Positions 1-64,000 of a stretch of 64,000 bases of DNA are shown here, piece by piece. The position numbers and the translations under genes were made by a program. Positions within the stretch are counted from its first letter, which is position 1; every line of letters starts with the position of its first letter. A model generated the notes under the pieces. The model made no database searches and was not told the origin of the DNA. It was given only the letters and a program-made list of their open reading frames with translations. Source of the DNA: Sphingorhabdus sp. EL138 (GTDB lineage: Bacteria; Pseudomonadota; Alphaproteobacteria; Sphingomonadales; Sphingomonadaceae); NCBI RefSeq assembly GCF_945882965.1, contig NZ_CAMCWY010000004.1, forward strand, positions 62,001 through 126,000, in the 5' to 3' direction.

Positions 1-1
1 G

Positions 2-733
2 GAAGCCGCGACCTTATCCTTCTTTTCAAATAAGCAATATCGCAACCCGATGGTCGTCCGCATTGCTGGCCTGCCTTATCAAAAGGGTTTTGGCGGGCAT
101 TTCCACAATGACAATAGCTTGGCCGTCCTTACCGATATTCCCGGCATCATCGTCGCGTGTCCGTCCAGCGGGGCCGACGCGCCAGCGATGCTGCGGGAAT
201 GCGTCCGTCTGGCGCATGAGGACGGACGGGTCGTGGTCTTTATTGAGCCCATCGCGCTCTATCATACGACCGACCTGCAACAGGCGGACGACGGCGGGTG
301 GACTGCACCTTATGTTGCGCCAGATCAGGACAAAATTATTTCGCTTGGTGCGCTCGGTCAATTTGGCAAAGGTACTGAACTTGCCATTATAACATATGCA
401 AATGGTTATTTTCTTTCGCGGCAGGCGGCGGATGAATTGACGGCGGGAGGGATTGATCTGCGGATTATCGATCTACGCTGGCTGCACCCGTTGAATGCCG
501 AGGCGATTGTTGCGGCGGTAGCGGATTGCGGGAAAATTTTGATTGTCGACGAATGCCGCAGGTCGGGAAGCCTTAGCGAGAAGTTGATGAGCATATTGAC
601 TGAGGCAGGACGCGGCGATGCGGTCAGCCGGATTACTGCCGAGGATTGCTTCATTCCGTTGGGACCAGCAGCGGAACTGGTTTTGCCCAGCAAAGCCTCC
701 ATCATCGAAGCGGCACGGGCGGCGGTGGCATGA
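2..733 (+). CDS. Thiamine-diphosphate 2-oxoacid dehydrogenase E1, beta-type part (5' partial)
   Basis: The frame is open from the first bases of the window, so the start lies upstream and only the C-terminal 243 residues are present. The visible part reads as the transketolase pyrimidine-binding segment followed by the transketolase C-terminal domain (for example GKILIVDECRRSGSLSEK), as in E1-beta of pyruvate or branched-chain 2-oxoacid dehydrogenases. Such enzymes decarboxylate a 2-oxoacid on thiamine diphosphate. The missing N-terminal part could be a fused alpha domain or a separate gene. The stop overlaps the start of the acyltransferase-like gene by 4 bases (ATGA), so the two are translationally coupled. 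The substrate cannot be told from this fragment. Confidence 0.8.
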   Translation, partial: EAATLSFFSNKQYRNPMVVRIAGLPYQKGFGGHFHNDNSLAVLTDIPGIIVACPSSGADAPAMLRECVRLAHEDGRVVVFIEPIALYHTTDLQQADDGGWTAPYVAPDQDKIISLGALGQFGKGTELAIITYANGYFLSRQAADELTAGGIDLRIIDLRWLHPLNAEAIVAAVADCGKILIVDECRRSGSLSEKLMSILTEAGRGDAVSRITAEDCFIPLGPAAELVLPSKASIIEAARAAVA

Positions 734-1764
734 AAAAACGGGCTTTAGTCATCTGCCCCGGGCGCGGGACATATAACGCTGCAGAGCTTGGCTATCTGCG
801 CACGCATCATGCTGCGCGCGGGGACATAATTGCCACTGTAGACGCCGTGCGGGCGACGAAGGGGCAGGCGACTGTCGCGCAGCTGGATAGTGCAGACACA
901 TACGCGCCATCGGTGCATATGACGGGCGATAATGCCTCGGCGTTGATCTATGCATGCGCAATGGCGGACTTCGCTGCGATTGACCGCGAACGATATGAGA
1001 TTGTCGCGATAACCGGCAATTCTATGGGCTGGTATCTGGCATTGGCGTGTGCGGGTATCGTCGATCTTGCGGGCGGGACGCGGCTCGTCAACAATATGGG
1101 CGGCATCATGCATGAGCATGGAACCGGCGGACAAATTGTCTGGTCAATCGTTGATGATGATTGGAAAATTAGCCAAGAAAAAATGCGTCTTGTCAGTGAC
1201 TTGTTGCAGGAAGTACAGACAGTTTCAAACATTAAAGTCCACATTTCCATTCGCCTGGGCGGCATGATTGTTTTTGCAGCCGACGACGCCGGGCTGAAAT
1301 GGTTGATGGAGCGGCTGCCCAAAGACGACCGTTTTCCGTTAAAGCTAATGCATCACGCCGCATTCCACAGCCCCTTGCTGAATCATATTATTCCGATGGT
1401 CCGGGCAGAGAATCCTGTGGGCGATTTCGGGGCTGGCGAAATTCCCGCGATTGATGGGCAGGGCCGGATTTGGTCTCCCCGCGCATTCAGCCGTGCGGCC
1501 ATTTATGACTACACACTCGGCGCGCAACTGACTGACAGCTATGATTTTACCCGCGCAGTTCATGTCGCAGCCGCTGAATTTGCACCCGACACGATCATCG
1601 TTCTAGGCCCCGGCACGACGTTGGGCGCGCCCACTGTGCAGGCGCTGATCGCTTCGGGCTGGCGCGGTCTGTCGAGCAAAGCGGACTTTCAGGCGCGGCA
1701 GCAGGATGAACCGATCCTTATTTCCATGGGCATGGCCGAACAGCGCGCTTGGGCGTTAAGCTAG
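730..1764 (+). CDS. Malonyl-CoA:ACP transacylase-like acyltransferase
   Basis: 344 residues. The acyltransferase nucleophile elbow GNSMG has Ser98, and the AFHSPL motif has His213 in the place of the MCAT catalytic histidine. The architecture is that of a stand-alone FabD-type acyltransferase, but the sequence departs a good deal from ordinary FabD and no fab genes are adjacent. I chose the ATG at 730 because it overlaps the E1 stop by 4 bases and opens directly on the hydrophobic first strand (RALVICPGRG); a longer reading from 646 would lie inside the E1 gene. Coupling with a dehydrogenase E1 suggests transfer of an acyl group made by that enzyme, which is inference. Confidence 0.75.
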   Translation: MKKRALVICPGRGTYNAAELGYLRTHHAARGDIIATVDAVRATKGQATVAQLDSADTYAPSVHMTGDNASALIYACAMADFAAIDRERYEIVAITGNSMGWYLALACAGIVDLAGGTRLVNNMGGIMHEHGTGGQIVWSIVDDDWKISQEKMRLVSDLLQEVQTVSNIKVHISIRLGGMIVFAADDAGLKWLMERLPKDDRFPLKLMHHAAFHSPLLNHIIPMVRAENPVGDFGAGEIPAIDGQGRIWSPRAFSRAAIYDYTLGAQLTDSYDFTRAVHVAAAEFAPDTIIVLGPGTTLGAPTVQALIASGWRGLSSKADFQARQQDEPILISMGMAEQRAWALS

Positions 1765-1878
1765 GTCCTGTCCCGAAGTCTTGCATACGAATAAGCGCTA
1801 GACGCCTTCTCGCTTCGGGATAAAGGGAGGGACGAATTGCAAGGCGATTGTCTGCTGCCTTGCCAGGAGACCGACGGA

Positions 1879-3324
1879 ATGCCCAACCATAGTTCAACCT
1901 TGCTGCTGTTCGGTGCGACGGGCGACCTTTCGCGCCGGATGCTGCTGCCGTCCTTATACGCGTTGCACGCCGATGGTTTGATCGACCCGAACTTGCGGAT
2001 CTTTGGCACCGCCCGAAGTCCCCTGACCGACGATGCCTTCCGCGATATGGCGCGCGCGGCATTGTGCGAATTTCTACCCGATGACCGCAAGGCCGAAGGG
2101 TTGATTGATGCCTTCTTGCTGTGTTTGCATTATGTCGCGCTGGATGCGTCCAACCCTGATGGCTTTGTCGAACTGGCGGCGAAAATTGGTGATATATCCG
2201 GCGGTTTGTCGATATTCCTGTCCACAGCGCCGTCTTTGTTCGAAGCGACGATTAAGGGCCTGCATTATGCCGGTCTGTCTGGCGAAAATGTGCGTATTGG
2301 TCTCGAAAAACCCTTGGGCAATGATCTTGCTTCCTCGCGCCATATCAATGACGCCGTCAATGCCGTATTCCCCGAAAAACGTACCTTCCGCATTGACCAT
2401 TATCTGGGCAAGGAAACCGTGCAGAACCTGATGGCGTTGCGCTTTGCCAATATGTTGTTTGAGCCATTGTGGAATGCCAATGCCATTGAACATGTGCAAA
2501 TCACCGTCAGCGAGACTGTCGGACTTGAAGGGCGCGCAGGTTTTTACAATGATACGGGCGCGCTGCGCGACATGGTGCAGAACCATATGCTGCAATTGCT
2601 CGCACTCACCGCGATGGAGCCGCCCGCCAGCCTTGATGCCACCGCCATTCGTGACGAAAAGGTCAAGGTTCTGCGCGCGCTCCGTCCTGTTGCTGAAGGC
2701 GACGTTGTGACCGGTAAATATACCGAAGGCGCGGTCCAAGGCGATGCGGTCAAAAGCTACGAAAGCGATCTGGGCAAAGCGTCCGACACCGAAACATTTG
2801 TCGCGATAAAGGCTTATGTCGACAATTGGCGCTGGCAGGGCGTTCCGTTTTTCCTGCGCACCGGCAAACGCCTGCCCGAACGGCGCAGCGAGATTGTTAT
2901 CCAATTCAAGTCCGTCCCGCACAATGTGTTCCGTGATCGTGGCGGCAAGCTTGAGGCAAATACGCTGATCATCCGTTTGCAGCCGGAGGAATATGTGCGG
3001 TTGTTGGTGATGGCAAAGGAGCCGGGGCTGGACCGAGGCGGTGTTACTTTGCGCGAAGTGCCGCTGGACTTGTCGCTGACGGAAGCCTTTGCCGGATCGC
3101 GCCGGCGGATTGCGTATGAAAGACTACTTCTCGACCTCATACAAGGCGATCAGGCGCTATTTGTGCGCCGGGATGAAGTCGAGGCGCAGTGGACATGGAT
3201 CGATGCCATACGGGCCTTGTGGAGCGCCACGGCACTTAAGCCAAAAACCTATGGCGCAGGAAGCTGGGGTCCGAGTGCGGCGATTGCGCTGACGGAACGT
3301 GATGGAGTGAGCTGGCATGAGTAA
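1879..3324 (+). CDS. zwf: Glucose-6-phosphate 1-dehydrogenase
   Basis: Oxidises glucose 6-phosphate to 6-phosphogluconolactone with NAD(P)+, the first step of the Entner-Doudoroff route. 481 residues, normal length. The nucleotide-binding GATGDL is at residues 12-17, the substrate loop EKPLG at 143-147 and the active-site signature RIDHYLGK at 171-178. The ATG at 1879 is preferred to an in-frame TTG at 1837 because AGGAGA lies 8 bases upstream and the protein then starts just before the dinucleotide fold. It overlaps edd by 8 bases and leads a five-gene operon. A pair of arms, TCCCGAAG and CTTCGGGA, flanks the 1772-1820 leader and could form a hairpin or an operator. Confidence 0.97.
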
Positions 3325-5140
3325 ATTACACATTACCGTCGAAGCCGTCACTGCGCGGATTATTGAACGCTCCAAGCCGGGGCGTCAGGCCTATCTCAAC
3401 CTGATCAGCAAGCAAGGCGACGCCGGTGTTAACCGCCCGGTTTTAAGCTGCGGTAATCTTGCGCATGGCTTTGCCGCCAGTGGCGAGGACAAGGCGTCGA
3501 TCCGCGATGGCAAGGCGATGAATATCGGCATTATTAGCGCGTATAATGACATGCTGTCGGCGCATCAGCCTTATGGCCGCTACCCTGAGCAGATGAAAAT
3601 TTTCGCGCGTGAGGTTGGGGCCACCGCGCAAGTCGCAGGATCAACGCCCGCCATGTGCGATGGTGTCACGCAGGGGCAGGACTCGATGGAGCTGTCCTTG
3701 TTCAGCCGCGACGTAATCGCGATGGCAACGGCGGTAGGTCTAAGCCATGGCATGTTCGAAAGCGTTGCGATGCTTGGCATTTGCGACAAGATTGTGCCCG
3801 GTCTGTTGATCGGCGCTTTGCGTTTCGGCCATTTGCCGACCATCCTTGTGCCAGCCGGGCCAATGCCGTCGGGCCTTCCCAACAAGGAAAAACAACGTGT
3901 TCGGCAGCTTTATGCCGAGGGTAAAGTCGGCCGTGCCGAATTGCTTGAGGCGGAGGCTGCGTCTTATCATAGCGCGGGCACCTGCACCTTTTACGGCACC
4001 GCAAATTCAAACCAGATGATGATGGAAGTGATGGGGCTGCATATACCCGGTTCCGCCTTCATCAACCCCGGCACGAAATTGCGGACCGAATTGACCCGGG
4101 CTGCCGTCCATCGCCTGAGCAAAATTGGATGGGATGGCGATGATTATCGGCCCTTGGGCCTTTGCGTGGATGAAAAGGCGATTGTGAACGCATGTGTTGG
4201 CTTGCTCGCGACGGGTGGTTCAACCAACCATGCGCTGCATATTCCGGCAATCGCGCGGGCGGCGGGGATCATCATCGATTGGGAAGATTTGGACCAACTG
4301 TCCTCAGCTGTGCCGCTCATTGCGCGGGTCTATCCAAATGGTTCGGGCGATGTGAACCATTTCCACGCGGCGGGGGGCATGGGTTATGTCATTCGCGAGT
4401 TGATACATGCTGGCCTGCTGCACCGCGATATCATGACGGTCGCAGGCAATGATTTGGCCGATTATGGGCGTGAGCCAATGTTGGAGGATGACCGGCTTGT
4501 CTGGCGCGATGCGCCCGCAGTCACTGCCGATGACAAGATGCTGCGTCCACCGTCTGCGCCGTTCAGCCCCGATGGCGGGATGCGTCTGGTGATAGGCAAT
4601 TTGGGCCGTGCAACATTTAAGACCAGCGCAGTTGATCCTGCACGCTGGACCATAGAAGCGCCCGCCCGGGTGTTTCATGACCAGAATGACGCATTGGCGG
4701 CATTCAAGGCGGGCGAATTGGAACGCGATGTCATCATCGTCATCCGTTTTCAAGGGCCTGTCGCCAACGGCATGCCCGAATTGCACAAGCTGACTCCGCC
4801 CTTAGGCGTGTTGCAGGATAAGGGCTTTAATGTGGCGCTCGTGACCGATGGCCGCATGTCCGGCGCGTCGGGCAAAGTGCCTGCCGCGATCCATTTAAGT
4901 CCGGAAGGCGCGCGCGGCGGAGCAATCGCCAAGCTTCAGGATGGTGATATCATTCGGCTCTGCGCGAACACCGGAACATTGTCGGTTTTGGTCGACGCAG
5001 ATATCTGGGCGGCCCGCGCGCCAGCACCGACGCCAGCACGGCATATAGGCACGGGGCGTGAGCTGTTCGCGATGATGCAGGCAGGCGCGGATGAAGCGGA
5101 GAAAGGCGGGTCGGCCATGTTGGCGGTTGCTGGATTATGA
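3317..5140 (+). CDS. edd: Phosphogluconate dehydratase
   Basis: Dehydrates 6-phosphogluconate to 2-keto-3-deoxy-6-phosphogluconate (KDPG). 607 residues, full length for the IlvD/Edd family. Candidate iron-sulfur ligands are Cys114 (PAMCDG), Cys156 (LGICDK) and Cys223 ([11 protein letters not shown]). It starts inside the zwf end and its own stop overlaps the glk start (ATGA), so the three genes are tightly coupled. The Edd rather than dihydroxy-acid dehydratase assignment rests on length, the [15 protein letters not shown] segment and neighbours zwf, glk and eda. Confidence 0.97.
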
Positions 5141-6108
5141 CTGCTATCGTCGCTGTCGATATCGGCGGGACCCATGCCCGCTTTGCAATTGCCGAAGTTC
5201 TGGACGGCCGCGTGCTTGCCTTGGGTGAGGCGGTGACGCTGAAAACCGCTGAACATGCGAGTTTCCAGACCGCGTGGCAGGAATTTGAACGGCTCAATGG
5301 TGCGCCACTTCCGCGCGCGGCGGCAATTGCGATTGCGGGGCCAGTGGACGCCGATGTCATCAATCTTACCAACAATCCGTGGGTCATCCGCCGTTCAATG
5401 GTGTGCGAGAAATTGGACGTCGACAGCTTTGTCATCATCAATGACTTCGGCGCGGTGGGCCATGCAGTTGCGCAGGCGGGGCCAGAGTATTTTCAGCATC
5501 TGACGGGGCCGGATCAGGACTTTTCTTCGGACGGTACGTTGAGCATTATTGGGCCGGGAACTGGTCTTGGCGTGGCGCATGTCTGGCGCAAGGGCAGTGC
5601 CTATCATGTGCAGGCGACTCAAGGCGGTCATATCGATTTTGCCCCGCTGGATGCGATTGAGGATGCTGTTCTGGCGCGGTTACGCAAACGTTACCGCCGG
5701 GTATCGATCGAACGCGTGGTATCTGGGCCAGGTCTTATTGATCTTTACGAAACGCTTGCCGCGATTGAGGGGCGTGCGGTCCAGCAATATGACGATAAGA
5801 CTTTGTGGCAATTGGGCATGTCAGGCGCGGACAGCCTTGCCGCCGCAGCGGTGGACCGCTTCTGTCTAACGCTTGGCAGTGTGGCAGGCGACATCACGCT
5901 CGCGCAGGGTGGGTTTGCTGGCGTTGTGATCGCGGGCGGGCTTGGCTTACGGATCAAAGATAACCTCATCCGTTCGGGTTTTGCCGAACGGTTTTGTGCA
6001 AAGGGCCGCTTCGAAGGGTTGATGTCTGCCATCCCTGTAAAACTGATCACACATCCGCAACCCGGCCTTTTTGGCGCAGCGGCAGCGTATGCCGAGCAAC
6101 ATGTTTGA
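5137..6108 (+). CDS. glk: Glucokinase
   Basis: Phosphorylates glucose with ATP, feeding Zwf. 323 residues, the size of bacterial proteobacterial-type glucokinases. The ATP phosphate-binding loop [10 protein letters not shown] opens the protein at residues 8-17, and the substrate region [10 protein letters not shown] and the glycine-rich [11 protein letters not shown] follow. Its position between edd and eda, with a 4-base overlap to edd, gives a self-contained glucose-to-pyruvate unit. A cytosolic glucokinase in the operon suggests uptake of free glucose rather than a phosphotransferase system; no transporter gene is seen nearby. Confidence 0.96.
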
Positions 6109-6121
6109 GGATCTACACCAT

Positions 6122-6736
6122 ATGTCCGCAATCGAAAAAATCATGCGCACCGCGCCCGTTATTCCGGTGCTAGTCATTGAAGATGCCGCGCATGCGCGTG
6201 GCATAGCGCAGGCGCTCGTTGCGGGAGGGCTTCGCGTGCTGGAGGTCACCTTGCGCACTGCTGCGGCCTTGGACGCGATTGCCGAGATGAAGAAGGTCCC
6301 CGGCGCGATTGTCGGCGCTGGCACTATCGTCGATGTGCCGGGTCTTGAATGTGCGATCGCCGCTGGCGCTGAGTTCATTGTATCGCCGGGCCTCACCAAC
6401 AATTTGGGTGAGACAGCTATCGCCAAAGGCATACCGTTCTTGCCCGGCATCGCCAGCGCAGGCGACATCATGCGCGGGTTGGATTTGGGACTGACGCATT
6501 TCAAATTCTTCCCGGCGCAAGCTAATGGCGGCCTTCCAGCGCTTAAGGCGCTCATTGGTCCATTCGGCCAGTGCCAATTTTGCCCAACGGGTGGTATAAA
6601 ACAGGACACAGCGGCAGAATGGTTGGCAGTACCGGAAATTTTATGTGTTGGCGGTAGCTGGCTTGTTGGTAAAGGCGTTCCAGATGTTGCCGCGATTGAA
6701 TCGGCAGCGCGTGCCGCATCGGCATTACGAAACTAA
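6122..6736 (+). CDS. eda: 2-dehydro-3-deoxy-phosphogluconate aldolase
   Basis: Cleaves KDPG to pyruvate and glyceraldehyde 3-phosphate. 204 residues from the ATG at 6122. The class I aldolase residues are visible: Glu41 in LEVTLRT and the Schiff-base Lys128 in HFKFFPAQ. A longer reading from 6071 overlaps the glk end and adds no conserved residue. GAGG at 6108-6111 lies 10 bases upstream of the chosen start. Member of the zwf-edd-glk-eda-pgl operon. Confidence 0.96.
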   Translation: MSAIEKIMRTAPVIPVLVIEDAAHARGIAQALVAGGLRVLEVTLRTAAALDAIAEMKKVPGAIVGAGTIVDVPGLECAIAAGAEFIVSPGLTNNLGETAIAKGIPFLPGIASAGDIMRGLDLGLTHFKFFPAQANGGLPALKALIGPFGQCQFCPTGGIKQDTAAEWLAVPEILCVGGSWLVGKGVPDVAAIESAARAASALRN

Positions 6737-6752
6737 CGGAGACGCAAGGCAT

Positions 6753-7460
6753 ATGGCCGAAGAAATCGAATGGTGGGATTTTGACGCTGCGGAAGATTTG
6801 ATCGACGCCGTGGTTGGCGACGTCAGCTTCATCATCGAAAGCGCGTTGGATGCCCGTGGTCAGGCACTGGTCGCATTCCCCGGCGGCTCAACGCCTAAAC
6901 CGATTTTGGAAAAGCTTGCGCAAGCCAATATTCGTTGGAAAAATGTAACGATTATCCCAACCGATGACCGATTGGTGCCTGTGGACAATCCTTTGTCCAA
7001 TGTGGCGATGATTGCCAAAATCTTCATTCCAAAGGGTGCGCGCGTGCTACCAATCGCAAGTGATGCCGCCGACCATAAACTGGCGGGTAGCGCGGCGAAT
7101 GCACGGTTGGCGGACCTCCACTGGCCGCCGGATTTGGTCTGGCTCGGCATGGGGACAGATGGTCATACAGCATCGATCTTCGCCGGTCCTGATTTGGAAT
7201 CGGCGATGGACAGCGGCAAAGACGTGCGCGCTGTGGGCGTTGCGCCTGATCCCTTACCACCCGAAGCGCCCGTCAATCGGGTGACATTAACAGGTGCAGC
7301 CATCGGCACGGCGCGGACCGCGATTTTGGTAATAAACGGCGCCAAAAAGCGCGAAGTGCTTGAAACAGCCATCGAACAGGGTGGCAAATCGACCTATCCG
7401 ATTGGCCGTGTGCTGGACAAGATTGTCGTGCCTGTCGACATTTACTGCCTCGATGACTGA
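6753..7460 (+). CDS. pgl: 6-phosphogluconolactonase
   Basis: Hydrolyses 6-phosphogluconolactone to 6-phosphogluconate, between Zwf and Edd. 235 residues, typical for the SOL/DevB type, with FPGGSTP near the N-terminus and the family signature GMGTDGHTASIF. The ATG at 6753 was chosen because a start further upstream would run inside eda; weak GGAG and AAGG sites lie before it. Last gene of the Entner-Doudoroff operon. Its stop codon abuts, with no spacer, the stop of the convergent PilZ gene. Confidence 0.95.
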   Translation: MAEEIEWWDFDAAEDLIDAVVGDVSFIIESALDARGQALVAFPGGSTPKPILEKLAQANIRWKNVTIIPTDDRLVPVDNPLSNVAMIAKIFIPKGARVLPIASDAADHKLAGSAANARLADLHWPPDLVWLGMGTDGHTASIFAGPDLESAMDSGKDVRAVGVAPDPLPPEAPVNRVTLTGAAIGTARTAILVINGAKKREVLETAIEQGGKSTYPIGRVLDKIVVPVDIYCLDD

Positions 7461-7847
7461 TTAGGCGCGGCGCAATTTGCCGGGGACAGTCGTTGCGTTC
7501 AGCTTCTTAAGATAAGGCGGGATATCCAATTCGGAGACCGCAACGGGTTTGCGCGCATCTTTCGGATTGATCGGATTTTCGAACGCGATGCCTACTCGCC
7601 CCTCGCTGACCCACGCGATGCGGCCACTGACCCAGCCAATATTGTGCAGGTTCACTTCGACAAGTTCGCCCCGCATTGGGCCAGTTGGGAGTTCGGCCAT
7701 TAAGCCGCCGGCGGACAGATTACGGATGCGTACCGGCAATTCTTCCTGCGTATTTGGAAAACGTAATATAGCCGTTAGCAAAAGGCTGTCGCGATTCACG
7801 CTACGCTTTGCAGCAGGGAATTGTGTATTGCTCAATGGGTCGTCCAT
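7461..7847 (-). CDS. PilZ domain protein
   Basis: 128 residues from the ATG at 7847. A single PilZ domain fills most of the protein. The RxxxR motif (RSVNR) near residues 15-19 and NLSAGG, matching (D/N)xSxxG, are both present, so binding of cyclic di-GMP is plausible. In this family the domain controls motility, exopolysaccharide or cell-cycle partners, but no partner is encoded nearby. Longer in-frame starts exist upstream but add a non-conserved extension. Convergent with pgl, stop to stop. Confidence 0.85.
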   Translation of the reverse strand: MDDPLSNTQFPAAKRSVNRDSLLLTAILRFPNTQEELPVRIRNLSAGGLMAELPTGPMRGELVEVNLHNIGWVSGRIAWVSEGRVGIAFENPINPKDARKPVAVSELDIPPYLKKLNATTVPGKLRRA

Positions 7848-7983
7848 ATTGCAGCGCCAAACAAGATTAGTGTTAATTCGGCCTTGCACACTGGCATCAA
7901 AACATCGCCAAAAGGTTAATGCGGCGAACCTTTCCGGCATTCCGCTCTAATTCTTAACCAAAGGTGGTAAACGCAAGCACCGT

Positions 7984-8448
7984 TTAATCGTCGCGTGAAA
8001 CGCGTTCTTGCCGTTCGTGGCGTTCCTGTGCTTCCAGGGTCATTGTTGCAATCGGTCGGGCGCGCAGGCGTGCTAGCGAAATAGGCTCGCCAGTCACTTG
8101 GCAGTAACCATATTCGCCATCAGTGATGCGGCGCAAGGCTGCCTCGATTTTGCCGATAAGCTTACGTTGGCGGTCGCGGGTACGAAGTTCGATACTCCAA
8201 TCGGTCTCGCTCGAAGCGCGATCGTTAAGATCTGGTTCACGCATGGGACCATCCTGAAGCTGGTTCAGCGTTCCCTGTGACTCCGCCAAGATGCCATTCT
8301 TCCAGTCAACAAGCTGCTTTTCAAAATATCTTAATTGCCGATCGTTCATAAATGGCTCTTCGTCGCCAGGTACGTATGAATCGTTGAGGTCAAAGTCAGC
8401 GGCGCTTGTTTCGCTGGTCGTATCTTGAGGCTTGGCACTCACGCCCAT
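7984..8448 (-). CDS. dksA: RNA polymerase-binding transcription factor DksA
   Basis: Binds the RNA polymerase secondary channel and, with ppGpp, adjusts initiation at stringently controlled promoters. 154 residues from the ATG at 8448, preceded by GGAG. The coiled-coil tip motif DxxDxA is present as Asp73, Asp76 and Ala78. The zinc-finger region keeps one cysteine (Cys116 in YGYCQVTGEPIS) where classical DksA has four; the later ARPIAT lacks the CxxC pair. Single-cysteine versions are usual in alphaproteobacteria. Transcribed away from serS. Confidence 0.93.
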   Translation of the reverse strand: MGVSAKPQDTTSETSAADFDLNDSYVPGDEEPFMNDRQLRYFEKQLVDWKNGILAESQGTLNQLQDGPMREPDLNDRASSETDWSIELRTRDRQRKLIGKIEAALRRITDGEYGYCQVTGEPISLARLRARPIATMTLEAQERHERQERVSRDD

Positions 8449-8808
8449 CGTAATTCTCCACCCCCGGGGCAGGCCCTTCGACACGAAGTAGTCTGCCTCC
8501 AATCCACTCTTGGCGGCGCTATAGACTTGGGCCAAATGTGGCACAAGCCAAATGTTACGTGTTGTCTTCAATTGGGCAAAAGCACTGGGAAGTGTCCAAA
8601 CGCGGGCTGGTTTGCTTTTTATGCACGGGCAATTTTGCGCTTACCGGCAAAGTTAGCTACGAAAGGTTGGTCGCTTGCTTATGCGGGCCGTCGTTCCGCC
8701 AAGAAAGCGATGGCAAGCCACATTGTGTCAGTGCCGCGCAAACGTCGCCAACTTTCTGTCGCCCTTTTTCATTGCGAAGCCGCCACGCGCGGGGCATAGC
8801 CTGCCGCC
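8449..8808. other. 360-base divergent intergenic region between dksA and serS
   Basis: This stretch should hold the promoters of both divergent genes. Open frames run through it in several phases, but none shows a recognisable protein, a ribosome-binding site or a conserved motif. I see no tRNA-like fold and no repeat-family copy. The serS end is GC-rich with no clear leader structure. Confidence 0.5.
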
Positions 8809-10089
8809 ATGCATGACCTAAAATATATCCGTGAAAATCCAAAAGACTTTGATGCTGCATTGATGCGCCGGGGCGCTGAACCCGCTGCTGCGTCCATCCT
8901 TGCCTTGGACGAAAACCGGCGCGCGATCTTGACGGAGATGCAAAATGCGCAGGCCCGCCGCAACGATGTGTCAAAATCCATCGGCGCAGCCATGGGCAAG
9001 GGCGATATCGCAACGGCGGATGCTTTAAAGGCCGAAGTTGCTAAGTTGAAAGACATTTTGCCGCAGTTGGAAGAACGCGAACGTGTGGCGGGCATGGAAC
9101 TCGACGCCTTGCTTGCGGGCTTACCGAATTTGCCAGCGGCTGACACCCCCGATGGCGCAGATGAGACCGGGAATGTCGAAATTGCCCGCTGGGGCGAACC
9201 ACGGGATTTTGATTTCGAGCCCCGCGACCATGCGGATATCGGCCCCGCCCTTGGCCTCGACTTTGAAACCGGAGTTGCCATTTCGGGCGCGCGGTTCACC
9301 TTCATGCGGGGGCAGATGGCGCGCTTAAACCGTGCGCTTGGGCAATTCATGCTCGACCATCAGACTGCGCAGCGCGGCTATACCGAGTGCGCTACGCCTT
9401 ATTTGGTGCGACAGGAATCCCTGTTTGGAACTGGGCAGCTTCCTAAATTTGCCGAAGACAATTTTCAGACAACCGATGGCCGCTGGCTCATTCCCACTGC
9501 GGAAGTGTCGTTGACCAACAGCGTGCGTGAACAGATTTTGGACGAAAGCGCCCTGCCGATCCGGCTGACGGCGCTGACCCCATGTTTCCGTTCCGAAGCA
9601 GGCGCCGCAGGCCGCGATACCAAGGGCCTCATTCGCCAGCATCAGTTTGAAAAGGTGGAGCTGGTTTCCATCGTCCGTCCCGAAGATAGCGCAGCAGAGC
9701 ATGAACGCATGGTGCAGAGCGCGGAAGGCATATTGCAAGCGCTTGAATTGCCCTATCGAAAGATGCTGCTGTGTACAGGTGATATGGGCGCAAGCGCACA
9801 GCGGACCTATGATCTTGAGGTCTGGTTGCCGGGCCAAGGGCTATACCGTGAAATCTCCAGCTGCTCGAACTGCGGTGACTGGCAGGCACGGCGGATGAAT
9901 ACCCGTTACCGTCCAGCCGAAGGCAAGGGCAATGTCTTTGTCCACACTCTGAACGGGTCTGGCCTTGCGGTTGGCCGCACACTTGTTGCGGTACTTGAAA
10001 ATCATCAGCAGGCCGATGGTAGCGTCACCATTCCGGCGGCTTTGCTGCCTTATATGGGCGGCCTTACAAAAGTAGAGGCGACCGTTTGA
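8809..10089 (+). CDS. serS: Seryl-tRNA synthetase
   Basis: Charges tRNA-Ser (and tRNA-Sec where present) with serine in the cytoplasm. 426 residues, the usual bacterial length. Residues 1-105 form the long antiparallel coiled-coil arm that grips the tRNA. The class II catalytic core follows, with motif 2 ([10 protein letters not shown], then [13 protein letters not shown]) and motif 3 ([16 protein letters not shown]). The stop shares bases with the surE start (TGATG), a coupling seen in many alphaproteobacteria. Confidence 0.97.
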
Positions 10090-10856
10090 TGCGTATATTG
10101 TTGACCAACGATGATGGCGTGAATGCGCCGGGCCTTAAGGTGTTGGAGGCGATTGCCCGCACGATCAGCGATGATATATGGATCGTCGCGCCTGCGGAGG
10201 AAAACTCGGGCGCTGGTCATTCGCTTACCCTGACGAAGCCTGTGCGCATTCGCCAGCATGGGGATAAGCATTACTCGGTTGCAGGCACGCCTACAGATTC
10301 CGTCATGCTTGGCATTGGCGTTATCATAAAGGACGCAAAGCCTGACCTGATCCTGTCCGGCGTGAACCGTGGTGCCAATTTGGGTGATGACATTACCTAT
10401 TCCGGCACTGTGGCTGCCGCGATGGAAGGGTCGTTGGCGGGCATTCGTTCCATCGCCCTCAGCCAGGTTTACAGCAAGGAAGGCATGGCCGACGCTGTGC
10501 CCTTTTCGGCGGCGGAGGCATGGGGTGAGCGCGTCCTTCGTCCGCTGCTCGATATGCCAGATACGCCGCGTACATTGACCAACATCAACTTTCCGCCTCT
10601 GCTGCCGCAAGACGTGAAGGGAATCAAAGTCGCACGTCAGGGTTTTCACGACTATAGTCGTGGGTCAATTGTCAAAGGTACTGATCCGCGCGGATATGAT
10701 TATTATTGGTTTGGCCTGCATGGCATGTTGCACACGCCGGGCCATGACACCGACCTTGAGGTTATCGAGGATGGTTATATTGCCGTGACCCCCCTGCAAC
10801 TTGACCTGACGCATCATGAATCGTTAGCGACCTTGCAGCAAAGATATGTTGGCTAG
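10089..10856 (+). CDS. surE: 5'/3'-nucleotidase SurE
   Basis: Divalent-metal phosphatase acting on nucleoside monophosphates and related substrates, linked with stationary-phase survival. 255 residues. The metal site starts the protein ([15 protein letters not shown], with the paired Asp) and continues in SGVNRGANLGDD. The ATG at 10089 overlaps the serS stop; a TTG one codon earlier is also possible. The usual companion pcm does not follow here: the next gene, DUF1761, converges from the other strand. Confidence 0.95.
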   Translation: MRILLTNDDGVNAPGLKVLEAIARTISDDIWIVAPAEENSGAGHSLTLTKPVRIRQHGDKHYSVAGTPTDSVMLGIGVIIKDAKPDLILSGVNRGANLGDDITYSGTVAAAMEGSLAGIRSIALSQVYSKEGMADAVPFSAAEAWGERVLRPLLDMPDTPRTLTNINFPPLLPQDVKGIKVARQGFHDYSRGSIVKGTDPRGYDYYWFGLHGMLHTPGHDTDLEVIEDGYIAVTPLQLDLTHHESLATLQQRYVG

Positions 10857-10865
10857 ATACGCACC

Positions 10866-11267
10866 TTAATGCCCAAGCAATAGGAAGACCAAACCCATAG
10901 CGGCGTAGAAGACTAACCAATAGCCGGCATCAATGGCGAATAGACGACCTGATTTGCGCGCAAACAGATAATTGGTGCCAATGGCAGGGATGATATAGCC
11001 AAGCGAAATGCCGACAGATATCATCAGCGTCGCGCGGGCATTTGTATCAAAAAACGCCAGTAAATGGCCAAGGAAAACAGCCGATAGCACCGAAAAGGCA
11101 AAGGTCAGGCCATAGATTTTGAGCATATTGCCACCGCGCAGTTGCGCCTCAGTAAATCCATGCTCCGCCATCCACGCTTTGCCGAACAATGGCCCATACC
11201 ATAAGCCACCAATCAAAAAGCCCGTCGCGGCAGCCGCCAGTATCGCCAACAGATTTGCGTTTGCCAT
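10866..11267 (-). CDS. DUF1761 family membrane protein
   Basis: 133 residues with about four hydrophobic segments and the [13 protein letters not shown] signature near the N-terminus that marks DUF1761. The function of the family is unknown. The ATG at 11267 is preferred to one six codons earlier because AAAGGA sits 5-10 bases before it. Convergent with surE and divergent from rimO. Confidence 0.8.
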
Positions 11268-11357
11268 CAATATTCCTTTCGTCATCCTACGCGTTTATCA
11301 TGCGCTTGTTCACTAGCCGTGACAAGCGCACCGAAACCCGCTATGCGGCCCATCATC

Positions 11358-12722
11358 ATGGCAACAGTAATTAAAGCAGCGCCCAAGGTCGGCATGGTAT
11401 CGCTTGGCTGCCCCAAGGCGCTGGTCGATAGCGAACGGATTCTCACCAAGCTGCGTGCAGACGGCTATGGCCTGTCGCCCGATTATGCCGGCGCCGATGT
11501 CGTGCTCGTCAATACGTGCGGTTTTCTCGACTCTGCAAAGGAAGAAAGCCTAGAGGCCATTGGCGAGGCTATCGCGGAAAATGGCCGTGTTATTGTGACA
11601 GGCTGCATGGGCAACGAAGCCGATGTCATCCGCGCGCGCTTTCCCGATGTGTTAGCGATTACTGGCGCGCATCAATATGAGGCTGTCGTATCGGCGGTCC
11701 ATGAAGCGGCGCCACCGACGCGTGGTGCATTTTTTGATCTTGTCCCTGAAGGCGGATTGAAGCTAACGCCGCGCCATTACAGCTATTTGAAAATTTCCGA
11801 AGGCTGCAACCACAGCTGCGCGTTCTGCATTATTCCGACCCTGCGCGGAAAGCTGGCAAGCCGCCGGATTGACGCTGTGCTGCGTGAGGCGGAGAAGCTT
11901 GTTTCTGCTGGTACCAAAGAGCTTCTGGTCATTTCGCAAGACACATCGGCTTATGGGGTGGATACGCGGCATGAACCGCGCACGTGGAAGGGGCGTGAGG
12001 TGCGTGCACATATGACCGACCTTGCGCGCGAATTGGGCGGTTTGCGTTCGAGCGATGGCATCGCGCCATGGGTCCGGCTGCATTATGTTTACCCTTATCC
12101 CCATGTGGATGATGTCATTCCGTTAATGGCGGAAGGATATCTGACGCCTTATCTCGACATCCCGTTTCAGCATGCAGCGCCCAATGTCCTCAAGGCCATG
12201 AAGCGGCCAGCGAATGAGGCAAAGGTGCTCGAACGCATCCGCAAATGGCGCACTATTGCCCCTGACATTGCAATACGTTCGAGTTTTGTCGTCGGCTTTC
12301 CCGGCGAAACCGAAGCCGACTTTGAATATCTGCTCGATTGGCTAGAGGAAGCGCAGCTAGATCGTGTCGGCGCGTTCCGCTTTGAACCGGTGGACGGCGC
12401 GCAGGCGAACAATCTACCCAACCCAGTGCCCGAAGCGGTCAAGGAAGAGCGGTTTCAGCGTATCATGGCGAAAACCGCCGCTATCAGCGCTGCCAAGCTT
12501 GCGGCAAAGGTCGGACGCAGCATCCTTGTAATCATCGATGAAATCGGCGACGTGGACGAAGACAACAGCATCGGTGCGACCGCACGGTCGCAGGCCGACG
12601 CGCCTGAGATCGACGGCCATGTCTATTTGCGTGATGTCGCACCGACTTTGAAGGCCGGTGATGTCGTGATGGTCAACATCGAAGATGCTGACGAACACGA
12701 CTTGTTTGGAGTGGTTGCCTGA
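11358..12722 (+). CDS. rimO: Ribosomal protein S12 methylthiotransferase RimO
   Basis: Radical-SAM enzyme adding a methylthio group to the conserved aspartate of ribosomal protein S12. 454 residues from ATG 11358. The N-terminal cluster cysteines are Cys18 ([12 protein letters not shown]), Cys54 (NTCGF) and Cys83 (GCMGN). The radical-SAM CxxxCxxC is Cys150, Cys154 and Cys157 (CNHSCAFC), and a TRAM-like domain closes the protein. [12 protein letters not shown] separates RimO from MiaB. The start is uncertain: ATG 11343 and GTG 11319 are in frame and none has a clear Shine-Dalgarno. Its stop abuts the stop of the convergent DUF1295 gene. Confidence 0.94.
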
Positions 12723-13532
12723 TTATCCGCGCTTTGGCGGTAAGGGAAAGAAGCCCGATGTACGGGCGACATAATCAGCATATTCGGGCCGCGTCTTCTT
12801 CATGCCACGTTCCAATAATGGCTTTCCCGACCATCGCGTCAGGGTGAATGTCAAGAATATCGGACCAATGATACTAATCCATCCGGCCAGCCCTACTTCG
12901 CAAGCGATGAGCCAGATGCCCCACCATGTGCCGGCATCACCAAAGTAATTGGGGTGACGCGTATAGCGCCACAGGCCGGTATCAAGGACCTTGCCCTTAT
13001 TAGCCGGATTGGCGCGGAATGCGTTAAGCTGCGAATCGCCGATGGTTTCAAACAATATGCCGATGATCGCAATGATGGCTCCGAAAAATGCCAACGGGCC
13101 CAACACTGCGCGCACGCCTTCGCTTGCCCAAATACCAAGTTGCGCGGGTAGGGCAGTTATGAAGAGCAATGGCGCTTGTGTGAGAAACACCGAAAGCAAA
13201 GATGTCTTGCTCCAGCTCCAGCCTTTCTTTTCCATGACGCTGCCCATAATTTTTGCGTAGCGCTGGTCTTCGCCATGCGCGCGCCAGCGTGTCCACAGAT
13301 GATAGGTGAGACGTAATCCCCATAGGCTGGTCAGACCAAGCAGCAGGTGGGACCTTGCGCCCGGCGCGCTTGACTGCGCCCAAGTCGCCCAGGCCAGCAA
13401 CACCATCCCAAATGCCCAAAAGGCATCAATGAATGACACATCCCGAATTTTGACGGAGTAAGCCCATAAGGCAAGAATCACGGTTAGCAGCGCCGCAGCA
13501 TTGATAAGCATCGTCGAACCAAGATCAGTCAT
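12723..13532 (-). CDS. DUF1295 / steroid 5-alpha-reductase-like membrane protein
   Basis: 269 residues with six or more membrane helices. The C-terminal region has the signature of DUF1295 and isoprenylcysteine methyltransferase relatives (GLWRYTRHPNYFGD, then TRWSGKPLLE and PEYADYVARTSGFFP). These families reduce or methylate lipid-like substrates with a soluble cofactor, but the true substrate here is unknown. The start overlaps the end of the upstream acyltransferase gene by 4 bases, making a two-gene operon. It is convergent with rimO without a spacer. Confidence 0.82.
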   Translation of the reverse strand: MTDLGSTMLINAAALLTVILALWAYSVKIRDVSFIDAFWAFGMVLLAWATWAQSSAPGARSHLLLGLTSLWGLRLTYHLWTRWRAHGEDQRYAKIMGSVMEKKGWSWSKTSLLSVFLTQAPLLFITALPAQLGIWASEGVRAVLGPLAFFGAIIAIIGILFETIGDSQLNAFRANPANKGKVLDTGLWRYTRHPNYFGDAGTWWGIWLIACEVGLAGWISIIGPIFLTFTLTRWSGKPLLERGMKKTRPEYADYVARTSGFFPLPPKRG

Positions 13533-14134
13533 GCATCGTCCCTCGCAAATATCTCTGTCATTCCTTTGGCTGGATGCTTTGGTATAACCTTTGCGTAGAT
13601 TTCGGCAACCTTTGCCATATCAGCCTTATAATCGCCAGTTGGCCAGATCGCTGGGCCAAGCCCGCCCGTTTTTGAGCCATAATCCATCATACCGACAACC
13701 AAGGGCACGCCTGCGCCCATTGCGATATGATAAAAGCCGGTTTTCCATGCCCTGACCGTGCCGCGCGTTCCCTCCGGCGCGATGGTCAGCATGAATTCGT
13801 TGCGACGGCCGAATTCATCGATCATCTGCTGCACATAATTGCGGTTTGAACTGCGATCAACAGGAACGCCGCCCATATCAAGCATGAAGTTGGTAAACGG
13901 CCAGCGGAAAAGTGAGGTTTTAGCCATGAAATGTGGCTTAATTCCTAATTCTTCGGTCAATCCTAAAAAATAGACAAAATCCCAGTTGCTGGTGTGGGGT
14001 GCTGCAATGAGTACGAATTTGCGTGGTTCCGGAACGACGCCATGCGCCCGCCATTGGTCGCGTTTATATATACTGACCAGCACCCGCCGGACCAGCCGGG
14101 ACAACCAGCTTGGCTGGCGTTCATTCAACGACAT
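13529..14134 (-). CDS. 1-acyl-glycerol-3-phosphate acyltransferase-like protein
   Basis: 201 residues. PlsC-type acyltransferase blocks are visible: the H(x4)D-like box APHTSNWD, then the GGVPVDRSS segment and the substrate box APEGTRG. The family transfers acyl chains to glycerolipids or other hydroxy acceptors at the inner face of the membrane. ATG 14134 has AGGAGG ten bases upstream; longer readings are rejected. It forms an operon with the DUF1295 gene and diverges from the ketoacyl synthase III gene, which suggests a shared lipid role. Confidence 0.83.
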   Translation of the reverse strand: MSLNERQPSWLSRLVRRVLVSIYKRDQWRAHGVVPEPRKFVLIAAPHTSNWDFVYFLGLTEELGIKPHFMAKTSLFRWPFTNFMLDMGGVPVDRSSNRNYVQQMIDEFGRRNEFMLTIAPEGTRGTVRAWKTGFYHIAMGAGVPLVVGMMDYGSKTGGLGPAIWPTGDYKADMAKVAEIYAKVIPKHPAKGMTEIFARDDA

Positions 14135-14253
14135 TAAGATATTCCTCCTACATCGCGCACATAACGCCGTTATAATGCATTTTAAACGGCTTGTTTCGTA
14201 AATACGCAAAGGCTAGGCATCCGGACGCAATAAAAATCAACGCGGGAAAATAC

Positions 14254-15393
14254 ATGTCGCAACATGCATACGGTGCCACTCCAGTCATTTCGTCGACAGG
14301 ATTGTTGACGCCATCGGACATCATCAGCAACGAGGAACTGGTTGCAAGCTTCAATGCCTATGCCGACCGATACAATGCGGCTAACCCTGATGCAGAGCCG
14401 CTCACGCATAGCTCAGTTGAATTTGTCGAGAAGGCCAGCGGGATAAAATCCCGGCATGTTATGGATAAGCGCGCCATCGTCGATCCCGACATCATGGAGC
14501 CACGTTACCCCGAACGGCCAAATGACCAGATTTCGTTAATGGCCGAAATCGCTGTCGCGGCATGCCGTGATGCGCTGGAGCGTGCTGGGCGGCGCATCGA
14601 AGATGTAGATGCCGTCTTATGCGCTGCATCGAATATGCAGCGTGCGTATCCTGCCATGGCGGTAGAAATCCAACATGAGCTGGGTATGCAGCGCGGCTTT
14701 GGCTTCGACATGAATGTGGCCTGTTCGTCCGCGACATTTGGTATTCAAACTGCTGCGGACTATATCCGCAGCGGCAACGCGCGCTCGGTATTGGTCGTAA
14801 ATCCCGAAATTACTTCAGGGCATCTTAACTGGCGCGACCGCGATAGCCACTTCATCTTTGGTGATGTGGCGACAGCAATATTGGTTGAGGCAAAGGATAT
14901 GGCGCCTGCACAACATTGGGAAATTCTGGGCACGCGGCTGAAAACGCAATTCTCGAACAATATCCGCAACAATTTTGGTTTTCTCAACCGCGCGCATGGG
15001 CAAGGCCCAGTCAACCAAAGCGGGCCGCGCAATGACAAGCTATTTGTTCAAGAGGGCAGGAAGGTGTTTAAAGAGGTTGTGCCGATGGTCGGGCAAATGA
15101 TTGTTGAACACGCCGAAAGCTTGGGCCTATCGGGATCAAATTTGCGCCGCATGTGGCTGCATCAGGCCAATACGGGCATGAATAGGCTGATCGCACAAAA
15201 GGTTTTGGGGCATGAAGCGAGTGAGGATGAAAGTCCCACAGTGCTTGATACCTATGCCAACACCTCAAGCGCTGGCTCCATCATCGCCTTTCACAAGCAT
15301 AATGAAGACCTCACTGCCGGGGATATTGGTTTAATTTGCTCGTTCGGCGCGGGATATTCTGCAGGCTCGGTATTCGTGCGGAAAGTTGCTTAA
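14254..15393 (+). CDS. Beta-ketoacyl-ACP synthase III family protein
   Basis: 379 residues, about 60 longer than E. coli FabH; the extra length is mainly an N-terminal insertion around residues 25-95. The catalytic triad is visible: Cys157 (NVACSSATFG), His303 (LHQANTGMN) and Asn336 (TYANTSSAG). Such longer KAS III proteins condense acyl-CoA or acyl-ACP starters and include FabH2-like and secondary-metabolite enzymes. It stands alone, so it is unlikely to be the essential FabH of a fab operon. The ATG at 14254 follows CGGGAAAA; an earlier ATG at 14191 lies in the divergent promoter region. Confidence 0.85.
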   Translation: MSQHAYGATPVISSTGLLTPSDIISNEELVASFNAYADRYNAANPDAEPLTHSSVEFVEKASGIKSRHVMDKRAIVDPDIMEPRYPERPNDQISLMAEIAVAACRDALERAGRRIEDVDAVLCAASNMQRAYPAMAVEIQHELGMQRGFGFDMNVACSSATFGIQTAADYIRSGNARSVLVVNPEITSGHLNWRDRDSHFIFGDVATAILVEAKDMAPAQHWEILGTRLKTQFSNNIRNNFGFLNRAHGQGPVNQSGPRNDKLFVQEGRKVFKEVVPMVGQMIVEHAESLGLSGSNLRRMWLHQANTGMNRLIAQKVLGHEASEDESPTVLDTYANTSSAGSIIAFHKHNEDLTAGDIGLICSFGAGYSAGSVFVRKVA

Positions 15394-15419
15394 TCCATTG
15401 GGCTGCGGCTTTGTGCGCA

Positions 15420-15596
15420 TTAGTCGAGTATCATCGCCAGCAAAATGTAAATCTAAACCGGCGAACCAAAGCCGACAACCGTTGCAACGGCGAAGATCAA
15501 GCGAATGATCATGGCATCCATGCCAGTCCAGTTTGCTAGGCCAGCGCAAACGCCGAGAATTTTCTTGTTGGTTTTATTCAGTGTTAAGCGTGTCAT
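15420..15596 (-). pseudogene. PspC-domain small membrane protein, interrupted by TAG
   Basis: Reading down from ATG 15596 (AGGGAG upstream) gives a PspC domain: basic start, KKILGVCAGLANWTGMDAM, then a hydrophobic stretch ending GFGSPV. A TAG at 15453-15455 follows, and the same frame then continues with ten hydrophobic residues (IYILLAMILD) to TAA at 15420. Intact PspC proteins of this type run without a break through that helix, giving 58 residues. One base change (for example TTG to TAG) would explain it. As it stands, a 47-residue product with a shortened helix is made. It could be a pseudogene, a strain-specific truncation or a base-call error. Confidence 0.7.
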
Positions 15597-15631
15597 TAAA
15601 TTGCTCCCTACTTCCAAAACGTGGGCTTATA

Positions 15632-15751
15632 TTATGCGATATATGCTGCGGCGGGCGCAACTGCAGGTGCTACGCTGATGCCGATGGTTATGAATGCGCA
15701 GATAACTGCTGCGAAAGCCGATAGAATTTGTGTGCGTGCATACTGTGTCAT
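15632..15751 (-). CDS. Small hydrophobic protein (39 residues) upstream of pspC
   Basis: An ORF below usual size cut-offs: MTQYARTQILSAFAAV at the start, then an alanine-rich hydrophobic segment, ending AAAYIA. AAGGAAA lies 6-12 bases before the ATG at 15751. It looks like a signal-anchor or a small secreted peptide. It is 35 bases upstream of the pspC frame on the same strand, so the two are probably co-transcribed. I believe similar small proteins sit next to pspC in other sphingomonads, but have not checked. Function unknown. Confidence 0.6.
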   Translation of the reverse strand: MTQYARTQILSAFAAVICAFITIGISVAPAVAPAAAYIA

Positions 15752-15944
15752 GTTGATTTCCTTTTCGATGTCCCGGACCATTCCGGCTATGCGAACTACT
15801 CAGCATAGCCTGTGCCAAAATGAATATATAATTCAAAATCAGTATTTTAGTTAATTTTTAGGGTATCACAATATTGGCAGTGGGAGATTGCCAATAGCCG
15901 CTTGACCAAAAGCGGCCATACTATAGCTATAGCAGACGCATGAT

Positions 15945-17018
15945 ATGACGCTGTCGCGACTAACCCTGAATGATTTTCGAAATCACGCTGCGCTGGAGAT
16001 CCGGCCAGTGGCGCAGTTCATTGCACTGCACGGGTCAAACGGCGCCGGTAAGACAAATATCTTGGAGGCAGTGTCGCTGTTGGTGCCAGGCCGGGGTCTT
16101 CGCCGGGCGGCCATGTCTGACATCGTGCGCAATGCGGGCAGCGGCGGCTTTGCCATCGTTGCCCATGCTGGCGGCAATGTGATTGGCACTGGGGTGAGCG
16201 CAGAGCAGCCTGAACGGCGTAAGGTGCGGGTGAACGAGAGCAATGCCGCGATAAACAGCCTTGCCGAATGGCTGTCGGTCATCTGGCTAACCCCGACGAT
16301 GGACCGCTTGTTTGCAGATGGCGCAGCCGCGCGACGGCGGTTTCTGGATCGCTTGGTATTGGCGATAAACCCAAGCCATGCGCGGCACAGCAGCCGATAT
16401 GAAAAGGCCATGCAACAACGCAACCGGCTTTTGGCAGGCGGTGTCGCCGCCGACCCACTTTGGTTAGATGCGCTTGAGGCGCAGATGGCAGAGAGCGGAA
16501 ATTATATTCAGGCAGCCCGCGCTTGGGTGATTGAGGCGTTGAGTGCACAATTGCTTACGACAATGTCGGGGCCATTTGCCTCGCCGCAAATCAAATTGGT
16601 CGATAAGGTTGCACCTGCAGATGGTGATCTTGCGTCTGCATGGCGCAAGGGACGTAACCGTGACGCTGCTGCCGGGCGCACTTTGCTTGGCCCCCACCGC
16701 GCCGATCTCGAAGTATTGCACAGCGTCTCAGGGCAGGTCGCGGAGCAATGTTCCACAGGAGAGCAGAAGGCATTGCTGCTTTCCCTCATCCTTGCGCATG
16801 CGGCGCTTGTAACGGCGCAGCGCGATGCCCCGCCAATCTTGCTGTTGGATGAGGTCGCAGCGCATCTCGATCCGTCAAGACGCGCTGCGTTATTTGGATT
16901 GTTGGCAGATACTAAGGCGCAAGTCTGGATGACCGGAACTGAACCTGAATTGTTTAAGGATATTGGGCCGTCCGCCCAGTTGTTGCCAATCGGTCCTGAC
17001 CCTAGAATGCTCCCCTGA
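15945..17018 (+). CDS. recF: DNA replication and repair protein RecF
   Basis: SMC-like ATPase that loads RecA at single-strand gaps with RecO and RecR. 357 residues, normal length. Walker A is HGSNGAGKTNILEAV near residue 30, the ABC signature is STGEQKALLLSL and Walker B is ILLLDEVAAHLD. It starts with TLSRLTLNDFRNH, typical of RecF. Unlike in many bacteria it is not beside dnaN or gyrB. Its stop lies inside a hairpin shared with convergent clpA. Confidence 0.95.
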   Translation: MTLSRLTLNDFRNHAALEIRPVAQFIALHGSNGAGKTNILEAVSLLVPGRGLRRAAMSDIVRNAGSGGFAIVAHAGGNVIGTGVSAEQPERRKVRVNESNAAINSLAEWLSVIWLTPTMDRLFADGAAARRRFLDRLVLAINPSHARHSSRYEKAMQQRNRLLAGGVAADPLWLDALEAQMAESGNYIQAARAWVIEALSAQLLTTMSGPFASPQIKLVDKVAPADGDLASAWRKGRNRDAAAGRTLLGPHRADLEVLHSVSGQVAEQCSTGEQKALLLSLILAHAALVTAQRDAPPILLLDEVAAHLDPSRRAALFGLLADTKAQVWMTGTEPELFKDIGPSAQLLPIGPDPRMLP

Positions 17019-17033
17019 TCGCAGGGGAGCATT
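17006..17033. terminator. Hairpin between convergent recF and clpA
   Basis: A perfect 12-base stem (AATGCTCCCCTG with its complement) and a 4-base loop span the recF stop codon and end 4 bases before the clpA stop. A short run of T follows. It is well placed to stop transcription from both sides. Confidence 0.75.
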
Positions 17034-17036
17034 CAT

Positions 17037-19379
17037 TTAGCCGGCTTTGCTGGACTTTTTCGCAGCACTCTTCTTTGGCGGCTTGGGCTTGGCAGACTTA
17101 GGTGGCGCCGGTGTCACTTCAAATGCGGGCTGGTCGTCCTTGATGCGTACAGCAACTTCGCCGCCATGAATCAGTTTGCCAAACAACAGCTCTTCGGCAA
17201 GCGGCTGTTTGATTCTTTCCTGAATAAGACGTCCCATCGGGCGCGCGCCGTATAGCTTGTCATAGCCTCGCTCGGTCAACCAAGCCCGTGCTTCATCATC
17301 AAGCTTGATGTGCACATTTTGGTCGGCAAGTTGCAACTCCAACTGCAGGATGAACTTGTCGACAACGCGCGCGACGACTTCGGTCGGCAGATAACTGAAT
17401 GGCACCATCGCATCGAGGCGATTGCGGAATTCCGGCGCAAACATCTTCTTCACGGCCTCATCGCCAGCATCTTCTTTGCTGATATTGTTGCCGAAACCGA
17501 TACCTTCTTTCGCCATGTCGCTGGCGCCCGCATTGGTTGTCATGATCAAAATGACATTACGGAAGTCTACGGTCTTGCCGTGATGGTCGGTCAGCCGGCC
17601 ATTGTCCATCACTTGCAACAGGATGTTAAACAGGTCGGGATGGGCCTTTTCGATTTCGTCGAGTAACAGCACGCTATGCGGGCTTTGATCGACGGCATCT
17701 GTCAGCAGTCCGCCCTGATCAAACCCGACATATCCGGGAGGGGCGCCAATCAGACGGCTGACGCTGTGGCGTTCCATATATTCCGACATGTCAAACCGCT
17801 TGAGCGGAATGCCAAGGATAGAAGCCAGTTGCCGCGCAACTTCAGTTTTACCGACGCCGGTCGGACCACTGAACAGATAGCTGCCGATTGGCTTTTCGGT
17901 ATCGCGCAGGCCAGCACGGCTGAGCTTGATGGCGCTCGCCAACACTTCAATCGCCTTATCTTGCCCGAACACCACGCGCTTGAGATCCGCCTCAAGCGTG
18001 CCAAGCGCAGTCTTGTCATCGGTCGAAACCTGCTTTGGCGGGATGCGGGCAATCGTGGCGATAACGGCTTCGATTTCGCGGGCCGTAATCAGTTTGCGGC
18101 GCTTTGATGGGGCAACAAGCATCTGCATGGCACCAACTTCGTCAATGACGTCAATGGCCTTGTCTGGCTGCTTACGGTCATTGATGTAGCGTGAGGATAA
18201 CTCCACTGCGGCCTTGATGGCATCTGGGGTGTATTTAACTTTGTGATGCTCTTCAAACGCACTGCGCAAGCCTGCAAGGATTTTGATCGTATCCTCAATG
18301 CTTGGTTCGTTGACGTCAATCTTCTGGAACCGGCGCAGCAATGCTCGGTCTTTTTCGAAATGGTTGCGGAATTCCTTGTAAGTTGTCGAACCGATGCAAC
18401 GGATGGTCCCACCTGACAACGCCGGCTTTAGCAAGTTCGATGCGTCCATTGCTCCGCCGCTTGTTGCGCCCGCGCCGATGACCGTGTGGATTTCGTCGAT
18501 GAACAGGATTGCATCCGGAAGCTTTTCCAGTTCGGAGACAACCGCCTTTAAGCGCTCTTCAAAGTCACCGCGATACCGCGTTCCAGCCAGCAACGCGCCC
18601 ATGTCGAGCGAATAGATCACGGCTGGTAACAGAACCTCAGGCACCTGATTTTCCACAATGCGTCGGGCCAGGCCTTCTGCAATCGCTGTCTTCCCAACGC
18701 CGGGTTCGCCCACGTAAAGGGGGTTGTTTTTCGAACGGCGGCATAAAATTTGGACGGTACGGTCAACTTCGGCTGTGCGCCCGATCAGGGGATCAATGCG
18801 GCCCTGCTTGGCTTTTTCATTCAGATTGACGGTGAACTGATCCAGCGCACCTTCTTTCTTGTCTTTTTTCGCCTTTGCGTCTTCGGGTTCTTCGTTTTTC
18901 GGCTCAGCGTCGGCCCCTAAACGAGGTTCGGCTAGCTTGCCGTCCTTGCCGATGCCGTGACTGATATAAGATACGGCATCAAGTCTGCTCATATCCTGCT
19001 GTTGCAAGAAATATACGGCATAGCTCTCGCGCTCTGAAAACAAAGCGACCAGCACATTTGCGCCGGTTACGACGTCTTTTCCGGAACTTTGGACGTGCAA
19101 AATCGCGCGTTGAACGACGCGCTGGAAACCACTTGTCGGCGATGGGTCAACCTTGCCCTCCACGCGCAGGCTTTCCAGCTCGGTATCCAAATATGTAATG
19201 ATGATGTCCGAAAGCTCGCCAATATCGACACCGCAAGCCTGCATGACTTTCGCGGCGTCCGCATCTTCAATGAGCGCCAGCAGGAGATGCTCCAAAGTCG
19301 CATACTCGTGCGCGCGGTCGCCAGCATGCTTCAATGCGTTATGAAGTGTGGTTTCCAGCGACTCTGCAAATGATGGCAT
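17037..19379 (-). CDS. clpA: ATP-dependent Clp protease ATP-binding subunit ClpA
   Basis: AAA+ unfoldase that feeds substrates to ClpP. 780 residues, the size of ClpA. Domains in order: Clp N-domain (about 1-140), an acidic-basic linker (NEEPEDAKAKKDKKEGAL), AAA module 1 with GEPGVGKTA, AAA module 2 with GPTGVGKTE, the ClpP-docking region, and a Lys/Pro/Ala-rich tail of about 25 residues not found in E. coli ClpA. There is no coiled-coil middle domain, which rules out ClpB. The adaptor gene clpS is not adjacent here. Convergent with recF. Confidence 0.95.
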   Translation of the reverse strand: MPSFAESLETTLHNALKHAGDRAHEYATLEHLLLALIEDADAAKVMQACGVDIGELSDIIITYLDTELESLRVEGKVDPSPTSGFQRVVQRAILHVQSSGKDVVTGANVLVALFSERESYAVYFLQQQDMSRLDAVSYISHGIGKDGKLAEPRLGADAEPKNEEPEDAKAKKDKKEGALDQFTVNLNEKAKQGRIDPLIGRTAEVDRTVQILCRRSKNNPLYVGEPGVGKTAIAEGLARRIVENQVPEVLLPAVIYSLDMGALLAGTRYRGDFEERLKAVVSELEKLPDAILFIDEIHTVIGAGATSGGAMDASNLLKPALSGGTIRCIGSTTYKEFRNHFEKDRALLRRFQKIDVNEPSIEDTIKILAGLRSAFEEHHKVKYTPDAIKAAVELSSRYINDRKQPDKAIDVIDEVGAMQMLVAPSKRRKLITAREIEAVIATIARIPPKQVSTDDKTALGTLEADLKRVVFGQDKAIEVLASAIKLSRAGLRDTEKPIGSYLFSGPTGVGKTEVARQLASILGIPLKRFDMSEYMERHSVSRLIGAPPGYVGFDQGGLLTDAVDQSPHSVLLLDEIEKAHPDLFNILLQVMDNGRLTDHHGKTVDFRNVILIMTTNAGASDMAKEGIGFGNNISKEDAGDEAVKKMFAPEFRNRLDAMVPFSYLPTEVVARVVDKFILQLELQLADQNVHIKLDDEARAWLTERGYDKLYGARPMGRLIQERIKQPLAEELLFGKLIHGGEVAVRIKDDQPAFEVTPAPPKSAKPKPPKKSAAKKSSKAG

Positions 19380-19509
19380 AACTTCGTCTCCCTAAATTGA
19401 GTCGCTGCGCGGTCTTCACACTATATCGGCGTGGCCTTCGGTGCTTTCAAGCATGATAAGAGAGATAACGGCCTGCGTTCCCGCTTTCTTCGCATTGGCC
19501 CGCCACGAG

Positions 19510-19707
19510 TCATTTTTTGAACAACGCGTCGGCAACGCTTCTGTGCTTGTCTGCAAACGTAATTTTGCCTTCGCAGCGCGTGATTTCGGCCTTTAGCGCA
19601 GCGATCCGCAACTCAAGTTCCGCCACGGACAGGGCGTCAATATCCTGCTTGATAAGAAGGGCCACAGAATCGTCGCGGCGACGCGGCAGGTTTTCGTCAA
19701 TATCCAT
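19510..19707 (-). CDS. DUF1192 family protein
   Basis: 65 residues. DUF1192 proteins are short alphaproteobacterial proteins of unknown function with a conserved Leu-rich stretch, here DIDALSVAELELRIAALKAEI, followed by a predicted coiled coil and a basic end. No membrane segment. It is divergent from the quinone oxidoreductase gene and 130 bases upstream of clpA on the same strand. Confidence 0.8.
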   Translation of the reverse strand: MDIDENLPRRRDDSVALLIKQDIDALSVAELELRIAALKAEITRCEGKITFADKHRSVADALFKK

Positions 19708-19789
19708 AACGCATATTTTACCGATGGGCGGTTGCTGTCAATATGAAGCTTGCTTAAAGGGCCGATCATTCAAAAGGGATAACGCAGTA

Positions 19790-20788
19790 ATGGCACAGTT
19801 ACCGGATCTAATGACCGTAATCGAAATTTCGACGCCGGGCGGGCCCGAAGTGCTTGTCGCGTCGCATCGGCCGCTGCCCGTTCCGGGTGCAGGTGAAGTG
19901 TTATTGAAAGTCGCTTATGCGGGCGTCAACCGGCCTGATGTTATCCAACGTAAGGGACTTTATCCCGCGCCTCCGGGCGCGAGTGACCTGCCCGGACTTG
20001 AAGTGTCGGGAACAGTCGTCGCTATGGGTGGTGATGTCGACCCAACCATAATCGGTGCCCGTTATTGCGCCTTAGTATCTGGCGGAGGGTATGCCGAATA
20101 TTGCCTTGCACGGATGGATGTGTGCTTGCCAGTTCCAGCGGGCATGGAGATGGCCGAAGCGGCTGCTTTGCCTGAAACATTGTTCACCGTGTGGCATAAT
20201 GTGTTTGAGCGGGGCTATGCTTCGCCTGGCGAGACCGTACTTATTCACGGGGGAACTAGCGGAATTGGCACCATGGCGATCAAGCTGGGCAAGCTGTTTG
20301 ACCTAACTGTGATTGTGACCTGCGGTTCTGACGACAAATGCGCAGCAGCTCAAAAAATCGGCGCGGATCACGCCATCAACTATAACAGTTCCGACTTTGT
20401 CGAACGTGTGAAGGCGCTCACAAGTGGCGAGGGCGTTCACCTCGTGCTTGATATGGTCGCAGGGAATTATGTTTCGCGAAACCTGCAGTGCCTGCGTGAA
20501 GATGGGCGGCATGTCACCATCGCGGTGCAGGGCGGGATGGTAGCGGAAATCAACATGGCTTTTGTCATGTCACGCCGCTTGACGCTTACAGGGTCAACGC
20601 TGCGTCCTCGTACCCCCATGTTTAAGGCCATGCTTTCGCAGGAAATATTGGCAACCGTTTGGCCACTGGTCTGTGATGGTGCGCTGCGTCCGGAAATAGA
20701 CAAGATTTTTCCTTTGGCCGAAGCCGCCGATGCGCATGCCTATATGGAATCCGGCGCGCATGTCGGGAAGATCATGTTGGCGGTTTAG
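19790..20788 (+). CDS. NAD(P)H quinone oxidoreductase, PIG3 family
   Basis: 332 residues of the zinc-free medium-chain dehydrogenase class. A GroES-like N-terminal fold (GAGEVLLKVAYAGVNRPDVIQRKG) is followed by the Rossmann fold with HGGTSGIGTMAIKLGK. Catalytic zinc ligands are absent, which fits quinone reductases. Members reduce quinones with NADPH. AAAAGGGA lies about 10 bases before ATG 19790; the longer ORF upstream crosses the divergent DUF1192 gene and is rejected. Confidence 0.88.
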   Translation: MAQLPDLMTVIEISTPGGPEVLVASHRPLPVPGAGEVLLKVAYAGVNRPDVIQRKGLYPAPPGASDLPGLEVSGTVVAMGGDVDPTIIGARYCALVSGGGYAEYCLARMDVCLPVPAGMEMAEAAALPETLFTVWHNVFERGYASPGETVLIHGGTSGIGTMAIKLGKLFDLTVIVTCGSDDKCAAAQKIGADHAINYNSSDFVERVKALTSGEGVHLVLDMVAGNYVSRNLQCLREDGRHVTIAVQGGMVAEINMAFVMSRRLTLTGSTLRPRTPMFKAMLSQEILATVWPLVCDGALRPEIDKIFPLAEAADAHAYMESGAHVGKIMLAV

Positions 20789-20807
20789 GGTCAGGACCTA
20801 GGCGGGT

Positions 20808-21779
20808 TTATACTTTTGGCGTTTTAGCGGCCACGCCATCCAGCCAGATTTTGACATCATTGGCGCTTTTTTCAGGGATTTCCTCCATCGGGATATGGCC
20901 GACATTGGGGTAAATGACCAGTTTCGCCTGCGGCATGGCTTCAGCGAACCATTTGGCAACGGTGACGGGGATTAAATTATCTTCTGCGCCCCATAAGATC
21001 AAAACTGGCACCTTTATAGCCGAGAGCCGTTCTTTTGTGCCAGGTGCCATGCTCTTGGGACTTGAAAAGCGTTTCATGGTTGCGTCGCGGTTGCCGGGGT
21101 AGCGATTTAATTCCCAGTATCGATCGATAAGCTTGTCGTTGATTTTGGATTGAACGTGCATTGACGTTTTGACACTCGATTCAAAAATGCTGCGGGGTGC
21201 AATGAAGCGTACGGCTTCTTTTATCACCGGCATACGCATCAGCCGGAATCCAAGTGGCATTTCTCCGGACCTTGCATTTGGCTTTCCACTGGCATCAACC
21301 AACACCACAGCGTCAACCTTCTCCGGATGTTCCAATGCGTATAACCACGACACGCCGCCGCCCATGGAATTGCCGCCAATTACAGCCTTATCAACATTCA
21401 GCTTGGCCAATAAACTGTCAACAACACTAACATAAGATGCATTGTCGTAGACGCCTGCGGGGTTAGTTCCGGTCAGGCCATGTCCGGGAAGATCAAGCGA
21501 AATAACCCGATAGTCCTTGCCCAAAATGGCAATCCACTGCTCCCATGTATGCAGCGATGCGTTTGAGCCGTGAATAAGAACGAGGACAGGTCCGTCCTGC
21601 TTTCCTTCGTCACGATAATGCACGCGCAGACCAGGCTCCAATTCGGCAAAGCGCGAAGCAGAGTTACCATATTTGCTCTCCATCTGGGCGGCCTCTGTAT
21701 CAGGCGTATAGCCCCAGAAAAACAGCGCAGCCAGAGCGGCAAGCAACAAAATGAAGAGCCATTTGATCAAGCGTAGCAT
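20808..21779 (-). CDS. Alpha/beta hydrolase, membrane anchored
   Basis: 323 residues from ATG 21779. One N-terminal hydrophobic helix (LRLIKWLFILLLAALAALFF) acts as a signal anchor. An alpha/beta hydrolase fold follows, with oxyanion HGSNAS, nucleophile elbow GGNSMGGG, the acid in ILWGAEDNLIP and the histidine in NVGHIPMEE. The enzyme is probably periplasmic. Substrate unknown. Convergent with the oxidoreductase gene. Confidence 0.87.
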   Translation of the reverse strand: MLRLIKWLFILLLAALAALFFWGYTPDTEAAQMESKYGNSASRFAELEPGLRVHYRDEGKQDGPVLVLIHGSNASLHTWEQWIAILGKDYRVISLDLPGHGLTGTNPAGVYDNASYVSVVDSLLAKLNVDKAVIGGNSMGGGVSWLYALEHPEKVDAVVLVDASGKPNARSGEMPLGFRLMRMPVIKEAVRFIAPRSIFESSVKTSMHVQSKINDKLIDRYWELNRYPGNRDATMKRFSSPKSMAPGTKERLSAIKVPVLILWGAEDNLIPVTVAKWFAEAMPQAKLVIYPNVGHIPMEEIPEKSANDVKIWLDGVAAKTPKV

Positions 21780-21938
21780 TTCTTCCCCCAATGATTGCTC
21801 CGGAATGCACAGGTGGTGCGGCGCGTGCAAGTCCAAACGCGCATTGTCGCTTGCCGATATGGCAAACTTCGCCTAATGCCGATGCACGACATTCTGGCCG
21901 CTCCGTAAGGGGCGGCCCTTATTATTGGAGCAAATGAA

Positions 21939-22640
21939 ATGGCCACCCCTTTGATGCCACATGCGACCGCCGCTTGGTTGGTCGACAGCACGGGTTTGAG
22001 CTTCTCGCAAATCGCCGAGTTTTGTGGTATTCATATCCTTGAAGTGCAGGCCATGGCTGATGACATGACTGGATCGAAATATACCGGGCGTGATCCTGTG
22101 CACGCTGGCGAACTGGCGATGGAAGAAATTGAAAAGGGTCAGGCAGATGAGGATTATGTCCTCAAAATGTCAAAGGGTCCGGATCAGGTTCGCCGCACAA
22201 AAGGCCCAAGGTATACGCCAGTATCGAAACGTCAGGACAAGCCAGATGGCATTGCTTGGTTGCTGCGCAATCACCCTGAGATTACAGATGGCGCGATCTG
22301 CAAGTTGATCGGCACGACGCGCAATACCATTGCGGCCATTCGTGAGCGTAGCCACTGGAACATCGCCGAAATTCAGGCGAAGGACCCTGTCACGCTTGGC
22401 CTGACGTCGCAGCGCGAACTGGATGTGATCGTGAACCGCGCTGCAAAGAAAGCCGGTATCGATAATACAGCTGCCAACGACGCGCGCCTTGGAACCGATC
22501 GCGACGCTTTGATCGAAGAATTGCGCGCAGAACGTACCGAAGCTGCACGCCGCGCAGAAGCTGCGTTGAACGGCGAAGATGAAAATGTTGGCAAGGTAGA
22601 ATTGACGGCCGACACTTTGTTCAAAAAAGCTGGCGAATAA
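21939..22640 (+). CDS. trcR: Cell cycle transcriptional regulator TrcR (DUF1013)
   Basis: 233 residues. This is the conserved alphaproteobacterial DUF1013 protein, named TrcR in annotation pipelines. An N-terminal helix-turn-helix-like segment (ATAAWLVDSTGLSFSQIAEFCGI) is followed by a second one (NHPEITDGAICKLIGTTRNTI) and an Ala/Glu/Arg-rich coiled coil. The family is linked to cell-cycle transcription with CtrA/GcrA-type circuits. GGAG precedes the ATG. A possible leader hairpin (GGCCGCTCC/GGGGCGGCC) lies 20-40 bases upstream. Confidence 0.88.
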   Translation: MATPLMPHATAAWLVDSTGLSFSQIAEFCGIHILEVQAMADDMTGSKYTGRDPVHAGELAMEEIEKGQADEDYVLKMSKGPDQVRRTKGPRYTPVSKRQDKPDGIAWLLRNHPEITDGAICKLIGTTRNTIAAIRERSHWNIAEIQAKDPVTLGLTSQRELDVIVNRAAKKAGIDNTAANDARLGTDRDALIEELRAERTEAARRAEAALNGEDENVGKVELTADTLFKKAGE

Positions 22641-22689
22641 TCAAAACGTGATGATTGCCTAAATCGCGTGATTAAGGCACGGCGGGGGG

Positions 22690-23790
22690 ATGGCAGTTTC
22701 CACACCCCCCGCATATGACGCATCGCTTGCCGACCATGGCTTTGAAGCAAGAGAGCTTAAGGGGCTAACCTACCCCTTGGGCGAACACGCTCCGCAATAT
22801 GGTGAAATTTATCCTATAGCACCCGATATGGGTTGGACGCGGATGCCGGTGCCCGGCAACTTGGCGCATATCAACCTATGGCTACTGGATGAGGCGAACG
22901 ACGGATATGCGATTGCCGATACGGGCCTGTTTATGCAGCCAACGATTGACAAATGGCAGTTGCTTTTCAAGGGTGCGTTGGCGCACCGCGAGCTAAAACG
23001 GATTTTCGTAACGCATTTTCACCCAGACCATGTGGGTTGCGCTGGTTGGTTGGCCAACAAGTTCAAAGTCCCGATCTGGATGAACCGGACCGAATGGCTG
23101 ATGGCGCGGATGCTGACGAGCGACCAGTTGGAACAGCCGCCCGAGGAAGTGCTCAATAACCGCCGATTTGCCGGCTTTGACGAAGCGCGCATTGAAAAGC
23201 TTCGTAAAGCAGGTTGGGGCGGCTTTGCGCGTGCGGTGTCGCGGTTGCCAGCGGGGCATGTGCGCTTGGATGACGGACAAGTCGTTCGCGTCGGGCGGCG
23301 CGACTGGACGGTCATGACCGGCGGAGGCCATACACCTGAGCATGCGAGCCTTGTCGATTTTGATAACAATATGATTATTGCCGGCGACCAGATTTTGCCC
23401 CGCATCACATCGAACGTATCCGTCATGGACAGCGAGCCCGAGGCGGATCCGCTGGGTGAATGGCTGGCGTCCATTGCGAAATTCCGTGGGGCTTTGCCCG
23501 CAGATATGTTGGTGCTGCCCGCGCATGGGGAACCGTTTACTGGTGTACATGTCCGTCTGGACAAGCTTGCCTCGGGACATCATGAACGGCTTGATAAGCT
23601 CGAGCGCGAATTGCGTATTACCGAAATGCGGGCCGTTGATACTTTCAGCCTTTTATTCGACCGCGAAATTGATGACACAGTGTATGGCTTAGCTACGGGT
23701 GAGGCGCAGGCACATCTGCGGCATTTGCATTTTGCCGGACGGATAAAATGCGAAATTCGCGATGGCGTTGGTTGGTATCACGCGGCATAA
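22690..23790 (+). CDS. MBL-fold metallo-hydrolase
   Basis: 366 residues. The metallo-beta-lactamase metal motif HFHPDHVG and the second ligand region GGGHTPEHASL are both intact, and the last third has the helical tail common in acyl- or thioester-acting members. Hydrolyses an unknown ester, lactone or thioester. The next gene, an acyl-CoA ligase, starts 8 bases after the stop, so the two probably act in the same lipid or aromatic pathway. Confidence 0.85.
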   Translation: MAVSTPPAYDASLADHGFEARELKGLTYPLGEHAPQYGEIYPIAPDMGWTRMPVPGNLAHINLWLLDEANDGYAIADTGLFMQPTIDKWQLLFKGALAHRELKRIFVTHFHPDHVGCAGWLANKFKVPIWMNRTEWLMARMLTSDQLEQPPEEVLNNRRFAGFDEARIEKLRKAGWGGFARAVSRLPAGHVRLDDGQVVRVGRRDWTVMTGGGHTPEHASLVDFDNNMIIAGDQILPRITSNVSVMDSEPEADPLGEWLASIAKFRGALPADMLVLPAHGEPFTGVHVRLDKLASGHHERLDKLERELRITEMRAVDTFSLLFDREIDDTVYGLATGEAQAHLRHLHFAGRIKCEIRDGVGWYHAA

Positions 23791-23797
23791 TGTCTGC

Positions 23798-25480
23798 ATG
23801 ACACACAGCATTTGGAACGACCATTATTATCATCCTGCCAAATGGGACCAGCAGTTTCCCGCATTGGCACTGCATGATATGTTTTTCCAATCGGCCGAGC
23901 GCATGTGCGGCGCTGCAATGGCTGACTTCATGGGCCGCAAATATAGCTATGCCGAGATCGCTGCCACGGTTCGGCGCGTAGCTCGCGGGTTGCAGGACAA
24001 AGGCATTGGCAAGGGTGACCATATTGGCCTATTCCTGCCCAATGTGCCGCAGTATATTGCGGCTTATTATGGCGCCTTGGCAGCCGGGGCGACGGTCGTG
24101 AATTTTTCGCCGCTCTACACCGTTGATGAACTTGCGCATCAGGTTGCCGACAGCGGCACGTCCATTTTGTTCACGGTCTCTGCAGCGGCGCTACTGCCCA
24201 CGGCGATGAAGGTGCTCGACAATAGCAGCCTGAAAGAATTGATCGTAGGAAGCGTTTCCGAAGCGTTGCCAAAAGCGAAAAGTTGGGCTTACCGTCTTTT
24301 CAAACGCGGCGAAATTGCGGCGATACCCTCTGATAGCCGCGTGTCTACTTTTGCCCATCTGGTCGCAAATGAAGGTAATTATGCGATTCAGCCGTGCGCA
24401 CCCGAAAAAGATATTGCCCAGTTGCAATATACGGGCGGTACTACTGGCACCCCCAAAGGCGCAATGTTAAGTCATCAAAATATCACCGCCAATGCGCGGC
24501 AGATTAACATGATTGATCCGCACAGTAGAATGAATCAACCGGATGGACCATTGGACGATCGTATCCTTGGCGTCCTGCCGTTTTTCCATGTCTTCGCAAA
24601 TGCAACTGTCCTCAATCGCACAGTTGCCAATGGCGGTGAAATTGTCATGCTGCCGCGATTTGAGGCAAAGGCGGCCTTGGCTGCGATTACCCGCGCAAAG
24701 ATAACGTCGCTTCCAGGCGTGCCGACCATGTATCAAGCGTTGCTGGATTGCCCGGACCTTGCAAAGACCGATTTCAGTAGTCTTCGCGCCTGTATTTCTG
24801 GCGGCGCGCCCTTGGCCGGTGAACTGAAAAAGCGGTTTGAGACAGCGACCGGAGCTGTCGTTATCGAAGGCTATGGCTTAACCGAAAGCTCAGGCGTGGT
24901 TTCGTGCAACCCTTATGAGGGCCTGAACAAGATTGGCAGCATCGGGCAACCTGTCCCTGGAACCGATGTCCGGCTTGTTGACAAGGAGGACCCGGCTAAG
25001 CCCGCTCTACCCGGCGAACCCGGCGAGCTTGTTTTTTCTGGTCCACAGGTTATGTGCGGATATTGGAACCGGCCAGAGGCGGATGCAGAAGTATTTCTCG
25101 GCAAATATTTACGGACCGGCGACGTTGCGACGATTGACGAAGATGGCTTTGTTCACATCGTCGACCGGTTGAAGGATATGATCGCCGTTGGCGGGTTTAA
25201 AGTGTTCCCAAGCCAAGTTGAAGATGTGCTTTACCGACACCCTGCGGTCAAGGAAGCGCTCGTCATTGGCGTTGCTGACGCATATCTCGGCGAAATTCCG
25301 CGCGCGTTTGTGACGTTGCAAAATGGTGCGACCGAAGATGGCGCGGTGATTGCGGCGTGGCTCAACCCGAAATTGGGAAAACATGAACGCGTTCAGGGTG
25401 TCACGATCATGGAAGTCTTGCCAAAAACAATGATTGGCAAGCTTGACCGCAAAGCGTTGCGAATGTCGCTGGGGTCGTAG
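23798..25480 (+). CDS. Long-chain fatty acid:CoA ligase-like protein
   Basis: 560 residues of the AMP-forming acyl-CoA synthetase family. The ATP-binding signature LQYTGGTTGTPKGAMLSHQN, the EGYGLTESSGV motif, the hinge RTGDVATIDEDGF and the catalytic Lys in KTMIGKLDRK are all present. It resembles FadD. ATG 23798 is chosen because the longer frame overlaps the metallo-hydrolase gene. Substrate chain length cannot be told. Confidence 0.9.
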   Translation: MTHSIWNDHYYHPAKWDQQFPALALHDMFFQSAERMCGAAMADFMGRKYSYAEIAATVRRVARGLQDKGIGKGDHIGLFLPNVPQYIAAYYGALAAGATVVNFSPLYTVDELAHQVADSGTSILFTVSAAALLPTAMKVLDNSSLKELIVGSVSEALPKAKSWAYRLFKRGEIAAIPSDSRVSTFAHLVANEGNYAIQPCAPEKDIAQLQYTGGTTGTPKGAMLSHQNITANARQINMIDPHSRMNQPDGPLDDRILGVLPFFHVFANATVLNRTVANGGEIVMLPRFEAKAALAAITRAKITSLPGVPTMYQALLDCPDLAKTDFSSLRACISGGAPLAGELKKRFETATGAVVIEGYGLTESSGVVSCNPYEGLNKIGSIGQPVPGTDVRLVDKEDPAKPALPGEPGELVFSGPQVMCGYWNRPEADAEVFLGKYLRTGDVATIDEDGFVHIVDRLKDMIAVGGFKVFPSQVEDVLYRHPAVKEALVIGVADAYLGEIPRAFVTLQNGATEDGAVIAAWLNPKLGKHERVQGVTIMEVLPKTMIGKLDRKALRMSLGS

Positions 25481-25493
25481 GCGTTGGTCTGCG

Positions 25494-26591
25494 ATGGAAG
25501 AAGATATAGCTCTCATCCGCAAGATAATCCATGTCGACATGGATGCCTTTTACGCCAGCGTTGAGCAGCGGGATAACCCCGATCTGCGGGGAAAACCTGT
25601 CGCCGTCGGCGGTTCATCCAAGCGTGGTGTGGTGGCTGCGGCAAGCTATGAAGCGCGGGCGTTCGGTGTGCGCTCGGCCATGCCCTCGGTCACGGCGCAA
25701 AGGCAATGCCCCGACCTGATTTTCGTCAAGCCAAGGTTTGAGGCCTACAAAGCGGTGTCGCGGCATATTCGCGACATATTCGCGCGGCACACCGACCTCA
25801 TTCAACCGCTGTCGTTGGATGAGGCCTATCTTGATGTAACGAATGACAAGCAGGGCATTGGTTCCGCAGTGAAGATCGCCAAGGCGATCCGCGCAGCAAT
25901 CCGGGACGAGACGGGGCTGACCGCGAGCGCTGGCATAAGCTACAACAAGTTCATTGCAAAGCTCGCCAGCGACCAGAATAAGCCCGATGGAATGTGCGTT
26001 ATACTGCCGGACCAAGGCCCGGCATTCGTAGCTAGCCTGCCGGTCCGCCGGTTTCACGGTGTTGGGCCGCGCACCGCTGAGAAGATGGCAAAGCTTGGCG
26101 TAAACACGGGCGCTGACCTTGCACTCAAGGATGAAGCGTGGCTGGTGCAGCATTTTGGCAGTTGGGGCGGCTATCTTTTCTGGGCGGCCCGCGGGATTGA
26201 TCACCGCCCAGTCAACGCAAATGCTGTGCGCAAATCTATCGGAGCCGAAAGTACCTATTTTAATGATAAACGCAGCGAGGCCGAACTGCGCGAGGCACTG
26301 GAAGAAATCATCGATGTCGTTTGGGATCGCATTGACCGATATCAGGCAGAGGGTAGGACATTAGTGTTGAAGGCACGCTATTCGGATTTCCGGACGATCA
26401 CGCGGTCCCGAACAGTTGGGCAAGCTTTGTCAGATCGTGCGACTATAGCCCAGCTTGGCCATGCTTTGCTTGATCAAATACTCCCGGTTGAGACGGGGGT
26501 CAGACTTCTCGGGCTGACACTTTCCGGTTTTGTAGACCATAATGAAATCGTCGAGCGTGCAACGCAGCAGGGACAATTTACATTTGCTTGA
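25494..26591 (+). CDS. dinB: DNA polymerase IV
   Basis: Y-family translesion polymerase, 365 residues. The palm carboxylates lie in HVDMDAFYASVEQ and SLDEAYLD, followed by the helix-hairpin-helix RRFHGVGPRTAEKM and the little finger domain. The C-terminus has no QLxLF-type clamp motif that I can recognise with certainty; GQFTFA ends the protein. It starts 13 bases after the ligase stop. No LexA-type operator is visible, since its upstream region is coding. Confidence 0.94.
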   Translation: MEEDIALIRKIIHVDMDAFYASVEQRDNPDLRGKPVAVGGSSKRGVVAAASYEARAFGVRSAMPSVTAQRQCPDLIFVKPRFEAYKAVSRHIRDIFARHTDLIQPLSLDEAYLDVTNDKQGIGSAVKIAKAIRAAIRDETGLTASAGISYNKFIAKLASDQNKPDGMCVILPDQGPAFVASLPVRRFHGVGPRTAEKMAKLGVNTGADLALKDEAWLVQHFGSWGGYLFWAARGIDHRPVNANAVRKSIGAESTYFNDKRSEAELREALEEIIDVVWDRIDRYQAEGRTLVLKARYSDFRTITRSRTVGQALSDRATIAQLGHALLDQILPVETGVRLLGLTLSGFVDHNEIVERATQQGQFTFA

Positions 26592-26608
26592 TTGAAAATT
26601 GAATTTTT

Positions 26609-26636
26609 TTGTTATATATCATGAAACTGTTATGCT
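26609..26636 (+). promoter_or_regulatory. Candidate promoter of the TetR-family gene
   Basis: In a markedly AT-rich stretch, TTGTTA (26609-26614) and TATGCT (26631-26636) are 16 bases apart and about 20-48 bases upstream of the regulator start. An imperfect dyad (CTGTTAT, ATACAG) overlaps the -10, as expected for autoregulation. Sequence match only. Confidence 0.35.
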
Positions 26637-26656
26637 AATGTAATACAGGATGTAAA

Positions 26657-27301
26657 ATGGCGCGCCCTCAGACAGATATCGATGCTGGAAGAACTGCATT
26701 GCTTGAGATGGTTGATGACTTGATCCGCAAGCGCGGGTCGGTAGATATCTCAATGACAGATTTGGCGATGGCAGCGGGCATGTCGCCATCCAATCTATAT
26801 CGCTTTTTTGACAATAAAGAAGCGTTGCTTGAGGCTGTGGCCGAGCGTTTTTTTGCCGAAAAAATCCGGATAATGGTTGAGGTAACCGAATCAGACCTGC
26901 CTGTGCAGGACAAGATGTACCAATATTTTGCGCGGCGTTACCTCGCGATGGTTGACCAATATGAAGCGGAACCAGATCTACTGAAAAGTTACCTTGAAAT
27001 TGGCCAACAATATTTTGAGGTTGTCCGCGGCTATGTGGATCTGGGAGATCATTATCTCTCCCTGATTGTCGCAGAAGCTATGGAGCAGGGTTATTTTGAA
27101 GGCCTTTCGATTGATGAGGCAGTGTCACTCATCAACCAGATGGTGCAGTGTTACACCAACCCGGACGCGCTTTTTTACGTTGGCACGATTAAGTTGAGGG
27201 TCGAGAAGCTTGCAACGATTGTTGAGACAATTTTTCTTGGGCTAGGCAAAAAATCGTCGGCGCAAAAGCTTGGTCAAACGCAAATCAAGATCGTTTCGTA
27301 A
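26657..27301 (+). CDS. TetR family transcriptional regulator
   Basis: 214 residues. The N-terminal helix-turn-helix of the TetR class is clear: VDISMTDLAMAAGMSPSNLYRFFDNKEALLEAV at about residues 30-62. The C-terminal ligand domain is of the kind with a tail containing KLRVEKLATIVETIFLGL. It stands alone between dinB and the DUF1330/NMO-like genes. The 26-base palindrome at 27437-27462 is a candidate operator. Confidence 0.9.
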   Translation: MARPQTDIDAGRTALLEMVDDLIRKRGSVDISMTDLAMAAGMSPSNLYRFFDNKEALLEAVAERFFAEKIRIMVEVTESDLPVQDKMYQYFARRYLAMVDQYEAEPDLLKSYLEIGQQYFEVVRGYVDLGDHYLSLIVAEAMEQGYFEGLSIDEAVSLINQMVQCYTNPDALFYVGTIKLRVEKLATIVETIFLGLGKKSSAQKLGQTQIKIVS

Positions 27302-27436
27302 CCGAGCAGATAGCTCTGCTGTCTGGCAAACGCCCACCTGTGCCGCAACAAAACTCAAGTCTAGCATGCCCCAAAAAGCCCGGCTAGATTTGTACCTACC
27401 TCTGAAGCGCATAATCACTTTTACAATGTCATAGCG

Positions 27437-27462
27437 CTGATTTAAGCACATGATTAAATCAG
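27437..27462. promoter_or_regulatory. 26-base palindrome before the DUF1330 gene (candidate TetR operator)
   Basis: Arms CTGATTTAA and TTAAATCAG are perfect over 9 bases with an 8-base centre. It lies directly before the GGGGAG Shine-Dalgarno of the DUF1330 gene. A related dyad containing TGATTAAATCA lies at 59018-59038 upstream of the nitroreductase gene. Assignment to the TetR protein rests on position only. Confidence 0.5.
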
Positions 27463-27479
27463 AGGGGAGAGAGCCGATC

Positions 27480-27893
27480 ATGCGTGTAGACAATGCTATA
27501 TTTCCATCAATGGCGCAGGCTACGTCATTTTTCGGCGGTCCAGAGAACGGGCCGTTTGTCATGGTGAATTTGCTGAAGTTCAAAGACAAGGCGGAATATG
27601 CCGATGGCCGCGATTCCGATCTTTCTGGTGCAGCGGCTTATGCCAGCTACGGTAAAGCTATTCAGGCTTGTTTGGCTGCCGTCGGTGGCCGCCAAATTTA
27701 CGCCGGGACAGTTACTGGAATGATGATTGGTGAAGTTGAGGACGAATGGGACATGATCGCTTTGGTCGAATATCCTTCCCTTGCGGCCATGCAGAAAATG
27801 GTGTCTTCGCCTGAATATCAAGCCATTGAATCTCATCGTAAAGCTGGGCTTGCTGGCCAATTGAACATCCGCACTAGTCAGATTGGACATTGA
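27480..27893 (+). CDS. DUF1330 family protein
   Basis: 137 residues, one ferredoxin-like alpha/beta domain of the dimeric alpha-beta barrel group: FVMVNLLKFKDKAEY, then IYAGTVTGMMIGEVEDEWDMIALVEYPS and the closing SSPEYQAI. Function of the family unknown. ATG 27480 has GGGGAGAG upstream; an in-frame start ten codons earlier lies inside the palindrome. The NMO-like gene begins one base after its stop. Confidence 0.82.
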   Translation: MRVDNAIFPSMAQATSFFGGPENGPFVMVNLLKFKDKAEYADGRDSDLSGAAAYASYGKAIQACLAAVGGRQIYAGTVTGMMIGEVEDEWDMIALVEYPSLAAMQKMVSSPEYQAIESHRKAGLAGQLNIRTSQIGH

Positions 27894-27894
27894 T

Positions 27895-28836
27895 ATGAAA
27901 CCGATGAAGAACCGCATGACCGACTTGCTCGGGGTCGAATATCCCATCATTCAGGCGCCAATGGGTTGGATTGCGCGGGCGCAACTGGCATCGGCGGTGT
28001 CAAACGCAGGCGGGCTTGGCATCATCGAAACATCCTCGGGGCAGTTGGATGAAGTGCGCGCCGAAATCATCAAAATGCGCGGACTTACCGATAAGCCCTT
28101 CGGGGTGAACATCGCACAAGCCTTTGTTCGCGACCCGGGCATTGTGGATTTTGTGGTCGACCAAGGCATCAAATTCGTAACAACATCTGCGGGCGACCCC
28201 AATAAATATTGCGGTCCGCTAAAGGCAGCGGGGCTTACAGTTTTTCACGTCGTGCCGACCCTCGCTGGCGCATTGAAAGCCATTGATGCTGGTGTTGACG
28301 GTCTTGTCGTCGAAGGTGGCGAGGGCGGTGGTTTCAAAAATCCGAAGGACGTTGCGCTGATGGTCCTGCTGCCGCTTATCCGGAGCAAAGTTGACGTGCC
28401 TATCGTCGCTGCTGGCGGCATTGTCTGCGGACGGACAATGGCAGCGGCATTTGCGCTTGGCGCAGAGGCCGTACAAATGGGCACACGGATGGTCAGCGCT
28501 GCGGAATCGCCTGTGCACCATAACTGGAAAGACGCCATCATCAACGCGAAGGAAACCGACACGCTGTTCCTCAATCGCCATGGGCCGGGGCCGGCATTAC
28601 GTGCTTTGCGCACTGAACGAACAACAAAGCTGGACGTTGAACCAACGGACAATATCATGGGCGAAATGCGTGGTGTGCTTGATTTGTATTTCGGCGGTGA
28701 CATGGAGGCTGCGATCGCTCTTTCCGGGCAAGTGGCCGGACGCATTGATGCGGTGAAACCCGCCAAGCAAATCATCGACGAGGTGATGGAGGAGTTTTAT
28801 ACCGTCATGAACGATTTGCTGCGTGACTATCTTTAG
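27895..28836 (+). CDS. Nitronate monooxygenase-like FMN enzyme
   Basis: 313 residues with the TIM-barrel of the 2-nitropropane dioxygenase/NMO family (YPIIQAPMGWIA, GGLGIIETSSG, IVAAGGIVCGRTMAAAFALGAEAVQMGTRMV). The loop where class I enzymes carry the catalytic histidine (AGGH) here reads GGEGGGF (142-147), so the base is absent. This argues against simple nitronate oxidation; some relatives are enoyl reductases or act on CoA thioesters. It belongs with the DUF1330, TIGR03084 and DUF2855 genes. Confidence 0.8.
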   Translation: MKPMKNRMTDLLGVEYPIIQAPMGWIARAQLASAVSNAGGLGIIETSSGQLDEVRAEIIKMRGLTDKPFGVNIAQAFVRDPGIVDFVVDQGIKFVTTSAGDPNKYCGPLKAAGLTVFHVVPTLAGALKAIDAGVDGLVVEGGEGGGFKNPKDVALMVLLPLIRSKVDVPIVAAGGIVCGRTMAAAFALGAEAVQMGTRMVSAAESPVHHNWKDAIINAKETDTLFLNRHGPGPALRALRTERTTKLDVEPTDNIMGEMRGVLDLYFGGDMEAAIALSGQVAGRIDAVKPAKQIIDEVMEEFYTVMNDLLRDYL

Positions 28837-28844
28837 GATGTGAA

Positions 28845-29240
28845 TTGGACCCTGTCCTCGAAGAATTTCTAAGCGATCCAGAGGCGGATGCTTCGGCGCT
28901 GCACGATGTTGCGCGGATCAAGGCCATACTGGAACAATGTGGGCGTGATGGCCGTGTGATCAGCTATTCCGAGCTTTTGTTGAACCTCGGCTTCCGCTTC
29001 ACACGGCCCAAAATGCGCGCGGTCTGCAAGACGTTAGACAAGATAGACCAGATCACCGCCGACGAAGGCACCCCTGCGCTTGCGGTGCTTGTGGTGCGTG
29101 AAGGTGACGGCTTGCCTGGGCAGGGCTGGTGGACAGGGCGGACCGATTATCAGGGTGAATGGACAGGGCCGCAAGCGCATGCCCATATCCGAAAACTTCA
29201 GGACGATGTGTTCGCATATTGGCAAAACAAACCGCTTTGA
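28845..29240 (+). CDS. Conserved hypothetical protein, 131 residues
   Basis: I do not recognise a characterised family. The start is TTG at 28845 with AGGA six bases upstream and no competing ATG in frame. The N-terminal half is acidic and helical (DPVLEEFLSDPEADASALHDVARIKAILEQ), followed by GRVISYSELLLNLGFRFTRPKMRAVCKTLDKID, resembling a winged-helix-like segment, then a Gly/Trp-rich part (PGQGWWTGRTDYQGEW). No signal or membrane segment. It follows the NMO-like gene by 8 bases, so it is probably co-transcribed. Confidence 0.65.
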   Translation: MDPVLEEFLSDPEADASALHDVARIKAILEQCGRDGRVISYSELLLNLGFRFTRPKMRAVCKTLDKIDQITADEGTPALAVLVVREGDGLPGQGWWTGRTDYQGEWTGPQAHAHIRKLQDDVFAYWQNKPL

Positions 29241-29270
29241 ATTTGAAACTGATCTGGGACGACGAAACTA

Positions 29271-30089
29271 ATGCAACAGGCAACCGATTTTTTAGATGAG
29301 AGCAAGGCGTTATGCGCTTTGCTGACCTCGCTTTCCGAGGCAGATTTTGAAACGCCAACCCAGTTCAAGGGCTGGACCATCAACAACATCATCCGCCATT
29401 TGCACGTCTGGAATATCGCAGTCGACCTGTCGTTGCGTGACGAGGCGGCGTTTGGTGCGTTTGTCGCTGCGATGATGGCTGGCGTTCGCGGGGGTAAGTT
29501 GCCCGAGTTTGAGGCGAGCTATCTGGATGGTCTTTCGGGTCATGCATTGCGAAACGCGTGGATGGAGCGTGCAGAAGCCACTGCTGTTGCATTTGCTGCG
29601 GCGGATCCGAAGCTTCGTCTCAAATGGGTTGGCCCTGACATGAGCGCGCTAAGTTCAATCACGGCGCGGCTCATGGAAACTTGGGCACATGGGCAGGCGG
29701 TTTACGATATGCTTGGTGTGGCGCGGCAAGACACTGACCGGATTGGAAATATCGCACGGCTTGGCGTCAATACATGGGGCTTTACTTGGAAAAATCGCCG
29801 CAGCGAGCAGCCCGGCCCGATGCCGAAATTGCGCCTGTTCGCTCCATCCGGCGCGGTTTGGGAATATGGCGAGCCCTCCGAAAGCGGTATGATTTCCGGC
29901 AGCGCGACAGAGTTTTGTCAGGTTGTCACCCAATGCCGGAACATTGCGGACACTGCGCTTGAAGTCACAGGCGAAGTCGCGCATCAATGGATGCGTATTG
30001 CACAATGTTTTGCCGGGCCACCACAAGACCCGCCAACAAAAGGCTCGCGGCATTGCGCCGACAATGCTCAAGGTAAATGGCTATCTTGA
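29271..30089 (+). CDS. TIGR03084 family protein (DinB/maleylpyruvate isomerase-like fold)
   Basis: 272 residues. The N-terminal four-helix bundle carries metal-site histidines typical of the family (IIRHLHVWN near residue 41, then METWAHGQAVYD). A C-terminal domain follows (GFTWKNRRSEQPGPM). TIGR03084 proteins are putative metal-dependent, possibly thiol-using, enzymes found next to acyl-CoA genes. The end of the protein after FAGPPQDPP looks unlike the usual short tail and may read into foreign DNA, since an amidohydrolase remnant starts in another frame at this point. Confidence 0.8.
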   Translation: MQQATDFLDESKALCALLTSLSEADFETPTQFKGWTINNIIRHLHVWNIAVDLSLRDEAAFGAFVAAMMAGVRGGKLPEFEASYLDGLSGHALRNAWMERAEATAVAFAAADPKLRLKWVGPDMSALSSITARLMETWAHGQAVYDMLGVARQDTDRIGNIARLGVNTWGFTWKNRRSEQPGPMPKLRLFAPSGAVWEYGEPSESGMISGSATEFCQVVTQCRNIADTALEVTGEVAHQWMRIAQCFAGPPQDPPTKGSRHCADNAQGKWLS

Positions 30090-30090
30090 A

Positions 30091-30174
30091 CGGCTTGCGG
30101 CAAACCCCATAGTGGACATCACGACATTAAAAGCCGTGCGTTTCGTTATTAAGGATGGGCGGTTTTTAGGGCTG
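30091..30174 (+). pseudogene. Remnant of an amidohydrolase C-terminus
   Basis: In the frame of 30094 the DNA reads LAANPIVDITTLKAVRFV then IKDGRFLGLN, matching the C-terminal strand pattern of amidohydrolases (ANPLxDIxxLxxVxxVxKDGxxx). There is no body of such a gene upstream and no proper stop: the frame runs into the convergent DUF2855 gene. This looks like a 3' fragment left by a deletion. Seen directly: the motif; inferred: the deletion. Confidence 0.5.
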
Positions 30175-31254
30175 AATGATTATGCCCTTTTGCGGGTCTG
30201 TCCGGCCTTGAAGCGTCTCTGCAAAGGCGGTTTCGGCGGCCTTCAGTCCTGCACGAATTTCGATGTCCACCACGCCATCGGCTGCAGTTAGAAAGCTTTT
30301 CCAACTGCGGCCGACGGCTTCGCCAAAACCCTTTGGTCCTAGTTCCTGAATTGTCGCGACCGCGTGATCGGGGGCGAAAAATAGAACTGGTTTTGGTCCA
30401 GGCATTTCGCCGCCACTTGCGCCAGCACTGTTTGGGCCTCGCGCGTCAACATGGGTGGCTCCGACCAAGCAGCTATATTTTAAATGGCTAACCAACCTCT
30501 CGTGAATAGCACGGAGCAGCCGCGAGTTGCCGGCAAAATCGACGCATACCGACGCGGTCTCGGGCAGTGCGTCGACTTCATCATAGGCCATGACGCCGTC
30601 GTACAGGCCAGTCCCGAGGACAAAGTCCACATTGCCCTTTGAAGTCAGGCCTATGCGCTTTATGCTGGGCGATAAATCCTTCGCCACGCTTGCAAGACCC
30701 ATCGCCGTTTTGGATGAAGCGCTGGTAATGAGCAGGTTTTCTGAGCCAAACCAGCCTTCTCGGCGGAGCATGGCTTCAATCAGGAAGCCGGTTTTGAATA
30801 AAGGCCCAAACAACATACGCTCCGCCTCTTTTGCGGGTTCATGTTCCGGGTCGGCGGCAAGACGGCTATATTGGTTATAAATTGGGCTCATTGGCTGCCG
30901 GTGTGCGGCCATATCGGTGAAACCACCGGCGCTCACTTTGCCAGGCACGACATCGAGCTGCGTCCCCATCGGTAAATAGCCATAGACGCGCTCGCCAACC
31001 GCGATATCGGGGCAATGTGATTCTTCAACGACTGCATGGCCCCACATTGGCACGACGCCAAAATCGCCCTCCGCTGGAAAGAAGTTCCAATAGCCGAACT
31101 GGTCCCCGATGACGGCATAAGTGATGTTATTCGCCGTGACGGAGAAGCTCTCGATACGCAAACGAACCGCTTCTTCGCCGAGCGGGTGTAATGCGGCTTC
31201 ATGCACCTGCGTTTGTGTCAGCGCCTGTTTGTTTACCCAGATTGTCGATGCCAT
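30166..31254 (-). CDS. DUF2855 family protein
   Basis: 362 residues from ATG 31254, which has AAGGAGGT, the strongest Shine-Dalgarno in this area. DUF2855 proteins resemble the medium-chain dehydrogenase fold without its catalytic cysteines: here a VRLRIESFSVTANNITYAVIGD start, GERVYGYLP, and a degenerate nucleotide-binding segment (NLLITSASSKTAMGLA). Function unknown. It diverges from the ribB-type gene; the 129-base gap holds two TCACA/TGTGA palindromes and TTCATTCAATGAA. Confidence 0.82.
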   Translation of the reverse strand: MASTIWVNKQALTQTQVHEAALHPLGEEAVRLRIESFSVTANNITYAVIGDQFGYWNFFPAEGDFGVVPMWGHAVVEESHCPDIAVGERVYGYLPMGTQLDVVPGKVSAGGFTDMAAHRQPMSPIYNQYSRLAADPEHEPAKEAERMLFGPLFKTGFLIEAMLRREGWFGSENLLITSASSKTAMGLASVAKDLSPSIKRIGLTSKGNVDFVLGTGLYDGVMAYDEVDALPETASVCVDFAGNSRLLRAIHERLVSHLKYSCLVGATHVDARGPNSAGASGGEMPGPKPVLFFAPDHAVATIQELGPKGFGEAVGRSWKSFLTAADGVVDIEIRAGLKAAETAFAETLQGRTDPQKGIIIQP

Positions 31255-31325
31255 ATTTGGACCTCCTTGCGATTGCATAACCGCCTGAACTTATTCATTC
31301 AATGAAAGACTAGAGACTCCATTGA

Positions 31326-31339
31326 TCACATTGATGTGA
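31326..31339. promoter_or_regulatory. Palindrome TCACATTGATGTGA
   Basis: Perfect 6-base arms around a TG centre, in the divergent region between the DUF2855 gene and the HTH-ribB gene. Its centre is 31 bases, about three helical turns, from the centre of the next palindrome, so a dimer could bind both on one DNA face. Candidate operator, perhaps for the HTH domain of the RibB fusion. Confidence 0.45.
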
Positions 31340-31355
31340 ATATGTACTTTGACAA

Positions 31356-31371
31356 TCACACTGCAATGTGA
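31356..31371. promoter_or_regulatory. Palindrome TCACACTGCAATGTGA
   Basis: 5-base arms TCACA and TGTGA, 12 bases before the HTH-ribB start codon and just after a TTGACA at 31349-31354. The arms equal those of the dyad at 31326. Binding here would block the ribosome-binding or promoter region. Confidence 0.45.
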
Positions 31372-31383
31372 AAAAGACGAATC

Positions 31384-32685
31384 ATGAGCACTCAACTGAT
31401 CAATAAACTTCGTAGCCTCGTCAACGACGGTGGCTTGTCACGGTCTGGCCTAGCCCGTGCTGCTGGCCTACATGCAAACACTTTGCGCGACTTGGATGAG
31501 CCGGGCTGGAACCCCACCGCTGAAACGCTGCGTAAGTTGGAAAGCTATTTGTTCTCCAACGACGAGACGCCTGCGCTCGTGCCGATTGAGGAAATCATTG
31601 AAGAGGCGCGCAATGGTCGAATGTATATTCTCGTTGATGATGAGGACCGGGAGAATGAGGGCGACCTGATCATTCCAGCGCAAATGGCGACGCCAGACGC
31701 GATCAATTTCATGGCAACGCATGGCCGTGGGCTAATCTGTCTGACCATGACCAAAGCGCGTTGCGAACAGCTTGGCCTGACGCCGATGGCGCGCGAAAAC
31801 CGCGAGAGCATGCAAACAGCCTTCACGGTGTCCATAGAAGCCCGTGAGGGCGTCACGACGGGCATCAGTGCTGCTGATCGGGCCCGAACCATTTCCGTTG
31901 CTGTGGACGCCTCTATGGGGCCTGATGACATTGTTTCGCCGGGCCATGTCTTTCCGCTCACCGCGCGCGATGGTGGCGTTCTGGTGCGTGCGGGCCATAC
32001 AGAGGCCGCTGTCGACATCAGCAGGCTTGCTGGCCTCAACCCGTCGGGCGTGATTTGTGAAATCATGAAGGATGATGGCACAATGGCGCGGATGGACGAT
32101 CTCGTCGCTTTCGCCCGTATGCATAATTTGAAAATGGGGACGATCCGCGATTTGATCGCCTATCGCCGCAAGCACGACCATTTGGTCGAAAAGCGCGCGG
32201 AGATGAAGTTCAACAGCCGCTGGGGCGGCGATTGGGCAGCCATGACCTTTTACAACAAGGCGACGGGCGATGAGACCATCGCTTTGGTCAAGGGCCGCAT
32301 TGACCCTGAAAAACCGACATTGGTACGTATGCATACCATGTCGATGTTCGTTGATGTGTTTGGGGAGGATAGTGAGCGTTCTGGCCTGCTGTCCCGCTCG
32401 ATGGAGGCCATTGCAGCTGAAGGTGCTGGTGTTATCGTGGTCATCAACAAGCCAATGAAAAACGTCGTTTCCCGCTTCATGCAACTGCGCGCGGAGGGCA
32501 AGCAAGCTGGCGCACCCGAGATGGAAGAACTGCGCGACTATGGCGGCGGCGCACAAATCCTGACCGAACTAGGCGTGCACGACATGATATTGCTGACCAA
32601 CACGCACCACACGCTGGTTGGCCTTGAAGGCTATGGCCTTTCTATTGTAGGTGAGCGGCCTATTCCCGGCACCGGAGGCGAGTAA
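31384..32685 (+). CDS. ribB: HTH domain fused to 3,4-dihydroxy-2-butanone 4-phosphate synthase (RibBX type)
   Basis: 433 residues, three parts. Residues 18-53 form an XRE-like helix-turn-helix ([20 protein letters not shown], then [11 protein letters not shown]). Residues 68-270 are DHBP synthase, making the four-carbon riboflavin precursor from ribulose 5-phosphate, with the acidic loop DEDRENEGD at 86-94. Residues 272-433 have the GTP cyclohydrolase II fold but no zinc cysteines ([15 protein letters not shown] in their place), so this part cannot open GTP. Such RibBX proteins are known; the N-terminal DNA-binding part is the unusual item. ribH follows with a one-base overlap. No FMN riboswitch fits in the short leader. 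Confidence 0.9.
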
Positions 32686-33104
32686 TGGCAAAGTTTCTGA
32701 TAGTTGAAGCACGGTTTTATGACCATCTGAACGATATGCTTGTTGCCGGCGCGAAGGCGGCGTTGAAGGCCAAGGGGCATGAGGTGGAGGTAATCACTGT
32801 GCCCGGCGCGCTCGAAATTCCAGGTACAATTGCGATGGCCGCGGAGGCGCAAATATATGATGGCTTCGTCGCCATTGGCGTCGTCATTCGCGGGGAAACC
32901 TATCATTTTGAAATCGTTGCTGGCGAAAGCGCGCGCGGCATCATGGCGTTGACGATGGACGGCATTGCCATCGGTAATGGTATATTGACCGTTGAGAATG
33001 AAGCACAAGCCATAGTGCGCGCCGATCCCAAGCAAAAGGACAAGGGCGGGGAGGCAGCTATTGCCGCGATGGCCTTGCTAAATCTGCAAAATCGTTTCAA
33101 CTGA
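32685..33104 (+). CDS. ribH: 6,7-dimethyl-8-ribityllumazine synthase
   Basis: Condenses the RibB product with the pyrimidine intermediate to lumazine, the penultimate riboflavin step. 139 residues, slightly short. It has [57 protein letters not shown] and GNGILTVEN, all characteristic segments with the catalytic-site GETYH. It is coupled to the HTH-ribB gene. ribE and a full ribA are not in the window. Confidence 0.95.
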
Positions 33105-33108
33105 AACG

Positions 33109-34710
33109 ATGAGCGCACCGACTTTAACGACACAAATCAACGCTGACTCCGAAGAGTTTAAGGCGCGCAGTGCGCACAACCGGGGATTGCGCGATGAACT
33201 TTGGGCCAAAGTCGCCGAGGCGGCGTTGGGCGGTAATGAAAAGTCGCGTGAGCGCCATACGTCGCGCGGCAAATTGCTGCCGCGTGAGCGCGTCGAACGC
33301 CTGCTGGATAGCGGTTCGCCTTTCCTAGAAATCGGCCAGCTTGCAGCATGCGACCTGTATGATAGCGAAATTCCCGCCGCTGGCCTAATCACGGGAATTG
33401 GCCGCGTTTCGGGCCGGCAGTGCATGATTGTCTGCAATGATGCGACCGTCAAAGGTGGCACTTATTACCCAATGACCGTCAAAAAGCATTTGCGGGCGCA
33501 GGAAATTGCCGAGGCGAACCACTTGCCGTGCATCTATCTGGTTGACAGCGGCGGCGCAAATTTGCCGCATCAGGACGAGGTTTTTCCCGACCGTGACCAT
33601 TTCGGGCGCATCTTCTTTAACCAAGCAAATATGAGCGCAAAGGGCATCCCGCAGATCGCCTGCGTCATGGGAAGTTGCACCGCTGGAGGGGCGTATGTGC
33701 CCGCCATGTCAGACGAAAGCGTCATTGTGCGGAACCAAGGCACCATCTTCCTTGCGGGCCCGCCATTGGTCAAGGCCGCGACGGGGGAGGAAATTAGCGC
33801 CGAGGATTTGGGCGGCGGGGACTTGCATGGCCGTAAGTCGGGCGTTGTCGATCATGTCGCCGAAAATGACGAACATGCGTTGACCGTCGTTAGGGATATT
33901 ATCTCGCATTTAGGGTCGATCCACAGACCCGACATCGACATAAAAGAACCACGTCCACCAAAATTCGAACCCGAAGAGCTCTACGGTGTCATCCCCGATG
34001 ACGTGCGCGCGCCTTATGACGTCCATGAAGTCATCGCACGGCTGGTCGACGGCGGTGAATTTCATGAGTTCAAGGCCCTGTACGGCACGACGTTGGTCTG
34101 CGGCTTCGCGCATATCTGGGGGATGCCCGTCGCGATTCTTGCCAATAACGGCGTTTTATTCTCCGAAAGCGCCGTCAAAGGCGCGCATTTCATTGAGCTT
34201 GCTTGCCAACGGCGGATACCGTTGCTGTTCCTGCAAAACATAAGCGGGTTCATGGTCGGCGGCAAATATGAGGCGGAAGGCATTGCCAAGCATGGCGCGA
34301 AGCTCGTCACCGCCGTTGCCACCGCGAGCGTGCCCAAGATCACTGTGCTGATCGGCGGCAGCTTTGGCGCGGGCAATTACGGCATGTGCGGCCGCGCTTA
34401 TTCCCCACGCTTCCTGTTCAGCTGGCCCAATGCGCGGATTTCGGTGATGGGCGGCGAACAAGCGGCCTCCGTGCTCGCGACTGTTCACCGTGATGCCGAA
34501 AAATGGACACCAGAAGAGGCCGAAGCCTTCAAGGCCCCCATTCGCCAGAAATATGAGGATGAAGGCAATCCTTATTACGCGACATCGCGATTGTGGGATG
34601 ATGGCATCATCGACCCAGCGCAAACCCGCGATGTGCTTGGCCTAGCCTTCGCAGCCGCACTCAACGCGCCCGTTGAAGAGGCACCCCGTTTCGGGGTGTT
34701 CCGGATGTGA
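33109..34710 (+). CDS. mccB: Methylcrotonyl-CoA carboxylase, carboxyltransferase subunit
   Basis: Transfers CO2 from carboxybiotin to 3-methylcrotonyl-CoA in leucine breakdown. 533 residues, the length of MCC beta rather than propionyl-CoA carboxylase beta (about 510). Markers: [50 protein letters not shown] and [22 protein letters not shown], all typical of MCC. Its stop overlaps the biotin-carrying subunit start by 4 bases. An isovaleryl-CoA dehydrogenase gene, often next door, is absent here. Confidence 0.93.
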
Positions 34711-36578
34711 GCAAGATAATCCAATCGCTCCTCATCGCCAATAGGGGCGAGATTGCTTGCCGGATAATCCGCACGGCGCAGGCAATGGGCATTCGCACAA
34801 TTGCTGTGTATTCGGATGCCGATGCCAAGGCGCTGCATGTGCGCGAAGCCGATGCGGCGGTGCATATTGGGGCGTCTCCGGCGCGTGAGAGCTATTTGGT
34901 GGGCGAGAAGATCATCGCCGCTGCGATCAGCACAGGCGCAGAGGCAATCCATCCGGGCTATGGCTTCCTCTCCGAAAATGCTGAATTCGCGCAAGCGGTA
35001 ATCGACGCTGGCCTCATATGGGTCGGACCGAACCCTGCCAGCATTACCGCGATGGGGCTGAAGGATGCCGCCAAGACATTGATGGCCGAAGCGGGTGTGC
35101 CTGTAACGCCGGGCTATATGGGCGCAAACCAAGACCCAGCGTTCCTCGGTGAGCGCGCCGCCGAAATCGGATATCCTGTGTTGATCAAAGCGGTTGCAGG
35201 CGGCGGCGGGAAGGGAATGCGTAAGGTCGAGAACGCAAGCGACTTCGCCGACGCGCTCGCCTCTTGCCAACGTGAGGCCAGCGCATCGTTCGGCAACGCG
35301 CATGTCCTCATCGAAAAATATATCCAACGCCCGCGCCACATCGAGGTGCAGGTGTTTGGCGACAGCCACGGCAACATCGTCCATTTGTTCGAACGCGATT
35401 GTTCGTTGCAACGCCGTCACCAGAAGGTAATCGAAGAAGCCCCTGCGCCGGGCATGGACGACGCAACCCGCGAACAGCTGTGCGCGGTCGCGGTGAAAGC
35501 GGCAAAAGCCGTAGACTATGTCGGTGCTGGCACGATCGAGTTCATCGCGGATGCCTCCGAGGGACTGCGCGCCGACCGCATATGGTTCATGGAAATGAAC
35601 ACACGGCTGCAAGTCGAACATCCGGTGACCGAGGAAATCACGGGTGTCGATTTGGTCGAATGGCAATTGCGCGTCGCCAGCGGTGAAGCCATCCCCTTGC
35701 AGCAGGAGCAGTTGCGCATCAACGGTTGGGCGATGGAAGCGCGGCTCTATGCGGAAAATCCTGCAACTGGCTTTCTGCCGTCTATTGGTTCCCTTGATCA
35801 TTTGGAATTTCCCGAAGAGCTAAGGATCGACACAGGCGTTGAACAAGGCGGAGAAGTTTCGCCTTATTACGACCCTATGATAGCCAAGCTGATTGCATGG
35901 GGCGCGACGCGCGAGGACGCCATTGACCGGTTGCGCGACGGCATTGACGGTACTGAAGTGTGGCCAGTCAAAACAAACGCTGGCTTTTTGGGTCGGTTGG
36001 TCGACTTCGACGAATTTGGACTTGGTGACATAGACACCGGCCTCATTGCGCGGGAAGTTGAAGACCTCGTTCATCCATCGGAACCAGAGCCTGAAGAGTT
36101 GTTGGAAGCCGCTGCTTTGTTATGTGCCAGCCCCGGCGAGGGACCAGTGAGCGCCATTTTAGGTTTCCGCCTGAATGCACCACCGCTTGCTGAGGCGCGT
36201 CTCAGGGACGATGATGGCAATCTTTATGTGGTCGCATTTGATGAAATTGAGGCCGACGAACCCACGGCGGACGTGCTCGCTTTCGCCGACGGTTTTGCGC
36301 GTCGTTATGTGTTGGATGAACCGCGTGGGTCAGGGCATAGTGCCGCGAGCGACGGTGCAATCCTGTCACCCATGCCGGGCCGGATCATCGCAGTTGATGT
36401 TGCTGTGGGTGACGCAGTGTCCAAAGGCCAGAAACTGGTGACGCTTGAGGCGATGAAGATGGAACACAGCCTAACTGCGCCGTTCGACGGTGTGGTGGCG
36501 GAATTAAATGCGGAGACTGGTGCGCAGGTGCAGGTTGAGGCGTTGTTGGTGCGTATTGCGGTGGTGGAACAGTCATGA
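34707..36578 (+). CDS. mccA: Methylcrotonyl-CoA carboxylase, biotin carboxylase/carrier subunit
   Basis: 623 residues. The biotin carboxylase part ([49 protein letters not shown]) spans about 1-450. A middle BT-like region follows, then the biotinyl domain with EAMKMEHS, where Lys584 would carry biotin. It is shorter than animal MCC alpha but normal for bacteria. Assignment to methylcrotonyl- rather than propionyl- or acetyl-CoA comes from mccB. A family-1 palindromic repeat follows after 11 bases. Confidence 0.93.
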
Positions 36579-36589
36579 CCATTTTTAAC

Positions 36590-36681
36590 CGTCACCCTGA
36601 ACTTGTTTCAGGGTCTATTTATCAGCCTTGACCGGTGGTTTGTGAGGCTCGATGGACCCTGAAACAAGTTCAGGGTGACGG
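36590..36681. repeat. Family-1 palindromic repeat, copy 1
   Basis: Inverted arms CACCCTGAACTTGTTTCAGG and its complement bracket a loop of about 45 bases, between mccA and the MaoC gene. Other copies: 43061-43150, 51959-52039, 55575-55664 (inside cysS) and a fragment at 58189. On the opposite strand the arms can form a long hairpin that may act on mRNA stability within the operon. Confidence 0.85.
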
Positions 36682-36702
36682 ATTTGTGCGAGGGTTAACG
36701 TA

Positions 36703-37149
36703 ATGGCAGGCAAATATTTCAATGAATGGCAAATCGGCGACACCATCGTCCATGAAATCCGCCGCACGGTGACTGAAACCGATAATCTGCTCTTCTCGGT
36801 CATGACCCATAATCCGCAACCGCTGCACATTGATGCCGAAGCCGCGAAGGCCAGCGAGTTTGGACAGATTCTCGTCAATGGCACCTTCACTTTTGCGTTG
36901 ATGGTTGGGTTGTCTGTAGGGGACACAACGCTTGGCACGTTGGTGGCCAATTTGGGCTATGATAAACTCGTAATGCCCAAGCCTGTGTTCATCGGGGATA
37001 CGTTGCGCGCGGAAACCGAGGTCATTGCGCTCAAGGAAAGCAAATCGCGGCCAGACGCAGGTGTTGTCACTTTTCTGCATCGATGCCTCAATCAACGTAA
37101 CGAACTTGTGTGCCAAACGGAACGTGCCGCGTTGCTGAAGAAGGCTTAG
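36703..37149 (+). CDS. MaoC-type (R)-enoyl-CoA hydratase
   Basis: 148 residues, a single hot-dog domain. The hydratase-2 motif is in NPQPLHIDAEAAKASEFGQILVNGTFTFAL, with the Asp/His pair and the hydration-site residues. In this place, after methylcrotonyl-CoA carboxylase, the likely job is hydration of 3-methylglutaconyl-CoA or of itaconyl/mesaconyl-CoA, as for the mycobacterial homologue next to the same carboxylase. Substrate is inferred. The CitE-like gene starts 36 bases further on. Confidence 0.85.
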   Translation: MAGKYFNEWQIGDTIVHEIRRTVTETDNLLFSVMTHNPQPLHIDAEAAKASEFGQILVNGTFTFALMVGLSVGDTTLGTLVANLGYDKLVMPKPVFIGDTLRAETEVIALKESKSRPDAGVVTFLHRCLNQRNELVCQTERAALLKKA

Positions 37150-37185
37150 ATTGCCATAACGTCCGACGAGGGGCATACTAACGGC

Positions 37186-38037
37186 ATGAAACTGCGCTCC
37201 CTCCTTTTCGTCCCGGGTGACCGGCCTGATCGATTTGCCAAAGCTGCTGCAAGCGGTGCCGATGCGATCATCATTGATCTCGAAGACTCGGTTGCGTTTG
37301 ATCGCAAGTTGGCGGCACGCGAAGCCACTGCGGAGTATCTGTCGGGTGACCGTCCAGTTCCGGTTTGTATCCGCGTTAATCCGCAGGACAGTCATCTTAC
37401 CCATGACGATCTAGCGTCCGTGCTGCCTTATATGCCAGATGCTATTGTCTTACCCAAGGCAGAAGGAGCGCGTTCGGTCAATTGGCTACGCGCAGAAGCA
37501 GCAGCCGTGGCCGATAGTCAGGACGGCGAGGCGCCGCCGATCTTGCCAATCGCGACCGAAACGCCGGGCGCGGTGTTTGACCTCGGCACCTTGCGTGAGG
37601 TCGCACATTATCTCGTTGGTGTAAGCTGGGGAGCGGAGGATTTACCCGCTGCAGTTGGGGCTTCGACTTCGCGTGAAGCGGATGGCCGCTACACGGCGCC
37701 ATATGAAATGGTCCGGTCGCTCACGCTATTTGCGGCGCATGCTGCCGGGGTTGCTGCAATTGATACTGTTTTCCCGAGCATAAACGACGCGGCGGGCCTG
37801 GCGTCCTATGCCAGTCGCGCGGCACGAGACGGGTTCACTGGCATGCTCGCCATTCATCCGTCGCAGGTTGCCGCCATCAACGCGTGCTTTACGCCTTCTT
37901 TGGCGCAGATTGCGCATGCGCAATCCATCGTCGATGCCTTTGCGGCCAACCCGGGCGCTGGGGTATTGCAATTGGACGGCAAAATGATCGACGCGCCGCA
38001 TTTGAAAGCGGCACTGTCGATCTTAGCGCGCGCTTAA
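37186..38037 (+). CDS. CitE-like 3-hydroxyacyl-CoA lyase
   Basis: 283 residues, HpcH/HpaI TIM barrel. Markers: LRSLLFVPGDRPDRFAKA, IIDLEDSVAFDRKLAAR (metal Glu/Asp), VCIRVNP, VSWGAEDLPAAVG (metal Asp) and AIHPSQVAAIN. It resembles the M. tuberculosis lyase Rv2498c in these segments, an enzyme reported to cleave HMG-CoA and citramalyl-CoA. In context it would release acetyl-CoA and acetoacetate (leucine) or pyruvate (itaconate). The ATP-citrate-lyase partners CitD and CitF are absent, so this is not citrate lyase. Confidence 0.87.
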   Translation: MKLRSLLFVPGDRPDRFAKAAASGADAIIIDLEDSVAFDRKLAAREATAEYLSGDRPVPVCIRVNPQDSHLTHDDLASVLPYMPDAIVLPKAEGARSVNWLRAEAAAVADSQDGEAPPILPIATETPGAVFDLGTLREVAHYLVGVSWGAEDLPAAVGASTSREADGRYTAPYEMVRSLTLFAAHAAGVAAIDTVFPSINDAAGLASYASRAARDGFTGMLAIHPSQVAAINACFTPSLAQIAHAQSIVDAFAANPGAGVLQLDGKMIDAPHLKAALSILARA

Positions 38038-38049
38038 GCCGTCAGAATA

Positions 38050-38140
38050 ATGGGTCGCTCCATCGTAGGCTGGAGCCTATCTCGCCTTGCAGTCCAAACT
38101 GACAGACGTAGTGGGCCCCAGCCTGCGCTGGGGCGACGGG
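38050..38140. repeat. Family-2 palindromic repeat, copy 1
   Basis: Degenerate left arm (TCGCTCCATCGTAGGCTGGA) and intact right arm (CCCCAGCCTGCGCTGGGGCG) between the convergent CitE-like and acnA genes. Related copies: 41306-41342, 56954-57068, 58214-58320. Confidence 0.75.
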
Positions 38141-38161
38141 TCCACTTAACCTGAGTTATGC

Positions 38162-40837
38162 TTAGGCCGCTAGTTTCCGCAAGACATAATGCAAAATGCC
38201 GCCGTTCATGAAATACTCGACTTCGTTCGCGGTGTCGATGCGGCACAAAGTGTCGAAATTGAACGTTGAGCCATCCTTGCGGGTGACCATCACGGTTACC
38301 GTCTGACGCGGCTGAAGCTTTCCAACGCTGGTGATCGTGAAGCTATCATCTGCGGTCAGGCCAAGCGTTGTCCGGCTTTCGCCATCCATGAATTGTAGCG
38401 GCAACACGCCCATGCCAACCAAGTTGGAACGGTGGATGCGTTCGAAGCTTTCGACGATGACGGCGCGAACGCCGAGCAGGTTGGTGCCCTTTGCCGCCCA
38501 ATCGCGCGAAGATCCGGTGCCATATTCCTTGCCGGCGATGACCACCAAGGGTGTGCCGTCGGCTTTATGCTTCATGGCCGCGTCGTAGATCGGCATGACT
38601 TCGCCTTGGTAGCTGCTCATGCCGCCTTCGATGCCGGGGACCATTTCGTTCTTGATGCGAATATTCGCAAAGGTGCCGCGCATCATGACTTCATGGTGGC
38701 CGCGCCGCGCGCCGTAGCTGTTAAAATCTGCCTTGCTCACCTGATGCTCTAACAAGAATTTACCAGCAGGGCTGTCCGCCTTGATGCTGCCGGCAGGCGA
38801 GATATGGTCGGTGGTGATGGAATCGCCCAAGATCGCCAGCGGCTTTGCCTCGATGATATCCATCACCGGCGCGGGCGTCATGCTCATGCCTTCAAAATAG
38901 GGCGGATTGGCGACATAAGTCGATCCAGCGCGCCATGTATAGGTGTCCGAACCTTCGACCTGAATCTTCTGCCAATGTGCATCGCCTTCATAGACCTTGG
39001 CATAACGCGCAGTGAACATCGAACGGTCGATGTTTGCGGTCATGACGTCATGCACCTCTTGGTTGGTGGGCCAGATATCGCGCAGATACACGTCCGAACC
39101 GTCGGTCGCTTGGCCAATTGGCGTCGTGGTGAAGTCTTCGGTCACGGTGCCCTTGAGCGCATAAGCGACCACCAAGGGCGGTGAAGCCAAGAAGTTCGCG
39201 CGCACATCGGGCGACACGCGGCCCTCAAAGTTGCGGTTGCCCGAAATGACCGAGGCGGCCACGATATCATGGCCGTTAATCGCCGCCGAAATCGGCTCTG
39301 CCAATGGGCCCGAGTTACCGATGCAGGTGGTGCAGCCATAGCCGACCAAGTTAAAGCCAACCGCGTCGAGATCCGCAGTCAATCCGGCACGATCGAGATA
39401 ATCAGTTACAACCTGCGACCCCGGTGCGAGCGAGGTTTTCACCCATGGCTTAGGGCGCAAGCCAAAGGCATTGGCCTTACGCGCGACAAGGCCCGCAGCA
39501 ACCAACACGCTTGGGTTCGAGGTATTGGTGCAGCTGGTGATCGCGGCAATCACAACATCGCCATCGCCAATATCATGCGTCTTGCCTTCAACCGCGACGC
39601 GCTTTGCGCTGTCATGCTTGTAGACGTTGATCAAATCGTCGTTGAACACATTGTCGACTTGCGTGAGGATAACCTTGTCCTGCGGGCGCTTAGGTCCGGC
39701 AAGCGACGGGACAACGCTGCCCATGTCGAGTTCCAACGTGTCGGTGAAAATCGGGTCCACCATATCGGCATAAGCCCATAGGCCTTGTTCCTTGGCATAA
39801 GCCTCAACTAAGGCGATCTGGTCCTCATCACGGCCGGTCAGACGTAGATATTCGATGGTCTTTTCATCTATGCCAAAGAAACCACAAGTCGCGCCATATT
39901 CGGGCGCCATGTTTGCCAATGTCGCACGGTCGGCCAACGACAGCGAGGCAAGGCCGGGGCCATAATATTCGACAAAGCGGCCAACCACGCCCTTGGCGCG
40001 CAGCATTTGCGTTGCGGTCAACACAAGGTCGGTCGCGGTCACGCCCTCGGCCAATGCACTGGTCAGCTTGAAGCCCACCACTTCGGGGATCAACATCGAT
40101 ACCGGCTGGCCCAGCATTGCGGCCTCCGCCTCAATCCCGCCAACGCCCCAGCCCAGCACGCCAAGGCCATTGACCATTGTCGTGTGGCTATCGGTACCCA
40201 CGCAGGTGTCGGGATAGGCGATTGTCGCGCCGTCAACGCCGGTGCTTGTCCAAACGGCCTGCGCAATATGCTCCAGATTGACCTGATGGCAAATGCCGGT
40301 GCCGGGAGGGACCGCCTTGAAATTGTTCAGCGACTTGGAACCCCATTTTAGAAAGTCATAGCGTTCGGCGTTGCGTTGATATTCGATTTCAACATTCTGT
40401 TCCGCCGCCTTCGGGTGACCAAATTCGTCGACCATGACGCTGTGGTCGATAACCAAATGCACAGGGACGAGCGGGTTAATCTTCGACGGGTCGGCCTGCA
40501 ACGCGGTCATGGCATCGCGCATTGCGGCCAAATCGACCACACATGGCACGCCAGTAAAATCCTGCAACAACACGCGGGCAGGGCGATATTGAATTTCGCG
40601 GTCGGACTTCGCGTCCTGCTGCCAATCGATCAACGCCTGCACATCCTGCACCGACACGGTAAAGCCACCATCTTCAAAGCGGAGCAGGTTTTCGAGCAAC
40701 ACCTTCATCGAAAACGGCAGCCGCGACACATCGCCCAATTTCTCCGAAACCTTTTTGATCGAGAAATAATCCACCGTCTTGCCGCCAGCGGTCAAGGTGG
40801 AGCGGGTTTGCAGGCTGTCTAATCCGATTGCGGTCAT
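38162..40837 (-). CDS. acnA: Aconitate hydratase A
   Basis: Interconverts citrate and isocitrate in the TCA cycle. 891 residues, normal for AcnA/IRP type. The [4Fe-4S] ligands lie in [15 protein letters not shown] and [14 protein letters not shown], and the swivel domain contains [19 protein letters not shown] 40837 begins MTAIGLDSL; an upstream in-frame ATG extends through non-conserved sequence. Downstream it converges with the CitE-like gene across a family-2 repeat. Confidence 0.96.
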
Positions 40838-41005
40838 GGTATCACTATCCCTAAAAATTGAGGCTTTTGGCCGGATGGGGAAGACAACACGGGTCACCGC
40901 TATCTGCGGCCAATAAACGCGCGCCAAACCAGCGTAAAAGCGGGAGATTCGTTTGCTGGCCGCGCCTTAGCGTAGCAAGGGGCTGGGTGCAAGGTAGGGC
41001 GGGGT

Positions 41006-41036
41006 AAAAAGGCTACCCGCGCGGGCTCTTCCCGCG
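41006..41036 (-). terminator. Putative terminator after the 61-residue FlbD-like gene
   Basis: On the minus strand CGCGGG and CCCGCG form a 6-base stem with a 5-base loop (41036-41020), starting 1 base after the stop, and a run of five T follows at 41010-41006. It separates the small gene from acnA, whose promoter should lie in the rest of the 200-base gap. Confidence 0.5.
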
Positions 41037-41037
41037 A

Positions 41038-41223
41038 TTAGCCGTGCCGCAACGCGTCGGTTACCTCGTCAAGGCTGCCGCGCACGCGGAGTAATTGATC
41101 TTTTCCAAATACGATCAAGCATTCATCATGCGCATTGTCGGCGGCGCGGACGAACTGCACGATTTCAGGATTGACCGAGATTTTTTGGCCGCGAACGTCG
41201 GTCAGGGTGACAAAGGGGATCAT
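41038..41223 (-). CDS. Small FlbD-like protein
   Basis: 61 residues of mostly beta structure: IPFVTLTDVRGQKISVNPEIVQFVRAA then CLIVFGKDQLLRVRGSLDEVTDAL. The pattern resembles the FlbD family of short proteins, which in other bacteria sit in flagellar operons, but no flagellar gene is seen here. AAGGAAA precedes the ATG. The function cannot be fixed. Confidence 0.6.
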   Translation of the reverse strand: MIPFVTLTDVRGQKISVNPEIVQFVRAADNAHDECLIVFGKDQLLRVRGSLDEVTDALRHG

Positions 41224-41305
41224 GCGTTTTCCTTATGAAATTCTATGGCGCGGCTGGGCGTCGCGAGAGCAGTTGTCTTGTCTATCATGTTTATTGTTCG
41301 CCTGC

Positions 41306-41342
41306 GAGGCGTGATGGGCCCCAGCATGAGCTGGGGCGACGG
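41306..41342. repeat. Family-2 repeat, single arm
   Basis: The segment GGGCCCCAGCATGAGCTGG, continuing GGCGACGGG, is one arm of the family-2 palindrome, with a decayed partner before it. It fills part of the crcB leader. Confidence 0.6.
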
Positions 41343-41423
41343 GGGGTGGGGTGTATGGATAGGCGGTCGCCTTCCAGTTTGCTTTGGCTGGCTTTTAATG
41401 TTCAGCGCCGCTACAGCGCGGCC

Positions 41424-41801
41424 ATGAACCCCATCATACTTGTCATGTCTGGCGGAGCCATGGGCGCAGCCTTGCGTTACGGCCTGTCGCGCGCTTTGCC
41501 TGTCGGCGCGGCTGGTTGGCCATGGCCGACCTTTGCCGCAAATGTCGCTGGCGGGCTGTGCATAGGCCTATTGGCGATGTGGCTACTGCGCGGGGACAAT
41601 GCGGCGGAACCGTTGCGTTTGTTTCTGGGTGTGGGCGTTTTGGGCGGGTTTACGACATTTAGCGCCTTCTCGCTGGAAATGGCGCAGATGGTGCAACGAG
41701 GGCAAATGGGCATGGCGGCCCTTTATGCGCTCGCGTCGATTTTATTGGCGCTTGGCGCCGTATTCGCCGGGATGGCGATAGCAAAGGCAATTTGGGCATG
41801 A
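41424..41801 (+). CDS. crcB: Fluoride efflux channel CrcB/Fluc
   Basis: Exports fluoride as a dual-topology dimer in the inner membrane. 125 residues with four membrane helices, the pore signature GGFTTFSAFSLE and the N-terminal GGAMGAALRYGLSR. ATG 41424 was chosen; a longer frame from 41235 translates the repeat upstream. No fluoride riboswitch was recognised in the leader. Its stop overlaps the pseudouridine synthase start (ATGA). Confidence 0.93.
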   Translation: MNPIILVMSGGAMGAALRYGLSRALPVGAAGWPWPTFAANVAGGLCIGLLAMWLLRGDNAAEPLRLFLGVGVLGGFTTFSAFSLEMAQMVQRGQMGMAALYALASILLALGAVFAGMAIAKAIWA

Positions 41802-43042
41802 GTAAGAATGACGAAAAAGGCATACGGCAATTTGTCGTGGCCCCCGATGATGATGGCATACGGTTGGACCGTTGGTTCAAGCGGCATTTGCCCGATGCGT
41901 CGTTCAACATCGTGTCGCGCTGGGCGCGCACGGGGCAATTGCGCGTCGATGGCAAGCGGGCGACGCCAGGCGACCGGTTGCTGGCCGGGCAGACTTTGCG
42001 TGTGCCGCCCGCGGACACGTCAGCGTCTTCAAGCGCGCGACCCGTGCGCAAGCGCCGTGACCTGACCGAAGACGAAATGGAATTCGCGCTGAGCATGGTC
42101 ATCCACAAGGATGACGCCGCCTTGGTGATTAACAAGCCGGCTGGCCTTGCGACGCAGGGCGGAACCAAGACCGAGCACCATGTCGATGGCTTGCTCGATG
42201 CCTTGGGTTTTGAACTCGATAACCGGCCAAAGCTTGTCCACCGTTTGGACAAGGATACCTCGGGCGCGTTGTTGCTGGCGCGGACATCGCGGTCGGCGGG
42301 GCATTTTGCCAAGGCATTTTCATCGCGCACTGCGCGCAAGGTTTATTGGGCCTTGGTCGTCGGCGTGCCCGACATTGCCGATGGTTTCATTGACCTGCCC
42401 ATTGGCAAGCAACCCGGCAGCGGCGGCGAAAAAATGCATGTCGATGAAAAAGACGGGCAATCGGCGCGCACCCGCTATCGCATTGTCGAACGCGCGGGCA
42501 ACGCAACTGCGTGGGTTGAGTTGCAGCCTTATACTGGCCGCACACACCAGTTGCGCGTGCATATGGCCGCGATTGGTCACCCGATTGTCGGTGACGGCAA
42601 ATATGGCGGCAAGGACGCGTTTCTGACGGGCACGATCAGCCGCAAAATGCATCTCCACGCCCGCCGCATCCGCATTGACCATCCCTCCGGCCATCAAATC
42701 GACGTTCGCGCCGATATGCCCCCGCATATGAAGGCCAGCTTTGACGATTTGGGCTTCGATATTGAAATGGGTGATGCCTTAGTGCTCGACGCGCCCAAAT
42801 TCAGCGAAACCGCCGAAGGCAAGAAACGCGTTGCAGCCAACATCGCCAAATCCGCGCGCAAAGAGCGCAAGGGCGAACGCCGCTCACGCGGATCGGTGTC
42901 CGACAAGCCCAAGGATAACAAGCGCAGTCAAATGGCCGCAGGCAAGAAAATCGCCGCGAAAAAGCCGGTGATTAAGAAAGCCGTGACGGGTAAAGCGCCT
43001 GCGAAACGGGCGCCTGTAAAGAAGCCTGCGGCGAAGAAGTAG
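41798..43042 (+). CDS. RluA-family pseudouridine synthase (RluC/D type)
   Basis: Converts uridines of 23S rRNA to pseudouridine. 414 residues: an S4-like RNA-binding domain at the start (GIRLDRWFKRHLPDASFNIVSRWARTGQLRVDGKRA), the catalytic domain with VHRLDKDTSGALLLAR (catalytic Asp) and GRTHQLRVHM, and a Lys/Ala/Pro-rich tail of about 80 residues after 340. The tail is longer than in E. coli RluC/D and probably helps ribosome binding. Which uridines are modified cannot be read from the sequence. Confidence 0.92.
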   Translation: MSKNDEKGIRQFVVAPDDDGIRLDRWFKRHLPDASFNIVSRWARTGQLRVDGKRATPGDRLLAGQTLRVPPADTSASSSARPVRKRRDLTEDEMEFALSMVIHKDDAALVINKPAGLATQGGTKTEHHVDGLLDALGFELDNRPKLVHRLDKDTSGALLLARTSRSAGHFAKAFSSRTARKVYWALVVGVPDIADGFIDLPIGKQPGSGGEKMHVDEKDGQSARTRYRIVERAGNATAWVELQPYTGRTHQLRVHMAAIGHPIVGDGKYGGKDAFLTGTISRKMHLHARRIRIDHPSGHQIDVRADMPPHMKASFDDLGFDIEMGDALVLDAPKFSETAEGKKRVAANIAKSARKERKGERRSRGSVSDKPKDNKRSQMAAGKKIAAKKPVIKKAVTGKAPAKRAPVKKPAAKK

Positions 43043-43060
43043 GTCGCCTCATGTTGAATG

Positions 43061-43150
43061 CGTCACCCTGAGCTTGGTTCAGGGTCTATCGCGCCATCCG
43101 ACCGGCGGTTGCGGTCGAGAAATGGACCCTGAAACAAGTTCAGGGTGACG
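43061..43150. repeat. Family-1 palindromic repeat, copy 2
   Basis: Left arm CGTCACCCTGAGCTTGGTTC, right arm CCTGAAACAAGTTCAGGGTG, loop of about 45 bases, between the rlu and HAD genes. Its right end continues as a decaying tandem array. Confidence 0.85.
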
Positions 43151-43241
43151 ACGGAAGAGTTCAGGGTGACGGGGAAGAGTTCAGGGTGACGATGGTAAAC
43201 GTTCGGGATGTTGGGTAAGAGTTCAGTATGATGGGGAGGCC
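43139..43241. repeat. Tandem 20-22-base units from the end of the palindromic repeat
   Basis: TTCAGGGTGACG-type units begin at 43139, 43160, 43180, 43202 and 43222, spacing 21, 20, 22, 20, and lose similarity with distance. The last unit carries GGGGAGG, which serves as the Shine-Dalgarno of the next gene. Confidence 0.7.
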
Positions 43242-43246
43242 TATTA

Positions 43247-43918
43247 GTGACCAAATTGCGCACACGCCTTGCCATATTTGATTGCGACGGGACTTTGGTC
43301 GACAGCCAGGCCAATATCTGCATGGCGATGGAGCATGCATTTGAGGGCGCTGGGCTGACGCCGCCGCTGCGGCACGATATAAGGCGCGTGGTTGGCCTGT
43401 CTTTAGTGGAATCGATGCAGGTGTTGTTTCCCGATGCCGATGACACAACCCATCATGACTTGGCTGAACATTATCGGGCTGCGTTCCTCAATTTGCGTAA
43501 CAATGGCTTGGTGGACGAACCCTTATATGACGGCATCGCCGCCTTATTGTCCGAATTGGCCGAAGATGGATGGTATCTGGGCGTGGCGACGGGCAAGCCC
43601 GAACGCGGGCTAATCCGCTGTCTCGACCATCATGCGATTAAGGGCTTGTTCGTCAGCTTACAAACCGCCGACCGTCACCCGTCCAAGCCGCACCCGTCAA
43701 TGGTGTATCAGGCCTTGGCCGATGCCGGCGCGGAGGCACGCGATGCGGTGGTTATTGGCGATACGGTGTATGACATCCATATGGGCCGTGCGGCAGGAAC
43801 GCGGACCGTGGGCGTCAATTGGGGCTATCACAGCGTTGCAGAGTTGCATGCAGCAGGGGCAGACTATATCGCCGAAAGCATGGACGATCTGAAGGCCTAT
43901 CTAAAGGATTTTGCATGA
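43247..43918 (+). CDS. HAD-IA hydrolase, phosphoglycolate phosphatase-like
   Basis: 223 residues. Motif I is FDCDGTLVDSQ (nucleophile Asp), motif II GVATGKPERG (Thr), motif III Lys in HPSKPHPSM and motif IV VIGDTVYDIHMG. The cap domain is helical, subfamily IA. Closest in pattern to Gph-type phosphatases, though sphingomonad relatives are also placed near ATP12. The start is GTG at 43247 with GGGGAGG seven bases upstream. It couples to the small membrane protein by ATGA. Confidence 0.88.
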   Translation: MTKLRTRLAIFDCDGTLVDSQANICMAMEHAFEGAGLTPPLRHDIRRVVGLSLVESMQVLFPDADDTTHHDLAEHYRAAFLNLRNNGLVDEPLYDGIAALLSELAEDGWYLGVATGKPERGLIRCLDHHAIKGLFVSLQTADRHPSKPHPSMVYQALADAGAEARDAVVIGDTVYDIHMGRAAGTRTVGVNWGYHSVAELHAAGADYIAESMDDLKAYLKDFA

Positions 43919-44154
43919 CACCAATGGATGACAAGGCCCGCGCAGAAATGCAGGCACAATATCGCTTTCTGGTCATCAACCTGTGCCGGATTTTGGGCGC
44001 TATCATGCTGGTCGTGGGCCTCGCCGCCATCGCGCGGGAGGCATTTGGAATCCCTAAGGCCGCAGGATATCTGTTATTTGCCTTCGGCATGCTCAACTTT
44101 ATTCTCGTCCCTGTATTCCTGTCCAAAAGATGGAAAAGTAAGCCGGATCTATGA
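43915..44154 (+). CDS. Small two-helix membrane protein
   Basis: 79 residues. A charged N-terminus (MTPMDDKARAEMQAQ) leads to two hydrophobic helices (LCRILGAIMLVVGLAAIA, and AAGYLLFAFGMLNFILVPVFL) and a basic end. It overlaps both neighbours by 4 bases, so it is translated as part of the HAD-ATP12 operon. No known family recognised. Confidence 0.75.
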   Translation: MTPMDDKARAEMQAQYRFLVINLCRILGAIMLVVGLAAIAREAFGIPKAAGYLLFAFGMLNFILVPVFLSKRWKSKPDL

Positions 44155-44852
44155 GGCGGTTTTGGAAAGAAGTTACGCTTGAGCCGACCCCGTCGGGCCA
44201 AGCCGTCCGGCTTGACGGGCGTCCAGTAAAGACACCCACTGGCAATGCGCTCGCGCTGCCGACGCAGAAAATGGCGGACGCGGTGGTGGCCGAGTGGAAA
44301 GCGGTGGAAAAAAAACTCAACCCGATTTTGATGCCTGTAACCGGCTTTGCCAATGCCGCGATCGACCGTATTGCGCCGGATCACGCTGGCTTTGCCGCCG
44401 CCATTGCCGCTTATGGCGAGACCGACCTTTTCTGCTATCGCGCCGCGGCTGGTGAGGCGCTTGCCGACCGGCAGGCCCAGATTTGGGACCCGTGGCTGAA
44501 TTGGGCACAGGGACGCTATGACATCCACTTTGTGATTGTCGAAGGCATCATGCACCAGCCGCAACCCGCGGCAACGCTGGAGATATTGCGCGGGGCGGTT
44601 GCCGCGCGCGGGGCATTTGAGCTCGCGGCAATGGCGAAGCTTGCGCATTTGTCGGGATCGCTCGTGGCAAGCTTGGCCGTCATGGAGCGCGCTGCCACAC
44701 CCGAAGACATTTGGAGCGCCGCTTGCCTCGATGAGCTTTGGCAGGAAGAATTATGGGGCGCCGACCATTGGGCGCAGAAAAACCGCAACGACCGCGCCGG
44801 CGAATTTATGGCGGCCGCCCGCTTTCTCGATCTGCTGACGCCCGGAACATAG
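44151..44852 (+). CDS. ATP12-family F1-ATPase assembly chaperone
   Basis: 233 residues. ATP12 proteins bind the F1 alpha subunit before assembly, in mitochondria and alphaproteobacteria. Markers: RFWKEVTLEP, AVRLDGRPVKTPTGNALALPT, AVVAEWKAV, the ETDLFCYRA segment and EELWGADHWAQKNRND near the end. The operon with HAD hydrolase and small membrane protein, and no atp genes nearby, is usual for these bacteria. Confidence 0.92.
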   Translation: MRRFWKEVTLEPTPSGQAVRLDGRPVKTPTGNALALPTQKMADAVVAEWKAVEKKLNPILMPVTGFANAAIDRIAPDHAGFAAAIAAYGETDLFCYRAAAGEALADRQAQIWDPWLNWAQGRYDIHFVIVEGIMHQPQPAATLEILRGAVAARGAFELAAMAKLAHLSGSLVASLAVMERAATPEDIWSAACLDELWQEELWGADHWAQKNRNDRAGEFMAAARFLDLLTPGT

Positions 44853-44919
44853 GTGAAAACCCATCTCTCAACGGACGATTGCAGCGGGTAATGCAGCGGT
44901 GTACACAAGGATGATAGCC

Positions 44920-45396
44920 ATGGCAGACAGCCCGAGTTTTACCCTACACCCTATTCCAAAGGCCGCCTTTATCGCGGGCTATGCCGGATTATTGCCGCAG
45001 ATCATTGCAGCCGCGATGGTGTTATCGGGGTCCGAATATTACTGGACTAGCCTTGCCTTGGCTTATGGTTATGCCGCCTTTATCTTCAGCTTCATCGGCG
45101 GCATGTGGTGGGCGATTGGTGCGACCACGCGCAAGGATGACGCGTCCGCCAATGGCATATTCGCGCTTGCGGTTGCGCCAAGCCTGCTCGCGCTCGCAAC
45201 CTATGTGCCGTGGATATGGGGCCTGACTTGGCCCGGCCCGTCCTTGGCGTGGCTTGGGTTTTTCCTTTTGCTATCGCCCTTTGGGGATCGCTGGCTAGGC
45301 GCGCGCTGCGCCTTGCCAGCGGGCTGGATGAAGCTGCGTTGGCATTTGTCGATTGGGCTGGGCGGATTGACCCTGTTGCTGGCGGGATTAACTTAA
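44920..45396 (+). CDS. DUF3429 family membrane protein
   Basis: 158 residues with four or five hydrophobic helices (AAFIAGYAGLLPQIIAAAMVL, YGYAAFIFSFIGGMWWAIGA and others). DUF3429 is of unknown function. ATG 44920 has AAGG nine bases upstream; ATG 44911 and GTG 44899 are in frame alternatives. Convergent with gmk with a 10-base gap. Confidence 0.82.
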   Translation: MADSPSFTLHPIPKAAFIAGYAGLLPQIIAAAMVLSGSEYYWTSLALAYGYAAFIFSFIGGMWWAIGATTRKDDASANGIFALAVAPSLLALATYVPWIWGLTWPGPSLAWLGFFLLLSPFGDRWLGARCALPAGWMKLRWHLSIGLGGLTLLLAGLT

Positions 45397-45406
45397 GGTC
45401 GCGGCT

Positions 45407-46060
45407 CTAAGTCGCAGCAATATCGCGGACAAAGCCGATCAGGCCCTTTTGCCGCCGCCGTTTCATACGTTCGGCCGCGAGTATTTGCCGCACTTTTTCA
45501 AAACAGGCCTGCACATCATCGTTGATCAGCACATAGTCATAGCCGTCCCAATGCCCGATTTCCGCCTTTGCGCGGCTCATTCGGTCGCTAATAACGGCTT
45601 CGCTGTCCTGCGCGCGGCTTAATAAGCGGCGCTCTAGCTCTTCAATCGATGGGGGCAAGATGAAAACGCGCACGACATCAGGGCCGGCCTCTTGATATAA
45701 TTGCTGCGCGCCTTGCCAGTCGATGTCGAACAGGACATCGCAACCTGCCGCAAGCTGTTGCTCAACGGGGCCCTTTGGCGTGCCGTAACGGTTACCAAAA
45801 ACATGCGCCCATTCCAGAAACTCCCCGTCCGCCGCCATTTGCTTGAATGTCGCGACATCGGTGAAGTGATAATGCACGCCCTCAATTTCGCCGGGCCGGG
45901 GGGGACGGGTTGTGTAGGATACCGACAAGGCGATCTTTTCATCCGCATCCAGCAACATGCGCGAAAGCGTGGATTTGCCAGCGCCGGAAGGCGACGAAAG
46001 GACGAACAGGAGGCCGCGGCGCTCCAATTCATAAGGCTTGTGGGTATTGTTATGGGCCAT
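45407..46060 (-). CDS. gmk: Guanylate kinase
   Basis: Phosphorylates GMP to GDP with ATP. 217 residues. P-loop FVLSSPSGAGKSTLSR near residue 20, GMP-binding SVSYTTRPPRPGEIEGVHYHF, then EWAHVFGNRYGTPKG and DIDWQGAQQL. Transcribed away from nothing close: 69 bases separate it from the 64-residue gene upstream. Confidence 0.96.
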   Translation of the reverse strand: MAHNNTHKPYELERRGLLFVLSSPSGAGKSTLSRMLLDADEKIALSVSYTTRPPRPGEIEGVHYHFTDVATFKQMAADGEFLEWAHVFGNRYGTPKGPVEQQLAAGCDVLFDIDWQGAQQLYQEAGPDVVRVFILPPSIEELERRLLSRAQDSEAVISDRMSRAKAEIGHWDGYDYVLINDDVQACFEKVRQILAAERMKRRRQKGLIGFVRDIAAT

Positions 46061-46129
46061 AGCCGCTACTGCGCGAAAGGGCAGGTCGGCGTCAAGAGGG
46101 AAGCGCGGTCGGTGCGTGACGAAAGCGGG

Positions 46130-46324
46130 TTAGGCGTCCTTACGCTCTTTGCGATTGTCATAGATGGTTTTGGCCAAAATTGCGCCGCCAACAAGCAACA
46201 GGCCCGGTACTGAGCGGCTCGCCAAGCGTGTAGCCGCCAGACCAATGCCAGCGCCCAACAAGCCATGACCCTGCTTGCGTCCAATAACTTCGCCGATAAC
46301 GGCCCCTGCAATGGATTTTAGCAT
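46130..46324 (-). CDS. Small glycine-rich membrane protein
   Basis: 64 residues: LKSIAGAVIGEVIGRKQGHG, then LLGAGIGLAATRL and a second hydrophobic stretch SVPGLLLVGGAILAKTIYD, ending RKERKDA. It could be glycine-zipper-like. GAGATG-type Shine-Dalgarno precedes ATG 46324. It starts 10 bases after fumC ends, so it is the third gene of the sspB-fumC unit. Family not recognised. Confidence 0.7.
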   Translation of the reverse strand: MLKSIAGAVIGEVIGRKQGHGLLGAGIGLAATRLASRSVPGLLLVGGAILAKTIYDNRKERKDA

Positions 46325-46334
46325 GAAGCATCTC

Positions 46335-47726
46335 CTAAACCATATTCTCTGGCCTGACATGGGCATCGAAAGTGGCTTCGTCAACCAGTCCGGACGCCAA
46401 CGCGGCTTCGCGCAGGGTGGTTCCGTCGCGATGCGCCTGTTTGGCGATCGCAGCGGCATTGTCATAACCGATGATTGGTGCAAGCGCGGTGATGAGCATT
46501 AGTGAGCGATCAACCAAGTCAGCGATGCGCGCGCGGTCGGGTTCAAGGCCATCGACGCAGTTTTTGGCAAAGCTGTCCATGCCGATGCTCAGCAATTCGA
46601 TCGAACGCAGGACATTTGCACCAATCATCGGCTTGAACACATTAAGCTCAAGATGCCCCTGCATTCCGCCAACAGTCACCGCCTGATGGTTGCCGATCAC
46701 TTGCGCGGCCACCATTGTCAGCATCTCGCATTGCGTCGGGTTGACCTTGCCCGGCATGATCGAGCTGCCGGGTTCATTTTCTGGGAGGATCAGCTCGCCA
46801 AGCCCGGCGCGGGGACCGGAGCTTAGCAAGCGGATATCATTGGCGATCTTGGTCAGTGCAACCCCAAGCGTATTTAGCGTGCCCGACATTTGCACCAGCG
46901 CGTCATTTGATGCCAAAGCTTCGAACATGTTGGCGGCAGGCGCAAACGCGATGTTCGTTGCGGTGGAGATTTCGGTCGCCATTGCCCTATTGAAACCCTT
47001 GGGCGCATTCAGGCCCGTACCGACCGCAGTGCCGCCCTGCGCCAGTTTCTGAACATGATGGACGAGGGCGAAGTCTATGCTGGCACGGCATCCCGCAAGC
47101 TGCGCGACAAAGGCGGAAAATTCCTTCCCCAGCGTTAGCGGCGTCGCATCCTGCAAATGGGTGCGGCCGATTTTGATGATGTCGCCCCAGGTGGCGCTTT
47201 TTTGTGATAGTGCATCGGTCAGGCGAACCAAAGCGGGCAGCAGATCATTATGCACCGCCAATACGGTCGCGACATGCAACGCCGTGGGAAAGCTGTCGTT
47301 CGACGATTGGCCCATGTTGACATGGTCATTGGGATGCACAGGCGTTTTGCCACCGCGCGTTCCCGTCAGCGCTTCATTCGCGATGCCGGCAATCACCTCG
47401 TTCACATTCATGTTCGATTGTGTGCCGCTGCCTGTCTGCCAGATGACGAGCGGGAACTGCGTATCATATGTGCCAGTCAATATTGCGTCCGCCGCCGTTA
47501 TGATGGCGTCAGCAATGTTGGCCTCTAGCGCCCCTGACGCCTTATGCGTCAACGCCGCCGCCCGCTTTACATGTGCAAGGCCGTAAATAATCCCCATCGG
47601 CATGCGTTCATGCGCAGGGAAGGGGAAGTTGGCGATGCTTCGCTGCGTCTGCGCGCCCCAATAGGCGTTTGCGGGGACATCAATTGGCCCAAAACTGTCG
47701 GTTTCCGTGCGGGTTGCCCCCGTCAC
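46335..47726 (-). CDS. fumC: Class II fumarate hydratase
   Basis: Hydrates fumarate to L-malate; oxygen-stable, iron-free. 463 residues, normal. The superfamily signature [15 protein letters not shown] is present, and [18 protein letters not shown] and [19 protein letters not shown] complete the active site. It overlaps sspB by 4 bases. Together with acnA it represents the TCA cycle here. Confidence 0.96.
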
Positions 47727-48199
47727 TTTGTCCGTCCGAAGTCCACGCTGACGACGTTTGAGCCGTCTTCGACGACGGCAGAGGGGACGTCGTTACCGGC
47801 TTCTTCATGCTGTTCGGGCGCGCCGTCGCCTGCGTCAACGTGGAACTGTAACGCGAAGTCTACGGCGGGGTCCACAAAGGCGGTGATCGCGGAATAGGGG
47901 ATCAACAGATGCGACGGGATCTGGCTGAACGACAGGCCAACTTCGAAATGTTCTGCCTCCACCTTCAGGTCCCAATATTTGTGCTGGAGCACAATGGTCA
48001 TCTCGTCAGGGAAGCGTTCATGCAGATGTTGCGGAATGGCAACGCCGGGGGCTTGAGTCTTGAAAGTAATGTAGAAATGATGGTCGCCGGGTAGGCCATC
48101 GCGGGCGACATTGCCGAGCACACGGCCCACCACCGCGCGCAATGCCTCTTGCACAACGTCATCATAAGGAATCAGGCTATCAACATGCTCTTCAGTCAT
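47723..48199 (-). CDS. sspB: ClpXP adaptor SspB, alphaproteobacterial type
   Basis: Delivers ssrA-tagged proteins to ClpXP. 158 residues from ATG 48199. The N-terminal part folds as the substrate-binding domain ([21 protein letters not shown], then [39 protein letters not shown]). A flexible acidic linker leads to a short C-terminal ClpX-docking tail ([11 protein letters not shown]). Divergent from hisB across 93 bases and coupled to fumC. Confidence 0.9.
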
Positions 48200-48292
48200 C
48201 GCATCTAGGTGGACCGCCGGGAGCCCGAAATCAAGACGCTTATTGCCGCAAGCCAACTTGCCAAATGCGCTAGTGCGGCTATATCGGCGGCC

Positions 48293-48880
48293 ATGCGTAA
48301 CGGCTCCATCAGTCGAAAGACAAACGAAACGTCTATTGATGTTGAGGTCAACCTCGACGGCAGTGGTGTGTATGAAGTGTCAACGGGCATTGGCTTTCTC
48401 GACCATATGCTTGAGCAATTGTCGCGCCATTCGTTGATCGATTTGAAAGTCAAAGCGATAGGCGATCTGCATATCGACCAACATCATACCACCGAAGACA
48501 CGGGCATCGCCATTGGCGAGGCTGTGTTGCAGGCATTAGGCGATAAGCGCGGCATTACGCGTTATGGCACCGCCTATGCGCCGATGGACGAAACCTTGAC
48601 CCGCTGTGCGCTCGACATTTCTGGGCGGCCTTATTTTGTGTGGAAAGTATCGCTTGGCATGCCGCGTCTGGGCGAGTGGGACACCGAGTTGATCGAACAT
48701 TGGTTCCACAGCTTTGCAACGAGCGCGGGCATTACGCTGCATATAGAAAATCTATATGGTTCGAATAACCATCATATTGTCGAAAGCTGCTACAAGGCCT
48801 TGGCCCGCGCCTTGCGCCAAGCGGTTGAGATTGACCCGCGCAAGGCAGACGCCATTCCGTCGACTAAGGGGACGTTGTAG
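48293..48880 (+). CDS. hisB: Imidazoleglycerol-phosphate dehydratase
   Basis: Seventh step of histidine synthesis. 195 residues, monofunctional (no phosphatase domain). Metal-binding histidine motifs [18 protein letters not shown] and [16 protein letters not shown] and the second set [24 protein letters not shown] are intact. ATG 48293; the longer frame from 48209 lies in the divergent promoter region. First gene of hisBHAF. Confidence 0.95.
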
Positions 48881-48883
48881 GCC

Positions 48884-49495
48884 GTGTCGCTTGCGCTGAT
48901 TGATTATGGCGCGGGCAATCTGCATTCGGTGCACAATGCGTTGAAGGCGGCGGGCGCAGGCGATGTGCATGTGACCGCTGATCCTGATGTCGTTGCCAAG
49001 GCCGACCGTATCGTTCTGCCAGGTGTTGGAGCCTTCGCGCATTGCATGGATGCTTTAACCGCGATTGACGGCATGGTGGCCGCGATGGAACAATGCGTTC
49101 GGCTTGAAGCAACGCCGTTTCTGGGCATTTGCGTCGGTATGCAGTTGCTCGCCGATGAAGGCGTTGAGCATGGAAGCACGTGCGGTCTTGGCTGGATCGG
49201 CGGCACCGTGCGCGCGATTACCCCTGCTGTAGATTTGAAAATCCCGCATATGGGCTGGAATGATGTGGTGCCGCGTGACGGCGCGCCGTTGATAGCGCTC
49301 GGCGAAGCTTATTTTTTGCATGGCTATCACTTTGATGCCGCAAATGCGGCGGATGTGTTGGCCACGACTGACCATGGTGGCGCATTGGTTGCTGCTGTGG
49401 GCCGCGACAACATCATGGGTGTTCAGTTCCACCCGGAAAAAAGCCAGACTTATGGCATTGAACTCCTCAAACGCTTTTTGGAGTGGGCGCCGTGA
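48884..49495 (+). CDS. hisH: Imidazole glycerol phosphate synthase, glutaminase subunit
   Basis: Supplies ammonia from glutamine to HisF. 203 residues. Nucleophile Cys in LGICVGMQLLADEG, and the His-Glu pair in GVQFHPEKSQTYG. The start is GTG at 48884, three bases after the hisB stop; the first residues ALIDYGAGNLHSV are canonical. Confidence 0.95.
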   Translation: MSLALIDYGAGNLHSVHNALKAAGAGDVHVTADPDVVAKADRIVLPGVGAFAHCMDALTAIDGMVAAMEQCVRLEATPFLGICVGMQLLADEGVEHGSTCGLGWIGGTVRAITPAVDLKIPHMGWNDVVPRDGAPLIALGEAYFLHGYHFDAANAADVLATTDHGGALVAAVGRDNIMGVQFHPEKSQTYGIELLKRFLEWAP

Positions 49496-49510
49496 TGAGT
49501 CATTGGTCAA

Positions 49511-49585
49511 CTCTCCGTGCCTCTGCGCCTCTGCGTGAGGTTCTTTTTTGTTCACGCAGAGGCGCAGAGACGCAGAGACGAGAGA
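49511..49585. repeat. Family-4 palindrome between hisH and hisA
   Basis: The arm CTCTCCGTGCCTCTGCGCCT with a matching complement closes a short T-rich loop. The 3' end holds GAGAGAG, which doubles as the hisA ribosome-binding site. Confidence 0.75.
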
Positions 49586-49592
49586 GTTTGTT

Positions 49593-50321
49593 ATGATAGT
49601 CTTCCCCGCGATTGACTTGAAGGGTGGCGAGGTTGTGCGCTTGGCCGAGGGCGATATGAACCGGGCGACGGTCTATGCCGACGATCCGGCGGCGCAGGCG
49701 ATGTTGTTTGCCGAACAAGGCGCACAATTTCTGCATGTGGTCGATCTGGATGGCGCTTTTGCTGGTCGCCCCGAAAATGCCGAAGCGGTGGAGGGAATTA
49801 TTGAAAATTTCCCCGGCTATATCCAATTGGGCGGCGGCATTCGCAATGCACAGACGGTTGAACGCTGGTTCGACATGGGCGTTGCGCGGCTGGTGATTGG
49901 CACCGCAGCGCTCAAAGACCCTCTATTTGTGAAGGATATGGCGCGCGAATTTGCAGACGGCATTGTGGTTGCCGTCGACGCGCGCGACGGCTTTGTCGCG
50001 ACTGAGGGTTGGGCAGAGACATCCGACATGCCAGTCATCGATCTGGCGCGCCGGTTTGAAGATGCTGGCGTTGCGTCTATCCTGTTCACGGATGTTGGTC
50101 GCGACGGGATGTTGACCGGATGCAATATCGACGCGACAGTTGATCTGGCGCGGCGGGTTAATATTCCGGTCATCGCCAGCGGTGGGGTGAAGGGTATCGA
50201 TGATATTCACATGCTCGCGCTGCATGCCAAGGATGGCATTGAGGGTGTGATAACCGGCCGTGCGATTTATGACGGGCGGCTCGATCTGGCGACCGCGATT
50301 AACGTGGCGGGACGGGCGTGA
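49593..50321 (+). CDS. hisA: Phosphoribosylformimino-AICAR-phosphate isomerase
   Basis: Fourth step of histidine synthesis. 242-residue TIM barrel with VFPAIDLKGGEVVRLAEGD, the paired catalytic Asp (DLKGG and FTDVGRDGML) and two phosphate loops (GGGIRN, SGGVKG). ATG 49593 begins just after the palindrome; a reading from 49548 would translate the repeat and is rejected. Confidence 0.95.
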   Translation: MIVFPAIDLKGGEVVRLAEGDMNRATVYADDPAAQAMLFAEQGAQFLHVVDLDGAFAGRPENAEAVEGIIENFPGYIQLGGGIRNAQTVERWFDMGVARLVIGTAALKDPLFVKDMAREFADGIVVAVDARDGFVATEGWAETSDMPVIDLARRFEDAGVASILFTDVGRDGMLTGCNIDATVDLARRVNIPVIASGGVKGIDDIHMLALHAKDGIEGVITGRAIYDGRLDLATAINVAGRA

Positions 50322-50336
50322 TATTTACGGCTGACG

Positions 50337-50490
50337 AATTCCTCCCCGGTACGGGAAGGGGGACCATCCGCAGGATGATGGAGGGGGTTCTCCTAGTTCC
50401 CCTAACCTCATATCGTTGGCCACTACCTAACGCCCCCCTCCACCCCGACGCTGCGCGTCGCGGTCCGCCTCCCCGTAACGGGGAGAAATT
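50337..50490. repeat. Family-3 palindromic element between hisA and hisF
   Basis: 154 bases bounded by inverted ends (AATTCCTCCCCGGTACGGG at left, complement of AATTTCTCCCCGTTACGGGG at right) with further inner symmetry (GGAGGGGG / CCCCCCTCC). The right end contains GGGGAG, 8 bases before the hisF GTG. A related element is at 56765-56902. Confidence 0.8.
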
Positions 50491-50493
50491 ATT

Positions 50494-51267
50494 GTGACCG
50501 TCCGTGTCCGCGTCATTCCATGCCTCGACGTATCCAATGGCCGCGTGGTCAAGGGTGTCAATTTCGTTGACCTGCGCGATGCGGGCGACCCGGTGGAACA
50601 AGCGCAAGCCTATGATGCGGCGGGCGCGGATGAGCTTTGCTTCTTGGATATCGGCGCAAGCCATGAAGGGCGTGGCACGATCATTGATGTGGTCCGGCGC
50701 ACGGCGGAGGTGTGCTTCATGCCGCTGACCGTGGGCGGCGGCGTGCGCAGTGCAGAGGATGCGCGGGCGTTGTTGCTGGCAGGCGCGGACAAGGTCGCGG
50801 TCAACAGCGCAGCTGTGGCGCGGCCTGAGCTTGTGGCCGACATCGCCGCCCGTTTCGGCAGCCAGTGCGTGGTGGCATCGGTCGATGCGCGGCGGACGGG
50901 CAGCGGATGGGAAATCTTCACCCATGGTGGCCGTAATCCCACAGGCATCGACGCATTGGATCATGCGGTGAAGCTCGCTGAACTCGGTGCAGGCGAATTG
51001 TTGGTGACGAGCATGGACCGAGACGGCACGCGCGACGGCTACGACCTTGCGCTCACCCGCATGATTGCCGATGCGGTCAACATCCCTGTGGTGGCCAGCG
51101 GCGGTGTCGGCAACCTTGACCATCTTGTCGCTGGCGTCCGCGACGGTCATGCGAGCGCGGTTCTGGCGGCGTCGATATTCCATTTCGGCCAATATAGCAT
51201 CGCGGATGCGCATACGGCGTTAAGGGCGGCGGGGTTGCCTGCGCGGATGACCACTAGCGTCAAATAG
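50494..51267 (+). CDS. hisF: Imidazole glycerol phosphate synthase, cyclase subunit
   Basis: Makes imidazole glycerol phosphate and AICAR with HisH. 257-residue TIM barrel: [19 protein letters not shown] (catalytic Asp), [25 protein letters not shown] (second Asp) and SGGVGNLDH. The start is GTG at 50494 with GGGGAG from the repeat upstream. hisE and hisI do not follow in this window. Confidence 0.95.
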
Positions 51268-51275
51268 CGCGCTTC

Positions 51276-51338
51276 CTCTTCGTGTCTTTGTGCGAATCTC
51301 CGCGCTTTTTGGTTCGCACAAAGGTACGAAGACAAGAA
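51276..51338. repeat. Family-5 palindrome after hisF
   Basis: Arms CTTCGTGTCTTTGTGCGAA and TTCGCACAAAGGTACGAAG are separated by about 19 bases. It may act as a hairpin at the end of the his transcript. Confidence 0.65.
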
Positions 51339-51380
51339 AGATGTTTAGCCGGTGGCGTGGTCTGGCCTATTCCCCCGTTT

Positions 51381-51450
51381 GTCATCCCCGCGAAAGCGGG
51401 GATCCATGGACTGACTGTTAGACCATGGATCCCCGATGTAGTCGGGGGTG
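51381..51450. repeat. Family-6 palindrome (GTCATCCCCGCGAAAGCGGG type)
   Basis: CATCCCCGCGAAAGCGGGGA and then CCATGG are mirrored by CCATGG, ATCCCCGA and TCGGGGG after a 16-base centre. This motif type is common between genes in many proteobacteria. Confidence 0.75.
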
Positions 51451-51520
51451 AAAATATCGAAAATAGCAAAAACGATCAAAAAACAGCAAAAGCGCATCAA
51501 AAAAATACGCCCCCTGAGTC

Positions 51521-51548
51521 CTTGACCTGTCATAAAAACACCCTATTT
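51521..51548 (+). promoter_or_regulatory. Heat-shock sigma-32 (RpoH) type promoter of groESL
   Basis: CTTGACC (51521-51527), a 13-base spacer, and CCCTATTT (51541-51548) match the sigma-32 consensus CTTGAA-N13-15-CCCCATNT closely. Transcription would begin about 7 bases later, inside or just before the CIRCE element. Confidence 0.7.
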
Positions 51549-51556
51549 GGGATTCG

Positions 51557-51583
51557 TTAGCACTCGACTAATATGAGTGCTAA
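51557..51583. promoter_or_regulatory. CIRCE element (HrcA operator)
   Basis: Exact TTAGCACTC-N9-GAGTGCTAA, the canonical operator of the HrcA repressor, 72 bases upstream of groES and just downstream of the sigma-32 promoter. groESL is therefore likely under both negative (HrcA) and positive (RpoH) heat-shock control. Confidence 0.96.
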
Positions 51584-51655
51584 CGTATATTCATTGCCGT
51601 CCACTGCTTCACGCAGGAGTGGCGGGATGGCGACACAGAAAAAGGATAGTTCAAC

Positions 51656-51943
51656 ATGGCATTTCGTCCATTGCATGATCGCGTTCTCGTCCGTCGGGTC
51701 GAGGCCGAAGCAAAAACCGCTGGCGGGATCATCATCCCTGATACAGCTCAGGAAAAGCCGCAGGAAGGCGAAGTCGTCTCCGTGGGTTCGGGTACACGCG
51801 CCGATGACGGCACTGTAACTGCACTCGACGTCAAGGCTGGCGACAAGATCCTGTTCGGCAAATGGTCGGGCACTGAAGTCAAGATCGACGGTGAAGACCT
51901 GTTGATCATGAAGGAATCGGATATCTTGGGAATCGTTTCCTAA
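51656..51943 (+). CDS. groES: Co-chaperonin GroES
   Basis: 95 residues, one GroES domain: [27 protein letters not shown], the mobile loop around residues 18-30, and [23 protein letters not shown]. It caps the GroEL ring. Followed by groEL after 133 bases, which hold a family-1 repeat. Confidence 0.97.
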
Positions 51944-51958
51944 GCGCACCGCAAACTC

Positions 51959-52039
51959 CGTCACCCTGAACTTGTTTGACCGCCGGTCATTTCATTCCAG
52001 GGTCTTAATTAAGATGCTGAAACAAGTTCAGCATGATGG
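51959..52039. repeat. Family-1 palindromic repeat, copy 3, in the groES-groEL gap
   Basis: Arms CACCCTGAACTTGTTT and GCTGAAACAAGTTCAGC, but the left arm is split by about 20 bases (GACCGCCGGTCATTTCATTC) before CAGGGTC. It sits between the two chaperonin genes and could stall or cut the message between them. Confidence 0.75.
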
Positions 52040-52064
52040 CTTTGAAAAGTAGAATTCAAACTAA

Positions 52065-53732
<1,668 letters not shown>

Positions 53733-53764
53733 GTCCAAACGCTAGGCGCACGCCGAAACAAAAC

Positions 53765-53795
53765 GGGCCGGAGGGGAAACCTTCCGGCCTTTTTT
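53765..53795 (+). terminator. Rho-independent terminator of groESL
   Basis: GGGCCGGAGGGG, loop AAA, CCTTCCGGCC form a GC-rich stem followed at once by six T. The clearest intrinsic terminator in the window. Confidence 0.85.
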
Positions 53796-53811
53796 GTGGG
53801 TGATTACAAAC

Positions 53812-54207
53812 TTAACCGCGCATATGCTGAAGCATTTCGCCCATTTTCTGGTGCAACATGTTCATCCCCTTCAAGGGGCGGACCATGACTTTAAAATGGG
53901 TGATCAGGCCGTCATTGTCGCAGGTGATCATATCAATGCCGTTAATGGCAACGCCGTCAATGACGGTTTTGAATTCCAAAATTGCGCTGTTTTCCCGGTG
54001 CCATTCGCCGACATAAGCGAACTCGGCATTGCCCAAAGTGCGGCCCGCCGCAGCGAGATATTTCGCGGTGATCGCCTTGCCCACTTGTGGTGAATGAACG
54101 ACGGGGCTTTCGAACACGCAGTCATCATGCAGGACGGCGGAAATCGCATCTGCATCGCGTGAAAGGGCAACTTTATGCCAGATTTCGGCGGGGTTAGGCA
54201 TGTTCAA
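53812..54207 (-). CDS. NTF2-like/SnoaL fold protein
   Basis: 131 residues, cone-shaped NTF2-like domain: WHKVALSRDADAISAVLHDDCVFESPVVHSPQVGK, then ILEFKTVIDGVAINGIDMITCDNDGLITHFKVMVRPLKG. Such proteins bind or isomerise small ligands; none can be named here. Its start overlaps the dehydrogenase stop by 4 bases, so it is second in a two-gene operon. Confidence 0.82.
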   Translation of the reverse strand: MNMPNPAEIWHKVALSRDADAISAVLHDDCVFESPVVHSPQVGKAITAKYLAAAGRTLGNAEFAYVGEWHRENSAILEFKTVIDGVAINGIDMITCDNDGLITHFKVMVRPLKGMNMLHQKMGEMLQHMRG

Positions 54208-55148
54208 TATCCCAGATCGAGGTTTACCATTGGTTCAAGCGGCGCGCCTTGGCGGTAGCGCTCAAGATTTTCGAAGAAGCGTGTTGCAGAACGCACGAAC
54301 ATCTTGTCCTGCGCGCGGCCCGACAGGTGCATGGTAATATGCACGTTATCGAGGCTCCACAAAGGATGATCGGCTGGCAAGGGTTCGGGCGTGGTTACAT
54401 CGAGGAACGCGTTGGCAATTTGCTTGTCCTGCAACGCTGTGACCAAAGCATCCTGATCGATGACAGAGCCGCGCGCGATGTTGATCAAGGTTGCGCTTGG
54501 TTTCATCGCGGCAAGCTCAACTGCGCCAATCATATTGTCGGTTTCGGGCGTTGCGGGGACGGCGAGGATGACCCAGTCAAAGTCGCCCAACTGCGCCCGC
54601 CATTGGTCGGGCGTCAGCATGTTTGGCCCCGGCGAACGGCGCACCACGGTCACGTCGACGCCAAAGGGTTTGAGGCGTTCTTCGATCAGCTTGCCAATCG
54701 CGCCATAACCAAGCAGCAACGCCTTTGATCCGAACAGTTCAACCTTGCCCGGCGAATCTAGCAACCATTCGCGGCGTTCCTGCGCGCGTACGACTTCGCG
54801 ATAGCTTTTGGCGACGGTCAGCATGCCCATCACGACATATTCGGCAATGGTGATGGCATTGATGCCCGCGCCGTTCGTCACAACGCACCCTTGCGCCTTC
54901 AACTGCTTTAACGGCATGCCGTCAACGCCAGCATATATGCTGTTTAGCCATTTCATATGCGTTGCGGCACCGATGACCGTCGCCATGTCCCCCTTGTCAT
55001 ACATGTCAAACCAGCCAATCTCCGCCTGTGGCGCGAGCGTCAGTGCTTCCTCCCTGGACATAAAGAAATGCGGCTCAATCCAGTCGGGCAAACGCGGTTC
55101 AATCAACGGGCGCACAAGCCCCGACATAACGAGTTTCGGTTTGGTCAT
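54204..55148 (-). CDS. D-2-hydroxyacid dehydrogenase
   Basis: 314 residues. NAD-binding LLGYGAIGKLIEERL, the catalytic Arg in NIARGSVIDQDAL, the Glu in VTTPEPLPADHPLW, and a histidine in ITMHLSG where classical members have HxxG. It reduces a 2-oxoacid or oxidises the D-hydroxyacid with NAD(P). Substrate unknown. A compact hairpin (55157-55178) lies between it and cysS. Confidence 0.86.
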   Translation of the reverse strand: MTKPKLVMSGLVRPLIEPRLPDWIEPHFFMSREEALTLAPQAEIGWFDMYDKGDMATVIGAATHMKWLNSIYAGVDGMPLKQLKAQGCVVTNGAGINAITIAEYVVMGMLTVAKSYREVVRAQERREWLLDSPGKVELFGSKALLLGYGAIGKLIEERLKPFGVDVTVVRRSPGPNMLTPDQWRAQLGDFDWVILAVPATPETDNMIGAVELAAMKPSATLINIARGSVIDQDALVTALQDKQIANAFLDVTTPEPLPADHPLWSLDNVHITMHLSGRAQDKMFVRSATRFFENLERYRQGAPLEPMVNLDLGY

Positions 55149-55156
55149 ATACTTCT

Positions 55157-55178
55157 CCCCTCCCGCCTGCGGGAGGGG
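55157..55178. repeat. Perfect 10-base stem hairpin after cysS
   Basis: CCCCTCCCGC and GCGGGAGGGG flank a 2-base loop, 12 bases after the cysS stop on the minus strand. There is no T-run, so intrinsic termination is doubtful; the arms resemble family-3 ends. Confidence 0.6.
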
Positions 55179-55190
55179 AATGATGGCAGC

Positions 55191-56690
55191 TTAAACATCC
55201 AAGTTCCAATCCCAACCCAACGGGTCGCCGTCCATGACTTCAACGCCTTTGGCGATGAGGTCGTCACGGATCGCGTCGGACTTGGCGAAGTCTTTTGCAG
55301 CGCGGGCTTCCTTACGGGCGGTGAGCGCGGCTTCGATTTCGGCTTCGGTGATGATGGCGGCCTTGGGGCGGATACGGAGGTCTTGGCGGGTGAGGGTGAG
55401 GAGGTTGAGGCCGAGGACGGCATCCATATCGGCGAGAGCGGCGAGTTGGTGGGCAACGTCGATCTTTTTGAGGCCGACGATGTCTTCCAGCGCGGTGATA
55501 GCAATGGCGGTGTTGAGGTCGTCCGCGATTGCCGCGGCAAAGTCTTTCAGCGTGCCCGCCATGGGAGAAGAAAACGCACCCTGAACTTGTTTAAGGGTCC
55601 ATTTATCCGCTTCAACCGTCTGTTCGTTGGGCACGATGGATGCTGAAACAAGTTCAGCATGACGGGTCCTGAGAGTGCTGACCCCCATCACCATCCGCTT
55701 CAACCGCACAAACGCCGCCTGCAAACCCTCCCAGCTAAACTCCAACTCACTCCGATAATGCGCTTGCAGGCACATCAGGCGGTAGGCGAGGGGGTGGAAG
55801 CCTTTGTCGATCAGCAATTGCACGCGCAGGAATTCGCCCGATGATTTGCTCATCTTGCCCGACCGTTCGATCAGGAAATTATTGTGCATCCAAATGCGCG
55901 CGCCGCTGTCGGCGCAGCCTTCATGTGCTTGATTTTGTGCGATTTCATTGGGGTGGTGGATCTCGCGATGGTCAATGCCGCCAGTGTGGATGTCAAACGG
56001 CATGCCAAGCAGCGCCTTTGACATCACCGAGCATTCGAGATGCCAACCCGGCGCGCCTTTGCCCCATGGGCTGTCCCATTCCATTTGCCGCGTTTCGCCC
56101 GCTGGCGTCTTGCGCCAGATGGCAAAGTCAGCGGCGTGGCGTTTGCCCTCGACTTCATCGATGCGACCTTCACCTTCCTCGGTCTTGGCACGCGCCAATG
56201 CGCCATAATTCGCAACGGTCGAGGTATCAAAATACAGGCCGCTTTCCAGCTTATAACAATGCTTTTCGGCGATGCTTTTGGCATAATCGATCATCGCGGG
56301 GACGTAATCCGTGGCGATGGACCAATGTGCAGGTTGGCGGATGCTCAGCGCCTTGATGTCATCCCAATAGGCTTGCGTATAATGCTTTGCGATGTCCCAG
56401 ATCGACTGGGCTTTCTCCGCTGCCATCTTCTCCATCTTGTCCTCGCCTGCGTCGGCGTCGTCGGTCAGATGGCCAACATCGGTGATGTTGATGACATGGG
56501 TGAGCCTATAGCCCTTGTAGGACAGCACGCGGCCAAGCGTGTCGGCAAAAACATATGCGCGCATGTTGCCGATGTGCGGGTAGTTATAGACCGTCGGCCC
56601 GCAGGTATAGACCCGCGCCTCACCCTCATGAACGGGGGTGAAGGTTTCGAGTTGCCGGGTCAGGCTGTTGAAGAGTTTAAGCTCGGACAT
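55191..56690 (-). CDS. cysS: Cysteinyl-tRNA synthetase with an in-frame repeat insertion
   Basis: Charges tRNA-Cys. 499 residues, somewhat longer than usual (about 460-480). HIGN is at 39-42, zinc ligands Cys30, Cys220 and the HHPNE segment at 245-249, and KMSKS at 279-283. Residues about 341-375 (including RHAELVSASI and WTLKQVQGAF) are the translation of a family-1 palindromic repeat. It lies in the helical region after the KMSKS fold, where a surface loop could bear it; the frame is kept. ATG 56690 starts MSELKLFNSL; a 65-codon extension upstream is repeat-derived. Confidence 0.93.
   Translation of the reverse strand: MSELKLFNSLTRQLETFTPVHEGEARVYTCGPTVYNYPHIGNMRAYVFADTLGRVLSYKGYRLTHVINITDVGHLTDDADAGEDKMEKMAAEKAQSIWDIAKHYTQAYWDDIKALSIRQPAHWSIATDYVPAMIDYAKSIAEKHCYKLESGLYFDTSTVANYGALARAKTEEGEGRIDEVEGKRHAADFAIWRKTPAGETRQMEWDSPWGKGAPGWHLECSVMSKALLGMPFDIHTGGIDHREIHHPNEIAQNQAHEGCADSGARIWMHNNFLIERSGKMSKSSGEFLRVQLLIDKGFHPLAYRLMCLQAHYRSELEFSWEGLQAAFVRLKRMVMGVSTLRTRHAELVSASIVPNEQTVEADKWTLKQVQGAFSSPMAGTLKDFAAAIADDLNTAIAITALEDIVGLKKIDVAHQLAALADMDAVLGLNLLTLTRQDLRIRPKAAIITEAEIEAALTARKEARAAKDFAKSDAIRDDLIAKGVEVMDGDPLGWDWNLDV
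55575..55664. repeat. Family-1 palindromic repeat, copy 4, inside cysS
   Basis: Arms CACCCTGAACTTGTTTAAGG and GATGCTGAAACAAGTTCAGC, loop about 48 bases, as in the intergenic copies. It measures 90 bases (30 codons) and is open in the cysS frame. Confidence 0.85.
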
Positions 56691-56764
56691 TTGGAGGGCG
56701 ATGCTGGAAATGGGTGCGGAGGTCAAGAACCTCGTCATCCGAATGCGGGGTAATTGACTCTTTC

Positions 56765-56902
56765 CTCCCCATCGACTTGCGATGGGGAGAGGGACCGTTC
56801 GCGCAGCGAAGGGTGGAGGGGCCTTCTTAACGTTAAATGCCCCTCCGTCATTCGAAGCTAAAGGCTTCGACTGCCACCTCCCCATCGCAAGTCGATGGGG
56901 AG
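56765..56902. repeat. Family-3 palindromic element upstream of cysS
   Basis: CTCCCCATCGACTTGCGATG at the left is mirrored by CTCCCCATCGCAAGTCGATG at the right, each itself self-complementary, with inner TGGAGGGGCC / GCCCCTCCG. Lies in the 413-base gap between cysS and the desaturase gene, which holds two repeats and no recognisable gene. Confidence 0.8.
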
Positions 56903-56953
56903 AATGAAGCCCGTTCGAGCGGGTTGCAAATAGGCAACTTGTTCAGAAAACAC

Positions 56954-57068
56954 CCCGTCGCACCAGCGCAGGCTGGTGCCTATCACGCCTTTCCGCTTCA
57001 AGCGTCGGGGGGGTGGGAAAACCGATAGACGCGATAGGTCCCAGCCTGCGCTGGGGCGACGGGGGTGG
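56954..57068. repeat. Family-2 palindromic repeat, copy 3
   Basis: Left arm CGTCGCACCAGCGCAGGCTG and right arm CCAGCCTGCGCTGGGGCGAC, with matching outer flanks AACACCCC / GGGGGTG, enclose about 60 bases. It begins 160 bases upstream of the convergent end of the desaturase gene. Confidence 0.8.
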
Positions 57069-57103
57069 CGTTTTCTAAAACATGTCCCCCGCTCGCCATC
57101 TGC

Positions 57104-57961
57104 TCACATATTGTCGAGATTACACCCACGTTCGGCCAATATCGGGCGCAGCGCGCGATAGGCAGCGGGCGTCCTGTTCAGCGGGATCGTAGGATATAGA
57201 TGGTGGATGATGTGATATTGCATGCCAGATGACCAGATATTGCCCAACCTGCTTTTGAACGCTCTTGTATCCTTATACCGTCCTTGTTCGACGGCGGGGT
57301 GATGTGGCGCCCAGCTGAGGTAGAATGAAATATAGGTCAGCGCCACATGGCGCGGCAGCCACCACAGCAACGCCGCCTCTATGGCATAACCGCTCAGTGC
57401 CAATGCCGCGAGAATGCCAAAGAACAAAGTTTTGCTGATAATCGCGTCGTTCAGCGCCGCCTTGGCCGCCGGGCTGTCCCATTGCTGCAACAGTTGGCCG
57501 TAGCGGTTGAACCCGCCTTCAGCACGGGGTTGGCGGTTGACGACCGTTTTCCAAAGCGCCTGTAACGGGCCTGTTGCATGGGTTGAATAATCGGGATCCA
57601 GAAGCGGATCATTGGCGTGCTTATGATGTTCCATATGCGTAATCCGCGCCGTGCGCAGCGGCAGTGTCAGCGGGATGAGTGACCAGTGGCCGACAAGTTC
57701 GTTAAACCATTCCAGCTTCGATCCCTTTGGCGCGATGATATAATGCTGTGCATCATGCGACGGCAGATAGCTCGCCGTAATATCAATCGTCGCGATAATG
57801 AAACCCAGCCACAAGGGTATCGTGCCGGTAAAAACAAGTGGCCATAATGCAAGCCACATGGCCGTGTTCGTTATGCCCCAAAACACCATGAGCCAAGGGA
57901 TGCCGCCCGTAAACTGGTCCGCAATTGCCTTTTCGCGCGCGCGCAGGCTTTGACTGGTCAT
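57104..57961 (-). CDS. Membrane fatty acid desaturase-like protein
   Basis: 285 residues, four or so membrane helices and three histidine clusters of the diiron desaturase/hydroxylase superfamily: SHDAQHY, HMEHHKHAND and QYHIIHHLYPTIP. The superfamily includes acyl-lipid desaturases and carotene hydroxylases and ketolases; the histidine spacing does not decide among them. The start ATG 57961 overlaps the stop of the small membrane protein gene by 4 bases; ATG 57967 is an alternative. Confidence 0.85.
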   Translation of the reverse strand: MTSQSLRAREKAIADQFTGGIPWLMVFWGITNTAMWLALWPLVFTGTIPLWLGFIIATIDITASYLPSHDAQHYIIAPKGSKLEWFNELVGHWSLIPLTLPLRTARITHMEHHKHANDPLLDPDYSTHATGPLQALWKTVVNRQPRAEGGFNRYGQLLQQWDSPAAKAALNDAIISKTLFFGILAALALSGYAIEAALLWWLPRHVALTYISFYLSWAPHHPAVEQGRYKDTRAFKSRLGNIWSSGMQYHIIHHLYPTIPLNRTPAAYRALRPILAERGCNLDNM

Positions 57962-58149
57962 ATCCATTTGCCCCGATAGGTCGCGATCAAGCCCAGAACC
58001 GTCCCGATAATCAGGCCAAATTGTATTGGCGACAACGCAAAGGGTGCATTCAAATCCAGCCTCAGCATCACCTGCGCAACCAATGGTGCAAGGAACGCGA
58101 TGCCGAAGAAAAAGGGCCCGAAAAAGAAGAGTGATTTAACTACTGACAT
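57958..58149 (-). CDS. Small two-helix membrane protein
   Basis: 63 residues: KSLFFFGPFFFGIAFLAPLVAQ, a short loop with MLRLDLNAPFALSP, and a second helix FGLIIGTVLGLIATYRGKW. It precedes the desaturase in an overlapping pair and may be a partner subunit or anchor. No family recognised. Confidence 0.7.
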   Translation of the reverse strand: MSVVKSLFFFGPFFFGIAFLAPLVAQVMLRLDLNAPFALSPIQFGLIIGTVLGLIATYRGKWI

Positions 58150-58188
58150 TGATTTTGAAGATGGTGGAAATGCGCGATTAGGTCAAGC

Positions 58189-58320
58189 CACCTCCAACCG
58201 TCACGCCGAACTTGTTCACGGCCACTTGTCCGTCGCACCAGCGCAGGCTGGTGCCTATCACGTGTGTTTGGATACACCGAAAGGCGAGATAGGCCCCAGC
58301 CTGCGCTGGGGAACGGGTTT
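58189..58320. repeat. Composite of a family-1 fragment and family-2 repeat, copy 4
   Basis: A truncated family-1 end (CGTCACGCCGAACTTGTTCA) runs straight into a family-2 unit with arms CGTCGCACCAGCGCAGGCTG and CCCCAGCCTGCGCTGGGGAA. It fills the gap between the small membrane protein and nitroreductase genes and suggests one element inserted into or beside another. Confidence 0.7.
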
Positions 58321-58328
58321 GGGGTTTG

Positions 58329-59000
58329 CTAAAACCCGTCCCAGCGGATCGCCTGGTCAATCTCCACGCGAGGGACATTGAAGTTGTTCACGGCGGCGTC
58401 TGCATCACGATAACCAATGGCCATGCCGCAGAAGAAGATGTGCGCATCATCAATGTTCAGTAATTCCCGCATTGTCATGCCGTACATCGCCCATATTTCC
58501 TGCGCGCAACTGTCAAGGCCCTCTTCGCGCAGCAACAGCATCACGGTTTGCAGCCACATGCCCATGTCGGACCATTGCGGCGGGCCCATGTATTTGGCCG
58601 TGTAGGTGAATAATTGCACCGGCGCACCAAAGCTGTCCCAGTTTTTCATCATCTGTGCAACGCGGCCAGCGCCATCTTCGCGCGCCAAGCCAAGCGCGTC
58701 GAACATTGCCTTGCCGACCCCGCGCCGTTGGTCTTCGTACCGGCCCTCAAGGCCCTTGGGATAGATGTCATATTCATGGCCATCGCCCATCGGCGCAGTG
58801 GTGGCTTTCGCCTTAATTTTGGCGGTGAGGTCAGCCAGCGGCGCGCCTGTGAGGATGACGGCATTCCAAGGCTGCGTATTGCCGCCCGAGGGCGAACGCT
58901 GCGCCTTGGCAAGCACGCGTTCGAGTATCGCCTGATCAACGGGTTTATCCAGAAATTGCCGGACAGAGCGGCGGCTGGCGACAGCTTCGGTGACGTTCAT
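58329..59000 (-). CDS. Nitroreductase family FMN protein
   Basis: 223 residues. FMN-binding SRRSVRQFLDKPV, PSGGNTQPWNAVIL and the late IGYRDADAAVNNFNVPRV segment match NfsB/PnbA-like nitroreductases, which reduce nitroaromatics or quinones with NAD(P)H. A perfect 18-base palindrome lies 18 bases upstream of the start. Confidence 0.9.
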   Translation of the reverse strand: MNVTEAVASRRSVRQFLDKPVDQAILERVLAKAQRSPSGGNTQPWNAVILTGAPLADLTAKIKAKATTAPMGDGHEYDIYPKGLEGRYEDQRRGVGKAMFDALGLAREDGAGRVAQMMKNWDSFGAPVQLFTYTAKYMGPPQWSDMGMWLQTVMLLLREEGLDSCAQEIWAMYGMTMRELLNIDDAHIFFCGMAIGYRDADAAVNNFNVPRVEIDQAIRWDGF

Positions 59001-59017
59001 TTATATTTCCCGGCAGG

Positions 59018-59035
59018 TTTAATCGTTTGATTAAA
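59018..59035. promoter_or_regulatory. Palindrome TTTAATCGTTTGATTAAA before the nitroreductase gene
   Basis: Seven-base perfect arms with a GTTT centre. The core GATTAAATCA also occurs in the dyad at 27437-27462. Candidate operator of a TetR-type regulator. Confidence 0.45.
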
Positions 59036-59064
59036 TCATATTATGCGGCGTGCGAAAGGCAAGC

Positions 59065-60870
59065 TTATTCCTCGTCAAACAACCCAGCCAGTTGCTCAAT
59101 CATCGTCCCGCCCAATTGCTCAACGTCCATGATCGTGACCGCACGTTTGTAGTAGCGCGTCACGTCATGGCCGATGCCGATGGCGACCAGTTGCACGGGG
59201 CTGCGCGTTTCGATCATTTCGATAACTTTGCGCAAATGCTGTTCAAGATAACCGCCATGGTTGACCGACAAGGTGCTGTCGTCCACCGGCGCGCCGTCCG
59301 AAATGACCATCAATATGCGGCGGTCTTCGGCGCGGGCGATCAGGCGGTTGTGCGCCCAAAGCAATGCCTCTCCGTCGATATTTTCTTTCAGCAGACCTTC
59401 GCGCATCATCAGGCCCAGATTGCGTTTGGCGTGCCGCCAAGGCTCATCGGCTTTTTTATAGATGATGTGGCGCAGGTCGTTGAGGCGGCCGGGCATTGGC
59501 TGGCGTCCGGCGGTGAGCCAGTCTTCCCGCGCTTGCCCGCCTTTCCACGCACGCGTGGTGAAGCCCAATATTTCGGTTTTGACGCCGCACCGTTCCAACG
59601 TGCGCGCCAATATGTCAGCGCTGATCGCCGCAATGCTGATCGGCCGTCCGCGCATTGAGCCGCTATTGTCGATCAGCAAGGTTACCACGGTATCGCGGAA
59701 ATCGGTCTCGCGTTCGATTTTGTAGGACAAAGAGCTTCCGGGTGAGACCACGATGCGCGCAAGCCGCGCGGCGTCGATCATGCCTTCTTCTTGGTCAAAA
59801 TCCCAACTGCGGTTTTGTTGTGCCATCAGGCGGCGTTGCAGGCGGTTGGCGAGTTTTGTCACCACCGATTGCAGGTTCGACAATTGTTGGTCGAGATAGG
59901 CGCGCAGCCGGTTCAGCTCTTCTTCGTCGGCAAGTTCAGTTGCGGTGATCGTTTCGTCAAATTTGGTCGACCAAATCTTGTAATCGCTCTGCGGCAGATG
60001 GTCCCAATTGCGGCGCTGCGGCGTGACAGGCTGCATGCCGTCATCCCCCATTTCGCCGTCGGCGCCGTCCTGATCATCCATGTCTTCGCCGTCATAATCG
60101 GCCTCAGTCTCTTCGCCTTCGCCTTGCTGCGGCTCCGCTCGGGCTTCGGCTTGGCCAGCTTCGCCTTCGCCATCATCTTCGCTGTCGCCGCCTTGGTCTT
60201 GGCTGTCCTCGGCATCGTCGCCGCCTTCGGACGGATCGATATTACCTTCGGTGAGGTTCAGATGCTCCAGCATGGACTGAGTCAGCGCGGCAAAGGCGCT
60301 TTGATCGTCCAACGCAAGCGCAAGCGCATCCAAATCACTGCCAGCATTCTCCTCAATCCAACCGCGCAGCATATCCACGCCAGCGGCGGCACCGGCTGGC
60401 ACAAGCGCGCCGGTCAGCCGTTCGCGCACGATCAGGGATAATGCCGTGGAAATGGGCACTTCATCAGGGGCTTGTGCGCGGGAAATCGGATCAGTGCGCA
60501 TTTTCAGTTCAAGCGCATGGCCAAGATTTGCGGCAATTCCCGCCATATTGCGTGATCCCAGCGCCTCAATCCGCGCATTTTCCACGGCGTCAAAGGCTGC
60601 ACCTGCAATGACTTCGGATGGACGTAATGCGGCGTGGCGGGCGGGATTATGATGCTTCAACTTCAACGCAAAGCTGTCGGCAAAGCCGCGTGCCTCGGCC
60701 ACTTGATCGGGCGGAAGCAGGCGGCCCGGCATGGGTACCTTGAAATTCTTGCCCGCCTGGCTTGGCGCATCGGCGGTGAAGGCCAATTCCACCTCTGGCT
60801 CATGCGCGAGCGCACGGGCGGTGCCGGTCAGCACTTGTTTGAATAGTTCAAGAGGGGTTTCGTTTGACAT
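59065..60870 (-). CDS. cobT: CobT-type von Willebrand factor A protein (cobaltochelatase subunit family)
   Basis: 601 residues. The N-terminal helical half is followed by a long acidic segment ([23 protein letters not shown] and onward, about 230-300) and a C-terminal VWA domain with the MIDAS motif DNSGSMRG. This is the CobT layout: with the AAA+ ring CobS it drives CobN, which inserts cobalt into hydrogenobyrinic acid diamide. cobN is not in the window, and in some alphaproteobacteria CobST occurs without cobalamin genes. ATG 60870 overlaps the upstream gene stop by one base. Confidence 0.9.
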
Positions 60871-62066
60871 TAATCGGACAATCTCTTGCACATAGCGGCA
60901 ATGTCTTCCTTCGTCGGCTTTACTGGCGCGCGCAGAGTGAAGACATGTTCATCCTTGGTCGCCACGCGGTCCTCTGTCGTGCGCGCACCATTCACGACAG
61001 CGGCAAAGTCCTTACACACCGCAAAGCTGCGCAAATAATCGCTATGGCCAACCCTATCGCCGGACACGTCTGTTGTGTCGATAATGGTGAAGCCGGTTTT
61101 GGCAGGCTCCGTCTGATATTTTGACTTAGTTGCAAAGCAGCGTTGCGGCAGACCCTTTGCCTTTAAATCCTTAGCCTCAAAGGGGTTGAAGCAAAAAGGC
61201 GATCCTAAGCGCGGATAGCCATGCACCGCGCGCGATAAGGCCAGCGCGCGGTCGCTGAGCGATGCATAGACGGTCACGTGCCGGTCGTTATTCACGCGTC
61301 TTGCGGCAAGAACCTCTTCCGCGATGTCGCGTTCAAAATCTTCGCGATCCACATCGGGTGCGGCCAATACAATATTGGAAATATTGCTGGAATCGGCGTC
61401 GGTCGATGTGCGGTCAACATAATCGATTGCCGGAATAACAAGCCGCGCGCCAAGCGAATGGGAAACAACAACGATTTCCTTGACCCACTCCGTCCGCGCC
61501 AATTTGGCAAGGAAATTGCGGAAATTGCGCTCGTCCCAATACATGTTGGTTTCATCAACGGCGTAGCTCAGCAAATTGCCCTGTGAGGGCCAGCTATAAT
61601 GAATGATTGGCCCATCAAAATTGCCCATCGCGCCAATTTGCACAGCGTCGCGCGCCGTAGTTGCCAGCGTTTCGCGATAGCCATGGACATATAACAGCAC
61701 ACGGCCCTTGCGCAGGTTCGCCGCATCACGCAGGCCATCCCACCATGCATCCTCTGGTTGGAATGCAAGTGGCACAACCACTTGCGCATCGCCCTTTGCA
61801 GGCTTTATCTTTTGCGGTGGTGCAAAGCGGGCGTAACGTAACCGATCGGCCCGGTGATTGGTCAGGATGATAGTGTCGCCGCGGCAGTCGGGCAGGCGGC
61901 TCGTAACAATGAAATGGTCTTTTCCGGCTATCGCTGCGCTGTCATTCTGCGCCGGGTTGCAACGCGGATTTTCCGCCAGCGTGCTGTGCGGCACATCGCC
62001 ATATGCGACGGCCACAGTGCAACCAGACAGGAGCATTGGCAAAAGCAGGAGAGAAAGCTTGCGCAT
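60870..62066 (-). CDS. DUF900-type alpha/beta hydrolase lipoprotein
   Basis: 398 residues. A lipoprotein signal ends LLSGC (Cys16), so it is probably membrane-tethered in the periplasm. The DUF900-like hydrolase fold has [10 protein letters not shown], the nucleophile elbow SHSLGARLV and a C-terminal histidine near VGHSDYL. Substrate unknown. It sits between the peroxiredoxin and cobT with one-base overlaps on both sides, so all are one transcript. Confidence 0.83.
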
Positions 62067-62602
62067 TACTTCCGCTTAGCGTTCGCCGCATGCCATGCCT
62101 TTACTGCGTTCAGCGCGCCGGACACATGGCCCTTCACGCCAAGCTGCGCATAAGCAAAAAGCACCTTGCCATCGGGCGCGATGACATAAGTCGTGCGGTT
62201 GGTGCCGCCCATCATGGGCATACTGACCGCGTAATTTTTAATCATGGGCTTGGTCGCAATACCGACCATAAACTTGTTGCGGCAGGCCTCAACCGAAAAG
62301 CGCTTTAGCGTCTCCAGATTGTCCGCCGACATGCCAACAATCGACGCGCCATAAGCGGCAAAGTCGTCGGCGGATTCGGAAAATTCATGCGCCTCAACCG
62401 TGCAGCCTGATGTGAATGCCTTTGGATAGAAATACAGCACCACTGGCCCGTTTTTCAACGCTTTGTTCAGGTTGAAGGTGTCGGCCTTGCCGGCCAGCAC
62501 GGCTTGCGTCGTGAAATCGGTTGCGCGTGTCCCGGGTTTCAGCGCGGCAAATGCCGGGGATGCGGAAATCATCAGCGCAAGTGCAATTGCGAAGCGTTTC
62601 AT
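62066..62602 (-). CDS. Exported peroxiredoxin (AhpC/TSA, BCP-like)
   Basis: 178 residues. Signal peptide MKRFAIALALMISASPAFAA with cleavage after AFA. The peroxidatic motif PxxxTxxC appears as PKAFTSGC with Cys67. It would reduce peroxides in the periplasm; its reductant is unknown. GAAGGAA precedes ATG 62602. Confidence 0.87.
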   Translation of the reverse strand: MKRFAIALALMISASPAFAALKPGTRATDFTTQAVLAGKADTFNLNKALKNGPVVLYFYPKAFTSGCTVEAHEFSESADDFAAYGASIVGMSADNLETLKRFSVEACRNKFMVGIATKPMIKNYAVSMPMMGGTNRTTYVIAPDGKVLFAYAQLGVKGHVSGALNAVKAWHAANAKRK

Positions 62603-62641
62603 AATGCGTTCCTTCAACTGAGGCGGCGAAATAGCCGGTAG

Positions 62642-63637
62642 TTACTTTGCTTTGCCAACGACACTTTCCGGCAGATCTTGGCCAAAAACGCGCTGGTAAT
62701 ATTCGGCGACCAAGGCGCGTTCCGCGTCATCGCATTTGTTGAGGAATGACAGGCGGAAGGCAAAACCGACATTTTTGAAAATCGCAGTATTCTGGGCCCA
62801 GGTGATGACCGTGCGCGGGCTCATGACCGTCGAGATATCACCATTGATGAAGCCCTGCCGAGTCATTTCGGCGACCTTCACCATATTGGCAACCTCTGTC
62901 GCATCGGTGCCTGTCGCCTTGGCCAAAACGATTTCGCTTTCGACCTGCGCGGGAAGGTAGTTGAGACCGACCACAATATTCCATCGGTCCATCTGGCCTT
63001 GGTTGATTGCTTGGGTGCCATGATACAGGCCGCTGGTATCGCCAAGCCCTACGGTGTTGGCGGTGGCAAATAGGCGGAAATAGGGGTTGGGGCGAATGAC
63101 GCGGTTTTGGTCGAGCAGGGTCAGCTTGCCTTCGGTTTCCAACACGCGCTGGATCACGAACATCACGTCAGGGCGGCCAGCATCATATTCGTCAAACACC
63201 AATGCCGTCGGCGTCTGCAACGCCCAAGGCAACAGGCCTTCGCGGAATTCGGTCACTTGCTGCCCATCGCGTAAAACAATGGCATCACGGCCTATAAGGT
63301 CGATACGGCTGATATGCGCGTCCAAATTGATACGGATGCAGGGCCATTTCAGACGCGCGGCAACCTGTTCAATATGGGTGGATTTGCCCGTGCCATGATA
63401 ACCCTGCACCATCACGCGGCGGTTATGGGCAAAGCCAGCAAGGATCGCGAGGGTGGTGTCGGGGTCAAACACATAGCTATCGTCGGTGTCGGGCACACGT
63501 TCGTCGGCAATAGAGAAAGCCGGGCATTCCATATCCACATCAATACCGAACAATTCGCGCACGCTGACCACTTTGTCAGGGGCGGCGAGGATGGTCGTGT
63601 CGCGGCTGTCGGGTTGGATATCTGGGATGTCAGTCAT
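62642..63637 (-). CDS. cobS: CobS-type AAA+ ATPase (cobaltochelatase subunit family)
   Basis: 331 residues, MoxR-related AAA+ protein. Walker [15 protein letters not shown], Walker [13 protein letters not shown], and sensor region [19 protein letters not shown], typical of CobS. Partner of CobT, but separated from it by two envelope-protein genes. The J-domain gene ends 10 bases upstream, the usual neighbour of cobS. Confidence 0.93.
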
Positions 63638-63647
63638 GTTATTCTCG

Positions 63648-64000
63648 TCAAATGAAAGCGGGCGAAGTTTTAAGGTGCGTATAGGCAGCAATCACGTCTT
63701 GCAAAGCCTTTTCATAAGAGCGGTTGCCGCCATTTTTGTCGGGATGATAGGCGCGAACCTTCCCCGAATAGGCGCTACGCAAGGCGCGGCGGTCGGCATC
63801 CTCGCTAAGCCCTAGCGTCCGCAACGCTTTGCGGTCCTCCAGCGACAGAAAATGACCATCGGCACGCTCTTTGGGCAGGCGGGACCGGAACCGGGTGGAA
63901 ATGGCATCCAGAGGGTCTTTAAAATCCGCCCATTTCGGCGGCGAGTCGACATTGCCATTGGAGCGAAACGCGCGGGTCTCACTTGGCCAGAATTGCACCG
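63648..64000 (-). CDS. J-domain protein (5' partial at window edge)
   Basis: The visible C-terminal part is about 116 residues and runs off the window. It holds a J-domain at the end: [36 protein letters not shown] with the HPD tripeptide, which stimulates DnaK ATPase. Homologues next to cobS are near 200 residues, so the ATG at 63998 is probably internal. Confidence 0.8.

Follow-up and report, generated by a model that had tools for sequence, protein, structure and literature searches.

The window, the whole stretch of 64,000 nucleotides of Sphingorhabdus sp. EL138 DNA that was analyzed, carries a cysS gene with a palindromic repeat inserted in frame (Table 1). An upstream ATG of the cysS reading frame also lies at 56885, homologues start at the position of 56690, and a perfect 25-nt inverted repeat (CTCCCCATCGACTTGCGATGGGGAG) occupies 56765-56789 and 56878-56902, just upstream of the cysS start. 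The repeat within the gene, which the first-pass annotation had placed in frame after KMSKS, is indeed there: two CGTC-tagged REPs form a head-to-head dimer, 60 residues past the KMSKS motif, the class I synthetase signature. REP A has the full build of such a REP (CGTC tag, stem of 8-9 bp, loop of 4-5 nt, CCA-like tail), with its loop CTTGT followed by CCA, and the dimers elsewhere in the genome are built alike. REP A encodes RHAELVSAS, and the type-1 spacer, continued into the opening bases of REP B, encodes IVPNEQTVEADKW. REP B reads CTTAAACAAG in place of CTGAAACAAG; one of its stem bases and some of its tag are gone. The earlier description of arms and lengths as intact thus held for the open frame and the perfect stem of REP A, and failed for the decayed REP B and for the length, which is 90 nt; of the 54 tagged dimers gathered from every locus, cysS copies among them, 36 have the commonest length of 91 nt. 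The insert adds 30 residues in this species, within the predicted 30-35. Judged by its open frame and the conserved CysS around it, the insert is probably translated and tolerated by the enzyme.

Table 1. The cysS gene, the parts of its inserted element and related dimers in the window.
Feature	Position	Strand	Remarks
Full dimer, same family (L032)	36589..36681	+	elsewhere in window
Second dimer, same family (L034)	43061..43150	+	elsewhere in window
Dimer, same family, rearranged or decayed (L035)	51959..52038	+	before ORF 52077-53732, presumably groEL-like
cysS (cysteine--tRNA ligase), 499 aa	55191..56690	-	PF01406 2.9e-80; TIGR00435 377.6 bits, cut-off 340
CGTC-tagged REP dimer, head-to-head	55575..55664	-	in-frame CysS residues 343-372, peptide RHAELVSASIVPNEQTVEADKWTLKQVQGA
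REP B, partly decayed	55575..55600	-	CTTAAAC for CTGAAAC; GCG for GACG; encodes TLKQVQGA
Spacer, subfamily type 1	55601..55637	-	sequence CCATCGTGCC...AAATGGACC
REP A	55638..55664	-	CGTC tag, perfect 8-bp stem ATGCTGAA/TTCAGCAT, 5-nt loop CTTGT, CC tail
KMSKS motif, residues 279-283	55842..55856	-	N-terminal to insert

The first-pass annotation had also noted the same element between genes, and the genome bears this out. A 156-bp stretch of cysS containing the element gave 44 matches at 31 separate places in the 2.36-Mb genome, itself included, with the best non-self match at E 1.3e-21; the 15-nt arm core, allowing up to two mismatches, matched 80 times as compared with 5 for the reversed control pattern. 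Chance similarity was ruled out by these counts. From the collected stretches we gathered 34 dimers, the cysS copy included, which are head-to-head and mostly intergenic; in eight cases an open reading frame spans the dimer and extends for no fewer than 20 codons beyond each end. Among all 34, a recognized protein family runs across the cysS copy alone. At a second spanning frame (L081) the element precedes a hydrolase domain, and the other six frames matched no Pfam family. At one end of 10 of the 33 other dimers stands TAGACCCTGAA, a stop in the cysS frame, where cysS has TGGACC. Among the full elements of this pool (CGTC...GACG) the length is divisible by three in 7 of 33, and none of the seven has an open frame; a present-day pool copy would therefore fit the frame only after a slight change of length. 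Another CGTC-tagged palindromic family (CCGTCGCACCAGCGCAGGCTGGTGCC / CCCAGCCTGCGCTGGGGCGACGGG) occurs in the window at 38052-38140, 41299-41343, 56954-57064 and 58230-58318, mostly as inverted pairs. The C-terminal half of a small open reading frame at 58100-58381 reads through repeat DNA (RHAELVHGHLSVAPAQAGAY...), and its tail is possibly made of REP sequence.

The element also occurs within other proteins of related genomes. Ten regions were chosen among the matches listed and seven open reading frames were scanned. In the AMP-binding enzyme of genome G002 (L195:733-2367) the element lies inside the domain, in TruB of G045 (L196:873-1913) it lies between domains, and both are read in the same frame as in cysS, so that the suggested search of other proteins did turn up similar peptides. 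In a Sir2 frame of a relative the element precedes the domain, and the remaining four scanned frames belong to no family.

The RAYT transposase (PF01797) was not found in the genome of the window, and a search of 36 genomes gave a single partial match with a stop (G043), the control search being positive in 5 of 14 control genomes, E. coli included; the missing PF01797 in the own genome argues against RAYT mobilization of these REPs. Among 54 tagged dimers, equal flanks of 1-6 nt, the target-site duplication of a classical MITE, were not in excess, and no palindromic extension of the flanks was seen. On the outer side of the CGTC tags, roughly 12 nt are poor in G (6-16% G, tag strand) in 68 flanks of own-genome dimers (L031-L060, L081-L100), and this G-poverty was seen again in a set with related cysS copies; the flanks of the own-genome dimers may hint at a target preference.

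The relatives confirmed that the element of cysS is an insertion common to several lineages and not private to one. Our sample of 30 loci, 20 stretches and 80 named loci gave 116 distinct CysS proteins after identical ones were merged; L028, in which a stop ends the frame early, was excluded. These comprised 22 with a type-1 insert, 4 with a type-2 insert, 5 with a remnant, 71 with a plain linker, 8 with a GWT linker and 6 others (GDSWE), the last two classes being scored as non-insert; the GWT linkers may be decayed inserts. An insert or remnant was therefore counted in 31 of 116 proteins, under at least four genus names, the carriers being, by record title, Sphingorhabdus, Erythrobacter colymbi, E. 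oryzae, Altererythrobacter, Novosphingobium lentum, N. endophyticum and Novosphingobium sp. 32-60-15. It was absent from the other 85, and a gene-wide search of these cysS genes for a REP arm with up to three mismatches found none. The element thus lies in frame inside a conserved gene of which insert-free homologues exist. In the aligned relatives the region is a variable linker, which rules out an ancient conserved CysS domain. Neither of the two conditions that the first-pass annotation had named as fatal to its reading therefore holds. The best CysS match in four genomes of the same family (G047, G049, G054, G056) was only 36-42% identical, suggesting two CysS types within the family.

The site is the same in all carriers. 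Counted from the first residue of the RLKR motif, the element starts 14 residues on in every one of the 31 CysS with insert or remnant; five of the 22 type-1 proteins have a duplicated head at that point and the full element seven residues later, at 21. One of the inserts (L070, genome G027) is followed by a tandem GDVAGVR-like repeat. The 26 intact inserts (22 of type 1, 4 of type 2) all have both arms and all read HAEL first, a reading that was itself a criterion for classing an insert as intact; the opposite orientation (HPEL first) appeared in no CysS linker listed. Alignment of relatives, which had been proposed for finding the exact insertion edges, thus fixed the start, and the linkers of insert-free CysS were too divergent to give a clean empty site. 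On a CysS tree the presence or absence of the insert requires at least 11 changes, or 13 if the GWT linkers are inserts; the tree was a quick one, made with the linker left out and with 41 of 113 inner branches open. With at least 11 changes, a single gain implies many losses.

The arms of the insert are more conserved at synonymous sites than the rest of cysS. Across 14 CysS of different species, 1293 of 1448 same-residue codons in the arms were identical (89%), as compared with 0.587 (59%) in the rest of the gene, a test that takes in only inserts still recognizable. Synonymous identity was higher in the arms than in the rest of the gene in 91 of 91 pairs, and the best of 396 other 18-codon windows in cysS reached 0.736.

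Two spacer subfamilies occupy this one site. The type-2 insert, with the peptide RHAELVSAS-YLATSESK-TLKQVQGD and small variants, occurs in four Sphingorhabdus genomes (G028, G015, G039, G008), all with type-2-dominated pools (20-44 type-2 arms versus 0-4 type-1). Type-1 inserts occur in 11 genomes, and in 9 of the 11 the pool is type-1-dominated; the exceptions, G014 and G024, are type-2-dominated genomes of the same clade as those with type-2 inserts. These tests covered the 20 genomes with insert or remnant out of 34 scored, and the Fisher p of 0.011 for spacer type versus pool overstates independence because the type-2-dominated genomes form one clade. Two genes of differing subfamily, L010 and L011, agree at 1375 of 1482 aligned positions; L010 has a type-2 spacer, L011 a type-1 spacer and a 21-nt duplicate of the head. 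In the 105 nt downstream, L010 matches the type-1 L005 at 99 and L011 at 101 positions and the type-2 L007, L008 and L009 at 91, 92 and 82. Since its downstream flank is nearer the type-1 species, spacer and downstream flank differ in history.

Spacers can also be compared with the pools of their own genomes, which ranged from 2 to 24 copies; for the window's genome, 24 of 33 dimers were used, chosen by length. The spacer of the window's cysS (L001) agrees at 0.833 with that of L027, from another clade, and at no more than 0.714 with the 24 of its own pool. The spacers of L021 and L108 are alike (0.786), a type unseen in five other spacers of G046 (maximum 0.536). The best match was the cysS of another species for L001, L021, L156, L109, L115 and L128; for L115, whose pool comparison used 9 of 22 dimers, a repeat with all 22 left the maximum unchanged at 0.607. 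For L113, L107 and L025 the own pool holds spacers at least as close to that of cysS as those of other cysS inserts; across the whole set some margins were small.

The state of the insert does not depend in any general way on the size of the pool. Exact arms numbered 1-13 in the five remnant genomes versus 11-60 in 15 genomes with an intact insert. At one mismatch, the remnant genomes G017, G041, G018 and G037 have 15, 17, 10 and 15 arms, and genomes that kept the insert have 17 (G046), 13 (G050), 8 (that of L108) and 5 (that of L112); these last two genomes have no strict dimer besides the cysS copy. Large pools in the absence of a cysS insert were found in G016, G032 and G019.

A structure model was made with AlphaFold2 (36 rows, mean pLDDT 69, pTM 0.71), from which we used only the helix-loop-helix placement because the catalytic domain was modeled poorly. 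In the model a helix spans residues 320-350, residues 352-371 have pLDDT below 50, and a second helix spans 375-389; the first eight insert residues (343-350) fall inside the first helix. Mapped in this way, as the first-pass annotation had proposed, the insert appears to be mostly a low-confidence loop between two helices. The closest solved structures were the CysRS chains 3sp1, 8qhp and 1u0b. Neither Pfam nor NCBIfam recognized the insert peptide.

We lean slightly towards the view that these features go back to one old insertion in an ancestor of several genera, kept similar by recombination between copies and read as a near-neutral loop. A REPIN-like head-to-head dimer of CGTC-tagged REPs would have entered the linker between the two helices of CysS in the ancestor of several Sphingomonadaceae genera. 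It could have persisted because, at its usual length of 91 nt, one of its frames can stay open (RHAELVSAS...WTLKQVQGD) and because the linker tolerates added length; most likely its translation would yield a flexible loop on the surface that hardly affects the enzyme. Recombination with further copies, whether from the same genome or from relatives, would renew its arms, and such exchange may have swapped the spacer within one Sphingorhabdus clade; a donor copy for the exchange was not identified. In other lineages the insert would dwindle to remnants. A bolder proposal, which we put forward tentatively and think rather doubtful, is that the linker insert evolves in concert with the REP dimers of its genome, adopting the host subfamily in place as the surrounding gene evolves normally. 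If true, a stretch of an essential CysS would track a selfish DNA family and not its own gene lineage.

The main rival to old insertion with recombination is repeated independent insertion, in which a mobilizer of CGTC-tagged REPs would prefer the cysS site and each lineage would gain its insert from its own pool. The scattered distribution on the CysS tree and the near-identity of the arms at synonymous sites would both be expected from it, and the subfamily of the insert is often that of the host pool, as for the type-2 insert of G008 and for G050, whose cysS insert has the CTGGACC junction seen in its own pool. In addition, CTC AAA or CTC AAG, which could be a target, stands shortly before the element in most carriers, and insert-free genes mostly have CTG or TTG. 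Yet the same codon and the same orientation would be demanded every time, and the flanks of the window's own pool show G-poverty only and no CTC AAA or CTC AAG motif. Moreover, the L001-L027 and L021-L108 spacers are nearer each other than their own pools, and the remnants and GWT linkers resemble traces of an old insert. We therefore consider repeated insertion unlikely, though it is the alternative that deserves most attention.

Horizontal exchange of cysS segments between species, which would have spread one insert-bearing allele, seems to us improbable. Some individual genes look as if they had been exchanged: L070 clusters with four insert-free CysS at a support of 91, and its flanks agree with those of L001 at 120 of 129 nt before and 101 of 113 nt after the element, as compared with 853 of 1023 and 236 of 274 in the rest of the gene; L010 looks mosaic. 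Between genera, however, synonymous identity in 160 flanking columns was 0.570 versus 0.587 in the rest of the gene, so that the flanks are as diverged as the gene itself and such exchange would have acted within a genus at best. Selection on DNA or RNA, by which the hairpin would act in mRNA stability, pausing or protein binding and so hold the synonymous sites, is more improbable still. The predicted RNA fold of the insert (-33.7 kcal/mol, z -2.87; matched by 3 of 200 shuffles) and the persistence of good inserts in genomes as poor in REPs as those of L108 and L112 would suit it, but any such dimer is expected to fold well, five relatives keep only remnants, 85 of 116 CysS do without the insert, and in the window's own copy REP B has lost pairing. 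That the peptide is useful to CysS, for example in binding tRNA or a partner, is hardly credible: RHAELVSAS and LKQVQGD show little variation and EPWV[RQ] recurs in the inserts of L021, L108 and L156 (APWVR in L115) and in none of the pool translations listed, but the element gives similar peptides in TruB and the AMP-binding enzyme, the model gives the loop low confidence, and most relatives lack it.

Rickettsia palindromic elements, to which the first-pass annotation had compared the insert, were reportedly described by Ogata et al. in 2000 and 2002. In the sections covered of PMC3733652 and PMC10969869 they are palindromic repeats lying in frame in unrelated conserved proteins, and the cysS repeat resembles them in being in frame in a conserved protein. 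The likeness is apt, since RPE-4 and RPE-6 are placed in the CGTC-tagged superfamily in the covered part of Di Nocera et al. 2013 (PMC3733652). It has bounds as well: RPE-1, as described in the parts covered, is longer than the cysS element, and frequent insertion into many unrelated genes was not found among the dimers of the window's genome, of which 1 of 34 lies inside a recognized gene, the share reported for Rickettsia in those parts being much higher.

The closest likeness is to the CGTC-tagged REPs of Di Nocera et al. 2013, which, in the sections covered, lie inside genes to which they add 20-30 aa, TruB genes and tRNA synthetases of E. litoralis and S. alaskensis among them, and share a recB site in two Xanthomonas. 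The present elements agree with those REPs in CGTC tag, 8-bp stem, 5-nt loop, CCA-like tail and head-to-head dimers, in alphaproteobacterial hosts and in dimers inside genes; the published REPs have no transposase partner, and in the window's genome a RAYT (PF01797) was looked for and not found. The element class and its placement within genes, tRNA synthetases included, are thus already known. The same sections, the gene list (Additional file 3) apart, contain no mention of cysS, a cross-genus site, synonymous conservation or an in-place swap of spacers. The HAELVSAS string was not found in the papers searched, and searches on palindromic insertion in cysteinyl-tRNA synthetase and Sphingo gave nothing relevant among the matches listed. 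The cysS site common to several genera, the conservation of synonymous positions in the arms and the change of subfamily at that site appear to be new, not having been found in the papers searched, the gene list of PMC3733652 aside. Mobilization of CGTC-tagged REPs is left open in the covered part of that paper.

As with the REPIN unit of Bertels and Rainey 2011 (PMC3116915, part covered), the cysS element is an inverted REP pair with a variable spacer, and unlike RAYT REPINs it resides in a genome in which no RAYT (PF01797) was found. In the current REPIN model (2021; PMC8049555, part covered), a REPIN copied into a gene is assumed to destroy it. Here the length and sequence of a tRNA synthetase linker vary through repeat DNA, and one codon of an essential gene, which carries the element in many species and is found in type-1, type-2, remnant and empty states, provides a fixed address at which the gain, exchange and decay of such elements can be followed.
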